A stretch of 64,000 bases of DNA, from assembly GCF_000302595.1 (NCBI RefSeq), contig NZ_JH947128.1, positions 460,287 through 524,286 of the forward strand, read 5' to 3'. The notes beneath the pieces were generated by a model. The model saw only the letters and a program-made list of their open reading frames with translations. It searched no databases and was not told the DNA's origin. Source of the stretch: Pedobacter arcticus A12 (lineage in GTDB: Bacteria; Bacteroidota; Bacteroidia; Sphingobacteriales; Sphingobacteriaceae). Numbering within the stretch: position 1 is the first letter of the stretch; each line of letters starts with the position of its first letter. Positions 1 through 64,000 of this stretch are shown here, piece by piece. Made by a program: the position numbers and the translations under genes.

Positions 1-1400
1 GGTTGTCCCTATTTTTCGATTTGTTCGTTGAATTAAAATCTCCCCGCCTCATTGCCGGCGGAAAGGCTAGTTCCTTTTTTCCGAAAAAAGTAACCAAACT
101 TGAGCGGAGCGGATGCATGAAAGCCTTTAAAAAACAATAAGCAAATTGAATAAACTCTCCGCTGCGCCACTTGCTACAATGACAGTGCAAGAAGTTCTTC
201 ACCTTTACCGCAACTGACAAGGCGGAATTTTTCGGTAACGAAAGGTCATTGCTATTAGGATTACTCCTTAACTGCAAACCTCCTCCTTCACCCGTCATTG
301 TGATGAGCGAAGCGTCCGCCCTTGCGCTGGGTCGAAGCGACAATCTGTTGCTTAATAGCTTCTTGCTTGATTCACGGTTGTCCCTCTTTTTCGATTTGTT
401 CTTTGAATTAAAATCTTCCCGCCTCATTGCCGGCGGAAAGGCTAGTAACTTTTTTTCCGCAAAAAAGTCACCAAAAAACTCTCCGCTGCGCCACTTGCTA
501 CAATGGCAGTGCAAGAAGTTCTTCACCTTTACCGCAACTGACAAGGCGGAATTTTTCGGTAACGAAAGGTCATTGCTATTAGGATTACTCCTTAACTGCA
601 AACCTCCTCCTTCACCCGTCATTGTGATGAGCGAAGCGTCCGCCCTTGCGCTGGGTCGAAGTAACAATCCCTGTGTTAATTGCTTCTTGCTTGATTCACC
701 GACTTCCTTAAGCCTTTTGCTTTCTGCCTTCTGCATTAAATTAAACCGAACCGCTCCTCCTTCACCCGTCATTGTGATGAGCGAAGCGTTAGCCTCTGCG
801 CTGGGGCGAAGCGACAATCTGTTGCTTAATAGCTTCTTGCTTGATTCACGGTTGTCCCTATTTTTCGATTTGTTCTTTGAATTAAAATCTCCCCGCCTCA
901 TTGCCGGCGGAAGGGCTAGTAACTTTTTTTCCGCAAAAAAGTCACCAAAAAACTCTCCGCTGCGCCACTTGCTACAATGGCAGTGCAAGAAGTTCTTCAC
1001 CTTTACCGCAACTGACAAGGCGGAATTTTTCGGTAATGAAAGGTCATTGCTATTAGGTTTACTCCTTAACTGCAAACCTCCTCCTTCACCCGTCATTGCG
1101 AAGTCCGAAGCGTCGGCCTGGTGCGAAGCGGGCTGTGGCAATCCCTGCGTTAATTGCACCGCCTTTAATCCATCGACTGCCTTTTGCTTTAAGCTTTTAG
1201 CCTTCTGCATTAAACTAAACCGCACAGCTCCTCCCTCACCCGTCATTGCGAAGCCCGAAGGGCGGGACTTGTGCAAAGCGGGCTGTGGCAATCCCTGTGT
1301 TAATTGCTTCTTGCTTGATTCATCCATTACATTTTGCTTTAAGCTTTCTGCCTTAAGCATAAAAAAGCCTTTAGCTTTCTGCTTGATTTCGCCCAAAGCA
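1..1400. repeat. Block of three long imperfect copies of a composite intergenic repeat
   Basis: Three near-copies begin at about 1, 375 and 847. Each has, in order, a GGTTGTCCCT word, a CCCGCCTCATTGCCGGCGG word (43-61 in copy 1), a CTTTTTT-CCG-AAAAAAG type hairpin, a conserved stretch of about 160 bp (about 151-310, 477-635, 949-1105), and a GTCATTGTGATGAGCGAAGC word. The tail (1180-1395) holds simple words such as TTTTGCTTTAAGC and TTCTGCATT. The block is open in one frame only because the copies are nearly intact; the translation is repetitive and resembles no protein. The same words recur, often inverted, at 42.2-42.6, 44.2-44.9, 55.7-55.9 and 59.5-59.7 kb, so this is a dispersed family. 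Its function is unknown. Confidence 0.85.
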
Positions 1401-1487
1401 GTGGCTAGAGCATGTATTTTTTGCTTCATTTTTATGAAATTATCGTATATGAAAAAGGAAATTTAACCTGAACTGGTTGAAAAAAAA

Positions 1488-1550
1488 GAGTAGGGCCAGC
1501 GTAATTAACAATTTTACTAATAGCTATAAAGAACGAGCGCCTCCCTACTC
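1488..1550. other. Inverted repeat (hairpin) of unknown role
   Basis: GAGTAGGG (1488-1495) followed by GCG (1499-1501) pairs with CGC (1538-1540) and CCCTACTC (1543-1550), giving 11 base pairs with small bulges around a 36-base loop. The rest of 1551-1689 carries no gene. It shows another imperfect hairpin around 1602-1650 (CCCAT/ATGGG with TACCA-TGGTA nested near its left arm). This cluster of palindromes lies just upstream of the RNA candidate and could belong to a longer structured transcript or be decayed mobile DNA. Confidence 0.4.
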
Positions 1551-1689
1551 CATGTCTTTAGTCTGGAGGACAAATCTTTAACGAAAATAATTGCTTTTGC
1601 CCATCATACCAATGGTACATCCATCTTAGAACGGATATGGGACTTTGCTTTTTTTGATGAGTTTGTTTCATTGCTCGTATAGATTTTAC

Positions 1690-1890
1690 GAGTCTTTGCG
1701 GTTGAGAGCTTAACTATAGCAGGCTCTAAAAACCGTCTTGCTAGGCTTCTGACGACCTTCGACACGGAATTACAATAGAGCCCATAGTGCTATAGAGTGC
1801 ACAAAATTACACAAAATATACTATGGGCATAAATCTATTGTCCCGGTCGGTTGCATTTGTCAGAATTTAGCAAGCGAGACTCTTTTATTT
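1690..1890 (+). ncRNA. Candidate structured RNA: long rod-shaped hairpin with T-tract
   Basis: Paired arms seen directly: GAGTC 1690-1694 with GACTC 1878-1882; TTGCTA 1738-1743 with TAGCAA 1868-1873; TTCTGAC 1747-1753 with GTCAGAA 1859-1865; CAATAGA 1773-1779 with TCTATTG 1834-1840; GCCCATAGT 1780-1788 with ACTATGGGC 1820-1828. A side hairpin AGAGC/GCTCT lies near 1706-1727. The closing stem is followed by TTTTATTT (1883-1890), and a TAGATTTT motif (7 of 8 to the TAnnTTTG box) lies just before it. A long interrupted rod of about 200 nt with its own promoter-like and terminator-like signals resembles 6S-type RNAs in general shape, but no family-specific motif was recognised. It could instead be a non-autonomous inverted-repeat element. 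Confidence 0.45.
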
Positions 1891-1938
1891 ATGCCTATCA
1901 AATAACTATAAAAATTATTTGCTTAGACAATTATAAAG

Positions 1939-1984
1939 AAATCGTAACAAAATAACAAATATAAAAGTCAATTTGTTACGATTT
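1939..1984. promoter_or_regulatory. Perfect 13-bp inverted repeat, candidate operator
   Basis: AAATCGTAACAAA (1939-1951) is the exact reverse complement of TTTGTTACGATTT (1972-1984), with a 20-base AT-rich spacer. The right arm ends 19 bases before the ATG of the HTH regulator at 2004. Position and symmetry suggest a site where this regulator, or another dimer, controls the downstream gene and perhaps the locus. The words TCAATTTGTTA (1969-1979) and TCAATTTGTTG (1991-2001) form an additional direct repeat. Binding is inferred. Confidence 0.5.
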
Positions 1985-2003
1985 TACGAATTCAATTTGT
2001 TGA

Positions 2004-2513
2004 ATGACAGAACATTCAACATTTATTATTGCTAAAAACATTAAACTGGTTAGAGAATCATTGGGTTTATCTCAAAAGGACTTTGCTATTTTAGTAGGTA
2101 TATCAAGATCATCTATAATAAAGATTGAAGATGGAAAAGCTAATTACAATATCGCCTTAATTAATAACGTTCTGAATTTCACTCATTTCGACTTACAGCA
2201 AGTAAGCTCGTCCAATTTTAAAGTTCCTGATTATTATAGAGAAAAGCTGATAAAGGTCTATCATAAGGACCTAACCAAAAGGATTATTTTAGAAAACCAA
2301 CCTCCATTAGTTTTTTGTATAAAGAACTATTTACTTAAAACATCATTTTTAGACCAACCAAAAGAGATTAAAGAAATAGTAGTTTTCTTTAAAATTAGTA
2401 ATTGGAATTTTAGTGGCAACTCGATACAAATTGCACTTAAACGAATGCCCGAATTAATTGAAATAAGAAAACACGAAAGTAAGGATAACACTAATATATA
2501 TTTACGACGATAG
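2004..2513 (+). CDS. XRE-type HTH regulator with C-terminal winged-helix-like part
   Basis: This is a 169-residue protein. Residues about 10-62 form a lambda-repressor-like helix-turn-helix: an ESLGLSQKDFA helix pair, then the VGISRSSIIKIEDGKAN recognition and turn segment. The C-terminal third (about 115-169) reads like a winged helix, with a recognition-helix-like stretch near NSIQIALKRM and a basic beta-hairpin tail ending in YLRR. It is the first gene of the polysaccharide locus and is followed, 170 bases later, by the export lipoprotein, so it is probably a local regulator of that locus. The perfect inverted repeat just upstream suggests autoregulation. No cofactor domain is seen. The HTH assignment is firm; the target is inferred. 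Confidence 0.8.
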   Translation: MTEHSTFIIAKNIKLVRESLGLSQKDFAILVGISRSSIIKIEDGKANYNIALINNVLNFTHFDLQQVSSSNFKVPDYYREKLIKVYHKDLTKRIILENQPPLVFCIKNYLLKTSFLDQPKEIKEIVVFFKISNWNFSGNSIQIALKRMPELIEIRKHESKDNTNIYLRR

Positions 2514-2683
2514 ATAAACAGCTGTTCGTCACACAAAGAAATATAAACCAACCGTAAACTACTCCAAGGCAAAGCATTTTAAAAACAGCCTGTTTTTATA
2601 ACCCTCTATATATCTTTCTAAAAATTTTGGGTATTATTGCATCAAAATGGCTTTACTCATTGTAAGCTGAAACAGATATACTT

Positions 2684-3469
2684 ATGAATGGTAATATTTA
2701 CCGCTTGAAAAATCTTTCTTTTTTGTGCTTGTTAGCGGTGGTTTTGATGAGCTCTTGTAGTGTAAGAAACTCTTCCCGTATTTTACAATATCCAAAAAGT
2801 TTCAATACTGACACTTTGAAAACAGTAGCTATATTTAACGGACAAAGTAATTATTCCGAATATAGAATTAAGCCTTTCGATAAAATTAGTGTGACTAACC
2901 TCCAAGACCCTGAACTATTAGGGTCTAGAGTATTAGGTTCTCCTGGGTCTTTAAAGGCAAGTTACGAGGTAGATAATAACGGAGAAATTACTTTGCCTGG
3001 TTTAAGTAATATCAAAGTAGCGGGTCTGAATAAGCAAGAGGCAACAGAAAAAATTCAGAAATTATATGGAGAAGCATTATTTAAAAACCCAATTATTGAA
3101 CTGACTATTAACAACTTATCGGTAACAATGTTAGGCGCATTTAAAACAGAAGGAAATTATGTCCTGGCAAATCAAAAGACAGATCTGATTGACCTCATTG
3201 GTCTTGCTGGAGGAATTTCCGAAGATGCCAATGTAAAAAAAATCAGGATCATTCGTGGAGACAGAGCCAATCCAGAGCTTATAATTGCGGATTTGTCAAA
3301 TGTTAATACGCTGGCGAATCCAAAGCTGATATTGCAAGACGGCGACGTTATCATTGCAGAAAGAAGCAAGTTTTCAGTCTTTTCAAAAAATGTAGCCCCG
3401 ATAAGTAGTATCGCCTCAGTCGGAATTTTAATACTAAACACCCTTTTAGTTATAGGGAATTTAAAGTAG
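2684..3469 (+). CDS. Polysaccharide export lipoprotein (Wza/BexD family)
   Basis: This is a 261-residue secreted lipoprotein. The signal peptide ends in the lipobox LMSSC with lipidated Cys25. The poly_export (PES) domain starts near residue 58 (YRIKPFDKISV) and is followed by SLBB-like repeats around 130-230. A hydrophobic helix near 235-260 (ISSIASVGILILNTLLVIG) closes the protein. Family members form the outer-membrane channel, or periplasmic collar, for capsule or exopolysaccharide export and work with a Wzc-type co-polymerase. That partner is encoded 6 bases downstream. Bacteroidota versions are shorter than E. coli Wza, as here. The start is the ATG giving a clean signal peptide; a TACTTATG motif (7 of 8 to TAnnTTTG) lies just upstream. 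Confidence 0.9.
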   Translation: MNGNIYRLKNLSFLCLLAVVLMSSCSVRNSSRILQYPKSFNTDTLKTVAIFNGQSNYSEYRIKPFDKISVTNLQDPELLGSRVLGSPGSLKASYEVDNNGEITLPGLSNIKVAGLNKQEATEKIQKLYGEALFKNPIIELTINNLSVTMLGAFKTEGNYVLANQKTDLIDLIGLAGGISEDANVKKIRIIRGDRANPELIIADLSNVNTLANPKLILQDGDVIIAERSKFSVFSKNVAPISSIASVGILILNTLLVIGNLK

Positions 3470-3475
3470 TCAGGA

Positions 3476-5908
3476 ATGGACTTGAACCAAGAAAGAAACC
3501 AAGAGATCAACCAAGAAATTGATTATATTAAAATCTTAAAGATTTTATGGAGCCGTTGGTATTGGATTGCCTCAATACTAGCTGTTTGTACGATTTGCGC
3601 TTATATTTATTTGTGGTATACCCCTCAAACTTTTAGTACTTCAGCTTCGGTAAAATTAGAACAGGAAAACAGTGAAATTTCATCTCTTTTTAAAGGTGGC
3701 TTTGGTGCAAGTGGTGGTAAATCTGTTGAATCAGAGAGTTATGTGATTAAGTCTAACATTCTAATTAATAACGCAATCAATCGTTTAGATTATCGGGTGT
3801 CGTATTTCATAGTCGGTCGCTTTCGAACTAAAGAAATGTACCCCTTTAAGCCATTTGTGGTAAAAGTCATCAAAGAAGACAGTCTGCAACGTTACACCGG
3901 CTCTTTCTTATTTAAAAAATTAGATAATCAAAAATTCCAAATTAGTGTGAAGGATGATCAATATAATCTGAGCATTAAAAAGAATTTCGGAGAAATGTTC
4001 AACCTATTAGGTTATACGATGATATTGACAGATTCATCGAAAACAGATTTTTCAGATTACTATTTCAAAATTAATCACAGCGAAGACTTCATAAACAGAG
4101 TAGCAAAAGGACTATCTGTTAGGGAGTTAGGTAAAACTACCAATATCATGCAAATAAGTGATGTTGATGAAAATCCTTATTTTGCTAAAGATATTGTGAA
4201 TGCCGTCGTCAAGGAATACGTTTTTTTAGATGAGCAAACCAAAAGCCGTGGAGCCAATTCCACTATTGCTTTTATCAATTCACAACTTCGAAATATGTCT
4301 AATGAGCTTAAAACGGCTCAAAATCAATTAAAAGACTTTAAAGTTGAGAATAAAATTTCTAGTATTGGTTATTATAGTTCTTCTCGAGAGAAAAGGATGA
4401 CCAATTATCAAGAACAATTGGTGAACCTAAAAAGCCAAAATATCAATTTGGATATTTTTGAGCAACAGATTAAGAATAACCAAGATAAGGTGTATCTTAA
4501 TTTTAATATTGAGGGAGAAGCCGGCGCTTTTTTAAAAGGGCTCATAGATAAATTAAACATCTTATTGATTGAGCGTTCGGGTAAACTGGTTACTTACAAT
4601 GAAAAATCCAATCCTATTTTAGAACTGGACAAACAGATTTATGACATTAGAGATGCCATTATCCGAAATATCAAAAGTTTTAGAGAGCGGCAGAACAAAT
4701 ATATCGCAAATTTAGAACAAGAGTTAAGAAGTGCAGATGCCAGCCTAGCTGTAGTACCAGGAACCGAACAAGGCTTAACTAATTTGCAACGAACTTATGA
4801 TATCAATGAAAAAGTATACACCCTTCTCTCTTCAAAAAAATTAGAAGCAGAAATTACCTTATCTGCAATTTCTGCTGGAGCAAGTGTAGTTAATTTAGCT
4901 GAATTATCTTTTAAAACCGTTGAACCTCAAAAAGCCCGTGTTTATTCGTCTGCGCTATTGATTGGTATTATTTTGAGTTTGGGCTTAATTTTACTAGTAA
5001 GAATAATGAATCCTTACGTGTACGATAAGGAAACGGTAGAATCCTTAACAAGTATGCCTATTATCGGTGTGGTAAAAACTTTTCCTACTAAGTTGGACAA
5101 ATCCAATAAACAGGTGCTTTCATTAGAAAAACCCAAATCAGTCTTTGCTGAATCCATCCGATCAGTACGTACAAACCTGAGCTTCCTGGCATCAGAGAAA
5201 AACTCGAAAGTCATCTGCATCACCTCCGAAATTTCTGGAGAGGGTAAATCTTTCATGACCATCAACTTGGCGAGTACACTTTCACTTATTGACAAAAAAG
5301 TGGTAATTATTGCGGCAGATTTACGTAAATCTAAAATGCATAAAGCTTTTGAGGTGGATAATGATAAAGGACTGAGTACCTATTTGGCTAATCAACATCA
5401 GATCGAAGATGTTTTACTACAAACCCATGTGGAAGGCTTAGATTTTGTTCCTTCAGGTCCCAACCCTCCAAATCCGTCCGAGTTAATTCAATCGGAAAGA
5501 ATGAAAATATTGGTTGATTATTTATCTAGCAAATACGATTATGTACTGATAGATACGGCGCCAATAGGATTGGTTTCCGATTCAGTTCCATTGATTAGAC
5601 AGTCCGACATTAATATATTTGTAATCCGTTCAGGTGTTTCCAGGATTGGTGCATCTACCATCCCTAATAAACTGAGTAGAGAATTTGGTCTTTCTAACAT
5701 GGTGATTATATTGAATGCGTTTAGTAATGATTCCTTATACAGCCGTTACTACAGTACCAACTATGCCAACAGCTATTATGAAAGCTATTACTATTATGCA
5801 GATTACAGCGGTTATTATGGTTATGGCTATTATGATGATGTTAAACCAAGCTGGTGGAATGTGGTAGGGCAAGCTAAATACTACTTCAAAAAGAAAAAGA
5901 ACAGCTAA
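3476..5908 (+). CDS. Wzc-like chain-length regulator fused to BY-type tyrosine kinase
   Basis: This is an 810-residue inner-membrane protein. A Wzz domain has its first membrane helix near 25-48, and a long periplasmic part contains coiled coil (about 250-440). A second membrane helix near 490-512 leads to a cytoplasmic BY-kinase. The kinase shows Walker A SGEGKS (Lys591), a Walker A'-like AADLRKS (Asp615) and Walker B LIDTAP (Asp693). From about 755 the tail is extremely Tyr-rich (17 tyrosines within about 33 residues), which fits the autophosphorylation cluster of these kinases. It pairs with the export lipoprotein just upstream and probably controls polymer length and export through phosphorylation cycles. 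The Walker A' has AAD where many relatives have DAD. Confidence 0.93.
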   Translation: MDLNQERNQEINQEIDYIKILKILWSRWYWIASILAVCTICAYIYLWYTPQTFSTSASVKLEQENSEISSLFKGGFGASGGKSVESESYVIKSNILINNAINRLDYRVSYFIVGRFRTKEMYPFKPFVVKVIKEDSLQRYTGSFLFKKLDNQKFQISVKDDQYNLSIKKNFGEMFNLLGYTMILTDSSKTDFSDYYFKINHSEDFINRVAKGLSVRELGKTTNIMQISDVDENPYFAKDIVNAVVKEYVFLDEQTKSRGANSTIAFINSQLRNMSNELKTAQNQLKDFKVENKISSIGYYSSSREKRMTNYQEQLVNLKSQNINLDIFEQQIKNNQDKVYLNFNIEGEAGAFLKGLIDKLNILLIERSGKLVTYNEKSNPILELDKQIYDIRDAIIRNIKSFRERQNKYIANLEQELRSADASLAVVPGTEQGLTNLQRTYDINEKVYTLLSSKKLEAEITLSAISAGASVVNLAELSFKTVEPQKARVYSSALLIGIILSLGLILLVRIMNPYVYDKETVESLTSMPIIGVVKTFPTKLDKSNKQVLSLEKPKSVFAESIRSVRTNLSFLASEKNSKVICITSEISGEGKSFMTINLASTLSLIDKKVVIIAADLRKSKMHKAFEVDNDKGLSTYLANQHQIEDVLLQTHVEGLDFVPSGPNPPNPSELIQSERMKILVDYLSSKYDYVLIDTAPIGLVSDSVPLIRQSDINIFVIRSGVSRIGASTIPNKLSREFGLSNMVIILNAFSNDSLYSRYYSTNYANSYYESYYYYADYSGYYGYGYYDDVKPSWWNVVGQAKYYFKKKKNS

Positions 5909-6015
5909 CAGGAAAAGTTAAAGGCTGAAAGCTCAAAGCTGAAGGCTAAATGAATTGATTAAACAAAATTAAAGTGGTCTTTTTACTTCCGACTTTATAC
6001 TTTCAACTTTAACCC

Positions 6016-8907
6016 ATGTGTAGAATTGCTGGGATTGTCCATCCTTTTTTCTTAAAAGACACCCTAAATCACAACATCCGAAAAATGTGCGATTTGCAGG
6101 CACATGGCGGGCCAGATGGGGAAGGCTATTTTGTAGATGAGGACGTAAATTTAGCGTTAGGACATCGTCGATTGTCCTTGATCGACTTAAGCAATGCTGG
6201 GCATCAGCCCATGGCTTACCAGCATTTACAAATCAGCTTCAATGGGGAAATCTATAATTATCAAGAGATACGTTCCGATCTTATCGCCTTAGGGCATCAT
6301 TTCCAAAGCCATTCTGATACCGAAGTCATTCTTCATGCTTTTGCCGAGTGGGATACTAAATGCTTCGAACTTTTTAATGGCATGTTTGCGATTGCCATTT
6401 TTGATCAACGGACTAAAAAATTGATTCTGGCTAGAGACGTAGCTGGCATCAAACCGCTTTATTATTTCCATCAGCAAAATCAATTCATTTTTGCCAGTGA
6501 AGTAAAAGCTTTCGCAGCATCAGGGCTCTTGATTGAGGAAGACCCCAGCTGGAAAATTTATTTTTTGTCTTTCGGATTCATCCCGGAACCTCATACTACT
6601 TTAAAAAATGTACAATCCTTAGCCCCGGGTACTGTTTTGACTTACGATTTACGCAGTCATCAAATAGCTAGCGAAACCTTTGAAAAGCTCGAGTTCACTT
6701 CCAACTTGACCGATGAAAAAGAGGTTCATCAGTTGATCAACAATACCCTCAGCAGTGCGGTAAAAAGACATTTGATTTCTGATGCGCCTATTGGTGTATT
6801 TTTAAGTGGAGGAATCGACAGCAGCATCATCTCCTTACTGGCTGCGCAGAATTCCTCAACACAGATACAGACCTTGTCTGTCAGCTTTAATGAAAATGCT
6901 TATGATGAATCTTTTTATCAAAAGATCATTCAAGAGAAAATCAATAGCCGGCATACCCATTACATCATTACCAAAAAAGAATACTTAGATGCGTTGCCAC
7001 AATTGCAAAATGCCTTTGACCAACCTAGTAATGACGCGGTAAATTCCTGGTTTATCTCTAGGTGTGCCAAACAAAATGGATTAAAAGCGGTGCTTTCTGG
7101 TTTAGGAGGTGATGAACTTTTCGGAGGTTATCCTTCGTTCAAACGAATCGACACTGCTATTGCGTTAAGGAAATTACCCCTCCAAGTTTTTAATATTGCT
7201 GATCACCTTTCGGATGATAAGCTTAAAAAATTACTTTTTTTAAAAGAGGAACGCACTTATGCCGATTACCTGTTTTTGAGGGGATTTTATACGCCCAAAA
7301 CAATCAGCAAATTGTTAGACGCTACCGAGCGTGAAATTCATGAAGCGCTAAATAATCTGAATTATAATAGCCCCAGGAATAAAATCGCCCCTAAAAATTA
7401 TGTGAGCTGGTTAGAACAAAACATCTATATGCGTTCCCAACTATTGCGCGATACCGATTACATGAGCATGCAACATGGGGTAGAAGTTCGGGTACCTTTT
7501 TTAGATAAGGATTTTTTAAAACTGGTCCATCAAATTTCGCCGGAAATTAAATTCAAAGGAGCTTTGCCCAAAGCTTTATTGGTAAACTCTTTTGCAGCTA
7601 TTTTGCCTTTAGAGATTTACCAGCGTAAAAAAATGGGCTTTACCTTTCCCTTTCAGGAATGGAATAAATCGCACCCAGATATTAACAAAATTGCATTACA
7701 CTCCAACAAGCAAGTTGCAAAATTGGGAACGCTGTTCTTAAAAAATAAATTGCATTGGAGCAGGTGTTATGCTTTGCTACAAATAGAAAATTTTCTCCCT
7801 CAAAAAGACGCACTTTTTTTAACCCTCAAAACCTTTAGCCATACCGGTGGGATAGAGAAAGTCAATCGCGTATTGATGAAAGCAGGGACAGATATTCAAT
7901 CTAGCCATTTAATTCGTTTTCATGCTAAAAGCTTATATGACGATGCTCCTGATGAAAAATACATCACTAAGCGCCGTTTCAAAGGGTTTAAAGGAAATCT
8001 TTTACCATTCATTTTTGCTAGTGTAAAAAAAGGAATCAAATGTGATGTGGTCATGTTTAGCCATATCAATTTAGCCTTAGTGGGCTTATTGATTAAATTT
8101 TTAAACCCGAAAACCAAAATCGTTTTACAAGCGCATGGAATTGAAGTTTGGGGAAAACAAAGCTTTTTGAAGAAAGCCTTTTTAAAACAGGCTGATTTGG
8201 TATTGCCAGTAAGTGAATTCACAAAAGACAATTTGGTAGAACATCACCAGTTAAACAGCCATAAATGTGTGGTATTCCATAACAGCTTAGATCCCTTTTT
8301 TGTAACTGAACCGCAGCCGAATATCATTAAGCAATTGAAAGAAAAATACGATATTCAATTAGATGAGCGTGTGCTAGTTACCTTAACAAGACTGGTTAGC
8401 TCAGAAAAATATAAAGGTTATGATAAGGTAATTTCGGCCTTGGCGGAGTTGAAGAAAGAAGGGGGAAATTATAAATACCTTATTTTAGGAAAATATGACA
8501 ACCTAGAACACCAACGCGTTACCCAATTGATTCAAAAACTCAATTTAGCCGAAGAAGTAAAGTTGTGTGGATTTATCCCCGACGCAGAAATAAGTAGTTA
8601 CTTTAGCCTGGCAGATTTGTTTGTGATGCCGAGCCAAAAAGAAGGATTTGGAATTGTTTTTATTGAGGCCATGGCTTGTGGGCTACCTGTAATTGCGGGT
8701 AATTTAGATGGCTCAGTAGATGCGTTGGTAAGTGGAGAATTAGGGACATTAATTGACCCTAATGATGAACAAGCCTTAATCAATGCCATCAAAAATTACC
8801 GAAACCATCCGCTTTCTACTCAACCTATATTGTTAACGGAGAAAGTAAATGAAAATTTCGGTTATAGCCAGTACAAAAAGAATTTAGAAACATTATTGCT
8901 CAATTAA
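6016..8907 (+). CDS. Fusion protein: asparagine synthase-like domain + GT4 glycosyltransferase
   Basis: This is a single open frame of 963 codons. Residues 1 to about 595 are a complete glutamine-hydrolysing asparagine synthase: the nucleophile Cys2 follows Met1, the glutaminase domain shows RRLSLID and NGEIYN, and the synthetase PP-loop is SGGIDSS (264-270). The AsnB part ends with a typical RCYALLQIENFL tail. From about residue 600 (LFLTLKTFSHTGGIEK) a whole GT-B family 4 glycosyltransferase begins. It has VTLTRLVSSEKYKGYDK and the donor-site segment EGFGIVFIEAMACG. In polysaccharide loci AsnB homologues are thought to amidate uronic acids. The two enzymes are normally separate adjacent genes, so the join may be natural or may come from a lost stop or frameshift near 7795-7820. 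The next gene starts at the base after the stop codon. Confidence 0.9.
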   Translation: MCRIAGIVHPFFLKDTLNHNIRKMCDLQAHGGPDGEGYFVDEDVNLALGHRRLSLIDLSNAGHQPMAYQHLQISFNGEIYNYQEIRSDLIALGHHFQSHSDTEVILHAFAEWDTKCFELFNGMFAIAIFDQRTKKLILARDVAGIKPLYYFHQQNQFIFASEVKAFAASGLLIEEDPSWKIYFLSFGFIPEPHTTLKNVQSLAPGTVLTYDLRSHQIASETFEKLEFTSNLTDEKEVHQLINNTLSSAVKRHLISDAPIGVFLSGGIDSSIISLLAAQNSSTQIQTLSVSFNENAYDESFYQKIIQEKINSRHTHYIITKKEYLDALPQLQNAFDQPSNDAVNSWFISRCAKQNGLKAVLSGLGGDELFGGYPSFKRIDTAIALRKLPLQVFNIADHLSDDKLKKLLFLKEERTYADYLFLRGFYTPKTISKLLDATEREIHEALNNLNYNSPRNKIAPKNYVSWLEQNIYMRSQLLRDTDYMSMQHGVEVRVPFLDKDFLKLVHQISPEIKFKGALPKALLVNSFAAILPLEIYQRKKMGFTFPFQEWNKSHPDINKIALHSNKQVAKLGTLFLKNKLHWSRCYALLQIENFLPQKDALFLTLKTFSHTGGIEKVNRVLMKAGTDIQSSHLIRFHAKSLYDDAPDEKYITKRRFKGFKGNLLPFIFASVKKGIKCDVVMFSHINLALVGLLIKFLNPKTKIVLQAHGIEVWGKQSFLKKAFLKQADLVLPVSEFTKDNLVEHHQLNSHKCVVFHNSLDPFFVTEPQPNIIKQLKEKYDIQLDERVLVTLTRLVSSEKYKGYDKVISALAELKKEGGNYKYLILGKYDNLEHQRVTQLIQKLNLAEEVKLCGFIPDAEISSYFSLADLFVMPSQKEGFGIVFIEAMACGLPVIAGNLDGSVDALVSGELGTLIDPNDEQALINAIKNYRNHPLSTQPILLTEKVNENFGYSQYKKNLETLLLN

Positions 8908-9771
8908 ATGGAAAAGCTTGAAGAGGAAAAGTGGGATCTAGAAATTAAACCACAAAATCATTTATTTGAACTGCATTTGGCAGACGTATGGCGTTACCGC
9001 GATTTATTGGGCTTACTGGTGCGCAGAGATTTCGTTAGCTTTTATAAGCAAACCATTCTGGGCCCACTTTGGTTTTTTATCCAACCGCTTTTTACCACCA
9101 TCATTTATACTTTTGTTTTTGGGAGCTTAGCGGGAATATCAACCGATGGTTTACCCCAGCCTTTGTTTTACATGGCAGGGATTACCGCTTGGAACTACTT
9201 TGCCGATTGCCTAACCAAAACAAGTACTGTTTTTAAAGACAATTCCAATATCTTTGGAAAAGTTTATTTTCCTAGATTAATTATGCCCTTAAGCATAGTG
9301 GTTTCTAATCTGGTACGTTTTGGCGTTCAAATGCTTTTATTTTTATTGTTAATGGGTGTTTATTACCTTAACGGTGCTCATTTTACAATTACGCCCTATA
9401 TTTTTCTGTTCCCTCTTTTAGTTATTTTAATGGCTTTGCAAGGTTTAGGCTTAGGGATGTTGATTACTGCTATGACTACCAAGTACAGAGACTTGGCATT
9501 CTTAGTAACCTTTGGCGTACAATTGTTAATGTACGCTACTACTGTTATTTATCCATTGAGTTCCGCAATTATAAAATATCCGGAATATGCCTGGATGATC
9601 GAGTACAATCCTATGACCCCAATAATTGAAGGCTTTAGATTAGGGTTTTTAGGCGAAGGCAGTTTTACTTGGACCAGTTTGGGTTATGTTACTTTGGTAA
9701 GCTTAGCTTTAACCTTTTTCGGCTTAGTTATATTTAATAAAGTAGAAAAAACATTTGTGGACACTGTATAA
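8908..9771 (+). CDS. wzm: ABC-2 type polysaccharide exporter permease (Wzm-like)
   Basis: This is a 287-residue membrane protein. A hydrophilic N-terminus with YRDLLGLLVRRDF leads into the typical GPLWFFIQPLFTTIIYTFVF first-helix region. Five or six membrane helices follow, including one ending at the C-terminal FFGLVIFNKVEKTF segment. This is the ABC2_membrane/TagG-Wzm architecture. It would carry a lipid-linked glycan across the inner membrane with the Wzt-like ATPase encoded at 10939. Its ATG directly follows the stop of the fusion gene with no spacer. Two genes (a FkbM methyltransferase and a small ORF) separate it from its ATPase, which is unusual but not rare. Confidence 0.92.
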   Translation: MEKLEEEKWDLEIKPQNHLFELHLADVWRYRDLLGLLVRRDFVSFYKQTILGPLWFFIQPLFTTIIYTFVFGSLAGISTDGLPQPLFYMAGITAWNYFADCLTKTSTVFKDNSNIFGKVYFPRLIMPLSIVVSNLVRFGVQMLLFLLLMGVYYLNGAHFTITPYIFLFPLLVILMALQGLGLGMLITAMTTKYRDLAFLVTFGVQLLMYATTVIYPLSSAIIKYPEYAWMIEYNPMTPIIEGFRLGFLGEGSFTWTSLGYVTLVSLALTFFGLVIFNKVEKTFVDTV

Positions 9772-9779
9772 TTAAAAAG

Positions 9780-10541
9780 ATGCTAAAAAAAGTAAATCAA
9801 TTTATTTTAAACAGAGCTTTTGATAAAAAGCTAATACGCCATTTAGACAATAAAAACATACAGTTTGAAATCAATAAAGGGGGGCACCAAGTTTTTTTTC
9901 CTGAACCTGTAAAACTTCGCCCAAGCCCAAGCAGTGATTTCTCAGTATTCTTGCAGGTTTTTTTAGATGAGCAATATTTACCGGTAGTAAATTTTTGTTT
10001 GTTCAATAAATTGGAAATAAAAAATATCTTAGATTTAGGTGCAAATGTTGGCTTCACCTCTATTTATCTGCATAAGGCGTTTAAAAAGGCAAGTATTTAT
10101 GCTGTTGAACCCGATGAAAACAACTTCAAAACGCTAAAAAGAAATACTTCATTTCTAAAAAAATTAACCACAATAAATTCAGCTGTTTGGTCACATAAAA
10201 CTTTTTTAACTCCTTCTTACCAAGAAGAAAGCGATTGGGGCAAAACCTTTTTAGTTGATAAAAACAATTCGGAAAATAAAATAGAAACGGTTACTATAGA
10301 TCAGCTAATCAAAGATTACAGTTTGGAAACTATAGATATATTAAAAATAGATATCGAGGGTGCAGAAAAACCGGTATTTGAAGGAGACATTTCTTTTTTA
10401 AATAAAACAAAAGTCATCGCAATAGAAATCCATGAAGATTACATTGAAAAACAGGTTATTACTGATGTTCTTTTAGCGCATAATTTTGTATTGACAGAAG
10501 CTGGAGAACTTATAATTGGTGTTAACAAAAAATTTTTATAG
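9780..10541 (+). CDS. FkbM-family SAM-dependent methyltransferase
   Basis: This is a 253-residue cytoplasmic protein. The SAM-binding motif I is ILDLGANVGFTS (about 83-94), followed by the acidic YAVEPDENN segment. The C-terminal part has the FkbM signatures DILKIDIEGAE and IAIEIHEDY. FkbM enzymes O-methylate sugars or polyketides; between the exporter permease and ATPase genes the likely substrate is a sugar of the exported glycan, perhaps as a chain-end cap. It starts 8 bases after the permease stop. It is more AT-rich than the permease gene, suggesting a separate origin. The actual substrate is unknown. Confidence 0.88.
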   Translation: MLKKVNQFILNRAFDKKLIRHLDNKNIQFEINKGGHQVFFPEPVKLRPSPSSDFSVFLQVFLDEQYLPVVNFCLFNKLEIKNILDLGANVGFTSIYLHKAFKKASIYAVEPDENNFKTLKRNTSFLKKLTTINSAVWSHKTFLTPSYQEESDWGKTFLVDKNNSENKIETVTIDQLIKDYSLETIDILKIDIEGAEKPVFEGDISFLNKTKVIAIEIHEDYIEKQVITDVLLAHNFVLTEAGELIIGVNKKFL

Positions 10542-10726
10542 ATAAGAATTGGTTTCGTATACTTTTTTTAGAAATGAGAATTCATTAAATATTGAATCGA
10601 GGACGTCACACCCTTCTCCTCATTTAGAGAATTCGAAAGGATTAAAAAGCATGTTGGAAATTAGGGTTGTCAGTCTGGAACGGAGGCTTAGACAAACAAT
10701 TATTGAAATTTGACTAATTTAGTACC
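10542..10726. other. Intergenic gap breaking the operon; no gene recognised
   Basis: These 185 bases separate otherwise tightly packed genes. Short broken reading frames are present, but none is long or resembles a known protein. The gap may carry a promoter for the following small gene and ABC ATPase, or may be the scar of a lost gene. No canonical promoter could be fixed. Confidence 0.3.
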
Positions 10727-10948
10727 GTGGAAGTATCGATTATATATCCAAATAATAGTGAAAAGCTTCAGGCATTAAAGCTATTGCTGAAAGTTTTCAA
10801 ACTACACTTTGAAGCTAAAACAAGAACACGGAATATAGATTTTTCGGAGATCGCTGGAAAACTATTATGGCAGGAAGAAGATGTAACACCACAAAAGAAA
10901 ACACGAGCTGTAATGGAATTAAAAGCTAATAATCATAAATGGGGGTAG
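10727..10948 (+). CDS. Small hypothetical protein, resembles orphan antitoxin of DUF2683 type
   Basis: This is a 73-residue reading frame with a GTG start; no ATG is available for the conserved beginning. The N-terminal pattern (I-Y-P-x-N, then LQALKLLLKVFKLHFE) resembles the short Bacteroidota antitoxin-like proteins with a beta strand followed by a KALK-MK-type helix. The C-terminus is basic and Gln/Lys rich. No toxin gene lies beside it. It overlaps the start of the Wzt-like ATPase gene by 10 bases, so it may be translationally coupled to it or be a relic. The family assignment is from memory of the pattern and is weak. Confidence 0.45.
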   Translation: MEVSIIYPNNSEKLQALKLLLKVFKLHFEAKTRTRNIDFSEIAGKLLWQEEDVTPQKKTRAVMELKANNHKWG

Positions 10949-12216
10949 CAATTAAAGTAGAGAATCTTAGTAAAGCTTATCAATTGGGTGAGATTGGTAC
11001 AGGTACGCTCTCCAACGATTTAAAACGTTGGGCTTATAAAGTACGCGGAAAAGAAGATCCCTTTTTAAAAATTGGCGAGACTAATGACCGTACCACCAAA
11101 GGCGAAAGCAATATGGTCTGGAGCTTAAAAGATATTAACTTTGAGATTGAGCAAGGCGATGCTGTGGGAATCATTGGGCGTAATGGAGCAGGCAAAAGCA
11201 CCTTGTTGAAAATATTAAGCCGGGTGACTTCTCCAACTACTGGTTCTGTAAAAGTTAAAGGACGAGTGGCTAGTCTATTAGAAGTGGGCACAGGTTTTCA
11301 TCCAGAATTAACTGGCCGAGAAAACATCTTTTTAAACGGTGCAATTTTAGGCATGCGTAAAGCAGAAATCAAAAAACACTTTGATGCCATTGTAGATTTT
11401 GCCGGTGTAGAACGCTATATTGACACCCCGGTAAAACGCTATTCTTCTGGAATGTATGTCCGTTTAGCATTTGCCGTTGCGGCGCACTTAGAATCTGAAA
11501 TTTTGGTTGTGGATGAAGTTTTAGCAGTGGGTGATGCAGAGTTTCAGAAGAAATGTTTGGGGAAAATGAATGATGTGAGTAAGGGAGAAGGGAGAACTAT
11601 TTTATTTGTAAGTCATAATTTAACTGCGGTAGAAACTTTATGCAATAATGGTATTTTGTTAAATAGTGGTTTTTTAGAAACTAGCGGAGCTGTTGAAAAA
11701 GTTGTTAAAAACTATATCAACCTAAGTTCCACCTCAACAAGATCGATTGAGTTTAATTCGATCACAAACCCTATCGGTAATTCTAAAATAAGAATATTAA
11801 CCGCTTCTGTTGAACTTGCAGAGGGCGAACCGGAGTCAACTATTATAGACATTAATTCTAAAATTAATCTCAAATTCACAGTCTTAAATTTCACAAACGA
11901 TTCGGTAATCTCAGTTGGATATGATTTAAAAACATTAAAGGGAGACACTATTTTTGGCTCGGGTAAAAAATTCATAATTCCATCAAATCAAGAAACCGAA
12001 TTGACTTGTCATTTACCCGGTAATTTTTTGAACGATGATGTTTACAGCGTAAATATTTACTTTCACACGCAAACCATGTCTGGATTATATGCAAAAAATG
12101 AACTTTTAATATTTGAAGTTAAAGATATTGAAAGAGAGACAGGCTATCTGGGGAAAGTTAATGGATTCATAAGAACTAATTTTGCCTGGAGCGTAAAGGA
12201 GCTATCTAGACCATGA
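10939..12216 (+). CDS. wzt: ABC exporter ATPase with C-terminal glycan-binding domain (Wzt-like)
   Basis: This is a 425-residue protein. The nucleotide-binding domain (about 1-250) has Walker A GRNGAGKST (80-88), a signature with the SSGMY form (169-173) usual for polysaccharide exporters, and Walker B ILVVDE (188-193). Residues about 275-420 form a beta-rich Wzt_C-like domain, which in O-antigen ABC systems recognises the modified, terminated end of the chain and so couples capping to export. It works with the permease at 8908. The insert of about 40 residues before Walker A (with KVRGKEDPF) is normal for this subfamily. The next gene overlaps its stop by 4 bases. Confidence 0.93.
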   Translation: MGVAIKVENLSKAYQLGEIGTGTLSNDLKRWAYKVRGKEDPFLKIGETNDRTTKGESNMVWSLKDINFEIEQGDAVGIIGRNGAGKSTLLKILSRVTSPTTGSVKVKGRVASLLEVGTGFHPELTGRENIFLNGAILGMRKAEIKKHFDAIVDFAGVERYIDTPVKRYSSGMYVRLAFAVAAHLESEILVVDEVLAVGDAEFQKKCLGKMNDVSKGEGRTILFVSHNLTAVETLCNNGILLNSGFLETSGAVEKVVKNYINLSSTSTRSIEFNSITNPIGNSKIRILTASVELAEGEPESTIIDINSKINLKFTVLNFTNDSVISVGYDLKTLKGDTIFGSGKKFIIPSNQETELTCHLPGNFLNDDVYSVNIYFHTQTMSGLYAKNELLIFEVKDIERETGYLGKVNGFIRTNFAWSVKELSRP

Positions 12217-12911
12217 AGAAAATTTTAATAACCCAATCCAATTACATTCCTTGGAAAGGATATTTTGATGCAATAGCTTCAACGGATATTTTCGTTGTAT
12301 ATGATGATATGCAATACACTAAACGAGATTGGCGAAATAGAAACTTGATTAAAACTGAAAAAGGATTAAAATGGCTTTCTATTCCAGTAGAAGTAAAAGG
12401 GAAATATTTTCAGAAAGTTAATGAAACCATGATTTCCGATAAAAATTGGAATAATTCTCATTTAAATATTTTAAAAGCCAGCTACAAAAACGCTCCACAT
12501 TATAAAGAGATAATCACTTGGTTGGAATCCCTATATTCTGAATGTAACTTTTTATATTTAACGGAAATTAACCTTTATTTCATAGAAAAAATAAATGAGT
12601 TTTTGGGTATTGAAACAACCATAGTACATTCAACGCATTTTAATCTACACGAGGAACGAACACAACGTTTAGTGAATATCTGTAAAGAATTAAATGGTAC
12701 CGATTATTATTCTGGCCCAGCCGCTAAAACTTATATGGAAGAGGCGAAATTCAATAAGGAAAATATTGGAGTTCATTATTTCGACTACTCGAATTACCCT
12801 GAGTATCCTCAATTATATTCCCCTTTTGAACATGGAGTATCTGTTCTAGATCTTATATTTAATCAAGGTAGTAATGCTAAAAATTTCTTAAAGACAAATA
12901 TAAATGGCTAG
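12213..12911 (+). CDS. WbqC-like family protein
   Basis: This is a 232-residue cytoplasmic protein. It has the WbqC-family start ILITQSNYIPWKGYFDAI, then the central VVYDDMQYTKRDWRNRN segment and a later TERTQRLV-like region (HEERTQRLVNICKEL) with YYSGPAAKTYM. WbqC-like proteins occur in O-antigen and capsule loci and were proposed to help install modified amino sugars, but the reaction is not established. It overlaps the Wzt-like gene by 4 bases and the next gene by 8, so it is co-translated with both. Family recognition is confident; function is uncertain. Confidence 0.85.
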   Translation: MKKILITQSNYIPWKGYFDAIASTDIFVVYDDMQYTKRDWRNRNLIKTEKGLKWLSIPVEVKGKYFQKVNETMISDKNWNNSHLNILKASYKNAPHYKEIITWLESLYSECNFLYLTEINLYFIEKINEFLGIETTIVHSTHFNLHEERTQRLVNICKELNGTDYYSGPAAKTYMEEAKFNKENIGVHYFDYSNYPEYPQLYSPFEHGVSVLDLIFNQGSNAKNFLKTNING

Positions 12912-13518
12912 TAAAGAAATCTTAGAACAGATAGACCAGTATTATACTGGAAAAATCAAACAATACGGCGCTACGCCAAAAGGTGTGGATTGGAATGGGG
13001 AGGAATCGCAATATTTAAGATTTGAACAGCTTTGTAAAGTGTTTAAAGAAAAAGAGTTTTCGATATTAGACTATGGTTGTGGTTTTGGCTCTTTGTACAA
13101 GTTTTTAAAAAATCAGGATTACTCTTTTCAATACTCTGGATTTGATATTTCGGAAGAGATGATTAATAAAGCAAAGTTAGCTAATTCAGACGGAGTACAA
13201 TGGTTTACAAAAATAAACCCCCTTCTAAAATATGATTACGCTATTGCTAGCGGCATTTTTAATGTTAAACTAGACACTAAAGAGGCTGAGTGGCTTAAGC
13301 TAATCCTTGATACATTAGAACAATTAAACCAAGCATCAACTAAAGGTTTTTCATTTAATATGCTAACTAGTTACTCAGATAAGCCGCTGATGAAAGAATA
13401 TTTGTACTACGCAAAACCGGAGTTTTTCTTCGAGCATTGCAAAAAGAATTATGCAAAGAACGTAGCATTACTACATGATTATAATCTTTACGAATTTTCC
13501 ATTATTGTTAAAAAATAA
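12904..13518 (+). CDS. Class I SAM-dependent methyltransferase
   Basis: This is a 204-residue cytoplasmic enzyme. Motif I is ILDYGCGFGSLYKFL (about 58-72), followed by an acidic strand-2 end in YSGFDISEEMI. The fold is of the Methyltransf_25/11 type. It overlaps the WbqC-like gene and is followed 3 bases later by a NeuD/PglD-like acyltransferase. The three together look like a small sugar-modification cassette. The acceptor is unknown; O- or N-methylation of a sugar is the likely role from context. Confidence 0.82.
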   Translation: MASKEILEQIDQYYTGKIKQYGATPKGVDWNGEESQYLRFEQLCKVFKEKEFSILDYGCGFGSLYKFLKNQDYSFQYSGFDISEEMINKAKLANSDGVQWFTKINPLLKYDYAIASGIFNVKLDTKEAEWLKLILDTLEQLNQASTKGFSFNMLTSYSDKPLMKEYLYYAKPEFFFEHCKKNYAKNVALLHDYNLYEFSIIVKK

Positions 13519-13521
13519 ATT

Positions 13522-14181
13522 ATGGCAAAAATAATAATTTTTGGAACTGGTGACATTGCCCAAATAGCTAATTACTACTTTGATATTGATACGGAACATG
13601 AGGTAGTTGCATTTACAGTAGATAAAAATTATATTACTACTGACGAATTTGAGGGAAAGCCGGTGGTAGATTTTGAACAATTGTCAGAACGTTATCCTCC
13701 TTCAGATTATCAAATATTTATTGCCACAAGCTACGCGAAGCTTAATAAGGTACGGGAAGAAAAATACAACGAAGTTAAAAAAAAAGGTTACCATTTAGTT
13801 TCCTACATCAGTTCTAAATGCTCTTATTTGTCGCAATATGAATGTGGAGATAACTGTTTTATCTTAGAGGACAATACCATACAACCTTTTGTAAAATTAG
13901 GAAACAACATTACCCTTTGGAGCGGAAACCATATCGGTCATCACTCAATTATACATGACCATAACTTTATAAGTTCTCATGTGGTTATTTCTGGGCATTG
14001 TGAAGTTCATTCAAATTGTTTTATAGGAGTTAATGCAACTTTGCATAATAACGTGGTCATATCCAAAGAGACGATACTAGCGGCAGGTGCTATTATAAGT
14101 AAAAAGACAATAGAAAAGGGGGTATATTTACCTCCTCAAACAACCTTATTTAAGAAAAAAAGTGATGAATTAAACTTTTAA
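13522..14181 (+). CDS. NeuD/PglD-type sugar acyltransferase (left-handed beta helix)
   Basis: This is a 219-residue protein. The N-terminal Rossmann-like part (KIIIFGTGDIAQIANYYF) is typical of PglD/NeuD enzymes and binds the sugar nucleotide. From about residue 95 it has hexapeptide repeats, with the catalytic-type His in GNHIGHHSIIHDH and a C-terminal AAGAIISKKTIEKG coil. Such enzymes acetylate or otherwise acylate UDP- or dTDP-amino sugars, or O-acetylate sialic-acid-like sugars. It fits with the WecE-like aminotransferase at 16169, whose amino sugar could be the acceptor. The link is inferred. Confidence 0.87.
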   Translation: MAKIIIFGTGDIAQIANYYFDIDTEHEVVAFTVDKNYITTDEFEGKPVVDFEQLSERYPPSDYQIFIATSYAKLNKVREEKYNEVKKKGYHLVSYISSKCSYLSQYECGDNCFILEDNTIQPFVKLGNNITLWSGNHIGHHSIIHDHNFISSHVVISGHCEVHSNCFIGVNATLHNNVVISKETILAAGAIISKKTIEKGVYLPPQTTLFKKKSDELNF

Positions 14182-14382
14182 AGCTACAGTAAAGCACTAT
14201 AAGTATAATACTAATGCCGCTGCTATGATGGTAGTTTCTGTAAACTATATATAACATTAAATGTTTTATAGCTTAAAACAGCAAAAGATTATCAATTATG
14301 GCAACTAGATGAGTACCCTGTTTGTTTACCTAAAGTGCTCCTACCTTTTGTAAAAAAGAATGAAATATAATTTTAGTCTAAA
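14182..14382. other. Intergenic gap with possible coding remnants
   Basis: About 200 bases separate the acyltransferase from the PhyH gene. Two short frames read like protein ends: one directly after the acyltransferase stop, and one ending near 14370 with PVCLPKVLLPFVKKNEI. Neither has a start and neither could be assigned. They may be scars of a deleted gene. Confidence 0.25.
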
Positions 14383-15192
14383 ATGGAAAAATCATACGGC
14401 GTTAATCGCCAAACTAAATTAAATAGCAAAATAGATATTCATCTTGAAGAATTACAGATTAATGGATTTACTGTACTAGAAAACGTCTTAAAAAATGATG
14501 AATTGCTAGATTGTAGATTGAAACTTGACAGTATTTACGAAACTCAAAAAGCGCAATTTGGAGCAGAAAATTTAATCAAAATTAATGAACAAAATCTAGT
14601 GAGATGCCCATTAATATATGATACTTTTTTTTTAAATATTGCAACTAATGAGAAAGTTTTAGAATTTGTAAAACTCCTAATAGGCGATTATTTTATTTTG
14701 CATTTGCAAAATGGAATAATTAATAAACCAAGCGAAGAACATCATCAGAGCTCTTGGCATAGAGATTTACCCTATCAAAATTTCGTGATTTCAAAACCAT
14801 TGGCAATTGGTGCGCTGTACTGTATAGATGATTTTACAAATGAATCTGGTGGCACATTTGTTTTACCATATTCTCATAGAGTAGAATCTATTCCCACAGC
14901 GCATTATGTGGAGAAATACTGTAGGCAAATAGTGGCGAAGGCAGGGTCAGTAATTTTATTTGATTCAATGTTATTTCATAAAGCCGGATATAATTCATCA
15001 AGCTTTATAAGAAGAGCTATAAATAATGTATATGTTGTTCCAATCTTAAAACAACAAATTGATTTACCTTTCGCTTTAAATGGCAAATATTCAGATAATG
15101 AGTTTCTTTCCAAATTTTTAGGATATCAATCCAAAAGTGCCTCTAATGACACTGAATGGAGGAATAATAGATTGGAAAAACACATAATTTAA
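14383..15192 (+). CDS. Phytanoyl-CoA dioxygenase (PhyH) family oxygenase
   Basis: This is a 269-residue Fe(II)/2-oxoglutarate oxygenase of the PhyH family. The metal triad is visible: His126-x-Asp128 in SSWHRDLPYQ and the distal His199 in LFHKAG, with Arg210/211 placed to bind 2-oxoglutarate. The GGTFVLPYSHR segment is a typical family core strand. PhyH proteins in glycan loci probably hydroxylate or desaturate a sugar or an acyl substituent. It sits with the beta-propeller protein and WecE-like aminotransferase, which suggests a common unusual sugar. The substrate is unknown. The length is normal. Confidence 0.87.
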   Translation: MEKSYGVNRQTKLNSKIDIHLEELQINGFTVLENVLKNDELLDCRLKLDSIYETQKAQFGAENLIKINEQNLVRCPLIYDTFFLNIATNEKVLEFVKLLIGDYFILHLQNGIINKPSEEHHQSSWHRDLPYQNFVISKPLAIGALYCIDDFTNESGGTFVLPYSHRVESIPTAHYVEKYCRQIVAKAGSVILFDSMLFHKAGYNSSSFIRRAINNVYVVPILKQQIDLPFALNGKYSDNEFLSKFLGYQSKSASNDTEWRNNRLEKHII

Positions 15193-15267
15193 ATGCAGTT
15201 TCACTATCTGTCAAATTGCGAAACTGGCATAATTAAATTGATTTTAAACTAATTCATATAAAGACTC

Positions 15268-16167
15268 ATGTGGGAAAAGTTAGGTGTAATTTATCATCCT
15301 ATAGGTGGTTGTTTTGAGAATCTTTCACACGCCGCTAATCCTCTACCTTTTCATTTAGAAGGCGATATATATCGAGTTTTTTATAGCTGTAGGGATAAGA
15401 ACAACAAATCTTCAGTTGCATTTTTCGACTTTGATCTCAACAAAAAGATAGTTATAAAGGATGATCGGACACCAATATTCAAGTATGGCCATGACAATAC
15501 GTTTTATTCACATGGAGTTAGTATTGGAAACATATACAATATAGGCAAATCAATGTATATGCTTTTTATGGGTTGGGAAGTCCCCAAAAACCAACATTGG
15601 AGAGGAAACATTGGGCGATTAAAATTAAATAAGACCCTTAATTTAGAATTGGATTCAGAAAAACCTTTTATGGCTTTAGATGAAATAGATCCAATTAGTC
15701 TCTCTTACCCCTTTGTTTGTTTTCATGAGGGAAATTATAAAATGTGGTACGGGTCAACGATTACTTGGGAAACAGAAAATGGAGAAATGCTACATGTAAT
15801 CAAGTATGCTACATCTCCCGATGGAAATCATTGGGAAAAACATAACTTAGCAATACCATATAAAATAGGCAAATTACAAGCATTTTCTAGACCTACAGTG
15901 ATTATTGACTCAAACGGATACCACATGTGGTATTCTTTTAGGTCTGGAACGGGAGAAACCTACAGAATAGGCTATGCCCAAAGCAATGATGGCTTAATCT
16001 GGAAACACAACATTAAAAAATATGGTCTTTCCGTTTCTCCGCAAGGTTGGGATTCTGAAATGGTATGTTATCCCTATGTTTTTGATCATCGCGAAACAAG
16101 ATTTATGTTGTATAACGGAAATGACTATGGTAAATCTGGAATAGGTTTAGCGGTACTAAAGAGTTAA
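15268..16167 (+). CDS. Five-bladed beta-propeller, glycoside hydrolase 43/130-like protein
   Basis: This is a 299-residue protein without a signal peptide. It is made of repeated blades with the W-Y/F-S pattern typical of the GH32/43/68/130 superfamily: YRVFYSCRD, YKMWYGSTI, YHMWYSFRSG and FMLYNGND. An acidic residue near the start of the blades could act as base, but a full catalytic triad was not identified. It is cytoplasmic and placed inside a biosynthetic locus, so it may act on intracellular precursors as phosphorylase or transglycosidase, or be a non-catalytic sugar-binding protein. It ends 1 base before the aminotransferase gene. Confidence 0.75.
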   Translation: MWEKLGVIYHPIGGCFENLSHAANPLPFHLEGDIYRVFYSCRDKNNKSSVAFFDFDLNKKIVIKDDRTPIFKYGHDNTFYSHGVSIGNIYNIGKSMYMLFMGWEVPKNQHWRGNIGRLKLNKTLNLELDSEKPFMALDEIDPISLSYPFVCFHEGNYKMWYGSTITWETENGEMLHVIKYATSPDGNHWEKHNLAIPYKIGKLQAFSRPTVIIDSNGYHMWYSFRSGTGETYRIGYAQSNDGLIWKHNIKKYGLSVSPQGWDSEMVCYPYVFDHRETRFMLYNGNDYGKSGIGLAVLKS

Positions 16168-16168
16168 A

Positions 16169-17305
16169 ATGGACATAGGATTTAACAAACCTTACTTAAC
16201 AGGTAACGAAAATAAGTACATAACTGACGCAGTAGCTTCTGGTAAAATTTCTGGGAACGGAAAGTACACGCAGTTATGTCAGGACTTTTTTGAAAAACGG
16301 TATGGTTTTAGAAAATGCTTACTGACTACCTCTTGTACTGACGCATTGGAAATGTGTGCCATTCTGCTAAATATTAAAGATGGAGACGAAGTAATTATTC
16401 CTTCCTACACTTTTGTTTCTACTGCAAATCCTTTTTTATTGAGAGGAGCTAAAATTGTTTTTGCAGATTCGATGGATATTAATCCCAATATTGATGCTGA
16501 ATTAATAGAAGTACTAATAACTCCCAAAACAAAAGCTATAGTAGTTGTACATTATGCGGGTATTGCTTGCGATATGGACAAAATAATGGCAATCTCAAAA
16601 AAGTACAACTTGTTTGTTGTAGAAGATGCCGCACAAGCTATCGATAGTTTTTACACGGGAATGGACGGTGTAAAAAAGCCTTTAGGCTCAATAGGACATC
16701 TTGCTGCTTTTTCTTTTCACGAAACTAAAAACATTATCTCTGGCGAAGGTGGTATGTTGGTAGTCAATGATGATAGGTTTGTTGCCAGAGCAGAAATTAT
16801 ATGGGAAAAAGGAACTAATCGGTCGGCTTTTTGGCGTGGCGAAGTTGACAAATATAATTGGGTAGATATTGGTTCTTCTTTTTTACCATCCGAAATTATA
16901 GCTGCATTTCTTTGGGCGCAGTTAGAAAACTTGGACGATATACAAAAGAAAAGAAAAGAAATTTGGGAACAATATTACTCAGGACTATTAAACTACCGTG
17001 GGAAATCTAAAGTAAAACTCCCAGTAGTTCCCGGCTATGCAACTAACAATGCTCATATGTTTTACATTGTCTTCGAAACTATCGAAAACAGAAATTTGCT
17101 TATAAAAAAACTAAAAGACAAACAAATTAACGCTGTTTTCCACTATTTATCACTTCACAATTCCCCTTTTTTCACTAATCTTCATGATGGTCGAATATTA
17201 GAAAAATCAGATAGTTATTCAAACAAATTACTTCGCCTTCCAATGTTTTATGAATTAACCACAGAAAAAATAAACAAAATAATTACTAATACTAAAACTT
17301 TCTAA
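16169..17305 (+). CDS. wecE: dTDP-4-amino-4,6-dideoxygalactose transaminase (WecE/RffA)
   Basis: This is a 378-residue PLP enzyme of the DegT/DnrJ/EryC1/StrS family. It agrees with E. coli WecE along its whole length: FNKPYLTG, LLTTSCTDALEM, GDEVIIPSYTFVSTANPF, VEDAAQ (Asp153/Gln156 region) and SFHETKN with the PLP lysine at 187. NAHMFYI and the C-terminal LLRLPMFYEL also match. The reaction transfers the amino group of glutamate to dTDP-4-keto-6-deoxyglucose, giving dTDP-Fuc4N. The RmlA and RmlB steps needed for the substrate are not in this window. Nearby acyltransferases could N-acylate the product, as in enterobacterial common antigen. Confidence 0.93.
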   Translation: MDIGFNKPYLTGNENKYITDAVASGKISGNGKYTQLCQDFFEKRYGFRKCLLTTSCTDALEMCAILLNIKDGDEVIIPSYTFVSTANPFLLRGAKIVFADSMDINPNIDAELIEVLITPKTKAIVVVHYAGIACDMDKIMAISKKYNLFVVEDAAQAIDSFYTGMDGVKKPLGSIGHLAAFSFHETKNIISGEGGMLVVNDDRFVARAEIIWEKGTNRSAFWRGEVDKYNWVDIGSSFLPSEIIAAFLWAQLENLDDIQKKRKEIWEQYYSGLLNYRGKSKVKLPVVPGYATNNAHMFYIVFETIENRNLLIKKLKDKQINAVFHYLSLHNSPFFTNLHDGRILEKSDSYSNKLLRLPMFYELTTEKINKIITNTKTF

Positions 17306-17306
17306 A

Positions 17307-18443
17307 TTGTATAACCCTATTCTATTCGTTGTTAGTGATTTTTATCCGGGCGGTGCACAACGCCAGATGTATGAAATAGACTTGTTTTGCAAAAGAACAG
17401 GTATTGAAATTGAAATATTATCTGTGAATAATTTAGCACAACATCCATATTTTCCCGATTTTTTCTATGATAAGCACATCAAACTAGGAACAAAAATTAT
17501 TTTTCATGATCAAATTTTTCCAAGGTCGAAAAATAGTACTTTTTACAAGGTCTTAACAAGATTCAAACAAATATTAAATCTCAAAGAACCCGACAAAAAA
17601 AGAACTTTCATTAATGGCTTTAAAAAAGTTGTGTTTATGGGTGAATACATACTAAGCCCTTTCCAGTTACTAATTGATAATAGGAGCATACCAATAGTAA
17701 ACATTATTATAATGTGCTCTCGCTTTCAAAGTGAGCATTATAGAAATTTAAACAAAAAAAATCAGTATAATTTCATTTCTGGTTTTGGAATAAAAGAAGA
17801 GATCGATTACGAATTTGAAGGTTTTGAAAACTTCGAGCACAATCATTTACCCTTGTCTATTGATGAAATAAATGATAATTGGAAAAAATGGAAATTCAAC
17901 GATAAGAGCAATAAAAAAATCGGAATTTTCACTCGTCTTGCTAAATCAAAACCTTTAGACCCTTTTTTCTATGCCTTTCATCTTCTTCAATCAGAAGACC
18001 CAAATTTAGAACTACATATCTTTGGAGCCGGAAGCCCCGAAGATGCAGAATACACTCGTTATATAAATCATTTAGGTCTAAAAAATGTTCATTTTAGGGG
18101 ACATCAAATAGACATAAAAAAAACTTTGAATATAGAAAATTTAGATTTAGTTTGGTTTCAAGGATATCTAAACCGGCCCGCGGGTTATGCTGGGTTTGAC
18201 ACTGCGCTAACAGGAACCCCTCAATTATTTTGGGACTTTTTCAGTGGAAAAAACTTAAGTATAAACGAAATCGATCATGTATATCCTCATTTTAAGGATA
18301 TTGGTAAGTTCGCCAAAGCATCCTTTGTGATTTTGACGAAAAAACTAATTGCAGAAAAATTAGCAGAAAAACAATTTAATGACATCATAGAAAACCGATC
18401 ATTAGAGCGAAACTTAGAAAACACAAAAAATTTTATTATCTAA
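17307..18443 (+). CDS. Glycosyltransferase, GT-B fold (GT4-like)
   Basis: This is a 378-residue protein. The start is TTG, one base after the previous stop. No nearer ATG would keep the conserved opening ILFVVSDFYPGGAQRQ, whose Gly-Gly loop is typical of GT4 acceptor domains. The C-terminal half has the IGIFTRLAKSKPLDPF strand-loop and LHIFGAGSP. The donor site is divergent: the region NRPAGYAGFDTALTGTPQLFW replaces the usual E-x7-E. The protein is cytoplasmic or membrane-peripheral and probably adds one sugar to the lipid-linked glycan. Donor and acceptor are unknown. Confidence 0.82.
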   Translation: MYNPILFVVSDFYPGGAQRQMYEIDLFCKRTGIEIEILSVNNLAQHPYFPDFFYDKHIKLGTKIIFHDQIFPRSKNSTFYKVLTRFKQILNLKEPDKKRTFINGFKKVVFMGEYILSPFQLLIDNRSIPIVNIIIMCSRFQSEHYRNLNKKNQYNFISGFGIKEEIDYEFEGFENFEHNHLPLSIDEINDNWKKWKFNDKSNKKIGIFTRLAKSKPLDPFFYAFHLLQSEDPNLELHIFGAGSPEDAEYTRYINHLGLKNVHFRGHQIDIKKTLNIENLDLVWFQGYLNRPAGYAGFDTALTGTPQLFWDFFSGKNLSINEIDHVYPHFKDIGKFAKASFVILTKKLIAEKLAEKQFNDIIENRSLERNLENTKNFII

Positions 18444-18726
18444 ATTTTATTATGAGGACCAATTTCATAAGCCTCTCTTTCGGGAGAGCAATCTTGATCT
18501 CAATCACATTGGCACTAATTTTTTAAATTACAGAAAAAAACCTCGTTAATCTCGGATGGAATCTATTATCTACTTAGCATGAAATTGTCTTGGATTTTGA
18601 AATTGACAATCGCCAATAAATAATATATTAAAAATTAGATGGATTTTTTTGTTAAAAATAGAATCCCTACCCATTTTACATATTGGCAAATGATTACGGG
18701 GTGTATGGGATTGCTTATAAATCAAT
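18444..18726. other. Gene-free gap, possible decayed gene
   Basis: This 283-base gap interrupts a compact operon. Short in-frame pieces on the + strand (for example, a 24-codon frame starting at about 18452 with a hydrophobic end, and an open stretch from about 18640 into the next gene start) look like remains of a coding region broken by stops. Nothing was assignable. It could hold a promoter for the following glycosyltransferase gene. Confidence 0.25.
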
Positions 18727-19830
18727 ATGAAAAACTTAGCTATTTTATCAATCAATCAGGACGCGTATTCAGAAACGTTTATCAAAATCCATAAAACTTT
18801 ACCCTTTAACATTTCTTATTACTATGGCAATGTAATCCCTACTCATCTTGAAGGCAAGGGTTATCTACTCAAAAATAAATTGTATAGGTTGTATATTTCT
18901 GTAGTAGCCAAAATTAAAAAAAAAGAAACTCGTCTTTTTGCTTTAGAACGTAGCTTAAGAAAAGAAAACATTGATGTTGTATTAGCAGAATACGGAACAA
19001 CTGGAGCTGAATGCTTAGCAATTGTTAAGAGCTTGAAGCTACCACTTCTTGTCTTTTTCCACGGTTATGATGCGTCCGTTACCTCTACTTTAGACTTGTA
19101 TAGAGTTAAATATTTGGCATTGTTTAAGTACGCGAGTTGTGTTTTTTCGGTATCAAATGCAATGACTGAGAAGCTAGTTAGCATTGGCTGCGATAGGAAA
19201 AAGATATGCTATAATGTTTATGGTCCTAACAATTTATTTCTGGGTGTTAAGCCCAATTTCGAAAACAACAATTTTGTCGCGATAGGTCGATTCGCGGATA
19301 AAAAAGCTCCTTATTACACCATTTTAGCCTTTAATCAAGTGGTAAAAAAACACCCTGATGCCAAATTGATAATGGCAGGTGACGGGCCTTTATGGAATGT
19401 TTGTAAAAACCTAATACTTCACCTAAATCTTCAAAGAAACGTATCGTTAATTGGGATAATTAATCCACAAGAATGGGCAAAGTTATTAGGAAATTGTATT
19501 GCTTTCTTACAACATTCTGTTACCGCAGCAACAGGAGACATGGAAGGCACTCCTGTTGCTGTTTTAGAGGCCTGCGCCGCAGGAATTCCGGTAATTTCAA
19601 CCTATCACGCCGGCATACCTGATATCATTGAACATGAGGAAAATGGTCTACTATGTGAAGAGCATGACGTCGACTTAATGGCCGTAAACATTATTAGAAT
19701 TTTTGAAAACAGACATTTTGCTCAAGAACTTGGTAAGAACTCTAAACTGAAAATTAAAGAAAGATTCTCAATAGACCAGCATTTACAAATTATTACTACG
19801 GAAATTGAATCATCCCTAAAAAGCTGCTAA
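18727..19830 (+). CDS. GT4 family glycosyltransferase
   Basis: This is a 367-residue GT-B enzyme. The N-terminal domain holds VLAEYGTTGAE and FFHGYDAS. The C-terminal Glycos_transf_1 domain holds the FVAIGRFADKKAP loop, KLIMAGDGPLW, and the donor-binding GTPVAVLEACAAG motif with the E-x7-E type acidic residue. It also has a SVTAATGDMEGTP segment of the kind seen in colanic acid WcaL-like transferases. It would transfer a hexose from a nucleotide sugar to the growing chain. It stands alone after a 283-base gap and is followed by a 51-base spacer. Confidence 0.88.
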   Translation: MKNLAILSINQDAYSETFIKIHKTLPFNISYYYGNVIPTHLEGKGYLLKNKLYRLYISVVAKIKKKETRLFALERSLRKENIDVVLAEYGTTGAECLAIVKSLKLPLLVFFHGYDASVTSTLDLYRVKYLALFKYASCVFSVSNAMTEKLVSIGCDRKKICYNVYGPNNLFLGVKPNFENNNFVAIGRFADKKAPYYTILAFNQVVKKHPDAKLIMAGDGPLWNVCKNLILHLNLQRNVSLIGIINPQEWAKLLGNCIAFLQHSVTAATGDMEGTPVAVLEACAAGIPVISTYHAGIPDIIEHEENGLLCEEHDVDLMAVNIIRIFENRHFAQELGKNSKLKIKERFSIDQHLQIITTEIESSLKSC

Positions 19831-19881
19831 TAGAAAGCTAAACTACTGAAAAGTAAGTACTATGATCTAAAATAAGAAACG

Positions 19882-20892
19882 ATGAAAATAGACGTATTAA
19901 GTAACGAATATATTTCAATTAGGGCGCTACCCATTAATTACAAGGAAAGTGATTCGAAGATTTTCAAGAGAGAGTTCAAAAAGCTCATTCCACAAAATAA
20001 CGTTTCAATACTTAAAAATGCAACTATTGTAGAGGAAACAATATTCCATAATTATTGTATTTTAGGTAATTACACCCATACTTTTAAACTTGACTGGCAG
20101 TACAAAAGTAAGGTTATTTTAAAAAGATTTATTTTCCCCCAATTAAAGGTTGAAAAAGCTATTTGGATTACAGATGATCTAAGTCCAGGGTATTTCCACT
20201 GGTTTTTAGATTGTTTACCCAGACTTTTAAACATCGATAAAACAGACAGTGATAAAAATGGGGTAATAATTTTAACGCCGGAAACTGTTGGACAAAATTT
20301 TGTAACAGATTCTTTAGACTTAATGGGCTACAAATATTTTGTAAAAACAGATAAAAAAGTAAATATAAAGTGTGAGGAGCTTTTAGTAGGCAACCATTGT
20401 GCATATACTACTGGAAATTACAACGAGCCCTTAATTAAAGAATTGAGAGACATATTTCTAAAGAAAATCAAAGTTCAAAAAAGTTCAACAAAAAAATGGG
20501 TTTATATTAGTAGAGATAAATCAACTAGGCGAAAAGCCACAAACGAGGCTGGATTGGTAAATATGTTACTAGCGCTAAACGTTGAGGTTCACTATTTTGA
20601 GGAGTACAGTTTTTTAAAACAAATGGACATCATTGCGCACACAGATTATTTAATTTCTATACATGGGGCTAGTTTGACAAATATGCTTTTTATGAGTGAG
20701 AACACACACGTAATAGAGCTACGAAATGATGTTGATACCCATAGCAATTGTTACTTTAGTTTAGCTGCGGCCTTAGATATAAATTATCATTACTTACTTA
20801 ATAAAGGGAATGACGATATTCCCCATTTCGCAAATTTAATAATAGATATAGAAGCTTTAAAAAATTATATTCTTAATTTAAGAAAGGATTAA
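19882..20892 (+). CDS. GT61 (DUF563) family glycosyltransferase
   Basis: This is a 336-residue protein. Hallmarks of the GT61/DUF563 family are GYFHWFLDCLPRLL (about 107-120), VYISRDKSTRRKATNE (about 211-226) and the C-terminal SIHGASLTNMLFM with its invariant His-Gly-Ala. Family members in eukaryotes transfer xylose or GlcNAc; bacterial ones in glycan loci are largely uncharacterised. It has no membrane segment and is probably peripheral on the inner membrane. Codon use is AT-rich, as in its neighbours. Confidence 0.87.
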   Translation: MKIDVLSNEYISIRALPINYKESDSKIFKREFKKLIPQNNVSILKNATIVEETIFHNYCILGNYTHTFKLDWQYKSKVILKRFIFPQLKVEKAIWITDDLSPGYFHWFLDCLPRLLNIDKTDSDKNGVIILTPETVGQNFVTDSLDLMGYKYFVKTDKKVNIKCEELLVGNHCAYTTGNYNEPLIKELRDIFLKKIKVQKSSTKKWVYISRDKSTRRKATNEAGLVNMLLALNVEVHYFEEYSFLKQMDIIAHTDYLISIHGASLTNMLFMSENTHVIELRNDVDTHSNCYFSLAAALDINYHYLLNKGNDDIPHFANLIIDIEALKNYILNLRKD

Positions 20893-20929
20893 CCAACCCA
20901 TTTTTAGTTTCCAACTAAGCATTTACATT

Positions 20930-21871
20930 ATGCCCGATTTAGCGCCCATCATATTATTTGTATATAACCGCCCTTGGCATACTAAGCAAACTTTACAAGC
21001 TTTGATGGCAAATAAACTAGCTAAAGACTCTATTCTGTTCATTTATTCTGACGGATTAAAAGATGATGCAACAGAGGTGCAAAAAATTGCTTTTCAAGAA
21101 ACCAGGCAAGTTCTCAAAAACGAAAAATGGTGTAAAGAAGTGCATATTGTTGAAAGAGAAATTAATTTTGGACTTGCTGAAAACGTGATTACGGGAGTTA
21201 CTGAAATTTTAAATAGATATGGGAAAATTATTGTGTTAGAAGATGATTTAGTGACTTCCCCATATTTTCTTGATTATTGCAATGATGGGTTAAATATTTA
21301 TCAAGATAGCCAAAATGTTTATTCAATAAATGCTTATCAATTTCCAATAGATTTTGGAAATAGTAACCCTGAGGCCTTTTTGTGCCCATTAGCTACAAGT
21401 TCGTGGGGATGGGCAACTTGGAAATCAAAGTGGGATAAGCTAGATGCCTCTTTAGAATATGGAGAACTAATCCAGAGCAATAATCAACTAAAAAAAAGAT
21501 TTGATTTCGGTAGTTACCAATTTTCTAATATGTTAGAAAATAAAAAGTCTTGGGCTATTAAATGGTATTATTCTGTTTTTATTAGAAATGGTTTAGGTGT
21601 GTTCACAACGGAGTCTTTAGTGAAAAACATCGGGTTTGACGGAACTGGTGAAAATTGTGGGATAGAAGAACTTGATCAATCTTTTTTTGAAAAAGGAATA
21701 TCTGTTCAATTAAAGGAGAATATTCATTTGAAATATTACATGGATATGCTCAATTATTTTTCAGTGCCTAAAAAACTAAAACGTGACTTTCCGCAAAACA
21801 AGAGTAATCCTACTTTTGTAACACTAAAAAGTATCTTAAAGAAATTTTTGGTATTTTCAAAACTAAAATAA
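20930..21871 (+). CDS. GT-A glycosyltransferase (GNT-I-like / GT2-related)
   Basis: This is a 313-residue protein. It opens with APIILFVYNRPWHTKQTLQAL, has the nucleotide-binding region ILFIYSDG, and carries the metal-binding acidic motif VLEDDLVTSP (about 103-112). The segment SWGWATWKSKWDKLD and the GLGVFTTESLVKNIGFDG stretch are typical of the bacterial family related to GNT-I glycosyltransferases. It would use a UDP- or GDP-sugar and a divalent metal. It is followed after 2 bases by an acyltransferase gene, so it may add a sugar that is then acylated. Confidence 0.83.
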   Translation: MPDLAPIILFVYNRPWHTKQTLQALMANKLAKDSILFIYSDGLKDDATEVQKIAFQETRQVLKNEKWCKEVHIVEREINFGLAENVITGVTEILNRYGKIIVLEDDLVTSPYFLDYCNDGLNIYQDSQNVYSINAYQFPIDFGNSNPEAFLCPLATSSWGWATWKSKWDKLDASLEYGELIQSNNQLKKRFDFGSYQFSNMLENKKSWAIKWYYSVFIRNGLGVFTTESLVKNIGFDGTGENCGIEELDQSFFEKGISVQLKENIHLKYYMDMLNYFSVPKKLKRDFPQNKSNPTFVTLKSILKKFLVFSKLK

Positions 21872-21873
21872 AG

Positions 21874-22521
21874 GTGTTGATTAAACAATTTAAAATACTG
21901 CTAAAAAGTGTACTTAGGAGACTAATGGCCTCAATTAACATTGAGAACTTTGTCGATGAGGAAAAAGTCAAACGTTGCTTAACACAGGTAACTATAGGGG
22001 ACGATTCAAGGTTCTATCCTGAAGCGAAAGTTTTTAACTACAGCGACATTTTATCTAAAATTCAAATAGGAACTCATACCCATATTAGAGGAGAGTTAGT
22101 TGTTTTTCCGTCGGGTGGTGTCATAAAAATAGGAAATGACTGCTTTATTGGAGAACGTAGCAAAATATGGTCTCAAAGCAGTGTTTTAATTGGAAATAAT
22201 GTGTTAATCTCTCACGATGTAAACATTCATGATACCAACTCGCATCCATTAAACAATATTGAGCGACGAGAAGATTATAGACAAATAATTAGCTCTGGAT
22301 TTTCCAAAACAAACACAAATGTAATTACCAAGGCGGTTAAGATAGACGATGATGTATGGATTGGATTTAATTCGATTATTATGAAAGGTGTACATATTGG
22401 AAAAGGTTCAATTGTGGCAGCAGGGAGTGTTGTAACGAGCAATATTCCAGAGTTTACTTTGGTAGCTGGTAATCCTGCAAAACCGATAAAAAGTCTAAAA
22501 GAAAATGAAGAGTACCTTTAA
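21874..22521 (+). CDS. Hexapeptide-repeat acyltransferase (LbH family)
   Basis: This is a 215-residue protein starting with GTG, 2 bases after the previous stop. A short helical N-terminus leads to left-handed beta-helix coils from about residue 60. The catalytic-type His lies in the loop NVLISHDVNIHDTNSHPL, followed by DVWIGFNSIIMKGVHIGKGSIVAAGSVV and the closing AGNPAKPIKSL. This is the WcaF/maltose-acetyltransferase-like O-acetyltransferase pattern. Acetyl-CoA donor and a glycan sugar hydroxyl acceptor are expected. It overlaps the next acyltransferase by 17 bases. Confidence 0.87.
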   Translation: MLIKQFKILLKSVLRRLMASINIENFVDEEKVKRCLTQVTIGDDSRFYPEAKVFNYSDILSKIQIGTHTHIRGELVVFPSGGVIKIGNDCFIGERSKIWSQSSVLIGNNVLISHDVNIHDTNSHPLNNIERREDYRQIISSGFSKTNTNVITKAVKIDDDVWIGFNSIIMKGVHIGKGSIVAAGSVVTSNIPEFTLVAGNPAKPIKSLKENEEYL

Positions 22522-23125
22522 AAGAATCATCAAAAAGATTTTCTTTGAAGATAAAGAAAACGACCTTAAACGCTATAAAGCAAATTTAGATGTTAATCCT
22601 AATGCTATTATAAAGTCTTTTGATCTTGATTTCAGAAGTAAGATTGAAAACAGGAAATATGTCACCATTGGATCAAACTGTTTGATCAGCGCAACTTTTA
22701 CTTTTGAAACTTCAAAAGGCGAAATCAAAATTGGTAATAATATTCATATTGGCGGCGCACATTTTATTTGCAGAACAAAAATAGAAATTGAAGATGATGT
22801 AACTATGGCCTGGGGTATTACCATTTACGACCATAATTCTCACAGCATCTACTGGGAAGAAAGGAAAAATGACAATTTGCAATGTTATAAAGACTACTTA
22901 GAATTTAATGGAGATTCCATTAAAAGAAAGGACTGGTCGAATGTTGTTTCACGCCCAATTTTAATTAAATGTAAAGCCTGGGTCGGCTTTAATGTAACTA
23001 TACTAAAAGGGGTAACTATTGGCGAGGGGGCGGTAATTGGAGCTGGTAGTTTTGTTGTTAAAGACGTAGAGCCGTTTACCGTTGTAGGTGGCAACCCTGC
23101 AAGACTTATAAAGAGAATAGAATGA
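22505..23125 (+). CDS. Hexapeptide-repeat acyltransferase (LbH family), second copy
   Basis: This is a 206-residue protein overlapping the previous acyltransferase gene by 17 bases. It has LbH coils with ITIYDHNSHSIYW carrying the catalytic-type His, KAWVGFNVTILKGVTIGEGAVIGAGSFV, and the terminal GGNPARLIKRI. The sequence differs clearly from its neighbour, so this is not a recent duplication; two enzymes probably modify different positions or sugars. The next gene starts within its stop codon region (4-base overlap). Confidence 0.87.
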   Translation: MKSTFKRIIKKIFFEDKENDLKRYKANLDVNPNAIIKSFDLDFRSKIENRKYVTIGSNCLISATFTFETSKGEIKIGNNIHIGGAHFICRTKIEIEDDVTMAWGITIYDHNSHSIYWEERKNDNLQCYKDYLEFNGDSIKRKDWSNVVSRPILIKCKAWVGFNVTILKGVTIGEGAVIGAGSFVVKDVEPFTVVGGNPARLIKRIE

Positions 23126-24021
23126 AATTATTGATAATTGGCTCCAAAGGATTTATTGGCCAACATTTATTAGATTTTTACCGACAACAGATTGATAAAG
23201 ATGTTTGGGGCTGTGATGTAAATGCTGATTTTGAGGATTCTAAATACATTTTGATGGATAATAGTAATTCTGATTTTGAAAGTGTTTTTAGGAATAACTA
23301 TTTTGATGCATGTATTAATTGTTCGGGTGCAGCGAGTGTTCCCGAATCTTTGAAAAATCCGTCTCGTGATTTTTATTTGAATACGTTTAATGTTTTTAAT
23401 CTATTAAATAACATTCGAATATTTTCACCGAGCTGTAAGTTCTTAAATTTATCGAGCGCAGCCGTTTACGGCAATCCCACCACACTTCCAATATCAGAAA
23501 ATGCAAGCTTAGATCCAATGTCTCCTTATGGTTACCATAAAGTAATGGCAGAGAACATTTGCAAGGAGTTTAAGGAGTTTTATAAAATAGAGGCTTGCAC
23601 TGTCAGAATTTTTTCCGCTTATGGAAATTCATTAAAAAAGCAATTATTTTGGGATGTTTATAAGAAAAGTAAAGACTCAAACTGTATGGAGTTTTTTGGT
23701 ACAGGAAAAGAAACTAGAGACTTTATCCATATTTCAGATGTTGTGCAGGCAATTGATTTAATTTTACAAAATTCTTCTTTTGATGTTGATTGTTATAATA
23801 TTGCAAACGGTAAAGAAATAGAAATTAAAACCGCTATTGAGCATTTATTAAAACATTTAGGCTGGCAAGGCGAATTCAAATTCAACAACCATAATAGAGA
23901 AGGAGATCCACTTTACTGGTGTGCAGACATCAGCAAAATAAAAAAGTTGGGATACGCTCAAAAAGTAAAAATAGAAGATGGTTTAAAAGACTATAGTGAA
24001 TGGCTAAAAGAATTAGATTAG
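23122..24021 (+). CDS. NAD-dependent epimerase/dehydratase (extended SDR)
   Basis: This is a 299-residue enzyme. The Rossmann dinucleotide motif is GSKGFIGQHLL (about 7-17). Ser-x-Ala-Ala appears in NLSSAAVYGNP, and the catalytic YxxxK is in SPYGYHKVMAE. The FGTGKETRDFIHISDVVQAI segment is typical of nucleotide-sugar epimerases and reductases. It probably makes or modifies a nucleotide sugar (4-epimerase, reductase or similar) for this locus. The exact reaction cannot be told from the motifs. It overlaps both neighbours, by 4 and 22 bases. Confidence 0.88.
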   Translation: MKLLIIGSKGFIGQHLLDFYRQQIDKDVWGCDVNADFEDSKYILMDNSNSDFESVFRNNYFDACINCSGAASVPESLKNPSRDFYLNTFNVFNLLNNIRIFSPSCKFLNLSSAAVYGNPTTLPISENASLDPMSPYGYHKVMAENICKEFKEFYKIEACTVRIFSAYGNSLKKQLFWDVYKKSKDSNCMEFFGTGKETRDFIHISDVVQAIDLILQNSSFDVDCYNIANGKEIEIKTAIEHLLKHLGWQGEFKFNNHNREGDPLYWCADISKIKKLGYAQKVKIEDGLKDYSEWLKELD

Positions 24022-25148
24022 GTTTAACATATGTTTATGATGAAAACTGGATTGGAGGCACTTATTACATTGAAAACTTAGTAAAATCACTTAATACATT
24101 AGAAGATACTGAAAAACCAGAAATTGTAGCTATAGTGGTTAAAAAGAGTGATTTCTTACTGTTAGAAAAAAGCACCTCTTACCCATACTTGAAGTTCCAA
24201 ATTCATTCTGGAGAAAAAAATCTATTGTTCAGATTATTTAATGTAGTAACCAGAAGGCTATTTGAAAAATCTCTCTTTTCGTTAAAAATCGCAAATCTTG
24301 ACGGGGTATTTCCATATTCAAATTCCGTACAATTTGATTTAGCTAAAAAAAAAATATATTGGATACCTGATTTTCAAGATCATTTTCTGCCTAAAATGTT
24401 TTCTGCAGCAGAATTAGAAAATAGGCTAAAGTTGCAGAAAAAAATAGTGTACAGCAACTTAGATTTAGTAATAAGTAGCAGGGATGCTTTTAACCATTTA
24501 AAACAAATTTTCCCTGATTATACTGTTTCACCTCATGTTGTTCCTTTTGCTGTTTCTCTCCCACATTTACGAGATAATACAAAGATAATTGAGGTAAACC
24601 AACGAAAAATACCTGACAATTATTTTATTTGTTGCAATCAGTTTTGGGCTCATAAAAATCATTTAATTATTTTAAAGGCCATCAAACACTTGAAAGATAA
24701 TGGACAGGAAGTAAATGTGATTTTTACTGGAAACGTTAGTGGAAGTTTCGAAAGTCAGGTCTATTACAAAACATTAACAGACTTTATAGAAACCCATAAC
24801 TTATCAACGAATGCTATTCTACTAGGTTTCGTAGATAGAGAGATACAACTCAACTTACTTTTAAATGCCACAGCAGTTATCCAACCTTCTTTGTTTGAAG
24901 GTTGGAGTACCATTGTTGAGGACGCTAAATTCCTAAATAAGTCGCTTATAATATCTGATTTAAAAATTCATAGAGAGCAACTAGAAAAATACGAGGTTCA
25001 GTATTTCGACCCGAGTAATGAAATAGATCTTGCGACCCATCTTAATTTGACAATTGATAAAGGAAATGAATCAAAAAATATTTCCTCAAATTATCGAGAA
25101 AATTCAATTTCTTTTGCAAAAAAATTCATGGCTATCTTACAAGAATAA
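24000..25148 (+). CDS. GT4 family glycosyltransferase
   Basis: This is a 382-residue GT-B enzyme. The opening RLGLTYVYDENWIGGTYYIENLV has the acceptor-domain Gly-Gly loop. The C-terminal domain holds ICCNQFWAHKNHLIILKAI, VIFTGNVSGS and the donor site PSLFEGWSTIVEDA. The pattern resembles the RfaG/mannosyltransferase group used in O-antigen synthesis. The chosen ATG lies inside the end of the epimerase gene (22-base overlap), and a later Met is not placed to preserve the first strand. The donor sugar is unknown. Confidence 0.87.
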   Translation: MAKRIRLGLTYVYDENWIGGTYYIENLVKSLNTLEDTEKPEIVAIVVKKSDFLLLEKSTSYPYLKFQIHSGEKNLLFRLFNVVTRRLFEKSLFSLKIANLDGVFPYSNSVQFDLAKKKIYWIPDFQDHFLPKMFSAAELENRLKLQKKIVYSNLDLVISSRDAFNHLKQIFPDYTVSPHVVPFAVSLPHLRDNTKIIEVNQRKIPDNYFICCNQFWAHKNHLIILKAIKHLKDNGQEVNVIFTGNVSGSFESQVYYKTLTDFIETHNLSTNAILLGFVDREIQLNLLLNATAVIQPSLFEGWSTIVEDAKFLNKSLIISDLKIHREQLEKYEVQYFDPSNEIDLATHLNLTIDKGNESKNISSNYRENSISFAKKFMAILQE

Positions 25149-25263
25149 AACGGCCTCATAATAGTTTATAAACCAGGATATAAATATTTTGTTTTTAAAA
25201 AAATGCTCCTCATAATCCAAGAGCAGGATTTGTTCAATTTAAAATACTTATCAAATAAGTAAA

Positions 25264-26151
25264 ATGAGTACTCCCCCTAAAATCTCCATTATTACGCCTT
25301 CTTTTAATCAGGCAGATTATCTAGAAGAAACTATCCTTTCTATAATTAATCAAGGTTACCCAAATTTAGAGTACATTATTATCGATGGAGGCAGTACAGA
25401 CGGGTCTGTAGAAATTATCAAGAAACACCAACAGCATCTTAAATATTGGGTAAGTGAGCCAGACAAGGGACAAGCGGATGCCATTAATAAAGGTTTAAAA
25501 CATTGTACTGGAGATATTTTTAATTGGATAAATAGTGATGATTACTTGGAGCCAGATTCATTATTTCTAATAGCCAAAAACTGGAGAAGAGGCTTTTGTT
25601 TAGGAGGAAAGGTTCGTAATTTTTTCCAGGATAGTATTGAAGATGGTGGAGTGCATCCTAATAAGATTAAGTCTTTGTCAGAATTTATTTCCTTAGAATC
25701 AAAGTATCACCAACCAGGTTTGTGGTTTGATTTGTCACAACTACAGAAAGTTCTACCAATAAATATTAATTCCAGATATTATTTTGACAGAATACTAATG
25801 ATCAAGTTTTTTCTGAAAAATGGAGTTAGTATTATTGAGATTGATCTTGTTCTGGTAAACTTCAGGGTTCATCAAGATTCAAAAACAGTTTTAATACAAA
25901 ATTCAGCTCAGCATGAACTTATCAGTTTTTATGAAGACCTTTTAGGCGATAAAACCTATCAACCGCATTGGAAAAACATAAAAAAAACACTTAATCAGCA
26001 CATCATAGCTCACCAGCTAATTGGTGAGTGGAGAGCGAGTACAGGAGGTAAGTTGGAGAAAATTTACAGCTATTTTATAATGGGTATTAACAACATAAAG
26101 ATTTTGAAAAGTAGGGTGTTTTATACCATCTTAAAAAATGAAGTATTATAA
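25264..26151 (+). CDS. GT2 family glycosyltransferase
   Basis: This is a 295-residue GT-A enzyme. ISIITPSFNQADYLEETILSI is followed by the UDP-binding IIIDGGSTDGS (about 39-49) and the metal motif WINSDDYLEPDS (about 91-102). In this subgroup the DSDD-type acidic pair lies after an asparagine, and CTGDIFNW is also typical. It is a cytoplasmic inverting transferase. It is flanked by short AT-rich gaps (115 and 168 bases) that hold no gene. Confidence 0.9.
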   Translation: MSTPPKISIITPSFNQADYLEETILSIINQGYPNLEYIIIDGGSTDGSVEIIKKHQQHLKYWVSEPDKGQADAINKGLKHCTGDIFNWINSDDYLEPDSLFLIAKNWRRGFCLGGKVRNFFQDSIEDGGVHPNKIKSLSEFISLESKYHQPGLWFDLSQLQKVLPININSRYYFDRILMIKFFLKNGVSIIEIDLVLVNFRVHQDSKTVLIQNSAQHELISFYEDLLGDKTYQPHWKNIKKTLNQHIIAHQLIGEWRASTGGKLEKIYSYFIMGINNIKILKSRVFYTILKNEVL

Positions 26152-26319
26152 CTAACAACTTGCACTGAAAGTTCATAAGTTTGTTAAAAAAGGATAGACT
26201 TCTTTCTAGTAAAAAAGTTAAAATATGCAAAACACAAAAATGATTATAACGAAATAAATATTTTTAGAAGCTGAAAGTCTTGCACTAAAGTGCATAATTT
26301 CAACTAACGGATTAGTCCA

Positions 26320-27174
26320 ATGAAAAAGCAACCCTTAGTTTCTATTTTAATACCTATGTACAATTCTTCTGAGTTTTTAGAAGAAACTTTGCAGTGCGCT
26401 GTAAATCAAACCTATAAGAATATTGAAATTATTGTTCAAGATGATTGTTCAACAGATAATAGTGTAGAGATTGCACAAAAAATTGGGAATATTGACAGCA
26501 GAGTAAATGTATTTTCTAATTCTATGAATTTGGGGATGTGCAAAAACTGGAACTCTTTGTTTGAAAAGGCAAAAGGTGATTATATTTTGAAATTAGATGC
26601 TGACGATCTGATTAAGCCTGACATCATTTCGATTTTAATAGAGAAAGGAATCGAATCCAATGCAGATATAGTTTCTGCTGCATACGAGTTTCTATTTAAA
26701 GATTCTTCTCATAAACAAATACCCATACACAATAATTTAAATGAGGGCGTAGTCCATAACCTATTAAGTACTATTATTTTCAATAACCCTTTTCATTTGG
26801 TGTTTTCTATTCTAAGAAAAGAATTTATAGATAGCATAAAGTTAAATGATAAATATTTTATGCAAACGGAAGTAGGAGACGCAGAGTTCTTAATTAGAAG
26901 CGCTCTAAATAAAGCGAAGTTATATTTTGTTCCTATATCCTTAGGTTATTATAGAATACATGATAATAACTCATCGAATACGCCATTAAAGCAAACTAGT
27001 AGCTTTTATTTTGATGTTTTACCACTTTATCATACTACTCTTAAAAAACACCCCCATTTTAATTATACAAAAAAAATAAATATAGATACCTGGGTTTATA
27101 TCAAGCAGATTTTAAAAAGAACTGCACCTTTCAACTCAAAACTTTTGTTTCAAATGATTAAATTGAGATTTTGA
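26320..27174 (+). CDS. GT2 family glycosyltransferase
   Basis: This is a 284-residue GT-A enzyme. VSILIPMYNSSEFLEETLQCAVNQTY is the classical start in pieces; VQDDCSTDNS (about 39-48) binds the nucleotide and KLDADDLIKPD (about 90-100) binds metal. The C-terminal RIHDNNSSN fits the acceptor-side region of this family. The stop overlaps the next gene's ATG by one base (TGATG), so the acyltransferase downstream is coupled to it. Confidence 0.9.
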   Translation: MKKQPLVSILIPMYNSSEFLEETLQCAVNQTYKNIEIIVQDDCSTDNSVEIAQKIGNIDSRVNVFSNSMNLGMCKNWNSLFEKAKGDYILKLDADDLIKPDIISILIEKGIESNADIVSAAYEFLFKDSSHKQIPIHNNLNEGVVHNLLSTIIFNNPFHLVFSILRKEFIDSIKLNDKYFMQTEVGDAEFLIRSALNKAKLYFVPISLGYYRIHDNNSSNTPLKQTSSFYFDVLPLYHTTLKKHPHFNYTKKINIDTWVYIKQILKRTAPFNSKLLFQMIKLRF

Positions 27175-27722
27175 TGGCTCGATATTCTTTTAAAAATATC
27201 CTGGGGGAGGCTCGTATTTATATCTGTAACTATATAGTTGGGTATATTCCAAGCCACACTTTGAGATTGTGGTATTATCGGAATATCATGAAGTTTCAAA
27301 TCGCACAAGGGGCATCTATACATTTAGGTTGTAAATTCGGTTGTACAAAATATTTTTCTTTAGGTAAAAATTCCACCATCAATCAAAATTGTCATTTGGA
27401 TAATAGAGGTGGTTTATTTTTTGGGAAAAATGTGTCTGTTTCGGCAAGATGTGCATTTATTACCGCCGACCATATAATGGAGAGTTCTACCTTTGAAGGA
27501 AGAGGAAGAGAAGTGACAGTAGATTGCTTTGTTTTTATAGGATATGGGGCCACTATTTTAGGAGGAGTAATTTTAGGTAGAGGGAGCGTGATAGCTGCTG
27601 GCGGTTTGATTAATAAAAGCACAGAAGCGTATGGTATATACGCTGGTGTGCCCGCAAAAAAAATAAAAACCAGAAGTTCGGCTTTAAATTATACGACTAA
27701 TTACAAAAGATTATTTCATTAA
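27174..27722 (+). CDS. Hexapeptide acyltransferase (WcaF/colanic-acid acetyltransferase-like)
   Basis: This is a 182-residue protein from the ATG that overlaps the previous stop; an in-frame TTG one codon earlier is less likely. LbH coils run from about residue 45 (ASIHLGCKFG, NSTINQNCHLDNRGG). The acetyl-CoA-side signature is FVFIGYGATILGGVILGRGSVIAAGG, split across coils, with YAGVPAKKIKTR as the closing motif. It is probably an O-acetyltransferase acting on the glycan precursor. Confidence 0.85.
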   Translation: MARYSFKNILGEARIYICNYIVGYIPSHTLRLWYYRNIMKFQIAQGASIHLGCKFGCTKYFSLGKNSTINQNCHLDNRGGLFFGKNVSVSARCAFITADHIMESSTFEGRGREVTVDCFVFIGYGATILGGVILGRGSVIAAGGLINKSTEAYGIYAGVPAKKIKTRSSALNYTTNYKRLFH

Positions 27723-27733
27723 TTTTTTTTAAA

Positions 27734-28642
27734 ATGGATTGCATTTGCACCTTATATGAAAAGCACTACGATTACGGGGTGGCAGGATTATGTAACTCGC
27801 TTTCAAAAAGTGGATTTAAAGGACTCATCATTATAGGGTATAAATTACATCTTCCGTTTTGGCTTAAACAACTTAAGAAAGCTGATGAAAATAATTATTA
27901 TTTGGATGATAACATAACGTTGACTTTTGTTTGCCTTGACCATATAGACTATCATCTAGGTTATTATAAGGCAAAATTTCTACTATATTGTTTAGACCAC
28001 TTTCAAGCTATTGAGACACTATCATACTTTGATCCAGATATTACTATCAAAGCGAATTGGTCCTTTTTTCGAAAGTGGATAAAAGCTGGTGTTGCATTAG
28101 CTTCAGATAACTGTTATCCTTTTCTTCACCGTAACCATCCTTGGCGAGCAGATTGGCTTACTCTATTCCCGGAAAGACAAGCCATATCCTATTTGCAAGC
28201 ATATATAAACAGTGGTTTTATAGGGTTTCATAAAAAAAATAAGGGATTGGTAGAGCTCTGGGATAAAGCTTTAGAGGCTTACCTAAATAATGGCGGACAG
28301 ATTCAGTCATTTGAAAGAAACGCTGAAGAAGGTTTAAAAGGTGATCAGGATTTACTTAACGCAGCACTTATGTTTTTTCCAGAAACAGAATTAAGTATAA
28401 TCGGTCTTGAAGCGATGGGATTTATTCAACCCTGCTATATAATGGGCCATGCGATTAACGGAGTTAAACCTTGGAAACGTAAATTTACGGCTGATTTTTT
28501 ATTGAACAATATTTCAGCTAGTTTTGCAGAAAAATTATATTTAGAGAATTGTTCCTATCCAATTAAAGTTTTCCCTTTATTTAAACAAAAATTAAAAATG
28601 GTAGATATAACCATAGCATCAGCATTAAATAGATTTTTATGA
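27734..28642 (+). CDS. GT8-like nucleotide-sugar transferase
   Basis: This is a 302-residue protein. An N-terminal strand-helix opening (MDCICTLYEKHYDYG) is followed by YKAKFLLYCLD and the metal-binding FDPDITI (DxD, about 99-105). GDQDLLNAAL near residue 211 and HAINGVKPW near 238-246 correspond to the late motifs of GT8-fold enzymes (GDQD and HxxGxxKPW). The overall similarity to named GT8 members is weak. It probably transfers a hexose or a uronic acid. A 4-base overlap links it to the next, broken gene. Confidence 0.75.
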   Translation: MDCICTLYEKHYDYGVAGLCNSLSKSGFKGLIIIGYKLHLPFWLKQLKKADENNYYLDDNITLTFVCLDHIDYHLGYYKAKFLLYCLDHFQAIETLSYFDPDITIKANWSFFRKWIKAGVALASDNCYPFLHRNHPWRADWLTLFPERQAISYLQAYINSGFIGFHKKNKGLVELWDKALEAYLNNGGQIQSFERNAEEGLKGDQDLLNAALMFFPETELSIIGLEAMGFIQPCYIMGHAINGVKPWKRKFTADFLLNNISASFAEKLYLENCSYPIKVFPLFKQKLKMVDITIASALNRFL

Positions 28643-28996
28643 TAAAAAGATTAGCTACATTGATTAAACAAAATATAACGGCTAATAAGCTAGGTCTAAC
28701 ATTTTTTACTGGAATAGCAAAGGAAGATGGAACAGCCTTTCTTAGTTTTACAGTGAGAGATTCCGAAATTGTGACAGGCTTAACGAAAAACTTTTTAGAT
28801 AGAAATGGTTCTATTTTAATCGATAGTTTTAATTCTGTAATAAAAAAGTATGTTTTTTTTGATTTAAGAAAAATAAATTGTGAAGATACAAAATGATCTT
28901 TTAAAGGAGGATATGCGGAAGAAGTTTAACATTATTCAAGAAAGTAAAATAGATGCCTTAACAGGTATGATCTTAGTAAGGAATAACTCATTATGA
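28639..28996 (+). pseudogene. Small protein of about 118 residues split by a frameshift
   Basis: The ATG (overlapping the previous stop) opens 85 codons ending in TGA at 28894-28896. The +1 frame then continues without a break (starting NDLLKEDMRKKFNI) to a TGA at 28994-28996. That TGA overlaps the next ATG as ATGA, exactly the coupling seen at other junctions here, so the second part is the natural C-terminus. The shift must lie between about 28873 and 28896. No homologous family was recognised; a WcaF- or transferase-associated small protein is possible. It is either a real disruption, a sequencing error or a recoding site. Confidence 0.6.
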
Positions 28997-29907
28997 TTCT
29001 CTCTATTCTGATTCCAACTTATAATAGAAAGACGCAACTACTAATTGCTCTTAAATCATGTTTAGATTACCATGATAGAAATATTGAGATCATTATTGGA
29101 GATGACAGCGAAGCGTCATTAGAAAATGATTTTTTTAAACAAGTGAGTCTTCCGAGTAATTATACTATAAAATATCTACACAGACCGATTTCACTAAAAC
29201 AAAATAAAAATGTAGCGTCCCTGATAAATGAAGCCTCAGGCACTTATAGCCTGATTTTGCATGATGACGACTATTTATTACCTAATTCGCTCCAAATTCT
29301 AATTAAAGCTGCAGAGTCAAGAAACGACTTAAATTGCATTTATTTCGGTAAACAAATTTTAGTCAATGATTCAGGTGAATTAATTGAACCTAATAATCTA
29401 AACAGAGATTATTTTCGTAGTGAGGAGTTCAAAGGTTTACAAAGTGATCCAGTAAAAATGGCGCTTTTGCAACAAGTTCCTTCAAACAGCTTTCTTTTTC
29501 CGACTGAATATGCAAAAAAAATTGGGTACAGAAATTATGAAACCGTTGGTGACGCTTGTGATTTTGATTTTATCATTAGATTTGTATTGAAAGAAAAAAC
29601 TGAATTGTTTTTTATAAATAAAGATATATCTGCATATCGATTAAGCCCACATTCTATATCTCAATCGGCTCAAAATAATGCTATTTTCTTCAAGTATGAA
29701 GTCATGAAAGATTTAAAAATTGCAAATTCCAATTCAGAAATACTGAGAACCATCATAAAATCAGATTTAAATGTATTATGTGGCTATTATATTAGTAATA
29801 ATTATAGAAATGAGTTAAGAAAGATATACTTTAGTGGTAATTACCCTGTTCTAAAAAGATTTACTCTACGAGGAATTTATCATCTTTTGAATTGCTTTAT
29901 ACGTTAA
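28993..29907 (+). CDS. GT2 family glycosyltransferase
   Basis: This is a 304-residue GT-A enzyme. It opens with ILSILIPTYNRKTQL, has the nucleotide-binding IIIGDDSEAS (about 34-43) and the metal motif LHDDDYLLPNS (about 92-102). It belongs to the DNRLRE-less GT2 group common in capsule loci. It is coupled by ATGA to the frameshifted small gene upstream. The C-terminal 60 residues are basic and partly hydrophobic, suggesting peripheral membrane contact. Confidence 0.9.
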   Translation: MILSILIPTYNRKTQLLIALKSCLDYHDRNIEIIIGDDSEASLENDFFKQVSLPSNYTIKYLHRPISLKQNKNVASLINEASGTYSLILHDDDYLLPNSLQILIKAAESRNDLNCIYFGKQILVNDSGELIEPNNLNRDYFRSEEFKGLQSDPVKMALLQQVPSNSFLFPTEYAKKIGYRNYETVGDACDFDFIIRFVLKEKTELFFINKDISAYRLSPHSISQSAQNNAIFFKYEVMKDLKIANSNSEILRTIIKSDLNVLCGYYISNNYRNELRKIYFSGNYPVLKRFTLRGIYHLLNCFIR

Positions 29908-29916
29908 AAATTTGAT

Positions 29917-31017
29917 TTGAAATTTACCATCATTACACGTTACTATCACCCTACTCCAGATGGCATCGGTCATCACAGTGGGTATTTGAATCAATATTTA
30001 ATTGAGGCGGGGCATTCGGTTCAGGTAATTTATGATGATGGAATTATTTCTTTACAAGAAAAAGAAATAGGGATTCTTGTAAATAAGATTAAAAGACACC
30101 GGTCTGATTGGGTAATTTTCCAGTATAATGGGTATAGCTACAATAGGTTTGGAGCGCCTAATTGGTTGAGTAGGTTATTTAAAAAAATCACTCTTTATTC
30201 TAGTGCTAAGATCTGCTTAATCGTTCATGAAACTTTTATTCGTAAAGACAATGAATTAAAACTAAAAATCTATAGATTCCTACAAAAGAGAGCTTTAAGG
30301 GTTGCAGCAGAACATTCTAATTTTACAGTTACTACTACTCATCTTTATCAAAAACAACTTAAGGAGCTTGGCAGTAAAAGTGAAGTTCTTTTTACTCCTT
30401 CTAATTTTGAGAACTATATTATTGAACTAAAAAAATCATATAAACCAAAACAAAAATTAAGGATAGGGACTTTTGGAAATAGAGATCCTGTTTTTTTATT
30501 GAAAATAATAGAAAAACTTGAAAAAAATGGTTTGATATTCGAATTTGATTTCATTGGTAATTATCAACCGAAATATATTAAAGAGATTAAAAATTTCTCT
30601 AAAAAGTTAAAGTACACCAAGATTGAGCGGAGCGGCAAGCTTACAGATAGAAATATTGTTTTGAGAATGGAAAGGTTAGATGCTTTTATTCTTTTAGAAC
30701 CTGTTAGAACAGATGGTGGTGGTGGATTGAACACAAAAAGCGGTGCTAGTGCTACTGCACTATGTATGGGTATACCGATTTTTTCCACTATTGGAGATTT
30801 TACCGACCCATCTGTTTTCAAAGAGAACGAAAATTACATTAGTCTTAACTATGTTGATTATGAAAAATCAGCCGATATTTTATTTTCATTTCTAAAAGAT
30901 GATAGAGATGGTCTTAAACTTATTGGAGAATCGGGCCAAAAGATGTACCGAAAAGATTTTTCTTGGAAGGTGTATGCGAATAAATTATTTACATTAATAG
31001 ATAACGCAAAAGGCTAA
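29917..31017 (+). CDS. GT4-like glycosyltransferase
   Basis: This is a 366-residue GT-B protein with a TTG start 9 bases after the previous stop. The start preserves the first strand FTIITRYYHPTPDGIGHHSG, whose Gly-rich loop is the acceptor-domain landmark. VIFQYNGYSYNRFGAP follows. The donor half shows LRIGTFGNRDPVF and the unusual Gly-rich VRTDGGGGLNTKSGASATALCMGIPI in two parts, in place of the classical E-x7-E. It is probably a hexosyltransferase; the specificity is unknown. The next gene follows after 4 bases. Confidence 0.83.
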   Translation: MKFTIITRYYHPTPDGIGHHSGYLNQYLIEAGHSVQVIYDDGIISLQEKEIGILVNKIKRHRSDWVIFQYNGYSYNRFGAPNWLSRLFKKITLYSSAKICLIVHETFIRKDNELKLKIYRFLQKRALRVAAEHSNFTVTTTHLYQKQLKELGSKSEVLFTPSNFENYIIELKKSYKPKQKLRIGTFGNRDPVFLLKIIEKLEKNGLIFEFDFIGNYQPKYIKEIKNFSKKLKYTKIERSGKLTDRNIVLRMERLDAFILLEPVRTDGGGGLNTKSGASATALCMGIPIFSTIGDFTDPSVFKENENYISLNYVDYEKSADILFSFLKDDRDGLKLIGESGQKMYRKDFSWKVYANKLFTLIDNAKG

Positions 31018-31021
31018 TATC

Positions 31022-32038
31022 ATGAAAATTCTAATTTTTACACCTGCCTTTTTACCCATGGTTGGTGGTTTAGAAAACATGGCTTATATGCTAGCCAAAG
31101 AGTGGAGTAAAGCAGGCCTAACTGTTAATTTGATTACCTACGCAAACAAAGAGGAGTTTGATGATGACAATGAGTGCTTCACAATTTTAAGAAATCCATC
31201 GAAAAAAACATATTGGGACATGTATTTAAAATCTGACTTGATCTTTTTTCTAAATATGAGTTTAAAGGGTGTATGGCCAACATTTTTTAAAAAAAAACCA
31301 GTTTTCGTCAGTCATCAAATTACCTACTACAATATAAATGGTAAAATATCAGTTTTAGAACAACTCAAGCGCCAACTTAGTAGACGTTTCACGAATATAT
31401 CTTGTTCCAATTTTGTTAGAAGTACGCTCCCACAAAAAACCGGTTTTGTAATCCACAATTCTTATAATTCCGATATTTTTTCTACTGTTATCGAATTTGA
31501 TAATAGGTTAAAGGATCTAGTTTTTGTTGGAAGGTTAGTATCTGATAAAGGATTAGATACGCTTATTAAAGCATTAGCAATTATAAAATCTGAAAATGGA
31601 AAAACTATTAATTTGGACATCATAGGTGATGGGCCAGAGTATGAGAATTTGAGAACACTTAGTTGCGTATTGGGTATCAGTTCTCAAGTTAAATTCTTAG
31701 GAAAAATCATAGGAATAGAATTATCTGAAAAAATCAATGAGTATAAAACAATGGTAGTTCCATCTAAATGGAAAGAACCTTTTGGATTGGTTGCGCTAGA
31801 AGGCATGGCTTGTGGTTGCAGATTAGTGGTGTCAAAACATGGAGGCTTAGTAGAAGCTGTGGGAAACTTATCTAAAGTTTTTGAAAATGGTAACGAAAAA
31901 TCTTTATCAATAGCTATTTTAGAAAGTTTAAATTCACCTGTATTCGCTAAAGAAAAAATTGAAAAGCATTTAAGTGAACATACTCAAAGTTATATCGCTC
32001 AAGAATATATTTCTCTATTCAAAAACCACATACAATAA
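31022..32038 (+). CDS. GT4 family glycosyltransferase
   Basis: This is a 338-residue GT-B enzyme. ILIFTPAFLPMVGGLENMAYML forms the acceptor-side Gly-Gly loop in its first residues. The donor domain has LVFVGRLVSDKGLDTLIKAL, LDIIGDGPEYENL and KEPFGLVALEGMACG, with both acidic residues of the E-x7-E retaining-transferase motif. It is a short, clean example of the family. It sits 6 bases before the polymerase-like membrane gene, which suggests they act in the same repeat-unit pathway. Confidence 0.91.
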   Translation: MKILIFTPAFLPMVGGLENMAYMLAKEWSKAGLTVNLITYANKEEFDDDNECFTILRNPSKKTYWDMYLKSDLIFFLNMSLKGVWPTFFKKKPVFVSHQITYYNINGKISVLEQLKRQLSRRFTNISCSNFVRSTLPQKTGFVIHNSYNSDIFSTVIEFDNRLKDLVFVGRLVSDKGLDTLIKALAIIKSENGKTINLDIIGDGPEYENLRTLSCVLGISSQVKFLGKIIGIELSEKINEYKTMVVPSKWKEPFGLVALEGMACGCRLVVSKHGGLVEAVGNLSKVFENGNEKSLSIAILESLNSPVFAKEKIEKHLSEHTQSYIAQEYISLFKNHIQ

Positions 32039-32044
32039 ATAATT

Positions 32045-33331
32045 ATGTTCAAAATAATTAGAGATACTTGGAGGGGTTTAAAAGACGAGAAAAGACTTCG
32101 AGTTATTCTTTACCTTTTCTTGTTTACCACCCTATCAGGTGCAATTAGAAAATGGGGAGTCGACTCTAAGCTTTTATCAAATGCTCTTCTAGGGATTCAA
32201 TTAATAATTCCGTTATGCTTTCTTTTTTTTAAGAATGCCTTCCATTTTGACTATAAACAGCGAAATATCTTTGTTATTCTTCTGACTTATATATTCATAC
32301 TACTTCTATTGGCCGCAAATCCATTGGGGGCAACCTTAGGCCACGGTATTTTAGGGATAATTGTTCATCTTGGGTTTTGGTTGCCGATGTTTATCTATGT
32401 AAAAGACCCCGAAGCTTTTAAATTAGAAAAGCTTATTCCTTTACTCATCATATTATGTTTCGCTCAAGTAATATTAGGATCCATACAATCAACATTACCT
32501 ACAGATGCATGGTTAAATAGGTATGCTGTCACTGAAGGTGATGGTTTTGCAGATGCATTGGTAGGTGATTCAGTAAGGGTTTCAGGAACGTTTAGTTACA
32601 TTAGTGGATATGGTTCATTCATGCTTTTTTACACTTTACTGGTATGCGTCCTGATTAAAATTCGCTATCAACCCTTTATACTCATACCTTTTATTTTAAT
32701 TGGTTATTACGGTTGTCTAATTTCTGGCTCCAGAGGTACGGTTTATTCTTATTTAATTATTATAGGGATGTACGTTGTGACCTCCGTAAACATTAAAGCC
32801 AACAGCAAGTTAATTGGAGGTGCCTTATTAGTAATATTAGTGGGAGGCTTCTTCAATTTTATTTTGCAAGACCCACTAAATATTTACGAAAAGTTTGCAA
32901 AAAGTTCAGATAATTTTGAAGAACGAACCGAAGGAGCTGGTGATAACACCAAAGGACGCGTAACTGGAGCTGTGGATGAACTTTTATACTTAAATTTCGA
33001 ACACGACATAATTGGTGTCGGTTTAGGATCAACATACCAAGGTGCAAACGCACTATTTGGTTATAATCCAAATTTAAAAGGGCAAGGTTTTGAAACGGAA
33101 TTTAAACGAGTAGTTTTAGAAGGGGGATATATTCTGTTGATTTTACGATTTATCATGTTTTTTTATTTGATGCGGTTTTTAAAGGGTAGTTTCTTTTTTA
33201 AATTGACCATTATTGCGCTCTCATTATTCGTTTTTAGTATTATCTACAATACTTATAACGCTTTTTTTTTCATGCTAGGGATAGCTTTAATCGATCGCGT
33301 AAGTCGGTTAGAAAGTACTAAGGATTTATAA
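32045..33331 (+). CDS. O-antigen polymerase/ligase-like membrane protein (Wzy/WaaL superfamily)
   Basis: This is a 428-residue integral membrane protein with about ten hydrophobic helices. A larger periplasmic loop between about 280 and 345 contains NTKGRV and GVGLGS. The central ISGSRGTVYSYLIII resembles the GSRG motif of the Wzy_C/O-antigen ligase superfamily. Such proteins polymerise lipid-linked repeat units or attach glycan to lipid A in the periplasm. Its presence beside an ABC exporter is notable. Polymerase and ligase cannot be separated by sequence alone. The next gene starts at the base after its stop. Confidence 0.82.
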   Translation: MFKIIRDTWRGLKDEKRLRVILYLFLFTTLSGAIRKWGVDSKLLSNALLGIQLIIPLCFLFFKNAFHFDYKQRNIFVILLTYIFILLLLAANPLGATLGHGILGIIVHLGFWLPMFIYVKDPEAFKLEKLIPLLIILCFAQVILGSIQSTLPTDAWLNRYAVTEGDGFADALVGDSVRVSGTFSYISGYGSFMLFYTLLVCVLIKIRYQPFILIPFILIGYYGCLISGSRGTVYSYLIIIGMYVVTSVNIKANSKLIGGALLVILVGGFFNFILQDPLNIYEKFAKSSDNFEERTEGAGDNTKGRVTGAVDELLYLNFEHDIIGVGLGSTYQGANALFGYNPNLKGQGFETEFKRVVLEGGYILLILRFIMFFYLMRFLKGSFFFKLTIIALSLFVFSIIYNTYNAFFFMLGIALIDRVSRLESTKDL

Positions 33332-34621
33332 ATGAAATTACTCATTATCCATCCCGGCATCCAACATTCGTCTCGCTTAGCTAATGGAGCGGTAATGTCG
33401 GGGCTATTTGAAAAAGTGACGTTGTTAACTAGTATCCTTTTTAAACCCAAACAGAAGCTTATAGGCTTGTTAAAAAAAAGAGTAAAACCTATAGATGCTG
33501 ATGTTAGCATTGTAAACCATTACCTATATACGCTTTTATTCACTGTTAGTCGTTATTTGTACAATAAAATTGTAGTCAACCCCCAGAACCAAAGTCATAA
33601 CAATCCCATTTACTTTTGGCAGCAGATTTTTGGAATATTATGCTTGCCTCGTATTTATTTTCAGCGTAAAAACACCTTAGTGGTTTGTTTTGAAACTACC
33701 GGATGGCCATTAGTAAAGTACTGCAAAAAATGGGACATTCCCGTAGTGATGGATTTCGCTTCCATCAGCCACGAAAAGGCGAAGACATTAGGAATTAACG
33801 AAACTATGTACGGTATCAAACTTAAAGTAAAAGAAAGAGCTTTTATTGATTATGCTTTTTACTGCTCTGAGTTTTGCAGGAAGAGTTTTGAGGGTTTGAC
33901 ATCGGCGAAGAAGGATTTTGTGTTGTATTTGGGAGCGGAGCAGTGGCAGACGCAAGAGACAAGTAGCAAGAATCAAGACACCTATGGCGTGGAAAGCTTT
34001 GGGGAGAATCAAGATTCAAGAAGCAAGAAGCAAGAGATTTGCGGAGTGGAAAGAAAGAGTATGTCCATCAAGCTTTCTTTTATTGCTAATTTAGAGTTTA
34101 GGAAAGGTTTGGATATTTTTTTGGAAAGTATTTATGCCTATGAATATCCTGTATTTTTAGAAGTGCATTTAATTGGGCGGATTAGAGAAAGCTGGGTGGC
34201 GGAGCATATGCCTAAAAACATCGTAAATCATCAGGTCAAATTAATTTATCAGCCGGCCATGAGTCAGGGTGGATTATTTGATTATTTAGCAAAGGAGCAA
34301 TTTGACTTGAATGTGCAATGTAGTCGTTTCGATTCTTTTGCGATGGTGGTTCCAGAAACGATGATGCAAGGAATCCCAAATGTCGTTTCACCATTTGTGG
34401 GTGCTGGTGAAATGATTAAAAACGGAGTGGATGGTTTTATTATGAAGGACCTAGACAGCGCAAGTTTGAATAATATATTCAACCAATGGATGACTTTAGA
34501 TCTTGACGAAAGGAAGTCTTTAGTACAACGAGTTTTATCAAGTTCGAAAAATATGGTCTGGGAAAATTACTATGGTAATTTAGGTATGGTTTTTAAAGAA
34601 ATTTTAGCGGATATCAAATGA
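33332..34621 (+). CDS. GT4 family glycosyltransferase with repeat-derived insertion
   Basis: This is a 429-residue GT-B enzyme. LLIIHPGIQHSSRLANG opens the acceptor domain. The donor domain has LSFIANLEFRKGLDIF and the E-x7-E-like DSFAMVVPETMMQG. Between the two domains, at about residues 205-243, is a hydrophilic segment rich in Ser, Lys, Gln and Asp. It is encoded by a near-repeat of AAGAATCAAGA/AAGCAAGAAGCAAGA words (about 33950-34055) of a type otherwise seen between genes. The insertion lies at the domain linker, where a GT-B fold can tolerate it, and keeps the frame. The start is the ATG immediately after the previous stop. Confidence 0.87.
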   Translation: MKLLIIHPGIQHSSRLANGAVMSGLFEKVTLLTSILFKPKQKLIGLLKKRVKPIDADVSIVNHYLYTLLFTVSRYLYNKIVVNPQNQSHNNPIYFWQQIFGILCLPRIYFQRKNTLVVCFETTGWPLVKYCKKWDIPVVMDFASISHEKAKTLGINETMYGIKLKVKERAFIDYAFYCSEFCRKSFEGLTSAKKDFVLYLGAEQWQTQETSSKNQDTYGVESFGENQDSRSKKQEICGVERKSMSIKLSFIANLEFRKGLDIFLESIYAYEYPVFLEVHLIGRIRESWVAEHMPKNIVNHQVKLIYQPAMSQGGLFDYLAKEQFDLNVQCSRFDSFAMVVPETMMQGIPNVVSPFVGAGEMIKNGVDGFIMKDLDSASLNNIFNQWMTLDLDERKSLVQRVLSSSKNMVWENYYGNLGMVFKEILADIK

Positions 34622-35796
34622 AGATAGCTTTCCTAGTAGAATTTCCGACGCAGTTTGAAGTGCCTTTTTATAAGTATGTAGCGGGACAGATTAAAGAACA
34701 AAAAGCAAAGGACTTCGACTCCGCTCAGTCTGACGAGGGGAACTTCGACTCCGCTCAGCCTGACAAAGAGTTTAATTTTCATGTGATTTATAACAATACC
34801 GATCAACAAGATTATCATGATTTTGAATTGGGTAAAAAGGTGGGTTGGGGTTTTAATTTATATGAAGGTTATACTTATTTTATTGCGGATAAAAACGACA
34901 TCGTCAATTCTGTTTCTGCAATATTAGAAACGGAAAATTACGATTATGTAATTTTAAATGGTTATAAGAATTCTTATGCTGGGTTAACCGGGCTTTGTAA
35001 ACGAAAAAACATTCGGATCGCTTTACGTATAGATTCTGTACTTTATAATTTAAGTCCGCTTAAGAAGATTTTAAAACGCATCTACTTGCCTTTTGCTTAT
35101 CGTCAGTTTGACCATTTTTTTGCAGTGGGCTCAGAAACTAAAAACTTTTTGAATTGGTTAGGGATTAAAAACGATCGGATTAGTTATTTCTCTTATTCGA
35201 CAGATGAGGTTTGGTTTAGCGGTAAGGCAAATGATATAGAAAAAGTGACGGCTTTAAAAGAGCAGTTGAGTATTGGTCATCAAAAGGTATTGTTAAGTGT
35301 GGCTAAATTTGTTCCTCGTGAATCTCCTTGGGATATTTTAAAAGCTTTCGGGGTTTTAAATGACCCAAATTTAGTTTTGGTTTTGGTGGGCGACGGCGAA
35401 GACCGAAAAGCTTTGGAAGCTAGGGCCAATACGCTGCCACAGCTTAAAATTATATTTACTGGATATATCCCTTACCAAGAACTCGGTTATTATTATGGCA
35501 TTGCTGATGTTTTTATCCACGCCGCTAAAAATGAGCCTTGGGGCGTTTCAGTCCATGAAGCCTTAGCCTGCGGATGTACGGTAATTACTTCTGATAAGGT
35601 AGGATCTAGTACGGATTTGATTATTGAGGGGAAGAATGGTTTTACCTATCCTTTGGAGGATGCTGAAAAATTAGCTCAAACTATTAAAGCTTCACTACAA
35701 CTTGATTGTAAGCTAAAAGCTAAAACAAACGAAACTATTTTGAAGAACTGGAGTTACTCAAAAATGTTAGAAGAAATTAAAAGTGTTTTTAACTAA
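34618..35796 (+). CDS. GT4 family glycosyltransferase with two repeat words inside
   Basis: This is a 392-residue GT-B enzyme. The C-terminal domain has VLLSVAKFVPRESPWDILKAF, LVLVLVGDGEDR and EPWGVSVHEALACG (E-x7-E). Near residues 32-51, after the first helix, two in-frame copies of the word CTTCGACTCCGCTCAG (34713-34728 and 34743-34758) encode FDSAQ twice. The reverse complement of this word is in the intergenic region at 44059-44080. The inserted part lies on a surface loop and is not expected to be conserved. It overlaps the previous gene by 4 bases (ATGA). Confidence 0.88.
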   Translation: MKIAFLVEFPTQFEVPFYKYVAGQIKEQKAKDFDSAQSDEGNFDSAQPDKEFNFHVIYNNTDQQDYHDFELGKKVGWGFNLYEGYTYFIADKNDIVNSVSAILETENYDYVILNGYKNSYAGLTGLCKRKNIRIALRIDSVLYNLSPLKKILKRIYLPFAYRQFDHFFAVGSETKNFLNWLGIKNDRISYFSYSTDEVWFSGKANDIEKVTALKEQLSIGHQKVLLSVAKFVPRESPWDILKAFGVLNDPNLVLVLVGDGEDRKALEARANTLPQLKIIFTGYIPYQELGYYYGIADVFIHAAKNEPWGVSVHEALACGCTVITSDKVGSSTDLIIEGKNGFTYPLEDAEKLAQTIKASLQLDCKLKAKTNETILKNWSYSKMLEEIKSVFN

Positions 35797-35819
35797 TCGA
35801 ACCAAAATTTGCTCTTATC

Positions 35820-37115
35820 TTGAAAATCCTACACGTCACCGCATCTTACAAACCCGCATTTATTTACGGTGGGCCGATTTATTCGGTAGCTGCCTTGTGC
35901 GAAGCTTTGAATGAGACGAAAGAACAAAGAACAAAGAAGAACGACTCAGGAGAGGTTGAAAGTGAATTAGACTCGGACGAAAATGCAACTATAATCGACA
36001 ATTTACCGCCGTCTGCGGAGTACGGACAAATCATCCCTTCGGTTCACGTTTACACCACTTTAGCCAACGGAAAGGAAGAACTGCCATACGCAAACGCTCA
36101 TACGGAAATAGTAGAAGGCGTAGCCGTAACTTACTTTAAGCGCATCACCAAAGATCATAGCCATTTATCTCCTACCTTGTTAGCACATCTTTGGAAAAAT
36201 GTTACGAAATTTGATGTGGTACACATCCATGCTTGGTGGAATTTGGTAAGTATAGGAGCAGCTATCGTTTGCTTATGCAGAGGCGTAAAACCCATTTTGT
36301 CGCCAAGAGGAATGTTAGGAGACTATACTTTAAGCAAAGGCAAATTACTTTTTCACCAGATTATCGGGAAGCGGATCTTGAAAAACTGCAATTTTCATGC
36401 AACCACCTCGATGGAAGCGAGAGAGATTCTAAAACAAGTTTTTGCTAATGAGGAGGGTATTGAGGTGGTGGATTTGATGGAGGGTGAGGAAGTTCAAAGT
36501 GAAAAGCGGAAAATGGAAAGTGGAAAGAAAAGCGCCAAAATTTTCATTATTCATAATTTGGTAAAACTGCCGGAAGAACTCCCTATAAAAAAAAGAGCTT
36601 TTGACGGGACGCTCAAAATAATCTTCTTGTCTAGAATTCATCACAAAAAGGGTATCGAATTATTGTTGCATGCGTTATGTTTGGCAGATATTTCTTTCCA
36701 ATTAACCATCGTAGGGGAAGGAGAACCAGAGTATTTGAAAAGTTTAAAAGCAACGGTAAAAAAATTAAGATTGAATAATCGGATTGATTGGCTAGGGCCA
36801 ATATATGGAAATGAGAAATTTCAAATTTTAGCTGAACATGATTTGTTGGTACTAACATCTTATAATGAGAATTTTGCAAATGTATTGATAGAGTCAATAG
36901 CAGTTAAGACCCCTGTTTTAGTATCTGAGATGGTTGGATTAAAAGATTGGATTTTACAAAATAGATTTGGCTCAGTATGTAAAAATGACCCTTCTAAGAT
37001 TGCGGAAGTGCTTAAAGAAATTCGAGACAAAATCATTAATCAAGAACTTAAGATGGATAACTTAAACATAATAAAAGACGCAACCCTCTATTTTAAAGCA
37101 TATGAGCGATTATAA
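35820..37115 (+). CDS. GT4 family glycosyltransferase with two low-complexity insertions
   Basis: This is a 431-residue GT-B enzyme starting with TTG, the only start that preserves ILHVTASYKPAFIYGGPIYSV. The donor domain has IIFLSRIHHKKGIELLLHAL, LTIVGEGEPEYL and ENFANVLIESIAVKTPVLVS (E-x7-E type). Two hydrophilic stretches interrupt the family pattern. One is at about 32-70, from GAACAAAGAACAAAGAAGA-type repeats plus an acidic run. The other is at about 216-238, from GAAAAGCGGAAAATGGAAAGTGGAAAG. Both are built from words typical of intergenic simple repeats here. It overlaps the methyltransferase gene by 14 bases. Confidence 0.87.
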   Translation: MKILHVTASYKPAFIYGGPIYSVAALCEALNETKEQRTKKNDSGEVESELDSDENATIIDNLPPSAEYGQIIPSVHVYTTLANGKEELPYANAHTEIVEGVAVTYFKRITKDHSHLSPTLLAHLWKNVTKFDVVHIHAWWNLVSIGAAIVCLCRGVKPILSPRGMLGDYTLSKGKLLFHQIIGKRILKNCNFHATTSMEAREILKQVFANEEGIEVVDLMEGEEVQSEKRKMESGKKSAKIFIIHNLVKLPEELPIKKRAFDGTLKIIFLSRIHHKKGIELLLHALCLADISFQLTIVGEGEPEYLKSLKATVKKLRLNNRIDWLGPIYGNEKFQILAEHDLLVLTSYNENFANVLIESIAVKTPVLVSEMVGLKDWILQNRFGSVCKNDPSKIAEVLKEIRDKIINQELKMDNLNIIKDATLYFKAYERL

Positions 37116-37725
37116 AGATTACGGTTATAATTATGAAGGTGGTACAACCTGTCATACTCACTTATATCCAGATTTAAAAACACTTCTAAATTCAGATAAG
37201 AACACGTGTATATTAGATATAGGTTGCGGGAATGGTTATCTAACACAGCAACTACTTAAAGATAATTTTGATGCTTATGGCACTGATGCCTCTGAAGAGG
37301 GTATTATGATAGCTAAAAGAAGTTTTCCAAACCGATTTTACATTCAGGATATAAATTCTAACGAGTTACCCAAAGAACTAGCTGATGTGCGATTTAATAC
37401 TATCGTTTCAACAGAAGTCATCGAACATCTGTACGATCCTCGGAATTTTATAAAATTTTGTTATAGAATTCTTCAAAAAGAAAAAGGAGAGATTATTTTG
37501 AGCACACCCTATCATGGGTATTTTAAAAATCTATTAATTGCCATAACTAACAAATTCGATCATCATGTGGAACCATCTTGGTTAGGAGGGCATATTAAAT
37601 TTTGGTCTTATAAGTCCTTAAAAAAAATCCTCGAGGAAGAGGGGTTCAACGTAACGGGATTTAAGGGAAGTGGAAGAGTTGCTGGCTTGTGGAAATCAAT
37701 GATCATCAAAGCAAAAGTATGTTAA
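37102..37725 (+). CDS. Class I SAM-dependent methyltransferase
   Basis: This is a 207-residue enzyme. Motif I is ILDIGCGNGYLTQQLL (about 35-50), with a post-I acidic residue in YGTDASEEGI and the TEVIEHLYDP strand-4 motif typical of UbiE/UbiG-like methyltransferases (Methyltransf_23). It probably methylates a sugar of the glycan or its end. It overlaps the upstream transferase by 14 bases and the downstream acyltransferase by 7. Confidence 0.86.
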   Translation: MSDYKDYGYNYEGGTTCHTHLYPDLKTLLNSDKNTCILDIGCGNGYLTQQLLKDNFDAYGTDASEEGIMIAKRSFPNRFYIQDINSNELPKELADVRFNTIVSTEVIEHLYDPRNFIKFCYRILQKEKGEIILSTPYHGYFKNLLIAITNKFDHHVEPSWLGGHIKFWSYKSLKKILEEEGFNVTGFKGSGRVAGLWKSMIIKAKVC

Positions 37726-38741
37726 CTAAGAAACTACTAAATCTAGATTTGTTAAGAGCTTTAGCAATACTGATGGTTTTAGCATTCCATCTTACACAAA
37801 TGTTTTTTGGTCACGTCATTGCCGATGGCGCTCTGTTTAATTTGGGGAAATATGGAGTCAACGTATTTTTTGTATTAAGTGGCTATTTAGTTGGCTCAAT
37901 TTATTACAAAAGAGACATCGTTAGTAACACAACATTTTGGTTTAGGCGATTTATAAGAACCTATCCTCCTTATCTCGTAATGTTTTTTGTGAGTTGGCTT
38001 GGTGTATATTTAACAAGAAAAGAACCTTTTAATATCAACTATATATTTATGACTCAAAATTTTTTAGAAGAGATTCCCTTCTATTTAGTTTCATGGTCAT
38101 TATGTGTAGAGGAACACTTCTATATTATTTTCACTTTAGGTGTGTTTTTTATTAGAAACCGTCAACATCAGCTAAAACTTTGGTATCTTTTAGCAATACT
38201 GCCTTTACTACTCAGGCTGTTTTTAAGCAATCCAAATTCTCCAACTTTTGGGATAAGTACTGTTGCTTCTTATCTTCAATTTGATAGTATCATTTTTGGA
38301 GTGATTGCGTCGTACTATGTTCACAAAAAAGGATTTAGATTAATAGTCCGAAGGTATTTTGTTCTAATACCAATGTTAACTTTATTAATCCTTGGTTATG
38401 TATTGGTAAAGTTTGATGGGTTATTAGTTTTCAGTTTTGGGATGACTATACTTAATGCTAATATTCTACTGATATTATTATGTTTATTGTTTCAGGAGAG
38501 TTACACAATATCCAATAATAGCTTTATTAAGCTAAATTCAAAGATTTCGTATTCAATTTACTTAGTGCATCCTTTAAGTATCCATCTGACAATTTTGTTG
38601 ATGTCGAAACTCAACTCTAATAACATTTTGTTGACCCTATTTTTAGGCCTAATTCTAGTCTACGTACCTGCTGGGATTTTATATTTTTTAGTAGAAAGGC
38701 CCACACAGTACATCAAGGAGAAATATTTTAAGCTTGCATGA
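37719..38741 (+). CDS. Acyltransferase 3 family membrane protein (OafA/WecH-like)
   Basis: This is a 340-residue integral membrane protein with about ten helices. The family opening is NLDLLRALAILMVLAFHLTQ, split at the catalytic His (LAFH), followed by KYGVNVFFVLSGYLVG and RRFIRTYPPYLVM. SWSLCVEEHFYI holds the second conserved His region. It transfers acetyl or another acyl group to sugars across the inner membrane. The ATG at 37719 was chosen because it overlaps the previous stop by 7 bases. An in-frame GTG at 37689 would add ten hydrophilic residues with no support. Confidence 0.9.
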   Translation: MLTKKLLNLDLLRALAILMVLAFHLTQMFFGHVIADGALFNLGKYGVNVFFVLSGYLVGSIYYKRDIVSNTTFWFRRFIRTYPPYLVMFFVSWLGVYLTRKEPFNINYIFMTQNFLEEIPFYLVSWSLCVEEHFYIIFTLGVFFIRNRQHQLKLWYLLAILPLLLRLFLSNPNSPTFGISTVASYLQFDSIIFGVIASYYVHKKGFRLIVRRYFVLIPMLTLLILGYVLVKFDGLLVFSFGMTILNANILLILLCLLFQESYTISNNSFIKLNSKISYSIYLVHPLSIHLTILLMSKLNSNNILLTLFLGLILVYVPAGILYFLVERPTQYIKEKYFKLA

Positions 38742-39574
38742 AAAACCTATTATCAATAGTAATCCTCACTTATAACGAAGAGAAGAATATTTCAAAATGC
38801 TTGCACAGCTTAAAAACTTTAAATGCGAATGTTTACATCGTTGACTCATTTTCAAATGACTCCACTGAGGATATAGCAAAATCTTTTGGGGTACATTTTG
38901 TCCAAAATAAGTTTGAGACCCACGTTAAGCAATGGCAGTTTGCTTTATCACTTTCAGAACTAAATACGGAATGGGTGTTGGGTTTAGATGCTGATCAAGA
39001 GTTAACTGCAGAACTTGCTAAAGAAATTAAAGAAACTTTAATAAGGCAACCCAATGAAAATGGCTTTTATCTAAATAGAAGAAACTACTTTTTAAATAAA
39101 TGGATTAAACATGGAGGATATTACCCTCGGTATTTATTAAAGCTTTTTAGAAAAGATTGTGTCTATCTTGATGAAAACGAGATGATGGACCACCATTTTT
39201 ATGTACGGGGTAGTACAAGAAAACTACAGTATGATATTATTGAAAATAATTTAAAGGAGGATTTGTCTTTTTGGATAAATAAGCACAATAAATACGCTTC
39301 CTTACAGGCGAAGGAGGAATTCAACAAACTTGAGATAGCTAACGGAAATTTTTTTGGAAACCAAGATGAAAAGCGTCTCTTTTTAAAAAAAATCTGGAAT
39401 AAGTCTCCTCTTTTTATTAGGCCCTTTGTATATTTCATCTACCGCTACTTTATTCAACTTGGCTTTATAGATGGAAAAAAAGGTTTGATCTTTCATTTTT
39501 TACAGGCCTTTTGGTACCGATTTTTGGTGGATGCCAAGATCTATGAGATGAGGAAGCAAGAGAACGTAAATTAA
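38738..39574 (+). CDS. GT2 glycosyltransferase (WaaE/KdtX-like)
   Basis: This is a 278-residue GT-A enzyme. LSIVILTYNEEKNISKCL starts the fold. VYIVDSFSNDST is the nucleotide site and WVLGLDADQELTAEL the metal-binding DxD. The RRNYFLNKWIKHGGYYP and KLFRKD segments match the LPS-core beta-1,4-glucosyltransferase WaaE/KdtX group. The closing region is basic with an aromatic helix. It is the last glycosyltransferase of the locus, coupled by ATGA to the acyltransferase gene. Confidence 0.88.
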   Translation: MKNLLSIVILTYNEEKNISKCLHSLKTLNANVYIVDSFSNDSTEDIAKSFGVHFVQNKFETHVKQWQFALSLSELNTEWVLGLDADQELTAELAKEIKETLIRQPNENGFYLNRRNYFLNKWIKHGGYYPRYLLKLFRKDCVYLDENEMMDHHFYVRGSTRKLQYDIIENNLKEDLSFWINKHNKYASLQAKEEFNKLEIANGNFFGNQDEKRLFLKKIWNKSPLFIRPFVYFIYRYFIQLGFIDGKKGLIFHFLQAFWYRFLVDAKIYEMRKQENVN

Positions 39575-39704
39575 CGTTCTTTAAAATAAATAACGTTAAG
39601 CGAACTGTAAATTCACTTTATATGCCAACTTTGGATGTTCCGACCGTTGGTAGATAACAATCAGAGCGGTTATCACTTTTCATTAATAATAACAAAAGAT
39701 TTAG

Positions 39705-39712
39705 TATTTTTG
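39705..39712 (+). promoter_or_regulatory. TAnnTTTG box for the toxin-antitoxin operon
   Basis: TATTTTTG matches the Bacteroidota -7 consensus TAnnTTTG exactly and lies 4 bases before the ATG at 39717. Transcription would begin at or next to the start codon, which suggests a leaderless mRNA. No clear TTG at the -33 position was found, so this is a candidate only. Confidence 0.35.
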
Positions 39713-39716
39713 AACC

Positions 39717-39959
39717 ATGAAAACGCTTAGCATAGCCTTACCCGATAATTTAGACTTAAGCACTAAAGAAGTCACTACTGCCTTAGCCGCTCAGTTATAT
39801 GATATTGGAAAATTATCTTTAGGGCAAGCGGCTAATTTGGCGGGTTATTCCAAAGCAACTTTTATGGAGCTCTTATCCAATTACAAAGTTTCAGTTTTCA
39901 ATTATCCAGCAGAAGAATTAGATCAAGATTTTGAAAATGCAAAAAATTATTATAGCTGA
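39717..39959 (+). CDS. UPF0175 family antitoxin
   Basis: This is an 80-residue protein. A short N-terminal beta strand with LSIALPDNL is followed by helices ALAAQLYDIGKLSLGQAANLAGYSKATFMELL, here quoted in part as KLSLGQAANLAGYSK. This is the helix-turn-helix-like UPF0175 signature. Such proteins pair with DUF3368 PIN-like toxins, neutralise them and probably repress the operon. The toxin gene overlaps its end by 23 bases. The pair sits between the last glycosyltransferase and the carbamoyltransferase, with its own 140-base upstream gap, so it looks inserted. Confidence 0.9.
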   Translation: MKTLSIALPDNLDLSTKEVTTALAAQLYDIGKLSLGQAANLAGYSKATFMELLSNYKVSVFNYPAEELDQDFENAKNYYS

Positions 39960-40395
39960 TACCAGCTGTTTAATCATTCTGCACAAAATTGGACATCTAA
40001 CCCTATTAAAAGATGTTTTCAAAACTGTCTACATTACCGCCATTGTTGCAAAAGAGTTCGGAGTAGAGTTGCCAGCATGGATTACTGTCACAAACCCAAT
40101 TAATATAGATTTTCAAATTATTTTAAATGCTTCCGTTGACCTGGGGGAAGCAAGTGCCATTGCGCTAGCCTTTGAACACAAACATGCCCTGATTATCTTG
40201 GATGATTTGAAAGCGAGAAAGCTAGCTACAAGTTTGAACTTAGTGTTTACCGGTACATTTGGCTTCATCATCATGGCGAAAACCTTGGGTAAATTAACTT
40301 CCGTCAAAACAATCATCGATAAAATTAAACTAACGAATTTCCATATCACGCCAGAGCTAGAACAACAAATACTAGAAAAATCTGGTGAACTTTAA
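39937..40395 (+). CDS. DUF3368 PIN-like toxin
   Basis: This is a 152-residue protein from the ATG at 39937; a TTG two codons earlier is in frame but less likely. The first PIN acidic residue is Asp8 in IIIADTSCLIILHK. The second is in LGEASAIALAFEH, and the late pair is in LIILDDLKARKLA. The FTGTFGFIIMAKTLG tail is the DUF3368 hallmark. PIN-type toxins cleave RNA; the partner antitoxin is encoded just upstream. The pair may stabilise the polysaccharide locus by addiction. All expected acidic residues are present, so it is probably active. Confidence 0.9.
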   Translation: MQKIIIADTSCLIILHKIGHLTLLKDVFKTVYITAIVAKEFGVELPAWITVTNPINIDFQIILNASVDLGEASAIALAFEHKHALIILDDLKARKLATSLNLVFTGTFGFIIMAKTLGKLTSVKTIIDKIKLTNFHITPELEQQILEKSGEL

Positions 40396-40403
40396 ATAAC
40401 CAA

Positions 40404-42131
40404 ATGTACATCCTAGGAATTAACGCTTATCACGCTGATGCTTCAGCTTGCATTTACCATAACGACCAACTGATTGCCGCTGCTGAAGAAGAACGTTTTC
40501 GGAGAATTAAACATTGGGCGGGCTTCCCTACCATTGCAATCGAATTTTGTTTGAAGGAAGCAGGAATAAGCATCAGCGATGTGGATTATATCGGGATTTC
40601 CAGAGACCCAAAAGCTAACTTAGGAAAGAAAGTTTTTACCGCTTTAAAAAATAGGTTGAGTCTCAGCAACATGCTCAATCGGGCAAAAAACCTAAAAAAA
40701 GCTGCCAGTATTGAAGAGGAAATTCTTAATCATTTTAAAATTAACAAATCAGATCTTAAAGCTCAGATCATTAATGTGGAACACCACAGAAGTCATTTAG
40801 CTAGTGCATTTTTTGCATCTGATTTTGAAGAAGCTGCCATTCTTTCTATTGATGGTTTTGGGGATTATTCTTCAACCATGATCGCCACAGGAAAAGTTAA
40901 TAAAATCACCGTCCTAGATACCGTTTCCTACCCACATTCTGCTGGTGTTTTCTACACCACTTTTACGCAGTATTTGGGATTTCCGCATTATGGTGATGAG
41001 TACAAAATCATGGGTTTGGCTCCTTACGGTGAAGCAAAATACGTTGAGCAGTTGAGGGACGTCCTTATTTTTAAGGATAACGGATTGTTTGAGCTAAACC
41101 TCGACTATTTTAATCACCCCAAAAAAGGAGTACAAATGGTTTGGGAAGGTGGCGTACCAAACATGGACAGTCTTTATACCCAACATCTGGTTGATAAATT
41201 TGGTCCACTCCGCGATAAAGATGAGCCGCTTTCGCAGTACCATAAAGATTTAGCAGCGTCTGTTCAGCGCATCACCGAGGAGCTGATTTTTCACATCCTC
41301 AATCACCTCCAAAAGAAAACAGGTTTAAAAAATATCTGTATCGCTGGTGGCGTAGCACAAAACTCGGTTGCCAATGGTAAGATTTTAGCAAATACCACTT
41401 TTGAGAAATTATACATTCCACCTGCGGGGCATGATGCCGGAACCTGTTTGGGTGCAGCACTTTGGATCTACAACCAAGTTTTAGATAAACCGAGGTTACC
41501 GATCACCAACCATGGTTATTTGGGAAGTCAGTTTTCTAACGAAGAAATTATTGAGGTGTTAGAGAAGCAAAATATCGAATATAAAAAACTAGAAGGCGAA
41601 GCACTTTTTAACCACGTAAGTGATTGTTTGATTAATTCGGGCGTGGTTGGCTGGTTTCAAGGCCGAGCCGAGTTTGGTCCCAGAGCTTTAGGTCATCGCT
41701 CCATTATTGCCGATCCACGTAGAATCGATGCAAAAGAGATATTAAATGCAAAAATTAAGCGTCGCGAGTCTTTTAGGCCCTTTGCACCTTCGATTTTAAA
41801 AGAATATGTCTCCGAATACTTTGAGATGGTGGACGATGTGCCATTTATGGAAAAGGTATTCCCGATCAAAAAAGAGAAACACGCCGCTATTCCAGCAGTC
41901 ACCCATGCAGATGGCACTGGACGTTTACAAACGGTAGATAAAGCCGTTGAACCAAAATACTATGGTTTAATCGAGGCTTTCAGACAAAAAACTGGGGTTC
42001 CTATTTTGTTAAACACTTCTTTTAACGAAAATGAGCCTATCGTAAATACACCCGAAGAAGCTTTGGCTTGCTACCTGCGTACTAAAATGGATATGCTGGT
42101 GATGGGTGATATTGTAGTGAGTAGGGTTTAG
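40404..42131 (+). CDS. Carbamoyltransferase (NodU/CmcH family)
   Basis: This is a 575-residue enzyme. The N-terminal ASKHA/Kae1-like domain begins ILGINAYHADASACIY (His10) and has AAEEERFRRIKH, VEHHRSHLASAFF and SIDGFGDYSS. The C-terminal Yrdc-like Carbam_trans_C domain has FGPRALGHRSIIADPR and a closing LLNTSFNENEPIV. Relatives transfer a carbamoyl group from carbamoyl phosphate, through carbamoyl-adenylate, to a hydroxyl. NodU acts on Nod factor and others act on antibiotics. In this position it probably O-carbamoylates a sugar of the surface glycan. It follows the toxin by 8 bases and ends the locus. Confidence 0.92.
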   Translation: MYILGINAYHADASACIYHNDQLIAAAEEERFRRIKHWAGFPTIAIEFCLKEAGISISDVDYIGISRDPKANLGKKVFTALKNRLSLSNMLNRAKNLKKAASIEEEILNHFKINKSDLKAQIINVEHHRSHLASAFFASDFEEAAILSIDGFGDYSSTMIATGKVNKITVLDTVSYPHSAGVFYTTFTQYLGFPHYGDEYKIMGLAPYGEAKYVEQLRDVLIFKDNGLFELNLDYFNHPKKGVQMVWEGGVPNMDSLYTQHLVDKFGPLRDKDEPLSQYHKDLAASVQRITEELIFHILNHLQKKTGLKNICIAGGVAQNSVANGKILANTTFEKLYIPPAGHDAGTCLGAALWIYNQVLDKPRLPITNHGYLGSQFSNEEIIEVLEKQNIEYKKLEGEALFNHVSDCLINSGVVGWFQGRAEFGPRALGHRSIIADPRRIDAKEILNAKIKRRESFRPFAPSILKEYVSEYFEMVDDVPFMEKVFPIKKEKHAAIPAVTHADGTGRLQTVDKAVEPKYYGLIEAFRQKTGVPILLNTSFNENEPIVNTPEEALACYLRTKMDMLVMGDIVVSRV

Positions 42132-42634
42132 TTGAATTAGTGATTGGTTCATTAGTGCCTGTTGAAGGATTGAATAGTTAGTAATCCATTTGGTTTAAAA
42201 AAGTTAGGCGTTCGATGAACTTTGTAGAAAGCCATTAACCAAGAGATTGTCGCTTCGCCCCTTGCACAACCTAACCCTTCGCTCATCACAATGACGGGTG
42301 AAGGAGAGGCAGTGATGTTAATGGAGGTAACAGGGCAAGAAACACCATTACGCAGAGCCACGCGATAAGGAGCGTTGGGCCGGTAAAACGCCGAGCCGGG
42401 AGTCTGGCCTTGTGGGATGAAGGATTGTTTTACCTTGCCTTTTTGAATACTTTTTTGGCTAAGAAAAAAGTATTGAGCCCCGCGGCGACGAGCGGGAAGC
42501 GTACAATTCATAGAACAACTTCCAAAAGAAGGATAACCAGTAATCAAGCAAGAAGCAATAAACAACAGATTGTTAATCGCCCCAATACACCACCGAGCGC
42601 TTCGCTCATCACAATGACGGCGGAAGGCGGGTCA
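42132..42634. repeat. Intergenic repeat cluster between convergent genes
   Basis: No gene is supported here. Inverted copies of words from 1-1400 are present: CTTCGCTCATCACAATGACGG at about 42278-42298 and again at 42599-42620, and AATCAAGCAAGAAGC at 42542-42556 with CAACAGATTGT after it. A hairpin AATACTTTTTT / AAAAAAGTATT (42446-42474) is the same hairpin type as at 55.8 kb. It could terminate transcription from both the carbamoyltransferase and the convergent peptidase gene. Short frames overlapping the region are repeat-derived. Confidence 0.8.
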
Positions 42635-43933
42635 CTACTTTATCCCAACAACCCTACTTGGCGTATCTTCTCCATTCACGATAGATTTGGAGCTGATGGC
42701 GATCGCCTTAATTACCTCCGTAATATTGCCCACATTTAAACTTTCAAACTCATCTTTTACCGAATGGTAAAGTTTATCCGTTTCAATTTGGACGGAGGAA
42801 ATGGTATGCGCTGGGACACCTAATCTTGCCAAAGTCGCGTTATCTGAGCGGTAGAAAAGATTTTGCTTTGGATAAGGATCTGGGTAAAATTTAAAGTCTG
42901 TTCCCACTAAGTTTTTTTGTAAGATTTTCCCAAAATCAGAATGTTCATAACCTGTGATGTAAGCATTATTTCTTCCGAATTTAGATTCCTTTCCAATCAT
43001 CTCAATGTTGAACATGGCCACTACTTCAGTCGGATTTAACTGTTTGGAAAAATATTGTGAGCCATAACCTCCAATCTCCTCGGCGGTAAAAGCTACGAAA
43101 ATCAGGGTACGTTCATTATCGTTCTTCTGAGCAAAGTATTTTGCCAACTCAATTACGGCAGTGGTACCACTGGCATCATCGTCTGCACCGTTTGCAATAG
43201 AATCCTGCCCTACCGCTTTAATAATTCCTAAATGGTCATAATGTCCGCTGAAAACCACGTATTCATTCGGTTTAGATTTGCCTGGCAATACACCCACGAT
43301 ATTGAACATGGAAACAGTTGAAACATGGTTAGCAAAATTGAGTTCCAGAGTATTGATAGTTGTATTACTCAGTACGTAAATAACAGTCGGAATTTCTGTT
43401 TTACCGATAGACATATTTCCGCGACTTAAATAATTTTGAGGACGCTTAAATGACGGCTTAAAACTCTCATCTACCTGCACCAATACACTTTCTTTGAGCT
43501 CAGCCACTTCGCTGTATTTCGCAAAAAAATCATCCCCCTTACTAATTTTAAATAGTTTAGGAACATTTTTAAGTGTTACTTTTTCCTGATCTGAAGAAAC
43601 CAAATAATGGTCCGCACTAACTTCTGCTCCATTAATCTTAAGGCTTCCACCTACAGTCACCACGTTGCTTAACGCGAAAGATTGTCGGTAACTATCGCCA
43701 TCATTAAAGTAAGCCAAGCCTGCTTTTTTAAACTCATCGGAAATAAAATCCGCTGCCTTACCTATTTCATCAGGTTTTAAAGCATTTCGCCCACGCATAT
43801 CATCCGCGGAAAGCGTCTTTAACACTCTTGCGACTTCTTTTTCTGAAATATTGGGGTGCTCTGATTTTTGAGCGCTACAGGATTGAGAAAGTAATAAAAT
43901 GAAGAGGATGTAAGCTGGGATTATTTTTTTCAT
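42635..43933 (-). CDS. M28 family metallopeptidase, lipoprotein
   Basis: This is a 432-residue secreted protein. The lipobox is LSQSC (Cys19), placing it in the envelope. A PA-like insert lies in about 130-220. The M28 catalytic domain shows the zinc ligands and catalytic residues GHYDHLG, NGADDDASG, AFTAEEIGG, FNIEMIG and a late HTISS His. Members are aminopeptidases or carboxypeptidases that trim peptides in the periplasm. The gene runs against the polysaccharide locus and ends beside the repeat cluster. All metal ligands appear present. The exact specificity is unknown. Confidence 0.9.
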   Translation of the reverse strand: MKKIIPAYILFILLLSQSCSAQKSEHPNISEKEVARVLKTLSADDMRGRNALKPDEIGKAADFISDEFKKAGLAYFNDGDSYRQSFALSNVVTVGGSLKINGAEVSADHYLVSSDQEKVTLKNVPKLFKISKGDDFFAKYSEVAELKESVLVQVDESFKPSFKRPQNYLSRGNMSIGKTEIPTVIYVLSNTTINTLELNFANHVSTVSMFNIVGVLPGKSKPNEYVVFSGHYDHLGIIKAVGQDSIANGADDDASGTTAVIELAKYFAQKNDNERTLIFVAFTAEEIGGYGSQYFSKQLNPTEVVAMFNIEMIGKESKFGRNNAYITGYEHSDFGKILQKNLVGTDFKFYPDPYPKQNLFYRSDNATLARLGVPAHTISSVQIETDKLYHSVKDEFESLNVGNITEVIKAIAISSKSIVNGEDTPSRVVGIK

Positions 43934-43989
43934 TTTGAGAAATTGTGTTTATAAAGTTATTAAAAGGTTGATGTGAAACAATGGTTTTT

Positions 43990-44945
43990 GAGTGTTTTAT
44001 AATGATTGGCATTCAAATTTACAGTCAATACAAGGCATGTCATGTCATCCTGAGAATTGTCACTCTGAGCGGAGTCGAAGAGGGAGTCGAAGGGAGCGAA
44101 GGGCTCTTACGACCAAGCAGGTCTGCTCAGACGACCCTTGTTTTCAGATTGTTTACTGCTTTCAAATCTTATGCTCAATATCAAAATCTTCCCGCCTCAT
44201 TGCCGGCGGAAGGGCTATTACTTTTTTCATTCTTTCTTATTATACTGATGGCATTCAAGAGTGCTTCGCAATTCCCAATAGCAGGAAAGTAACAAAGAGC
44301 CGCCACTGCGCCAGTTGCTACAATGGTAGCAGTTTTATTTCTGCAACGCTACCGCAACCGCCAAGGTGGAATTTATCGGTTAGGAGCGGGAGTGCTTTAA
44401 ACTTATTTTGTGGGCGTCCTTTAGTAGAACAGTATTGCAGATTGGGCCTCTGAATGTTTGGATTGGAACCCGATAAATCTTTTGCACTCCCTTTGTAAAC
44501 TGACAACCGTCAGCAATCCGCAAAAGTGGTGCACAGACTTCGTGAAAGCACCACCGTTCCCGCGGCTTGGATTGCGCTTAAAAGATTTATTGCGGTGTAA
44601 TGAACAAAAATTCAGAAGCCGAAGCTTTTTGGTTCTTTTTAGCAAAAAAGAACTTGAGCTTGTCGTGCTCAAGAAGGACGGAAAGGTGGTGAAATGGGCT
44701 TTTCTTTTTGAACGAACGTTTTTTCTTAATGTTAAAATCGTCCCGCCTCATTGCCGGCGGAAGGGCTATTACTTTCCCTTCAGCTGGAAAGTAACAAAGA
44801 GCCGCCACTGCGCCAGTTGCTACAATGGTAGCAGTTTTATTTCTGCAACGCTACCGCAACCGCCAAGGTGGAATTTATCGGTTAGGGATGGAAGTAGCTT
44901 AAACTTATTTTGTGGGCGCTCTTATTCTCCTCAAGACGACTAACG
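43990..44945. repeat. Two copies of the dispersed composite repeat plus a SerPro-like word cluster
   Basis: Copy 1 (about 44189-44415) and copy 2 (about 44740-44921) share CCCGCCTCATTGCCGGCGG, AAGTAACAAAGAGCCGCCACTG and the word TTGCTACAATGGTAGCAG. They also share a GCAACGCTACCGCAAC stretch and the end ACTTATTTTGTGGGCG. Copy 1 carries about 60 extra bases before AAGTAAC. Upstream, at 44059-44080, GTCACTCTGAGCGGAGTC is the reverse complement of the word inserted into the glycosyltransferase gene at 34.7 kb. All open frames here derive from repeats. The remaining bases to 45040 hold no gene. Confidence 0.82.
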
Positions 44946-45040
44946 ACTTAGCAAGCGGAACAATTAATTCTCTTTCATCTGAAAATTCCGTAATCTTTTT
45001 GCTAAAAACCTCTGTGACCTTCACGGTTAATAAAAATCCC

Positions 45041-46420
45041 TTACCCAAACAGCAAGCTAAACACCTCTTCTATCTTCGCTACAGTCTTAATTTCAATTTT
45101 ATACTTAGATAAATCCAGACCTTTTTTATTGTAGCGAGATATAAAAATCTGTTCGAACCCTAGTTTTTCTGCCTCTGCAATTCTTTGCTCTATTCGGGTA
45201 ACCGCTCTAATTTCTCCCGAAAGTCCGATTTCTGCAGCAAAGCAAACTTTATAAGGCACTGGCATATCCTCATGAGAAGAGATAATTGCTGCTGCCAACC
45301 CTAAATCAATACTTGGATCTTCTACCCTCATGCCACCTGCAATGTTCAAAAACACATCTTTTGCACCTAGTCTAAAACCACAGCGTTTCTCCAATACAGC
45401 CAAAAGCATATTCATCCGTTTGGTATCGAAACCTGTTGCAGAACGTTGCGGTGTTCCGTAGGGCGATGTACTTACTAGCGCCTGGGTTTCTATCAGCATG
45501 GGGCGCATACCTTCCATAGTTGCAGAAATGGTTACTCCGCTTAGCGGTTCTTCCCTTTGCGACAATAATATTTCTGACGGATTGGAAACTTCCCTTAAAC
45601 CACTTCCCTGCATTTCATAAATCCCCAGTTCTGATGCAGCACCGAATCTGTTTTTGATTGCCCGTAAAATACGATAAACGTGATGCCTATCCCCCTCGAA
45701 CTGTAAAACAGTGTCAACCATGTGTTCCAAAATCTTAGGACCTGCAATCATCCCGTCTTTGGTGATGTGACCGATTAAAAAAACTGGAGTATTAGTTTCC
45801 TTAGCGAACCGCAGCAGTTCGGCCGTACATTCTTTAACCTGCGAAACACTACCCGGTGTAGATTCTATATGTGCCGAATGTAGCGTTTGGATAGAATCAA
45901 TGATGACCAAACTTGGCTCTAAAATCTCAATCTGCTTAAAAATATTTTGTGTAGAGGTTTCTGTAAGGATATAACAATCTGAAACGGGGTTGGGCAAAAT
46001 CCGCTCGGCCCGCAATTTAATCTGTTGCTCACTTTCCTCACCGGAAACATATAAAATCTTGAGCTTTGGTATCGTTAAGGCCACCTGCAACATCAAAGTC
46101 GATTTTCCAATACCGGGTTCTCCACCAATAAGTACCAAAGAGCCGCCAACAATCCCTCCACCCAACACACGGTTTAATTCCTTATCGGGCGTAACCAAAC
46201 GATGATCTTCGGTATAGGCAATCTCCTGTACTTTGGCCGGCTTGTTTACCCGCGATGTTGTTGGTGTACTGGTTTTCCAATCGGGTGCATTTTTAGGACC
46301 TTTATCTATAACTTCTTCTACAAATGTGTTCCATTGCTGACAAGAAGGGCATTTACCTAGCCATTTTGCCGATTCGAACCCACAGCTCTGACAGAAGTAT
46401 GCAGTTTTTATTTTAGCCAA
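45041..46420 (-). CDS. radA: DNA repair protein RadA
   Basis: This is a 459-residue protein. The N-terminal C4 zinc finger uses Cys10, Cys13, Cys24 and Cys27. The RecA-like ATPase has Walker A GGEPGIGKST (99-108) and Walker B LVIIDS near 171-176. The RadA-specific KNRFG motif is at 256-260, and a Lon-protease-like C-terminal domain includes GMRVEDPSIDLGLAAA. RadA drives branch migration of recombination intermediates. The length and all motifs are normal. It is on the minus strand, alone, with a repeat-rich downstream region. Confidence 0.97.
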   Translation of the reverse strand: MAKIKTAYFCQSCGFESAKWLGKCPSCQQWNTFVEEVIDKGPKNAPDWKTSTPTTSRVNKPAKVQEIAYTEDHRLVTPDKELNRVLGGGIVGGSLVLIGGEPGIGKSTLMLQVALTIPKLKILYVSGEESEQQIKLRAERILPNPVSDCYILTETSTQNIFKQIEILEPSLVIIDSIQTLHSAHIESTPGSVSQVKECTAELLRFAKETNTPVFLIGHITKDGMIAGPKILEHMVDTVLQFEGDRHHVYRILRAIKNRFGAASELGIYEMQGSGLREVSNPSEILLSQREEPLSGVTISATMEGMRPMLIETQALVSTSPYGTPQRSATGFDTKRMNMLLAVLEKRCGFRLGAKDVFLNIAGGMRVEDPSIDLGLAAAIISSHEDMPVPYKVCFAAEIGLSGEIRAVTRIEQRIAEAEKLGFEQIFISRYNKKGLDLSKYKIEIKTVAKIEEVFSLLFG

Positions 46421-46640
46421 TTTTTTGGAGATTTTGATGTTGGTTAAAGATAGGGTTTATTTTGTTTTCTGACATTTTGAAGGAACGGGTTTTTAATGCT
46501 CTTGGAGATTTTGGTTGCGCTTCTAAAGCAGAATAAGGTCTCCATTAAACAGGATTTCTCCAATGCTATTATTAAGCATTTCGAAGGAGGTGAAAAACAT
46601 TTGCACATTGAAAATAAATCACACAAATAGAGGGCAGTTT
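46421..46640. other. Region upstream of radA; one 44-codon open frame only
   Basis: There is an ATG at 46496 with a 44-codon + strand frame ending at 46630 (coding a peptide with KQDFSNAIIKHFEGGEKH). It has no recognisable relatives and no convincing start signal. The region should also contain the radA promoter on the minus strand, but no clear box was found. Confidence 0.2.
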
Positions 46641-46868
46641 CACTTTGTTTGTGAGAGGTCTCCTACCTCGGCATGACGGAAAACCATCCCGTCCAAGCGG
46701 GGTCTCTCGTAGAGGACCCTGCGTTTAACCCACGGTTACTGCATTCCTAGTCAATAAATATTTCTGCTAAGTTCCATTTTCCAGAGGTAGGGTTATGGTG
46801 GATATATTTTAATTTCTGCTAACCCGTCCAAGCGGGGTCTCTCACAGAGGACCCTGCGTTTCACAAAA
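46641..46868. repeat. REP elements downstream of the RAYT gene
   Basis: Two palindromic REP copies, GTCCAAGCGGGGTCTCTC followed by GAGGACCCTGCG, lie at 46690-46723 and 46825-46858. The stem is GGGTCTCT/AGAGGACCC-like and both have the same orientation. They are inverted relative to the copies on the other side of the transposase gene (from 47477). A fragment of a second transposase copy lies between them. The layout matches REP/BIME repeats mobilised by REP-associated tyrosine transposases. Confidence 0.85.
46747..46820 (-). pseudogene. Decayed fragment of a second RAYT transposase copy
   Basis: Read on the minus strand, this piece encodes QKLKYIHHNPTSGKWNLAE and then a stop. It matches the C-terminal part of the neighbouring transposase (KLEYIHHNPTSGKWSLAE) at nearly every position. 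It lies between two REP copies and has no start. It is a partial duplication that remains after loss of the rest of the gene. Confidence 0.85.
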
Positions 46869-47438
46869 TCATCCTTCCAAATCTAAATAATGTTTCAATG
46901 ATACATTGCTATGAGGTAGATTTCTTTCGTAGAAACCTGCGCTACTATGTTCATAATCAATAAATGTCTCCGCTAAGCTCCATTTTCCAGAGGTAGGGTT
47001 ATGGTGGATATATTCTAATTTCTGCTGTAAAAATTTATCCGTTAAAACAGATTTGGCATCAAACGATGGTTCAAATACCCTGTGTAATTGACCGTTCTTT
47101 TTATCGTCTACCGAACAGGCATCACTTAGTTTCGTAAGGACATCTTCTCTGTTTTGTACTTTCAAACGTTTTACCATTTCATAAGCCATAAATCGTTTAC
47201 CATTAGAGATTACTTTGTTTAAGTTGCTCGATGTGTTTAAATGAATAATTGCATGAACATGATTTGGCATAATCACAAATGCAGAGGTATCGATGGAATA
47301 CTTTTCTTTGATTAGGCTAAGCCAGTTGTAAACTAAATCGTACGAATTGGTAATTTGAAACAGTGGAACCCAGCTGAAGCAAGTAAACGTGATGAACCAA
47401 GTTTTATCAGCGGTATCGTGAATGGTTTTAATCGACAT
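46869..47438 (-). CDS. REP-associated tyrosine transposase (RAYT, Y1_Tnp family)
   Basis: This is a 189-residue HUH single-strand transposase. The ITFTCFSWVPLF opening strand is followed by FVIMPNHVHAIIHL with the HVH metal-binding pair (the HUH signature). The catalytic Tyr probably lies in the helix QQKLEYIHHNP, near residue 144. IHHNP with GKW is the usual RAYT C-terminal motif. RAYTs cut and rejoin REP palindromes at their feet and are usually single-copy domesticated genes. This gene is flanked on both sides by REP elements of opposite orientation, exactly the expected setting. It is intact and probably functional. Confidence 0.92.
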   Translation of the reverse strand: MSIKTIHDTADKTWFITFTCFSWVPLFQITNSYDLVYNWLSLIKEKYSIDTSAFVIMPNHVHAIIHLNTSSNLNKVISNGKRFMAYEMVKRLKVQNREDVLTKLSDACSVDDKKNGQLHRVFEPSFDAKSVLTDKFLQQKLEYIHHNPTSGKWSLAETFIDYEHSSAGFYERNLPHSNVSLKHYLDLEG

Positions 47439-47439
47439 A

Positions 47440-48245
47440 TTTAAATATATGAATTTTTGGGTTTATCGGAAAAGGCGCAGGGTCCTCTGCGAGAGACCCT
47501 GCTTGGACGGTGAGAGTTCATACCCAACTCTGATGATTCTGGATCGAGCCATTTCTTTCGTAGTGTCCAAGCAGAGTCTCCTTTTCGGGACTCTGCGTTC
47601 TTAAGTTGCAGACCTAGTGGCATCGCGACTATTTTTCTTGACGTTTTTATTTAAGCTATAATCCAAAAATTGCTCATAAAAATCGAAATCTCAGTAACGC
47701 AGGGTCCTCCGAGAGACCTTGCTGGGACGGTGAGAGTTCATACCCAACTCTGATGATTCTGGATCGAGCCATTTCTTTCGTAGTGTCCAAGCAGAGTCTC
47801 CTTTTCGGACTCTGCGTTCTTAAGTTGCAGACCTAGTGGCATCGCGACTATTTTTACTGACGTTTCTATTTGAGCTATAATTCAAAAATTGCCCATAAAA
47901 ATCGAAATCTCAGTAACGCAGGGTCCTCTGTGAGAGACCCCGCTTGGACGGTGAGAGTTCATACCCAACTCTGATGATTCTGGATCGAGCCATTTCTTTC
48001 GTAGTGTCCAAGCAGAGTCTCCTTTTCGGGACTCTGCGTTCTTAAGTTGCAGACCTAGTGGCATCGCGACTATTTTTACTGACGTTTCTATTTGAGCTAT
48101 AATTCAAAAATTGCCCATAAAAATCGAAATCTCAGTAACGCAGGGTCCTCTGTGAGAGACCCTGCTGGGACGGGAAATATATGGATTTTGGGCGTACCGG
48201 AGAAGACGCAGAATCCTCTGCCAGAGACCCTGCTGGGACAAAAAA
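47440..48245. repeat. REP/BIME array: three tandem units of 222/219/222 bp
   Basis: Units start at 47477, 47699 and 47918, and a partial fourth starts at 48140. Each opens with a REP palindrome GCAGGGTC...GACCCTGC followed by TTGGACGG or TGGGACGG. About 85 bases later comes an inverted partner GTCCAAGCAGAGTC...GACTCTGC, so each unit is a pair of REPs in opposite orientation. The stretch 48176-48240 repeats the sequence at 47445-47510, including the TATGxATTTTxGG flank of the transposase gene. The units are over 95% alike by eye, which suggests recent amplification. Open frames inside are repeat-derived. Confidence 0.9.
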
Positions 48246-48285
48246 CAAAAATCCCTCTCAGAGAAAAACTCCAAGAGGGACTTCA
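48246..48285 (-). terminator. Probable terminator of htpG
   Basis: On the minus strand TCCCTCT and AGAGGGA form a 7-bp stem with a 15-base loop, followed by a T-rich stretch (TTTTTGTTTTTTG). It lies about 110 bases beyond the htpG stop codon. The loop is long, so the call is moderate. Confidence 0.5.
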
Positions 48286-48396
48286 AAATTAATCAGATAG
48301 CAGGGTAAGAGCTAAAAAACCTATGTACCTATGTGGTTAAAAAACTTCAAACCATTCAGTTTAGCGCCTTACACCCTAAACCTTTTACCTCAAATC

Positions 48397-50280
48397 TTAA
48401 ATAAGCGAAACACTTCTATTTACAAAAGCAGTCAGCTCAGCGCCGGTTAACAAACCTTGAGAAAGCAAAGCCAAATCAAAAGCTTGTTTAGCCAATGCAG
48501 ACTGTTCAGCTTCATCAGTGCTAGCCAAAATTTTGTTCACAATTTTATGGTTTCCGTTAATGGCAACTTTGTAGCTATCTGGCATATTCCCATAGAAACT
48601 CATTCCACCGCCCATTGCAGCCATGTCTTTCATACGGCGCATAAACTCGTCCATAGTAACAGTTACAGGCAGTTCATCCGGACTTAAAGCTTCAACTTCT
48701 ACCTGGTAAGCAGGTTTGTTGATGGCTTTCTCAAAGATTTCTTTTACCTGTTTGGTTTGGTCCTCGCTCAACACATGCTCCATCTTCTCACCTTTGTCGA
48801 TCAGTTTATCGGCAGTGTTAGAATCAACACGTTTCAATTGTGTTTTGTCTAATTTCTGCTCCATCTGACTTACAAAATGGCTATCAATTTGGGTATCCAT
48901 CAATAAAACATCATAACCTTTTTTGGTTGCCGATTGGATAAACCCATCTTGTTTCGCTGGATCAACAGTATATAAATAAACTAGGTTTCCGTCTTTATCA
49001 GTTTGGATATCTTTTACTTTATCACGGTACTCATCCATGGTAAAGTTTTTCTTTTCGGTGTTGGTAAACAAAGCAAAATCTTTGGCTTTATCGTAAAATT
49101 TCTCTTCGCTAATCATTCCGTATTTCACAAACAGTCCGATATCACTCCATTTTGCTTCGTAAGCCGCTCTGTCTTTTTTAAACAGTTCGCCTAATTTTTC
49201 AGCAACTTTTTTAGTGATGTAGCTGTTGATTTTCTTCACATTTCCATCAGCTTGCAAGAAACTACGAGAAACGTTCAACGGAATATCTGGTGAGTCGATC
49301 ACACCATGTAACAACATCAAAAACTCAGGAACAATATCTTTTACCTCATCGGTAATAAATACTTGGCGACTGAATAATTTGATTTTATTCCTTTGGATTT
49401 CTACATCGTTTTTCAATTTAGGGAAGTATAAAACTCCGGTTAAATTGAAAGGATAATCTACATTTAAATGAATCCAGAATAATGGATCTTCTTGGTATGG
49501 ATAAAGCTCTTTATAGAATTGCAGATAATCTTCGTCTGTTAATTCGGATGGAGATTGTGTCCAAATTGCTTTTGCGCCGTTAATTACATTTGGTACGTCA
49601 ACAGATTTGTATTGCTTTTTACCATCCGCATCTTCACCATCCTCAACACTGTCAGTAGTAGTGCCGAAAACTAATTTTACGGTTAAAAACTTGAAATACT
49701 TATCTAAGATCGTTTGTAATTTTTGTTGGTCTAAAAACTCTTCCGACTCGCTGTTAACATGTAAAATGATATCAGTTCCTCTAGTGGTTCTAGTTCCTTC
49801 TTTAATTTCAAACTCGGTACTGCCATCACAAATCCAAGCCGCTGGCTCTGCACCGTCTTGGTAAGATAGTGTTTGAATTTCTACATGGTCAGAAACCATA
49901 AATGCAGAGTAAAAACCTAAACCAAATTTACCGATGATTTCGTTAGCGTCTTTTGCATCTTTAAACTTCTCTACAAATTCTGTAGCACCAGAAAACGCAA
50001 TTTGGTTGATATATTTTTTAATCTCTTCGGCGGTCATTCCCAAACCATTATCAGAAATGGTGATGGTTTTTTTGTCCTTATCAAAAGCAACGTCAACCTG
50101 TAATTCGCCAAGTTCGCCGTTGTACTGACCTAAACCCGATAGTCTTTTTATTTTTTGGGTAGCATCTGCTGCGTTAGAAACTAATTCTCTTAAAAATATC
50201 TCGTTATCAGAGTATAAAAACTTTTTGATGATGGGGAAAATATTCTCCGTGTGAATTGAAATTGTTCCTTTTTCCTTCAT
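48397..50280 (-). CDS. htpG: Molecular chaperone HtpG (Hsp90)
   Basis: This is a 627-residue cytoplasmic chaperone. The GHKL ATPase domain shows FLRELVSNAADA (catalytic-type Glu32 and Asn36), ISDNGLGMT and IGKFGLGFYSAFMV. The middle domain follows with NLTGVLYFPKL and VPEFLMLLHGVIDS, and the C-terminal dimerisation domain ends the protein. The open frame extends 39 codons upstream. The ATG at 50280 (MKEKGTISIHTEN) was chosen because it matches the family N-terminus and the upstream part is unlike any HtpG. Confidence 0.96.
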   Translation of the reverse strand: MKEKGTISIHTENIFPIIKKFLYSDNEIFLRELVSNAADATQKIKRLSGLGQYNGELGELQVDVAFDKDKKTITISDNGLGMTAEEIKKYINQIAFSGATEFVEKFKDAKDANEIIGKFGLGFYSAFMVSDHVEIQTLSYQDGAEPAAWICDGSTEFEIKEGTRTTRGTDIILHVNSESEEFLDQQKLQTILDKYFKFLTVKLVFGTTTDSVEDGEDADGKKQYKSVDVPNVINGAKAIWTQSPSELTDEDYLQFYKELYPYQEDPLFWIHLNVDYPFNLTGVLYFPKLKNDVEIQRNKIKLFSRQVFITDEVKDIVPEFLMLLHGVIDSPDIPLNVSRSFLQADGNVKKINSYITKKVAEKLGELFKKDRAAYEAKWSDIGLFVKYGMISEEKFYDKAKDFALFTNTEKKNFTMDEYRDKVKDIQTDKDGNLVYLYTVDPAKQDGFIQSATKKGYDVLLMDTQIDSHFVSQMEQKLDKTQLKRVDSNTADKLIDKGEKMEHVLSEDQTKQVKEIFEKAINKPAYQVEVEALSPDELPVTVTMDEFMRRMKDMAAMGGGMSFYGNMPDSYKVAINGNHKIVNKILASTDEAEQSALAKQAFDLALLSQGLLTGAELTAFVNRSVSLI

Positions 50281-50714
50281 GATATTATGTCTGTGTATTT
50301 TGATTTTATATTTACATACTGAGCTTATCAATGCATGTTCCAAACAAATTTTTGGTGTCAAACTGGCAGATGTTCCCAAAATATTTAAACCCTTCAACCA
50401 GGTGGCTATGTTTTGGGCATTTTAACACGCTATCCGTTTAATCTTTTTTTGTCACCCTGAGTATCGTCACTCCAAGCGGAGTCGAATGACAAAAAAAGGA
50501 TATCACTCCTATCGTTAATGCGATATCTTCTTCTTCTAAAAATGGCTGCCATAACTATTGTGAAGAAAAGCGCAGGGTCGTTTGCAACAGACCCTGCCTG
50601 GACTGAGCTCTATTTTTCACCGTTACCTGTAAACCTCACACAATTATTTTGTTGTTCCAACGTAAATTAAATTAAAAACAGCCTCTTTTAAGCGCAGATA
50701 ATTTATTTTTGAAA
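50281..50714. repeat. Intergenic region with a REP copy and a SerPro-type word repeat
   Basis: This holds the htpG upstream region (50281-50400), with no clear promoter box. At 50451-50490 are GTCACCCTGAGTATC and GTCACTCCAAGCGGAGTC. A solo REP palindrome lies at 50570-50603 (GCAGGGTCGTTTGCAACAGACCCTGC). The last 100 bases are AT-rich upstream sequence of the next gene. No protein gene is supported. Confidence 0.7.
50704..50711 (+). promoter_or_regulatory. TAnnTTTG box just before the DisA_N-like gene
   Basis: TATTTTTG fits the Bacteroidota -7 consensus exactly and lies 3 bases before the ATG at 50715. The predicted transcript would have essentially no leader. A matching TTG at -33 was not found. 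Confidence 0.35.
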
Positions 50715-51854
50715 ATGGGCATTACTACATACCAAGCAGCAAAATCAGCTTCGCCAATAATCGAAGCACATTTCAAAAATCTCATCAATAATGCCCTATC
50801 AAAAGGAGAGTTAGAACTTGCCAAAGCGCCCAACCATCAGGTTATCGAAGAGATTATTAACGCTGCATTCTGGGCAAGTTTACGAAAGGAAGAAGGTAAT
50901 TCGCCCAAAATCTCCATTGCTTTTTTATCACCAGAACAGGCCGAGCAACCATTGTTATTTGGCGCAAAACTACCCTTAAGCGTTGCTGTGTTAACTAAAC
51001 TTGCACCTGGCGTTGAAAGAGCCGGGATACACCTAGGCGTTTGGGAAGAAAATGGGCTACTGTATATTTGGGGTACTACGCTACAAATCCCAAACTATTG
51101 TTTTGTATTAGATGTTTCTGAACCAGGATTAATTGTGGTAAAGCACCGCCGTTTACAAGGTTTTGGAAAATACACTAACGTAGCCGTATTAAAAGGAGAT
51201 GAGATAAAACTGATAAATAAAGATTATGGTCATTTTACAGAATGTCCTTCGTTTATAACAGCGCTTTTAAACATCGATGCGCCCTGCTCTTACAACGATG
51301 GTGTAAATGTTTTAATTCAGCTGGCAGTTTCTATGCGGGCCCATCAACACGGAGGGTTGTTGCTTGTTGTCCCTCCGCAATCGAGTTTATGGAAACGTTC
51401 TATTGTACATCCTCTACAATACCCGATATACCCAACATTTGGCTCATTGGCTACCTTGCTAAGTGAGGACCAACAAGAACATGCAAAACCATTTTGGCAA
51501 ACCGAATTACGTAACGAAGTAGAAAACATAGCCGGCTTAACTGCTGTTGATGGCGCAACCGTTATTGGTAGAGACCATCATTTACACACTTTTGGCGCAA
51601 AAATAGTTAGGAGTAATGATACCACAACCGTAGAAAAAATACTTTTTCTAGAACCGCTCATGGATACCGAACCTATTGTCAAATTCATTGGAGAGATTGG
51701 GGGCACACGACATTTTGCAGCAGCTCAGTTCGTGTATGATCAGCATGATGCTTTGGCAATGGTGGCTTCCCAAGACGGTCATTTTACCGTTTTCAACTGG
51801 TCGCCTTCTATGGAGATGGTACAAGCTTACCGTATTGATACCTTGTTGATGTAA
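50715..51854 (+). CDS. DisA_N-like (diadenylate cyclase-related) sensor/nucleotidyltransferase protein
   Basis: This is a 379-residue cytoplasmic protein. The C-terminal third contains the two landmark motifs of the DisA_N diadenylate cyclase fold: DGATVI (279-284; canonical DGA) and GTRHFAA (330-336; canonical GTRHRAA). An ALAMVASQDG strand stands in place of the usual SEE metal site. The RHR motif is RHF here and the last acidic motif is SQD, so c-di-AMP synthesis is doubtful. An N-terminal domain includes AGIHLGVWEENGLLYIWG and QHGGLLLVVP. It probably belongs to the DACNV-type sensor family of Bacteroidota (name from memory). The ATG at 50715 is preferred over the TTG two codons earlier. 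Confidence 0.7.
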   Translation: MGITTYQAAKSASPIIEAHFKNLINNALSKGELELAKAPNHQVIEEIINAAFWASLRKEEGNSPKISIAFLSPEQAEQPLLFGAKLPLSVAVLTKLAPGVERAGIHLGVWEENGLLYIWGTTLQIPNYCFVLDVSEPGLIVVKHRRLQGFGKYTNVAVLKGDEIKLINKDYGHFTECPSFITALLNIDAPCSYNDGVNVLIQLAVSMRAHQHGGLLLVVPPQSSLWKRSIVHPLQYPIYPTFGSLATLLSEDQQEHAKPFWQTELRNEVENIAGLTAVDGATVIGRDHHLHTFGAKIVRSNDTTTVEKILFLEPLMDTEPIVKFIGEIGGTRHFAAAQFVYDQHDALAMVASQDGHFTVFNWSPSMEMVQAYRIDTLLM

Positions 51855-51934
51855 TTTAAAGAGTCATCCGTCGGTGGACTGCGGACTACTTAGCTATCCA
51901 AAAAAATAAATATCTTGCAACAAATTAATACTGC

Positions 51935-52639
51935 ATGAAAAATCTATTCTTTATTTTACTGATGTTTTTTACCGTTTCTACCTTTGCGGCGAAACCGAAA
52001 GAAACTTATATAAAAATAGAAACCAATTATGGTACGCTATACATCAAACTGTACAACGAAACACCAAAACATCATGATAACTTTATAAAACTAGCAAGAG
52101 CAGGAACGCTCGACAGCACTTTATTTCATCGTGTTATCCAAGAGTTTATGATTCAGGGAGGCGACCCAACTTCCAAAACCGCAAAAAAGGGCGATCAATT
52201 GGGTGGCGGCGATATTGGCTATACCATTCCGGCAGAATTTACACCCAATTTATTTCATAAAAGAGGTGTGTTGTCTGCGGCCAGAGACAATAATCCACAA
52301 AAAGCTTCGAGCGGCTCACAGTTTTACATTGTGCAAGGAAAAAAATATACTGATGCAGAACTGGACGGTATCGAGAAAAACCGTTTGGAAGGCAGAAAGT
52401 TTACTACAGAACAAAGAGAAGTATACAAAAACGTTGGCGGTGCAGCATTTTTGGATGGTTCGTACACCGTTTTTGGCGAAGTTGTAAAAGGAATGCAGAT
52501 GGTAGATAATATCTGCACTGTAAAAGTTGACAGAAACGACAGGCCATTAACCGATATTAAAATGAGTGTTTCAATAGTAGAGAAAAAAGAATTGAAACAA
52601 TTATTGAAGGATTTAAAAGCGGGGAAAGCAAAAAGCTGA
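51935..52639 (+). CDS. Cyclophilin-type peptidyl-prolyl cis-trans isomerase, exported
   Basis: This is a 234-residue protein with a cleavable signal peptide (FFILLMFFTVSTFAA), so it acts in the periplasm. The cyclophilin fold shows YKIKLYNETPKHHDNF-type strands, FHRVIQEFMIQGGDPTS, GGGDIGYTIPAEF, SSGSQFYIVQG (catalytic region) and YTVFGEVVKGM. An insert rich in Glu and Lys sits at about 145-170. It catalyses proline isomerisation during folding of envelope proteins. It is the first of a short run of co-directional genes. Confidence 0.93.
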   Translation: MKNLFFILLMFFTVSTFAAKPKETYIKIETNYGTLYIKLYNETPKHHDNFIKLARAGTLDSTLFHRVIQEFMIQGGDPTSKTAKKGDQLGGGDIGYTIPAEFTPNLFHKRGVLSAARDNNPQKASSGSQFYIVQGKKYTDAELDGIEKNRLEGRKFTTEQREVYKNVGGAAFLDGSYTVFGEVVKGMQMVDNICTVKVDRNDRPLTDIKMSVSIVEKKELKQLLKDLKAGKAKS

Positions 52640-52684
52640 AGACAGAAAGCTGAAAGCAATTTGAGTGGAATTAAAATCAAGTAA

Positions 52685-53452
52685 ATGAAAATTATATCCT
52701 ATAACGTTAACGGAATTAGAGCGGCCATCAACAAAGAATTTTTTGCTTGGTTACAAGCTACAGATGCCGATGTAGTTTGCTTACAAGAAATTAAAGCTAC
52801 ACCAGACCAAATTGCAGATATTGCGGTTTTAGAAACGTTGGGCTATAAACATTATTGGTTTCCGGCAGAGAAAAAAGGTTATAGCGGCACAGCAATCTTT
52901 TCTAAAATAGAGCCAGAACATGTTGAATATGGTTGTGGGATTGAGGATTACGATAGGGAAGGACGTGTAATTAGGGCCGATTTTAAAGAATGCTCTGTCA
53001 TAAGCGCCTACTTTCCATCGGGCAGTAGCGGTGATTTACGCCAAGTGTTTAAATATAAATTTTTGGATGATTTTGCAGATTATATTGCAAAGCTAAAGGT
53101 TGATTTCCCTAAGCTGGTGATCTCTGGCGATTATAACATTTGCCATAGAGCGATTGACATCCACAACCCTAAATCAAATGCAAATTCATCAGGTTTTTTA
53201 CCCGAAGAAAGAGCTTGGATGGATAGTTTTATTCATTTAGGTTTTGTTGATACCTTTAGGCATTTTAACGCAGATCCGCACCATTACACTTGGTGGAGTT
53301 ATAGAGCTGGGGCAAGAGGAAAAAATTTAGGATGGCGTATTGATTATCACATGACAAGCGTTGAATTATTAGGGAATTTAAAAAGAGCCACTATTTTACC
53401 AGAAGCAAAACACTCGGACCATTGCCCAATATTACTAGAATTAACTTTTTAG
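52685..53452 (+). CDS. xth: Exodeoxyribonuclease III
   Basis: This is a 255-residue enzyme with all EEP-family motifs: ISYNVNGIRAA, CLQEIKA (metal-binding Glu), VISAYFPSG, GDYNICHRAIDI (Asp/Asn catalytic), GWRIDYHM and KHSDHCP with the catalytic His. It removes 3' blocking groups and cleaves abasic sites in base excision repair. The sequence is of the ExoA/XthA length. It lies 45 bases after the cyclophilin gene. Confidence 0.96.
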   Translation: MKIISYNVNGIRAAINKEFFAWLQATDADVVCLQEIKATPDQIADIAVLETLGYKHYWFPAEKKGYSGTAIFSKIEPEHVEYGCGIEDYDREGRVIRADFKECSVISAYFPSGSSGDLRQVFKYKFLDDFADYIAKLKVDFPKLVISGDYNICHRAIDIHNPKSNANSSGFLPEERAWMDSFIHLGFVDTFRHFNADPHHYTWWSYRAGARGKNLGWRIDYHMTSVELLGNLKRATILPEAKHSDHCPILLELTF

Positions 53453-53502
53453 AAAGCATGATACTTGCTACTTTAGACTTAATACTTACAACTTATCACT
53501 TT

Positions 53503-53510
53503 TAACTTTG
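53503..53510 (+). promoter_or_regulatory. TAnnTTTG box directly before the kinase start codon
   Basis: TAACTTTG fits the -7 consensus exactly and ends one base before the ATG at 53512. It is part of a word run ACTTTTAACTTTG similar to the repeated words ACTTTCAACTTT near 6001. This would yield a leaderless transcript or may be chance. Confidence 0.3.
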
Positions 53511-53511
53511 A

Positions 53512-54714
53512 ATGAGTCTTTACGAGAATAAACGTCGGTGGAAGTATTTCCTGTTGATTGGTGCAGTGTTTATTGCAACAACATCCTTATGGTACACAGA
53601 TTTATTGGTTCGGGGAATTTCAAAATCTGAACGTACGAGAGCCGAGGTTTGGAGCCAGAGTTTCAAAAAAATGTTTGAAACGGATAATGAGGAAATGATG
53701 AATTATCTTTTCACGGTTAAAGACAGTTTGATTGTACCCGCCATTGTTACCGACGATAAAGATTCTATTATTACTTACACGGCGCTAGACACTACCAAAA
53801 CCTATTATAAAATAGATACGGACCGAAAATACGACCCACAATACTTTTTACGGCAATTAAAAAGTATGAAAGCGCAACACGAAGCCATACCGATAGAAAT
53901 GAACGGGAACGTAAAGTATGTTTATTATAAAGACAGTTTCCTGCTTACACAACTGCGTATTTTCCCTTACATACAGCTTACTATTATTGCCCTGTTTCTG
54001 ATGACTGCTTACCTCATTTTCAGTTCATCTCGCCGAAGGGAACAAAACCAGGTTTGGGTGGGTTTGGCTAAAGAAACTGCGCATCAATTGGGTACGCCAA
54101 TTTCCTCTTTAATGGCTTGGATAGAGCTTTTAAAAAGCAAATTTGACGCAGAAGAAGATCCCTTGATTTTGCAGATGGAAAATGACATGAAGCGCTTAGA
54201 AATTGTAGCCGACCGCTTCTCTAAAATTGGGTCGATGCCGATTTTAACCAGCCATTCTGTTTATGAAACCATTAAAGATTATGTAGATTATTTTAGTGTT
54301 AGGGTGAGTGATAAAATAAGCTTTGAGGTGAACGGCGATGAGAACCAGGAAGCCTTATTGAACATTCCACTGTTTGACTGGGTAATAGAAAATATTTTAA
54401 AAAATGCAGTAAATGCCATTGGTGGCGAGGGTAAAATATCGGTTAACATTATAGAAAATATTGCGAAAGAGCAGATATTTGTGGATATTACCGACACCGG
54501 TAAAGGGATTCCTCGCTCAAAATTTGACGCTATTTTTCAACCAGGTTTTACCACCAGAAAAAGAGGGTGGGGTTTAGGGCTATCGCTTACCAAAAGAATA
54601 ATTGAAAATTACCATAAAGGACATATTTTTGTAAAAGAGTCTGAAATTGGAAAAGGAACAACATTTAGAATTATCATTAAAAGCAGTTTAAACTATGTAC
54701 CAACCACTAGCTAA
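53512..54714 (+). CDS. Sensor histidine kinase
   Basis: This is a 400-residue membrane protein. The first membrane helix is at about 11-28 and the second at about 148-168; the periplasmic part between them is about 120 residues. The phosphoacceptor His191 lies in KETAHQLGTPISSL, a variant H-box where the usual S-H-E-I-R/K-T-P reads T-A-H-Q-L-G-T-P. The HATPase part shows ENILKNAVNAIGG (N box), DITDTGKGIP (G1) and GWGLGLSLTKRI (G2). No response regulator gene is adjacent. The signal is unknown. It overlaps the DinB gene by 20 bases. Confidence 0.9.
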   Translation: MSLYENKRRWKYFLLIGAVFIATTSLWYTDLLVRGISKSERTRAEVWSQSFKKMFETDNEEMMNYLFTVKDSLIVPAIVTDDKDSIITYTALDTTKTYYKIDTDRKYDPQYFLRQLKSMKAQHEAIPIEMNGNVKYVYYKDSFLLTQLRIFPYIQLTIIALFLMTAYLIFSSSRRREQNQVWVGLAKETAHQLGTPISSLMAWIELLKSKFDAEEDPLILQMENDMKRLEIVADRFSKIGSMPILTSHSVYETIKDYVDYFSVRVSDKISFEVNGDENQEALLNIPLFDWVIENILKNAVNAIGGEGKISVNIIENIAKEQIFVDITDTGKGIPRSKFDAIFQPGFTTRKRGWGLGLSLTKRIIENYHKGHIFVKESEIGKGTTFRIIIKSSLNYVPTTS

Positions 54715-55216
54715 CGAATACGCACCGTTTTACCAAGAATATATTGACTTAGCATCTGCCGGAAATCAGCCTATTTTGCGACGTTTAAAGAGTCAATTAA
54801 ACAGTATCGATGATTTTCTGGCAGATATACCCGAGAAAAAATACGATTACGCTTACGCAGAAGGTAAATGGACGGTTAAGGAAGTGCTTTCACATTTGAT
54901 CGATACCGAACGGGTGATGACTTACAGAGCCATGCGGATTGCCCGTAACGACCAAACCGAATTGCCAGGTTACGACCAAGATGCTTTGGTTGCAAACACC
55001 AACATGAGCAAATATGCTTATAGCGACTTGGTAGACGAATTGGTGATGTTACGTCAAGCAAATTTATTTTTCTTTAAATCTTTATCTGAAGAGGATATGA
55101 AGAAAAAAGGAAATGCTAACGGAAGTCAAATTTCTGCTGGCGCTTTACTCTTCATCATCTACGGGCATATTGAACACCATTTCAACGTATTAAAATCGCT
55201 ATACCTTAAAAAATGA
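54695..55216 (+). CDS. DinB family (DUF664-type) metal-dependent protein
   Basis: This is a 173-residue four-helix-bundle protein. The metal-binding His residues appear in SHLIDTERVMTYRAMRIAR and in the late GHIEHHFNVLK. The usual WTVKEVLSHL core is present. Relatives act as thiol-dependent transferases or have no known role. It overlaps the histidine kinase gene by 20 bases and the thioesterase gene by 4, so the three are co-translated, but no common pathway is evident. Confidence 0.88.
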   Translation: MYQPLANEYAPFYQEYIDLASAGNQPILRRLKSQLNSIDDFLADIPEKKYDYAYAEGKWTVKEVLSHLIDTERVMTYRAMRIARNDQTELPGYDQDALVANTNMSKYAYSDLVDELVMLRQANLFFFKSLSEEDMKKKGNANGSQISAGALLFIIYGHIEHHFNVLKSLYLKK

Positions 55217-55644
55217 TTTGGTTTAACGAACCCAACTTAGCCGAATTAAACGGTCGCCATACCAACCATATAGGCGCTTTTTTGGGAATCGAGTTTACCG
55301 AAATTGGACCTGATTTTTTAAAGGCAACCATGCCAGTGGATGCAAAAACACATCAACCTTTTGGGATTTTACACGGCGGTTCAAACGTGGTTTTAGCAGA
55401 ATCTTTAGGGAGCGTTGCGAGTAACCTGGTTTTAAACCCAGAAAAGAACATGGGTGTGGGTTTAGAGGTAAACGCGAACCATTTACGCCCAGTAAAAGAT
55501 GGTTTTGTAACGGGTATTTGTACGCCTTTACACATTGGTGGCAAAACCCATGTTTGGGATATCAAAATTTATACTGAACAAGGAAAGTTAAGCTGTGTGA
55601 GCCGATTGACAGTGGCTGTTGTGCCAGCGGTTAAAGCTGGTTAA
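55213..55644 (+). CDS. Hotdog-fold acyl-CoA thioesterase (YdiI/MenI-like)
   Basis: This is a 143-residue enzyme. The core motif HGGSNVVLAESLGSVAS with the catalytic Glu agrees with YdiI/MenI (HGG-S-V-x-LAES). NANHLRPV and a C-terminal RLTVAVVP strand complete the fold. MenI hydrolyses 1,4-dihydroxy-2-naphthoyl-CoA in menaquinone synthesis, which would fit an organism using menaquinone; related enzymes act on other aryl- or acyl-CoAs. The specificity is inferred. Confidence 0.87.
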   Translation: MIWFNEPNLAELNGRHTNHIGAFLGIEFTEIGPDFLKATMPVDAKTHQPFGILHGGSNVVLAESLGSVASNLVLNPEKNMGVGLEVNANHLRPVKDGFVTGICTPLHIGGKTHVWDIKIYTEQGKLSCVSRLTVAVVPAVKAG

Positions 55645-55689
55645 TAACATTGTCAAGCGTCAGTTTTAGAAATATTCATATTATAAGAG

Positions 55690-55925
55690 ATGAAATTGTT
55701 CGGGTCTATCCACGCTATCAGGCCAAAGCACTGACTTTAATTGAGCTTTTATTCGCCCTTGGAATTTGCGGTACAGATGGCCAAAGTAAAAGCACTAACT
55801 CCCTAGCAAATTCCGTAGGCGAGAGTTTTTTGAATACTTTTTTGCGGAAAAAAAGTATTTGCCATTGCCCGGCACAAGGGCAGGAAAGGTTTGTGGGAAG
55901 GCAAATTGCCATTTAGAAAAACTTC
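55690..55925. repeat. Copy of the dispersed hairpin repeat between convergent genes
   Basis: Shared words with 59.5-59.7 kb, in the inverted orientation, are AAAGCACT...GAATTTGCGG, AAATTCCGTAGGCGAGAG, AATACTTTTTT-gcgg-AAAAAAAGTATT (55834-55859) and GCCATTGCCCGGCA. The order is the reverse of that at 59.5 kb. The AT-rich hairpin could act as a bidirectional terminator for the thioesterase gene. No protein gene is supported from 55645 to 56083. Confidence 0.8.
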
Positions 55926-55995
55926 CCAATAGAAGAAGAAATCAAAATTCATGATTTTGAATTGTTCTTTATTGAATGCTCTTACAAAGAATCGT

Positions 55996-56032
55996 AAAAT
56001 AAAAATAGCCATGGGTTTCAACCCATGGCTAT
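55996..56032 (-). terminator. Perfect palindrome with T-tract, terminator of the minus-strand gene
   Basis: ATAGCCATGGGTT (56005-56017) pairs perfectly with AACCCATGGCTAT (56020-56032), leaving a 2-base gap. On the minus strand it is followed by TTTTTATTTT, an intrinsic-terminator layout 52 bases past the stop of the 56084 gene. A second imperfect palindrome (TTCGGGCT/AGCCGAA) lies at 56042-56060. The words are typical of repeated intergenic palindromes in this group. Confidence 0.65.
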
Positions 56033-56083
56033 AAAATCCAAATTCGGGCTTTAGCCGAAATTCAAAACTTCAACTCGCAAAAG

Positions 56084-56785
56084 CTACTTAAACCTGTAAT
56101 TCAGTCCCACAGTTACATAATCTTTATCCTGTCTGAAATCATTATTAGATAGGTTAAAACTATGCCCGATTTGCGCTTGAAATTTAAGCTTCTCAAATCC
56201 TGCTCTCAAAGTCAATGCAGGCTCAATCAAAAAATTAGAATTATTTTCTTCTAAATACGTCACCTGATTATTTCCCTGATAAACCAAATTTCCTTTCACA
56301 CCGTTGTAATTCAAATTCACAAATCTGGAAGAAATCGCCGCTTCAAAGTTTTTGGATTTGTAACCGAAGTTAGGCTGGATACCGTAGCGTACCACATTCG
56401 CAGATATGTCTCCGCCATCACCTCCATTTGGTTCAAAATGATTTTTCATGCTCCCAAATCCTAAGATTGCATAAGTTTCAAAAACAAAATTCTGATTGAT
56501 TGGCGTAAAATAGCCCCCTCCTACTTCAAACAACTTACCAGAACCACCATTACCGTTATCCTCTTTTGCTGGGATAAAAAAAGCGCCGTTCGCCTTTATT
56601 GCTATATTATTGGAAACACCCATTGCACCTTGAAACTCAATCTGGTTTCCATTACCGGCAAGGCTGAGGTTTTTTTCGCCTTTAGCAGAAATCAAAGGAA
56701 CATTTTGCGTATTTGAACTGTAATATTTCGGACTACAAGCGCTAATTAAAAGCGCCAGTCCCGCTAGGATTGCTAAATTCTTCAT
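56084..56785 (-). CDS. Outer-membrane beta-barrel-like lipoprotein of unknown function
   Basis: This is a 233-residue secreted protein. The lipobox is LISAC (Cys17). The rest is made of alternating strands with Gly/Asn/aromatic ends (GGGYFTPINQNFVFETYAI, YGIQPNFGY) and ends in VGLNYRFK with a terminal aromatic-basic strand typical of outer-membrane barrels. No domain name was recognised. It stands alone on the minus strand, 127 bases from the TlpA-like gene. Confidence 0.7.
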   Translation of the reverse strand: MKNLAILAGLALLISACSPKYYSSNTQNVPLISAKGEKNLSLAGNGNQIEFQGAMGVSNNIAIKANGAFFIPAKEDNGNGGSGKLFEVGGGYFTPINQNFVFETYAILGFGSMKNHFEPNGGDGGDISANVVRYGIQPNFGYKSKNFEAAISSRFVNLNYNGVKGNLVYQGNNQVTYLEENNSNFLIEPALTLRAGFEKLKFQAQIGHSFNLSNNDFRQDKDYVTVGLNYRFK

Positions 56786-56912
56786 TTTCGGATGGTTTTA
56801 TATTTGGTTATGTTAAACTAAATACAAACTCCCTGCCAATCCAAACAATACTAAATACTTAACTTGATGTTATAATCAGTTCAAATTTTTAACTGCAGAT
56901 TTCTGCAAAGTG

Positions 56913-58151
56913 TTAGCTTTTCACCAGCTGATCAATCAAGGTTTCAAATTCGTGGGTGAATTCCAAATAATACTTACCAGTGCCAGGACCGTTAAATCCG
57001 GTGTGAATATTATTTACATCGCCATTTTTATCAATAACAATGAGCGTAGGAAAAGCCATAACCTTGTTTAGCATTGGTAGACTTTGGGATGCTTCTTTAT
57101 TGGTAAAACCCGTGATTAAAAAAGGATAGGAAGTATTAAACCTTCTTTCAACGTTCTCAATATTTGCCTTCGATTTTTCAAAGTCTTTTGTCCTTTCGTA
57201 AGCGAGGCCCAAAACTTCAACGCCCTTGCTTTTATACCGTTCGTAAAAACCTGCTAAATAAGCAGTTTCGTCCATACAGTTTGGGCACCATGAACCCAAA
57301 ATTTGCAGTACAACAACTTTACCTTTAAACTTTGAATCGCTCAAGGAAACTGCTTTACCGTTCAAGTCCTTAAAAGTAAAGTCTATTTTAGCGTTTTTAT
57401 CTTTCAAATAAGTGAGTGAATAAGCATCAGGAAGCGTTGCAGTTGAATCTAATTTTGCACTAAAATTTTCTACATGAGAAAAACCCGCATAAAACTTGCC
57501 ATCTGTTAAAGTACTGTCTGCATTTACGGTTGCGGTAAACAAATAAGCATTTGCACCATCAAACGTGGATAAAGAAAGCTTATTGGCATCTATTACTCCT
57601 TCTAAGTACCTATAATCGCCAGTTGTTGTTAAAAAAGTACCTGTAACTTTTGATTTATTCTGCACAAATTCACCTATCGCTTGGGTAGTATCTTTTCCAT
57701 CCTCACTAATAAAGGTGGTTTTCCAGCGTCCGTTGACTTTAAATCTACTCTCTACTACATTCTCGCTAATTCTCCAGTTTGCATTGGCTTTCGCATAAAA
57801 TGTCATTTCTACATCCTTATCAGCGAGATGCTTAGTCCAAACGCCGGTAATCTTTTCGTCTAGAATAACTCCATTAATTTCAGAATCAAATAACGGCATT
57901 CTGATATGGATAGAATCTCCAACTCTCGTAATCTCATCTACTTTAAACCGCTCCTCACCGTTGATGATATAAATAGTGTGATTTTCTGCACTATCCTTTA
58001 CTTCAAAATTAAAAGGAATCTCTACTCCAGTTTCTGTAATTAACGCTCCCCGCCAAATACCCGCACTAAACTTGCCGGAGGGCTTATCGCATGCGCTTAA
58101 CAGTATAATTCCTAATAGAATTGTGTTTAATATTAAGCTGATCTTTTTCAT
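56913..58151 (-). CDS. TlpA/ResA-like thioredoxin-fold lipoprotein
   Basis: This is a 412-residue protein. The lipobox is LLSAC (Cys21), so it is anchored in the envelope. Residues about 25-260 form a beta-rich N-terminal domain with two related halves. The C-terminal AhpC/TSA-thioredoxin domain begins near 265 with the active site LGSWCPNCMDE (CxxC) and a cis-Pro region MAFPTLIVI. Such proteins reduce disulfides or protect cytochrome maturation in Bacteroidota. No substrate is evident from the neighbours. Confidence 0.88.
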   Translation of the reverse strand: MKKISLILNTILLGIILLSACDKPSGKFSAGIWRGALITETGVEIPFNFEVKDSAENHTIYIINGEERFKVDEITRVGDSIHIRMPLFDSEINGVILDEKITGVWTKHLADKDVEMTFYAKANANWRISENVVESRFKVNGRWKTTFISEDGKDTTQAIGEFVQNKSKVTGTFLTTTGDYRYLEGVIDANKLSLSTFDGANAYLFTATVNADSTLTDGKFYAGFSHVENFSAKLDSTATLPDAYSLTYLKDKNAKIDFTFKDLNGKAVSLSDSKFKGKVVVLQILGSWCPNCMDETAYLAGFYERYKSKGVEVLGLAYERTKDFEKSKANIENVERRFNTSYPFLITGFTNKEASQSLPMLNKVMAFPTLIVIDKNGDVNNIHTGFNGPGTGKYYLEFTHEFETLIDQLVKS

Positions 58152-58176
58152 GCTATAAATATAGATGTTCTGTAAA

Positions 58177-59316
58177 CTATTTTAAAATACTTCTGGAGAT
58201 TACAATCTTTTGAATCTCGGAAGTTCCTTCGTAAATCTGCGTGATTTTAGCGTCACGCATCAATCGTTCAACGTGGTACTCTTTAACAAAACCATAACCG
58301 CCGTGAACTTGAACTGCCTCAACAGTAGTTCTCATGGCAACTTCTGATGCAAAAAGTTTGGCCATTGAACTCGCTTTGTCATAAGGCAAATCCTGGTCTT
58401 TTAACCAAGCCGCATTAAGTACCAATAATCTCGCCGCTTCTATCTCGGTTGCCATATCTGCCAGTTTAAATGCAATTGCTTGGTGCTGGCAAATCGGCTT
58501 TCCAAATGTTTTTCTTTCTTTCGAGTAATTGGTTGCCAATTCGAAAGCTCCGGAAGCTATGCCTAATGCCTGGGCAGCAATACCAATTCTACCACCTTCT
58601 AAAGTTTCCATGGCAAACTTAAACCCAAAACCATCTTCGGCAATTCTATTTTCTTTGGGAACTTTAACGTCATTAAACATTAAAGAGTGTGTATCAGAAC
58701 CTCTAATCCCTAATTTATTTTCTTTTGGGCCAATGGTAAACCCATCCATTCCTCTTTCAACAATCAGAACATTTATGCCGTGGCTACCTTTTGAAACATC
58801 TGTTTGTGCAATCACTAAATAAATAGACGCAGAACTTCCGTTGGTAATCCAGTTTTTTGTACCGTTTAAAAGGTAATGGTCACCCATATCTTCGGCAGTA
58901 GTATGTTGCGATGTAGCATCAGAGCCAGCTTCAGGTTCTGACAATGCAAAAGCTCCCAATTTTTCTCCTGTTGCCAAAGGTGTTAGGTACTTTTCTTTTT
59001 GTGCCTCTGAACCATATTTTTCTAAGCCAAAACAAACCAAAGAATTATTAGCAGAAACTACGACAGACGTCGATGCATCAATTTTAGAAAGCTCTTCCAT
59101 TACCAAAACGTAAGAAATGGTATCCATTCCGGCACCCCCATATTTTGGATCAACCATCATCCCCAAAAACCCCAATTCGCCTAACTTTTTGATCTGCTCG
59201 GTCGGGAACTTCTGGTGTTCATCTCTGTCGATTACTCCCGGTTTCAACTCAGTGTTTGCAAAATCTCTTGCCGCCTGTTGAATCATTAAATGCTCTTCGG
59301 ATAGTTGAAAATTCAT
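58177..59316 (-). CDS. Acyl-CoA dehydrogenase
   Basis: This is a 379-residue flavoenzyme. The FAD/substrate motifs are FALSEPEAGSDAT, WITNGS, GGYGFVKEYHVERLMRDAK and QIYEGTSEIQ with the catalytic Glu typical of short/branched-chain members. The N-terminal helical domain with DFANTELKPG is intact. It oxidises an acyl-CoA to the enoyl-CoA using electron-transferring flavoprotein. Isovaleryl, butyryl or 2-methylacyl substrates are possible. An aminotransferase for branched-chain amino acids (ilvE) lies upstream on the same strand, which hints at branched-chain catabolism. Confidence 0.94.
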   Translation of the reverse strand: MNFQLSEEHLMIQQAARDFANTELKPGVIDRDEHQKFPTEQIKKLGELGFLGMMVDPKYGGAGMDTISYVLVMEELSKIDASTSVVVSANNSLVCFGLEKYGSEAQKEKYLTPLATGEKLGAFALSEPEAGSDATSQHTTAEDMGDHYLLNGTKNWITNGSSASIYLVIAQTDVSKGSHGINVLIVERGMDGFTIGPKENKLGIRGSDTHSLMFNDVKVPKENRIAEDGFGFKFAMETLEGGRIGIAAQALGIASGAFELATNYSKERKTFGKPICQHQAIAFKLADMATEIEAARLLVLNAAWLKDQDLPYDKASSMAKLFASEVAMRTTVEAVQVHGGYGFVKEYHVERLMRDAKITQIYEGTSEIQKIVISRSILK

Positions 59317-59500
59317 AGGTATAGTCTTTTAATAATTGAAATGATTTAGGTTTTGCATAATTGATGCGCAAACGCTTAACTCAAATATATTAAATTTTAT
59401 TATGCAAGCATAGTAATTTAGAGATTGATATATTACAAATTTTAAGGCTCACCTTCAACTTAAATTTGCTCCCAACTGTTTGAACGAATGATTTGGCCTT
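59317..59500. other. Upstream region of the acyl-CoA dehydrogenase gene
   Basis: This is AT-rich intergenic sequence with no open frame of interest. It should carry the promoter of the dehydrogenase gene on the minus strand; no clear TAnnTTTG box was fixed. Confidence 0.3.
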
Positions 59501-59700
59501 TTCGCTAAGCCTTTTCTGCCCTCTGCCGGGCAATGGCAGTCACTTTTTTCCGAAAAAAGTTCCCAAAACTCTCGCCTGCGGAATTAGCTATGAAAGGTAG
59601 TGCTTTTACTCTTTTCAGAACACCCGCAAATTCCAAGGTCGAATTGAGGAAAAATAAAGTCAGTGCTTGACTGGATCGGCTAGTCAAAGAAAATTCCGAA
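59501..59700. repeat. Copy of the dispersed hairpin repeat
   Basis: Order of words: CCGGGCAATGGCAGT, ACTTTTTTCCGAAAAAAGT (59542-59560), CAAAACTCTCGCCTGCGGAATT, AAAGGTAGTGCTTTTA, CGCAAATTCCAAGG. This is the inverted copy of the element at 55.7-55.9 kb and shares its design with the copies at 1-1130 and 44 kb. Open frames across it are spurious. Confidence 0.82.
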
Positions 59701-59733
59701 ATCTGTGCTTTTTTTGACTAAACTCGATTTCTA

Positions 59734-59769
59734 AAGCAAAAAAAGGGTTGCTCAATGAACAACCCTTTT
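59734..59769 (-). terminator. Intrinsic terminator of ilvE
   Basis: AAAAGGGTTG (59741-59750) pairs perfectly with CAACCCTTTT (59760-59769), a 10-bp stem with a 9-base loop. On the minus strand it is followed by TTTTTTTGC. It lies 17 bases beyond the ilvE stop codon. This is a textbook layout. Confidence 0.88.
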
Positions 59770-59785
59770 AAACAAGTTTAAAAAA

Positions 59786-60850
59786 CTAAACTATATAATT
59801 CCAATTACGAGTATCTTCAACGCGGCCATACTTAATATCGTCCATGGCTTTTCTCATTTTATTTGCAAATACGCTTTCGTCTGGGTTTGGTAAAGTATAA
59901 GTTTTACCCTTATAAGTAATATCAGCAACTGATGCAATAACTGCTGCTGTTCCTGCACCGAAAGCATCGGTCAGCGTTCCATTTTCTACCGCTTCTATTA
60001 CTTCTGCAACAGAAACTCTACGCTCCTCAACTTCCATTCCCCATTCTTTAGCTAAAGTGATGATGCTATCACGGGTAACGCCGTCTAAAATAGTATCTCT
60101 GGTTGATGGCGTTACTAATTTACCATCAATCACGAACATGGCATTTGCAGCACCCATTTCTTCAACGTATTCGTGGGTTTTGGCATCCGTCCATAAAATT
60201 TGATCAAACCCTTGTTCTGCCGCCTTTTTTCCAGGATATAATGAGCCCGCATAATTACCGGCAGCTTTAGCGTAACCAAATCCGCCTTCTGCAGAACGGG
60301 TGTATTCTGTTTCGATTTTAACGCTTAGGTTTTTAGAAAAATACTTACCTGTTGGGCAAAGCAACACCATAAACTTATAGGTAGTTGATGGTTGTACGCC
60401 TAAATACGGGTCTGTAGCAAACATAAACGGGCGGATATACAGCGTATAATCTTTTTTATTGGGTACCCAATCTCTGTCTAAATCTACTACTGCTCCAATA
60501 CTTTGTATAAATAATTCTTCTGGCAAAGCTGGCATACACATACGCTCAGCCGAACTATTGAAGCGCTTTGCATTTTTATCCGGACGAAAAATAGAAATCT
60601 TTCCATCATCGTTTCGGTAAGCTTTTAAGCCTTCAAAAAAGGTTTGTCCGTAATGTAAAGAAGACATAGCAGGGCTTACGCTGATATTTCCGTAAGGGAC
60701 TATTTCAAAATTCTTCCATTCACCGTCTGCATAATCAGCAGTAAGCATATGGTCCGAAAATATTTTACCAAATGGAAGGTCTTCAAAATCAGTTTTTGAA
60801 AGCTTGGATGAAGTAGTCTTAGTTACCTTAATAGCTAATGTATCTGTCAT
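59786..60850 (-). CDS. ilvE: Branched-chain amino acid aminotransferase
   Basis: This is a 354-residue PLP enzyme (fold type IV). HYGQTFFEGLKAYR is the substrate-side motif. The PLP lysine is Lys195 in YAKAAGNYAGSLYP, followed by EEMGAANAMFV and LDGVTRDSII, with the C-terminal GTAAVIASVADI. It exchanges amino groups between Leu, Ile or Val and 2-oxoglutarate. It starts at the ATG (60850) giving TDTLAIKV; a TTG nine codons upstream is also in frame but has no support. It is the last gene transcribed before its own terminator. Confidence 0.95.
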   Translation of the reverse strand: MTDTLAIKVTKTTSSKLSKTDFEDLPFGKIFSDHMLTADYADGEWKNFEIVPYGNISVSPAMSSLHYGQTFFEGLKAYRNDDGKISIFRPDKNAKRFNSSAERMCMPALPEELFIQSIGAVVDLDRDWVPNKKDYTLYIRPFMFATDPYLGVQPSTTYKFMVLLCPTGKYFSKNLSVKIETEYTRSAEGGFGYAKAAGNYAGSLYPGKKAAEQGFDQILWTDAKTHEYVEEMGAANAMFVIDGKLVTPSTRDTILDGVTRDSIITLAKEWGMEVEERRVSVAEVIEAVENGTLTDAFGAGTAAVIASVADITYKGKTYTLPNPDESVFANKMRKAMDDIKYGRVEDTRNWNYIV

Positions 60851-61150
60851 GATTTTACGATTTTTACGGTCGGGCAATTTACAAAATTGTTTAACAAAAT
60901 ATCAACAATTAACTTTGATTAACACATTTTTAGTCCGCTTTTCAAGATTTTGGCAATACGTTGATTTTTGCAATAGATTAATTAATATGGTATTTTAATT
61001 TAACACTGGATTTGAGGTAGGCGACCCTTGCCGATAACTGATTAAACGCGGGAATGTAAATATGTAATTTGTGTAATATTTCTTCTCCTTAAACGCTCAA
61101 TAATTAAAATTTGTAAATTGCTACTCAAATTTTGTAAATCTATTTACCGC
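60851..61150. other. Divergent promoter region of ilvE and the PIG-L gene
   Basis: This is a 300-base AT-rich region between divergent genes. A TAAAATTTG-like box (off the TAnnTTTG consensus by one base spacing) lies near 61109-61117 for the + strand gene. No clear box was found for ilvE. No gene or repeat of the local families is seen. Confidence 0.3.
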
Positions 61151-63577
61151 ATGAAATTTAATTTTTTAAGTCTGTTTTTTCTTTTTATCACCTCTTCTTC
61201 TATAGCACAAACATCGCCACAGCTCAATGCTGCTGAGTTATTGCTGGCTATAAAGAAATTAGGTGTTACGGGCAGTGTGCTTTACATTGCAGCGCACCCG
61301 GATGATGAAAACACCCGACTGTTGGCTTATCTCGCAAAAGAAAAACTATATAAAACAGGTTATTTGGCTTTAACCAGAGGCGATGGCGGACAAAACCTGA
61401 TTGGAAACGAACAAGCTGAGGATTTGGGTCTGATTAGAACCCAAGAACTTTTGGCAGCCCGTAGAAATGATAGTGCTATACAATTTTTCACGCGAGCAAA
61501 TGATTTCGGTTTTTCAAAAACCCCAGAAGAAACGTTCAAGATTTGGAATAAGGATTCCATTTTGTCGGATGTGGTTTATATCATCAGAAAATTTAAACCC
61601 GATGTAATCATTACCAGATTTCCACCAGATGCTAGAGCTGGACACGGACACCATGCAGCATCTTCCATTTTAGCCCAGGAAGCTTTTACCGCTGCCGCAG
61701 ATCCTAACATGTTCCCTGCACAGTTAAAAGAAGTATCGGTGTGGCAGGCAAAACGCATTTTATGGAATAACTATAATTTTGGCGGAAATGATAATACTGC
61801 CGACGATCAGCTAAAAATTGATGTTGGTGTTTATAACAATTTGCTGGGTAAAAGTTATGGCGAAATTGCGGCAGAAAGCCGTTCGATGCATAAAAGCCAG
61901 GGTTTTGGTAGCGCCAGACAACGCGGTAGCAGTTTAGAATACTTTAGCTCGTGGAAAGGCGCTTTACCTAAAAGCGATTTGATGGAAGGCATCAACACCG
62001 ATTGGAGCAAAATTAAAGGCGCAGAAAACGTGGATGGCTTGGTAACAGCTGTAGTTGAAAGTTTTAATCCGCAACAGCCACAGAAAAGCATCACCCAATT
62101 GTTGATAATCTATAAAGTGTTGGCAAAAGCCCAAAAAACTGACTTGGTAAACGAAAAACTAAACGAACTTAAAAATATCATTTTAGCCTGTAGCGGAACT
62201 TGGTTTGAGGCGTATGCTATTGCTGCATTTAATGCTGTAAATACGCCTTATAATGTAAAGGTAGATTTGATATCGCAAAGCCCGGATGTTAGCATTACCG
62301 TAAAAAATTGGGATAAAAAGGTTGCATTGCAACCTAACAAATTGACAACCGTTGAAGGTGAAAAAACCTCCGCAAACATCAGCCAGCCTTATTGGCTAGC
62401 GGAGGCGCATGATATTGGCAGGTATCATCTTGCTAGTCAGAATTTATTGAATTATCCAGAAGGAAAACCGGCAGATTCGATCAATTTTTCAGTAAATATT
62501 AATGGTGTAAATTTAGATTTCCAGCGCTCAATTGTTTACAAATACACGGATGCAGTGCGTGGCGAGGTTTACCAGCCCTTAGCAATTACACCACCAGTTA
62601 CCGCAACCATTAGTACCAAAGCGTTTGTTTTTAACGAAGAAAAACAAAAAAGCATCACAGTTAAATTAAAAGCTTTCCAAAAAAATGCCCAAGGTACGCT
62701 AACATTGCAAGCACCTAAAGGTTGGAAAATTTCTCCCAACAAATTAGATTTTGACCTTAAAGATAAGGATGAGGAAAAAAGTTTGGCATTTACCCTTTTA
62801 CCTTTGCCCAATGCAGAAAATGGCCTGTTGAAAGCTACCGTTTTAATAGCTGGAAAAACATATGACAATGGCATTAAAACCATCAGTTATGAGCATATTC
62901 CAACGATCACCTATTTCCCACCCGCTGAAGCAAAACTGGTAAAACTTGATTTAAAGAGTACCGCAAAAAACATAGGTTATATTGTAGGCGCTGGAGATCT
63001 AATTCCCGAAGCTTTACGCGAGATTGGTTTAAACGTTACTGTACTTTCGGAAAATGATTTGGCAAACAATAATTTGAGCAACTACGATGCAATTATTGCT
63101 GGCGTAAGACTATACAACGTTAACGAACGGATGAAGTTTGTGCAAAAAAAACTGATGGATTATGTAAAGAATGGTGGAGTTTACCTGGTTCAATATAACG
63201 TAAACCGTCCTCTAGTAATGGATAACATTGGTCCTTACCCTTTTACTATTGTAAGGGATCGGGTTACGGAAGAAAACGCAACAGTCAATTTTATAAACCC
63301 ACAGAGTAAAGCTTTAAATTTTCCAAATAAAATTACAACTGCTGATTTTGATGGTTGGATACAGGAACGTGGAATTTATTTTGCTAGTGAGGCAAGCAAA
63401 GAATATGAGAAACCTTTGAGCATGAAAGATACGGGCGAAAAAGAAAGTGAAGGTTCTTTACTGATTGCCAATTATGGCAAAGGCAAATTTGTTTATACTG
63501 GGTTGGTGTTTTTTAGAGAGTTGCCAGCGGGCGTTCCAGGAGCGTATCGGCTGTTTATGAATTTGTTGGCGAAGTAG
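61151..63577 (+). CDS. PIG-L (LmbE) family deacetylase with C-terminal glutamine-amidotransferase-like part
   Basis: This is an 808-residue exported protein. The signal peptide ends near SSIAQ. The PIG-L domain shows AAHPDDENTRLLAYLA (metal His-Asp-Asp) and HGHHAASSI (second metal His pair). Beta-sandwich domains follow (about 380-590). The region about 600-808 has SNYDAIIAGVRLYNVNERM, KNGGVYLVQYNVNRP and KGKFVYTGLVFFRELPAG, resembling a class I glutamine amidotransferase-like or ThuA-like fold. PIG-L enzymes remove N-acetyl groups from GlcNAc-type sugars. The ATG at 61151 is chosen for the signal peptide; an upstream TTG is unlikely. Confidence 0.88.
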   Translation: MKFNFLSLFFLFITSSSIAQTSPQLNAAELLLAIKKLGVTGSVLYIAAHPDDENTRLLAYLAKEKLYKTGYLALTRGDGGQNLIGNEQAEDLGLIRTQELLAARRNDSAIQFFTRANDFGFSKTPEETFKIWNKDSILSDVVYIIRKFKPDVIITRFPPDARAGHGHHAASSILAQEAFTAAADPNMFPAQLKEVSVWQAKRILWNNYNFGGNDNTADDQLKIDVGVYNNLLGKSYGEIAAESRSMHKSQGFGSARQRGSSLEYFSSWKGALPKSDLMEGINTDWSKIKGAENVDGLVTAVVESFNPQQPQKSITQLLIIYKVLAKAQKTDLVNEKLNELKNIILACSGTWFEAYAIAAFNAVNTPYNVKVDLISQSPDVSITVKNWDKKVALQPNKLTTVEGEKTSANISQPYWLAEAHDIGRYHLASQNLLNYPEGKPADSINFSVNINGVNLDFQRSIVYKYTDAVRGEVYQPLAITPPVTATISTKAFVFNEEKQKSITVKLKAFQKNAQGTLTLQAPKGWKISPNKLDFDLKDKDEEKSLAFTLLPLPNAENGLLKATVLIAGKTYDNGIKTISYEHIPTITYFPPAEAKLVKLDLKSTAKNIGYIVGAGDLIPEALREIGLNVTVLSENDLANNNLSNYDAIIAGVRLYNVNERMKFVQKKLMDYVKNGGVYLVQYNVNRPLVMDNIGPYPFTIVRDRVTEENATVNFINPQSKALNFPNKITTADFDGWIQERGIYFASEASKEYEKPLSMKDTGEKESEGSLLIANYGKGKFVYTGLVFFRELPAGVPGAYRLFMNLLAK

Positions 63578-63860
63578 GGTTTCTTTCCTCCGTCTTCACC
63601 GTTCATTCCGAATGAGGTACGAGGAGGAATCTGCAAGCGACGGAAACAGAATCTCTTTTTAACCCACTGCCCAAAAAAACACTGTTAAAGGTGGGACAGT
63701 GCAAAGGAATTTGCAGACCTCTCCTTTCGTCGAGGTGACGGGAAACTCTCTTCCCCACTGCCGTGTTAGGGATTGCAGTGGATACCGGCCAAGCGCCTAA
63801 TGCCTGTGTGCGTATGAAGGTAAAGCCCGACCCCGTTTTTCCCGGGGTAACACCCATATT
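63578..63860. repeat. Repeat-rich gap with hairpin
   Basis: There is no gene here. It holds words of a dispersed family (ATTCCGAATGAGGTACG, GGAATCTGCAAGCG, GGAATTTGCAGACC) and a hairpin ACCCCG/CGGGGT at 63830-63848 a dozen bases beyond the stop of the minus-strand gene. The hairpin lacks a T-tract. Confidence 0.6.
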
Positions 63861-64000
63861 TTACTCATCATCACTTCCGGCATTTGCACCCACACCTCTT
63901 CTCACCACTGGCATTCCTAAAATTTTATAAACGTCATCAATTTGATTGATGCTTCCGTTTACCAGATTGCTTAAAATCACGATGGTGATGTCACGTTTCA
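63861..64000 (-). CDS. C-terminal end of a protein, truncated by the window edge
   Basis: The last 46 codons of a minus-strand gene are present; the stop is TAA at 63861-63863 and the rest lies beyond base 64000. The visible end has KRDITIVILSNLVNGSINQ then DDVYKILGMPVV and an acidic tail SDDE. The IVILSNL strand resembles the final strand of beta-lactamase-family serine hydrolases, but too little is visible to assign it. Confidence 0.6.
   Translation of the reverse strand, partial: KRDITIVILSNLVNGSINQIDDVYKILGMPVVRRGVGANAGSDDE

Follow-up and report, generated by a model that had tools for sequence, protein, structure and literature searches.

In-frame repeat-DNA inserts in three adjoining GT4 glycosyltransferase genes of Pedobacter arcticus and in matching loops of their relatives

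Three adjoining GT4 glycosyltransferase genes of Pedobacter arcticus A12 (contig NZ_JH947128.1), termed GT1, GT2 and GT3, carry in-frame inserts of repeat DNA. They lie in a window of 64,000 nt, the whole stretch of DNA that was analysed. Among relatives, such inserts have a period of seven in their DNA, keep an open frame, occupy the same sites with different words and turn over rapidly in length between close pairs; for the GT2 word, and for one insert in genome G013, the repeat is shared with noncoding DNA. Recurrent heptamer slippage and capture of repeat words, filtered for frame, a stop-free strand and a hydrophilic peptide, would account for these disordered surface loops, an explanation that we consider probable.

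The ORFs (Table 1) were called mechanically, at a minimum of 100 aa and longest first, and tandem arrays were taken from TRF at a score cut-off of 36. All three genes exceed the cut-off of the Glycos_transf_1 profile (PF00534). GT3 is further predicted to adopt a GT-B type structure (pLDDT 83.9), whose best PDB matches are MshA, GlgM, sucrose-phosphate synthase and BshA; the GT4 assignment is thus based on the domain in all three and on the modelled fold in GT3. GT1 has orthologues in G009 (57% identity) and G014 (58-61%). The bacteria concerned form a group living in soil and water, and their insert-bearing enzymes are probably builders of the cell's sugar coat.

Table 1. Genes, inserts and a distant word copy in the window
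Feature	Position	Strand	Basis and details
GT1, GT4-type glycosyltransferase, 429 aa	33332..34621	+	ORF; PF00534 E 4.6e-10
GT1 insert, ahead of strand IKLSFIANLE	33948..34061	+	heptamer array AGAATCA 34005-34035 (TRF)
GT2, GT4-type glycosyltransferase, 392 aa	34618..35796	+	ORF; PF00534 E 2.4e-31
GT2 insert, alpha1-beta2 loop	34702..34770	+	word copies 34713-34728, 34743-34758; 30-base tandem; read as FDSAQ
GT3, GT4-type glycosyltransferase, TTG start, 431 aa	35820..37115	+	ORF; PF00534 E 1.8e-22
GT3 insert A, alpha1-beta2 loop	35913..36041	+	array AAAGAAC 35919-35938 (TRF)
GT3 insert B, ahead of strand IFIIHNL	36471..36536	+	array AAAGTGG 36496-36527 (TRF)
GT2-word copy, inside doubtful 153-aa ORF (43992-44453)	44057..44080	-	inverted repeat I1, 92% complementary

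The original prediction of three insert-bearing ORFs is borne out, as are the repeat words that it placed within them, namely the AGAATCA, AAAGAAC and AAAGTGG arrays and two copies of CTTCGACTCCGCTCAG in GT2. It had also put the last of these words on the opposite strand near 44059-44080, where it was found at 44065-44080. Relative to 5000 codon shuffles, and with segment borders chosen by the analyst, the lag-7 self-match is 0.477 in the GT1 insert (p = 0.0002) and significant in GT3 inserts A (p = 0.0006) and B (p = 0.0004). The GT2 insert lacks this 7-base period (p = 0.91), having a 30-base tandem instead. It is missing from the orthologues of G009, G017, G008, G012, G011 and G007 (L152), while G014 bears a bigger insert at the same site, as well as a longer array insert at the GT1 position. 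In the GT2 model, built on a 7-row alignment of which one row (L155) is a paralogue, residues 41-48 fall below pLDDT 50 between a helix (14-38) and a strand (53-58). The same is seen in the GT3 model for residues 45-69 of insert A, between helix 19-39 and strand 74-80, and for residues 231-233 of insert B, such that the inserts are predicted to be disordered in both models.

The GT2 word, written as the 16-base CTTCGACTNCGCTCAG with one position free, has 50 copies in the 4.23 Mb genome, its two copies in GT2 included; read backwards, it has none across the same 4.23 Mb. It had been claimed that similar words fill the intergenic gaps. This holds for CTTCGACT, 15 of whose 18 copies are intergenic in a 1.2 Mb sample, and poorly for the heptamers, which are scarce elsewhere in their own genome: AAAGAACAAAGAAC occurs a single time, and AAAGTGG arrays (at most 2 mismatches) give 6 matches in four places, GT3 among them. 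The backwards control GAAAGGT, also a heptamer array, matched in many genomes of the family, beating the query in several, and had 0 matches in the window's own genome. The scarcity of the window's heptamer words, together with the GT2 insert devoid of a 7-base period, counts against the heptamer account. Period-7 arrays as a class are mostly intergenic (15/22 in the own-genome sample, 32/39 in G013), a pattern from which GT4 genes depart. A regional richness of the cluster DNA in repeats was rejected for the window genome, as 0 of the 15 intergenic period-7 arrays in the own-genome sample fall in the window range, against three coding arrays.

Across 85 GT3 inserts from 92 distinct genes (a set that left out the GT3 genes L175, L200 and L206), lag-7 self-match reaches 0.433; the core gives 0.257 and codon shuffles give 0.281 (sd 0.0055), which the inserts exceed by 27 standard deviations. 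Lags 14, 21 and 28 are likewise raised, while lags 3, 6 and 9 are not; the process therefore acts on DNA. As the inserts were delimited by reference-based alignment, a few ordinary gaps may be counted among them, and some, again a few, are located beyond the four zones. GT3 reads as an open frame in 80/80 loci, each from one genome per species and together the best 80 of 203 relatives picked by GT3. Among inserts of at least 20 residues, the coding frame is open in 39/39 and the other two sense frames in 6 and 3 only. An expectation that the arrays would read open in every frame thus failed, the other sense frames mostly holding stops. In-frame repeat insertion with selection for frame, as first interpreted, is therefore supported.

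Its confinement to three adjacent genes is not. Orthologues in Pedobacter and Pelobium carry inserts in the same alpha-beta loops as the window genes, with different words, and such inserts or words are present too in other GT4 genes and in a few genes of other kinds. The loops filled are alpha1-beta2 in GT2 and GT3, and C-domain loops in GT3 and the HPIQYY enzyme. In the 80 named loci (best 80 of 203), a heptamer array occurs in 26/228 GT4-like genes versus 3/882 other genes (p 8e-16), and with GT3 removed still in 11/151 (p 1e-7), although these gene counts are not independent because the species are related. The GT4 profile used for this count was made regardless of arrays, because the HPIQYY group had been defined after arrays were seen there. 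In G013, GT3 holds just 1 of the 7 period-7 arrays counted within ORFs over 0.8 Mb, which counts against the favoured explanation given below. The GT3 alpha1-beta2 loop has 9 residues in 30 of the 58 named loci parsed (out of the best 80 of 203), and exceeds this form by about 150 residues at the extreme. At 97% core identity, the closest pair shows length differences of +63, -168 (163+5) and +96 bases among its inserts; four looser pairs (80-84% identity), in which gaps are ambiguous, were not used for length turnover. Intergenic heptamer arrays also form in Mucilaginibacter (8 in 44 kb, versus 11 in 79 kb for Pedobacter/Pelobium), which has none in GT3 (0/29 versus 14/41, in a count that takes in L175, L200 and L206); mutation and permissive loops are therefore not the whole story.

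Under the favoured explanation, a small number of surface alpha-beta loops in GT4 enzymes, whose genes would sit in polysaccharide-type clusters, would gain both heptanucleotide arrays, made at the DNA level through slippage or else local duplication, and copies of intergenic repeat words. The inserts would grow and contract quickly, being retained only if they add up to a multiple of three bases and their strand and frame are stop-free and hydrophilic. The resulting enzyme is predicted to combine a normal GT-B core with disordered, probably non-catalytic loops. Slippage is the mechanism we infer; the loops may be neutral or mildly beneficial, and relaxed or diversifying selection on GT4 enzymes would be the reason for the enrichment. 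A bolder version appears unlikely: in Pedobacter, the alpha-beta loops of cell-surface sugar enzymes would be maintained as hypermutable 7-base sites for DNA-repeat-driven diversification. Both the length and the peptide of a loop would change, in many cases by steps of 21 bases, and changes out of frame would switch the frame, thus varying coat polysaccharide or the partnering of enzymes under phage or host pressure.

Both ingredients have precedents. PMC4692102 and PMC4679880 describe tandem, mostly intergenic heptanucleotide repeats in Calothrix, Xanthomonas and Nostoc (GGGAATC) and Beggiatoaceae (TAACTGA), some Bacteroidetes included, a short in-gene case being a pair of TAACTGA units close to the end of a purC in a Bacteroidetes strain. 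Slippage is proposed there because 7 nt may be the polymerase-contact length, and units that are multiples of three are described as likeliest within genes (PMC4679880). The GT1 and GT3 inserts, not that of GT2, share the tandem 7-base unit with those repeats. Taken over all species, the present arrays differ from them, as far as those texts go, in keeping the frame within a single enzyme class and in using many words. Rickettsia palindromic elements (RPE; Ogata 2000), as reviewed in PMC2229807, are intergenic elements of 105-146 bp with inverted ends, also fused in frame into 19 reading frames of various conserved-protein genes; the one tested product, that of an RPE-bearing gmk, was still active with altered substrate affinity. 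By that account, they share with the present case the pairing of in-frame intragenic and intergenic copies (GT2 word, G013 insert), but the repeated element here measures 7 bases or, for the GT2 word, about 22 bases arranged as a 30-base tandem, and it is concentrated in GT4 loops. We did not find the two known phenomena combined in the literature searched: no report of in-frame heptamer arrays in glycosyltransferases emerged from titles and abstract openings, with subscription journals mostly outside the scope.

The rival that survives best is phase variation, in which adding or losing a single 7-base unit would change the frame and so turn the sugar enzyme off or on; we regard it as improbable. 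Haemophilus-type contingency loci are phase-variable SSRs in surface-glycan genes, and glycosyltransferases are a classic phase-variable class. The present arrays share with them a tandem unit that is not a multiple of three, the target enzymes and, at GT3 site A, a start near codon 31, SSRs being enriched near N-termini (as cited in PMC4692102). Fast length change and other sense frames mostly with stops also speak for this rival. Unlike such loci, all examined frames are open, several loops are filled per gene, and the arrays are short and mostly imperfect: a long pure tract, with an exact run of at least 35 nt, occurs in 1/43 GT arrays, and intergenic arrays are hardly longer (2/25). An expectation that gene arrays would be more worn than intergenic ones also failed (median exact run 18 versus 13 nt).

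Mobile small repeats inserted in frame, whether REP-like, transposase-moved or of the Rickettsia palindromic type, are a poorer candidate still. The GT2 word would suit them, since its 50 genome copies include three opposite-strand pairs spaced 31-35 bases apart, and word-like peptides (FDSAQ/FDYAQ, QDD, LSFGEG) recur, by eye, in the loops of other species; however, 7-base periodicity dominates the pooled inserts. That these are ordinary variable protein loops, with repeats arising by chance or codon-level duplication, is very improbable. The inserts are indeed hydrophilic and in surface loops, but a DNA period of 7 rather than 3 contradicts this reading, and the G013 insert matches adjoining, apparently noncoding DNA (82% over 304 nt). 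The same loops filled with other words in orthologues had been expected to mark ordinary loops; positions do recur and words do differ, but those words are themselves DNA repeats, so that conclusion does not follow. That pseudogenes, faulty assembly or miscalled ORFs produce the pattern as an artefact is scarcely credible: G014 is a metagenome bin and the ORFs are mechanical, but inserts are seen in many records with named-strain titles, the cores show conservation and an open frame, and models are confident.

These fast-changing, in-frame inserts may illustrate how repeat DNA gives rise to new protein segments. Across dozens of species one loop, from 9 residues to about 150 more, forms a natural series from noncoding-type repeat DNA to protein, and close pairs catch the change in progress; it is therefore testable whether inserts amount to junk that is tolerated, a source of new functions, or switches. 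Since “hydrophilic linkers” in such enzymes can be recent repeat DNA, they should be masked in alignments and structure models.

A separate observation concerns G014, in which three 5′ fragments of GT2/GT3 sit ahead of toxin-antitoxin-like modules. A recombination or cassette idea drawn from this genome was rejected, as such 5′ duplicates are present only there (L062 and its twin L151) among 87 sources, comprising the 80 loci (best 80 of 203), the window and six genus loci. The exceptions were a plain tandem duplication (L168) and a run of similar neighbouring genes (L224); the other matches were either repeat-derived, in the window, or very short and few in number.

Each of three adjacent GT4-type glycosyltransferase genes (GT1, GT2 and GT3) had been proposed to carry a hydrophilic insert, and in each the insert is present where it was placed. 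The trio probably sits in a polysaccharide cluster, since a Wzy_C-like protein (scoring under the Wzy_C cut-off), a methyltransferase and a carbamoyltransferase lie nearby. Self-similarity at 7 bases characterizes the GT1 insert (p 0.0002) and the GT3 inserts (p 0.0006 and 0.0004) and is absent from the GT2 insert (p 0.91), which is instead a 30-base tandem built on a word that occurs 50 times in the genome (4.23 Mb, 16 contigs). The cluster also contains a UPF0175 and DUF3368 pair, which we take to be a toxin-antitoxin-like module. Two long tandem repeats occur in the window; the 405-aa ORF overlying the first (249-1466) is probably not a gene.

Features of the window and of related loci. Plain numbers are window positions; G000 is the window's own genome, whose four genes listed here lie beyond the window's limits; other G numbers are relatives' genomes, C is a contig and L a locus from a relative's genome.
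Feature	Location	Description
GT1	33332-34621	ORF, GT4-type glycosyltransferase
GT2	34618-35796	ORF, GT4-type glycosyltransferase
GT3	35820-37115	ORF, GT4-type glycosyltransferase
UPF0175 + DUF3368	39717-40395	gene pair within the cluster
Long tandem repeat	280-1248	474 nt x 2.0
Long tandem repeat	47476-48173	222 nt x 3.2
argC-like (name by eye)	G000:C4:38312-39379	heptamer array or 14-mer common to intergenic repeats
E2 acyltransferase-like (name by eye)	G000:C4 28307-29839	heptamer array or 14-mer common to intergenic repeats
metH-like (name by eye)	G000:C4 534877-538728	heptamer array or 14-mer common to intergenic repeats
aspS-like (name by eye)	G000:C4 18970-20739	heptamer array or 14-mer common to intergenic repeats
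GT1 + GT2 fused (G009 and G007)	L063:1115-3499, L068:8533-10845	single open frame
5′ fragments of GT2 or GT3 (G014)	L062:6854-12590	three, each passing into repeat DNA
5′ duplication (P. chinensis)	L168:10193-11414	identical 60 aa of a 284-aa glycosyltransferase-like gene
AbiEii-like short ORF (G013)	L325:14855-15118 (G013:C1:94855-95118)	like C-terminal AbiEii, directly upstream of GT3 (by eye)

The inserts are made by a process acting on DNA, not at the protein level. Comparison of 92 distinct GT3 genes with an insert-free reference yielded 85 inserts of at least 8 residues, 7017 nt in total, in which self-match at lag 7 reaches 43.3% of positions; the core reaches 25.7%, and codon-shuffled inserts 28.1% (sd 0.55). 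Self-match is also raised at lags 14, 21 and 28, and not at lags 3, 6 or 9 in these pooled inserts. The DNA-level origin follows because the period is 7, whereas a codon-level process would favour 3.

The original prediction also held that insertion preserves the frame, and this is borne out. A script placed the homologous GT3 segments in a single open frame at 77 of the 80 loci; the remaining three were flagged via a neighbouring paralogue's match and have their main match within one ORF, giving 80/80. All 39 inserts of at least 20 residues are open in the coding frame; the two remaining sense frames are open in only 6 and 3 of them. The reverse frames, open in 15, 20 and 14, are more hydrophobic than the coding frame. 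Frame switching through gain or loss of 7-base units at the arrays is conceivable, but arrays here are short, and the 80 GT3 loci, at one genome per species, showed no broken frame. The closest pair (97% core identity) differs by gaps of +63, −168 (split by the aligner as 163+5) and +96; the next pair (90%) has 20 gaps, many of them ambiguous, which include 84, 84 and 21. In this small sample several clean steps are multiples of 21, the smallest step serving both the 7-base unit and the frame; 96 is not.

The same loops are used repeatedly. GT3 inserts fall mostly in four reference zones (30-40, 90-95, 173-202 and 247-256) and rarely elsewhere. Of the 58 named loci parsed, 30 have 9 residues in the first zone; in G013 it spans 160. 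The GT2 insert site, between helix 1 and strand 2, is the same structural place as this first zone, and the α1–β2 inserts of both enzymes fall in disordered stretches of AlphaFold models. Among GT2 orthologues within the genus the insert is absent in six and longer in G014; because the window and G014 inserts have words in common, part of the insert may be inherited. A further enzyme, the HPIQYY enzyme (beginning KLAII.THPIQYY), has inserts of at least 8 residues at two C-domain loops in 9 of 58 copies, and its sequence context suggests that one of these loops is the counterpart of the last GT3 zone; its zone 60-78 is an ordinary length difference.

A restriction to the trio, as first proposed, does not hold, for other genes also carry arrays. 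A count of period-7 arrays over 80 named loci (1.25 Mb in total) gives 43 within four GT families, against 3 in all other genes and 25 between genes (2.6, 0.03 and 1.8 per 10 kb, respectively). When GT4-like genes are defined by a profile built blind to arrays, 26 of 228 contain one versus 3 of 882 others (p 8e-16), and 11 of 151 do with GT3 excluded (p 1e-7). The contrast is not seen in these gene sets at periods 8, 9, 11, 12 or 13; period 10 tilts the same way (5/228 versus 4/882). As regards arrays, GT4 loops therefore behave like intergenic DNA. Mutation together with permissive loops is insufficient alone, because intergenic arrays also occur in Mucilaginibacter (8 in 44 kb), yet none of its 29 GT3 genes contains one; arrays occur in 14 of 41 GT3 genes of Pedobacter/Pelobium and in 1 of 10 further records.

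Surveys of single genomes and of a single word add detail. The 1.2 Mb sampled from the window's genome holds 22 arrays, seven of them in ORFs: three in the trio, one each in the E2 acyltransferase-like and argC-like genes, and two beside doubtful ORF starts. Within 0.8 Mb of G013 there are 39 arrays, of which 32 are intergenic; one of the seven in ORFs is in GT3, and among the others those listed lie in a 207-aa ORF, an 891-aa ORF and doubtful ORFs. AAAGTGG arrays are present in 17 of the 301 family genomes searched. The search gave 30 loci, some overlapping. Four of them are intragenic and represent three different genes, one each for a HPIQYY enzyme, a GT3 and a GT1; at another 23 the array coincides with no ORF of 120 aa. 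The array touches an ORF end in L307 and the start of a doubtful ORF in L297; L300, with its array at a contig edge, was left out of this judgement.

Both components are already known. In-frame repeat insertions, as found here, are described from Rickettsia (PMC2229807), and the heptanucleotide repeats described from several bacteria are mainly intergenic (PMC4692102, PMC4679880), the latter source mentioning one short in-gene case. Searches of one open-access library did not turn up the combination seen here: heptamer arrays that are read in frame, sit at fixed loops of a single enzyme class and are built from different words.

Individual inserts can be linked to noncoding repeats. Over 304 nt the first GT3 insert of G013 matches, at 82%, the DNA directly upstream, which is taken as noncoding, its sole ORF (153 aa) being on the opposite strand. 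This insert has 12 matches within intergenic DNA; the other insert tested has 1, and one core piece has 1 match, in another gene. Of 18 copies of the 16-base GT2 word sampled in the window's genome, 15 are intergenic; close copies of the window's heptamer inserts are scarce elsewhere. In G014 the 5′ fragments are followed by an HTH stretch (sharing an ORF with the GT2 fragment), a zeta-toxin-like ORF, an AbiEii-like ORF and then the same gene's next start, an arrangement that looks like module insertion with duplication of the gene start. The AbiEii-like ORF of G013 reads as if it were a decayed copy of this module type. A P. chinensis locus carries the 5′ duplication of a glycosyltransferase-like gene given in the table.
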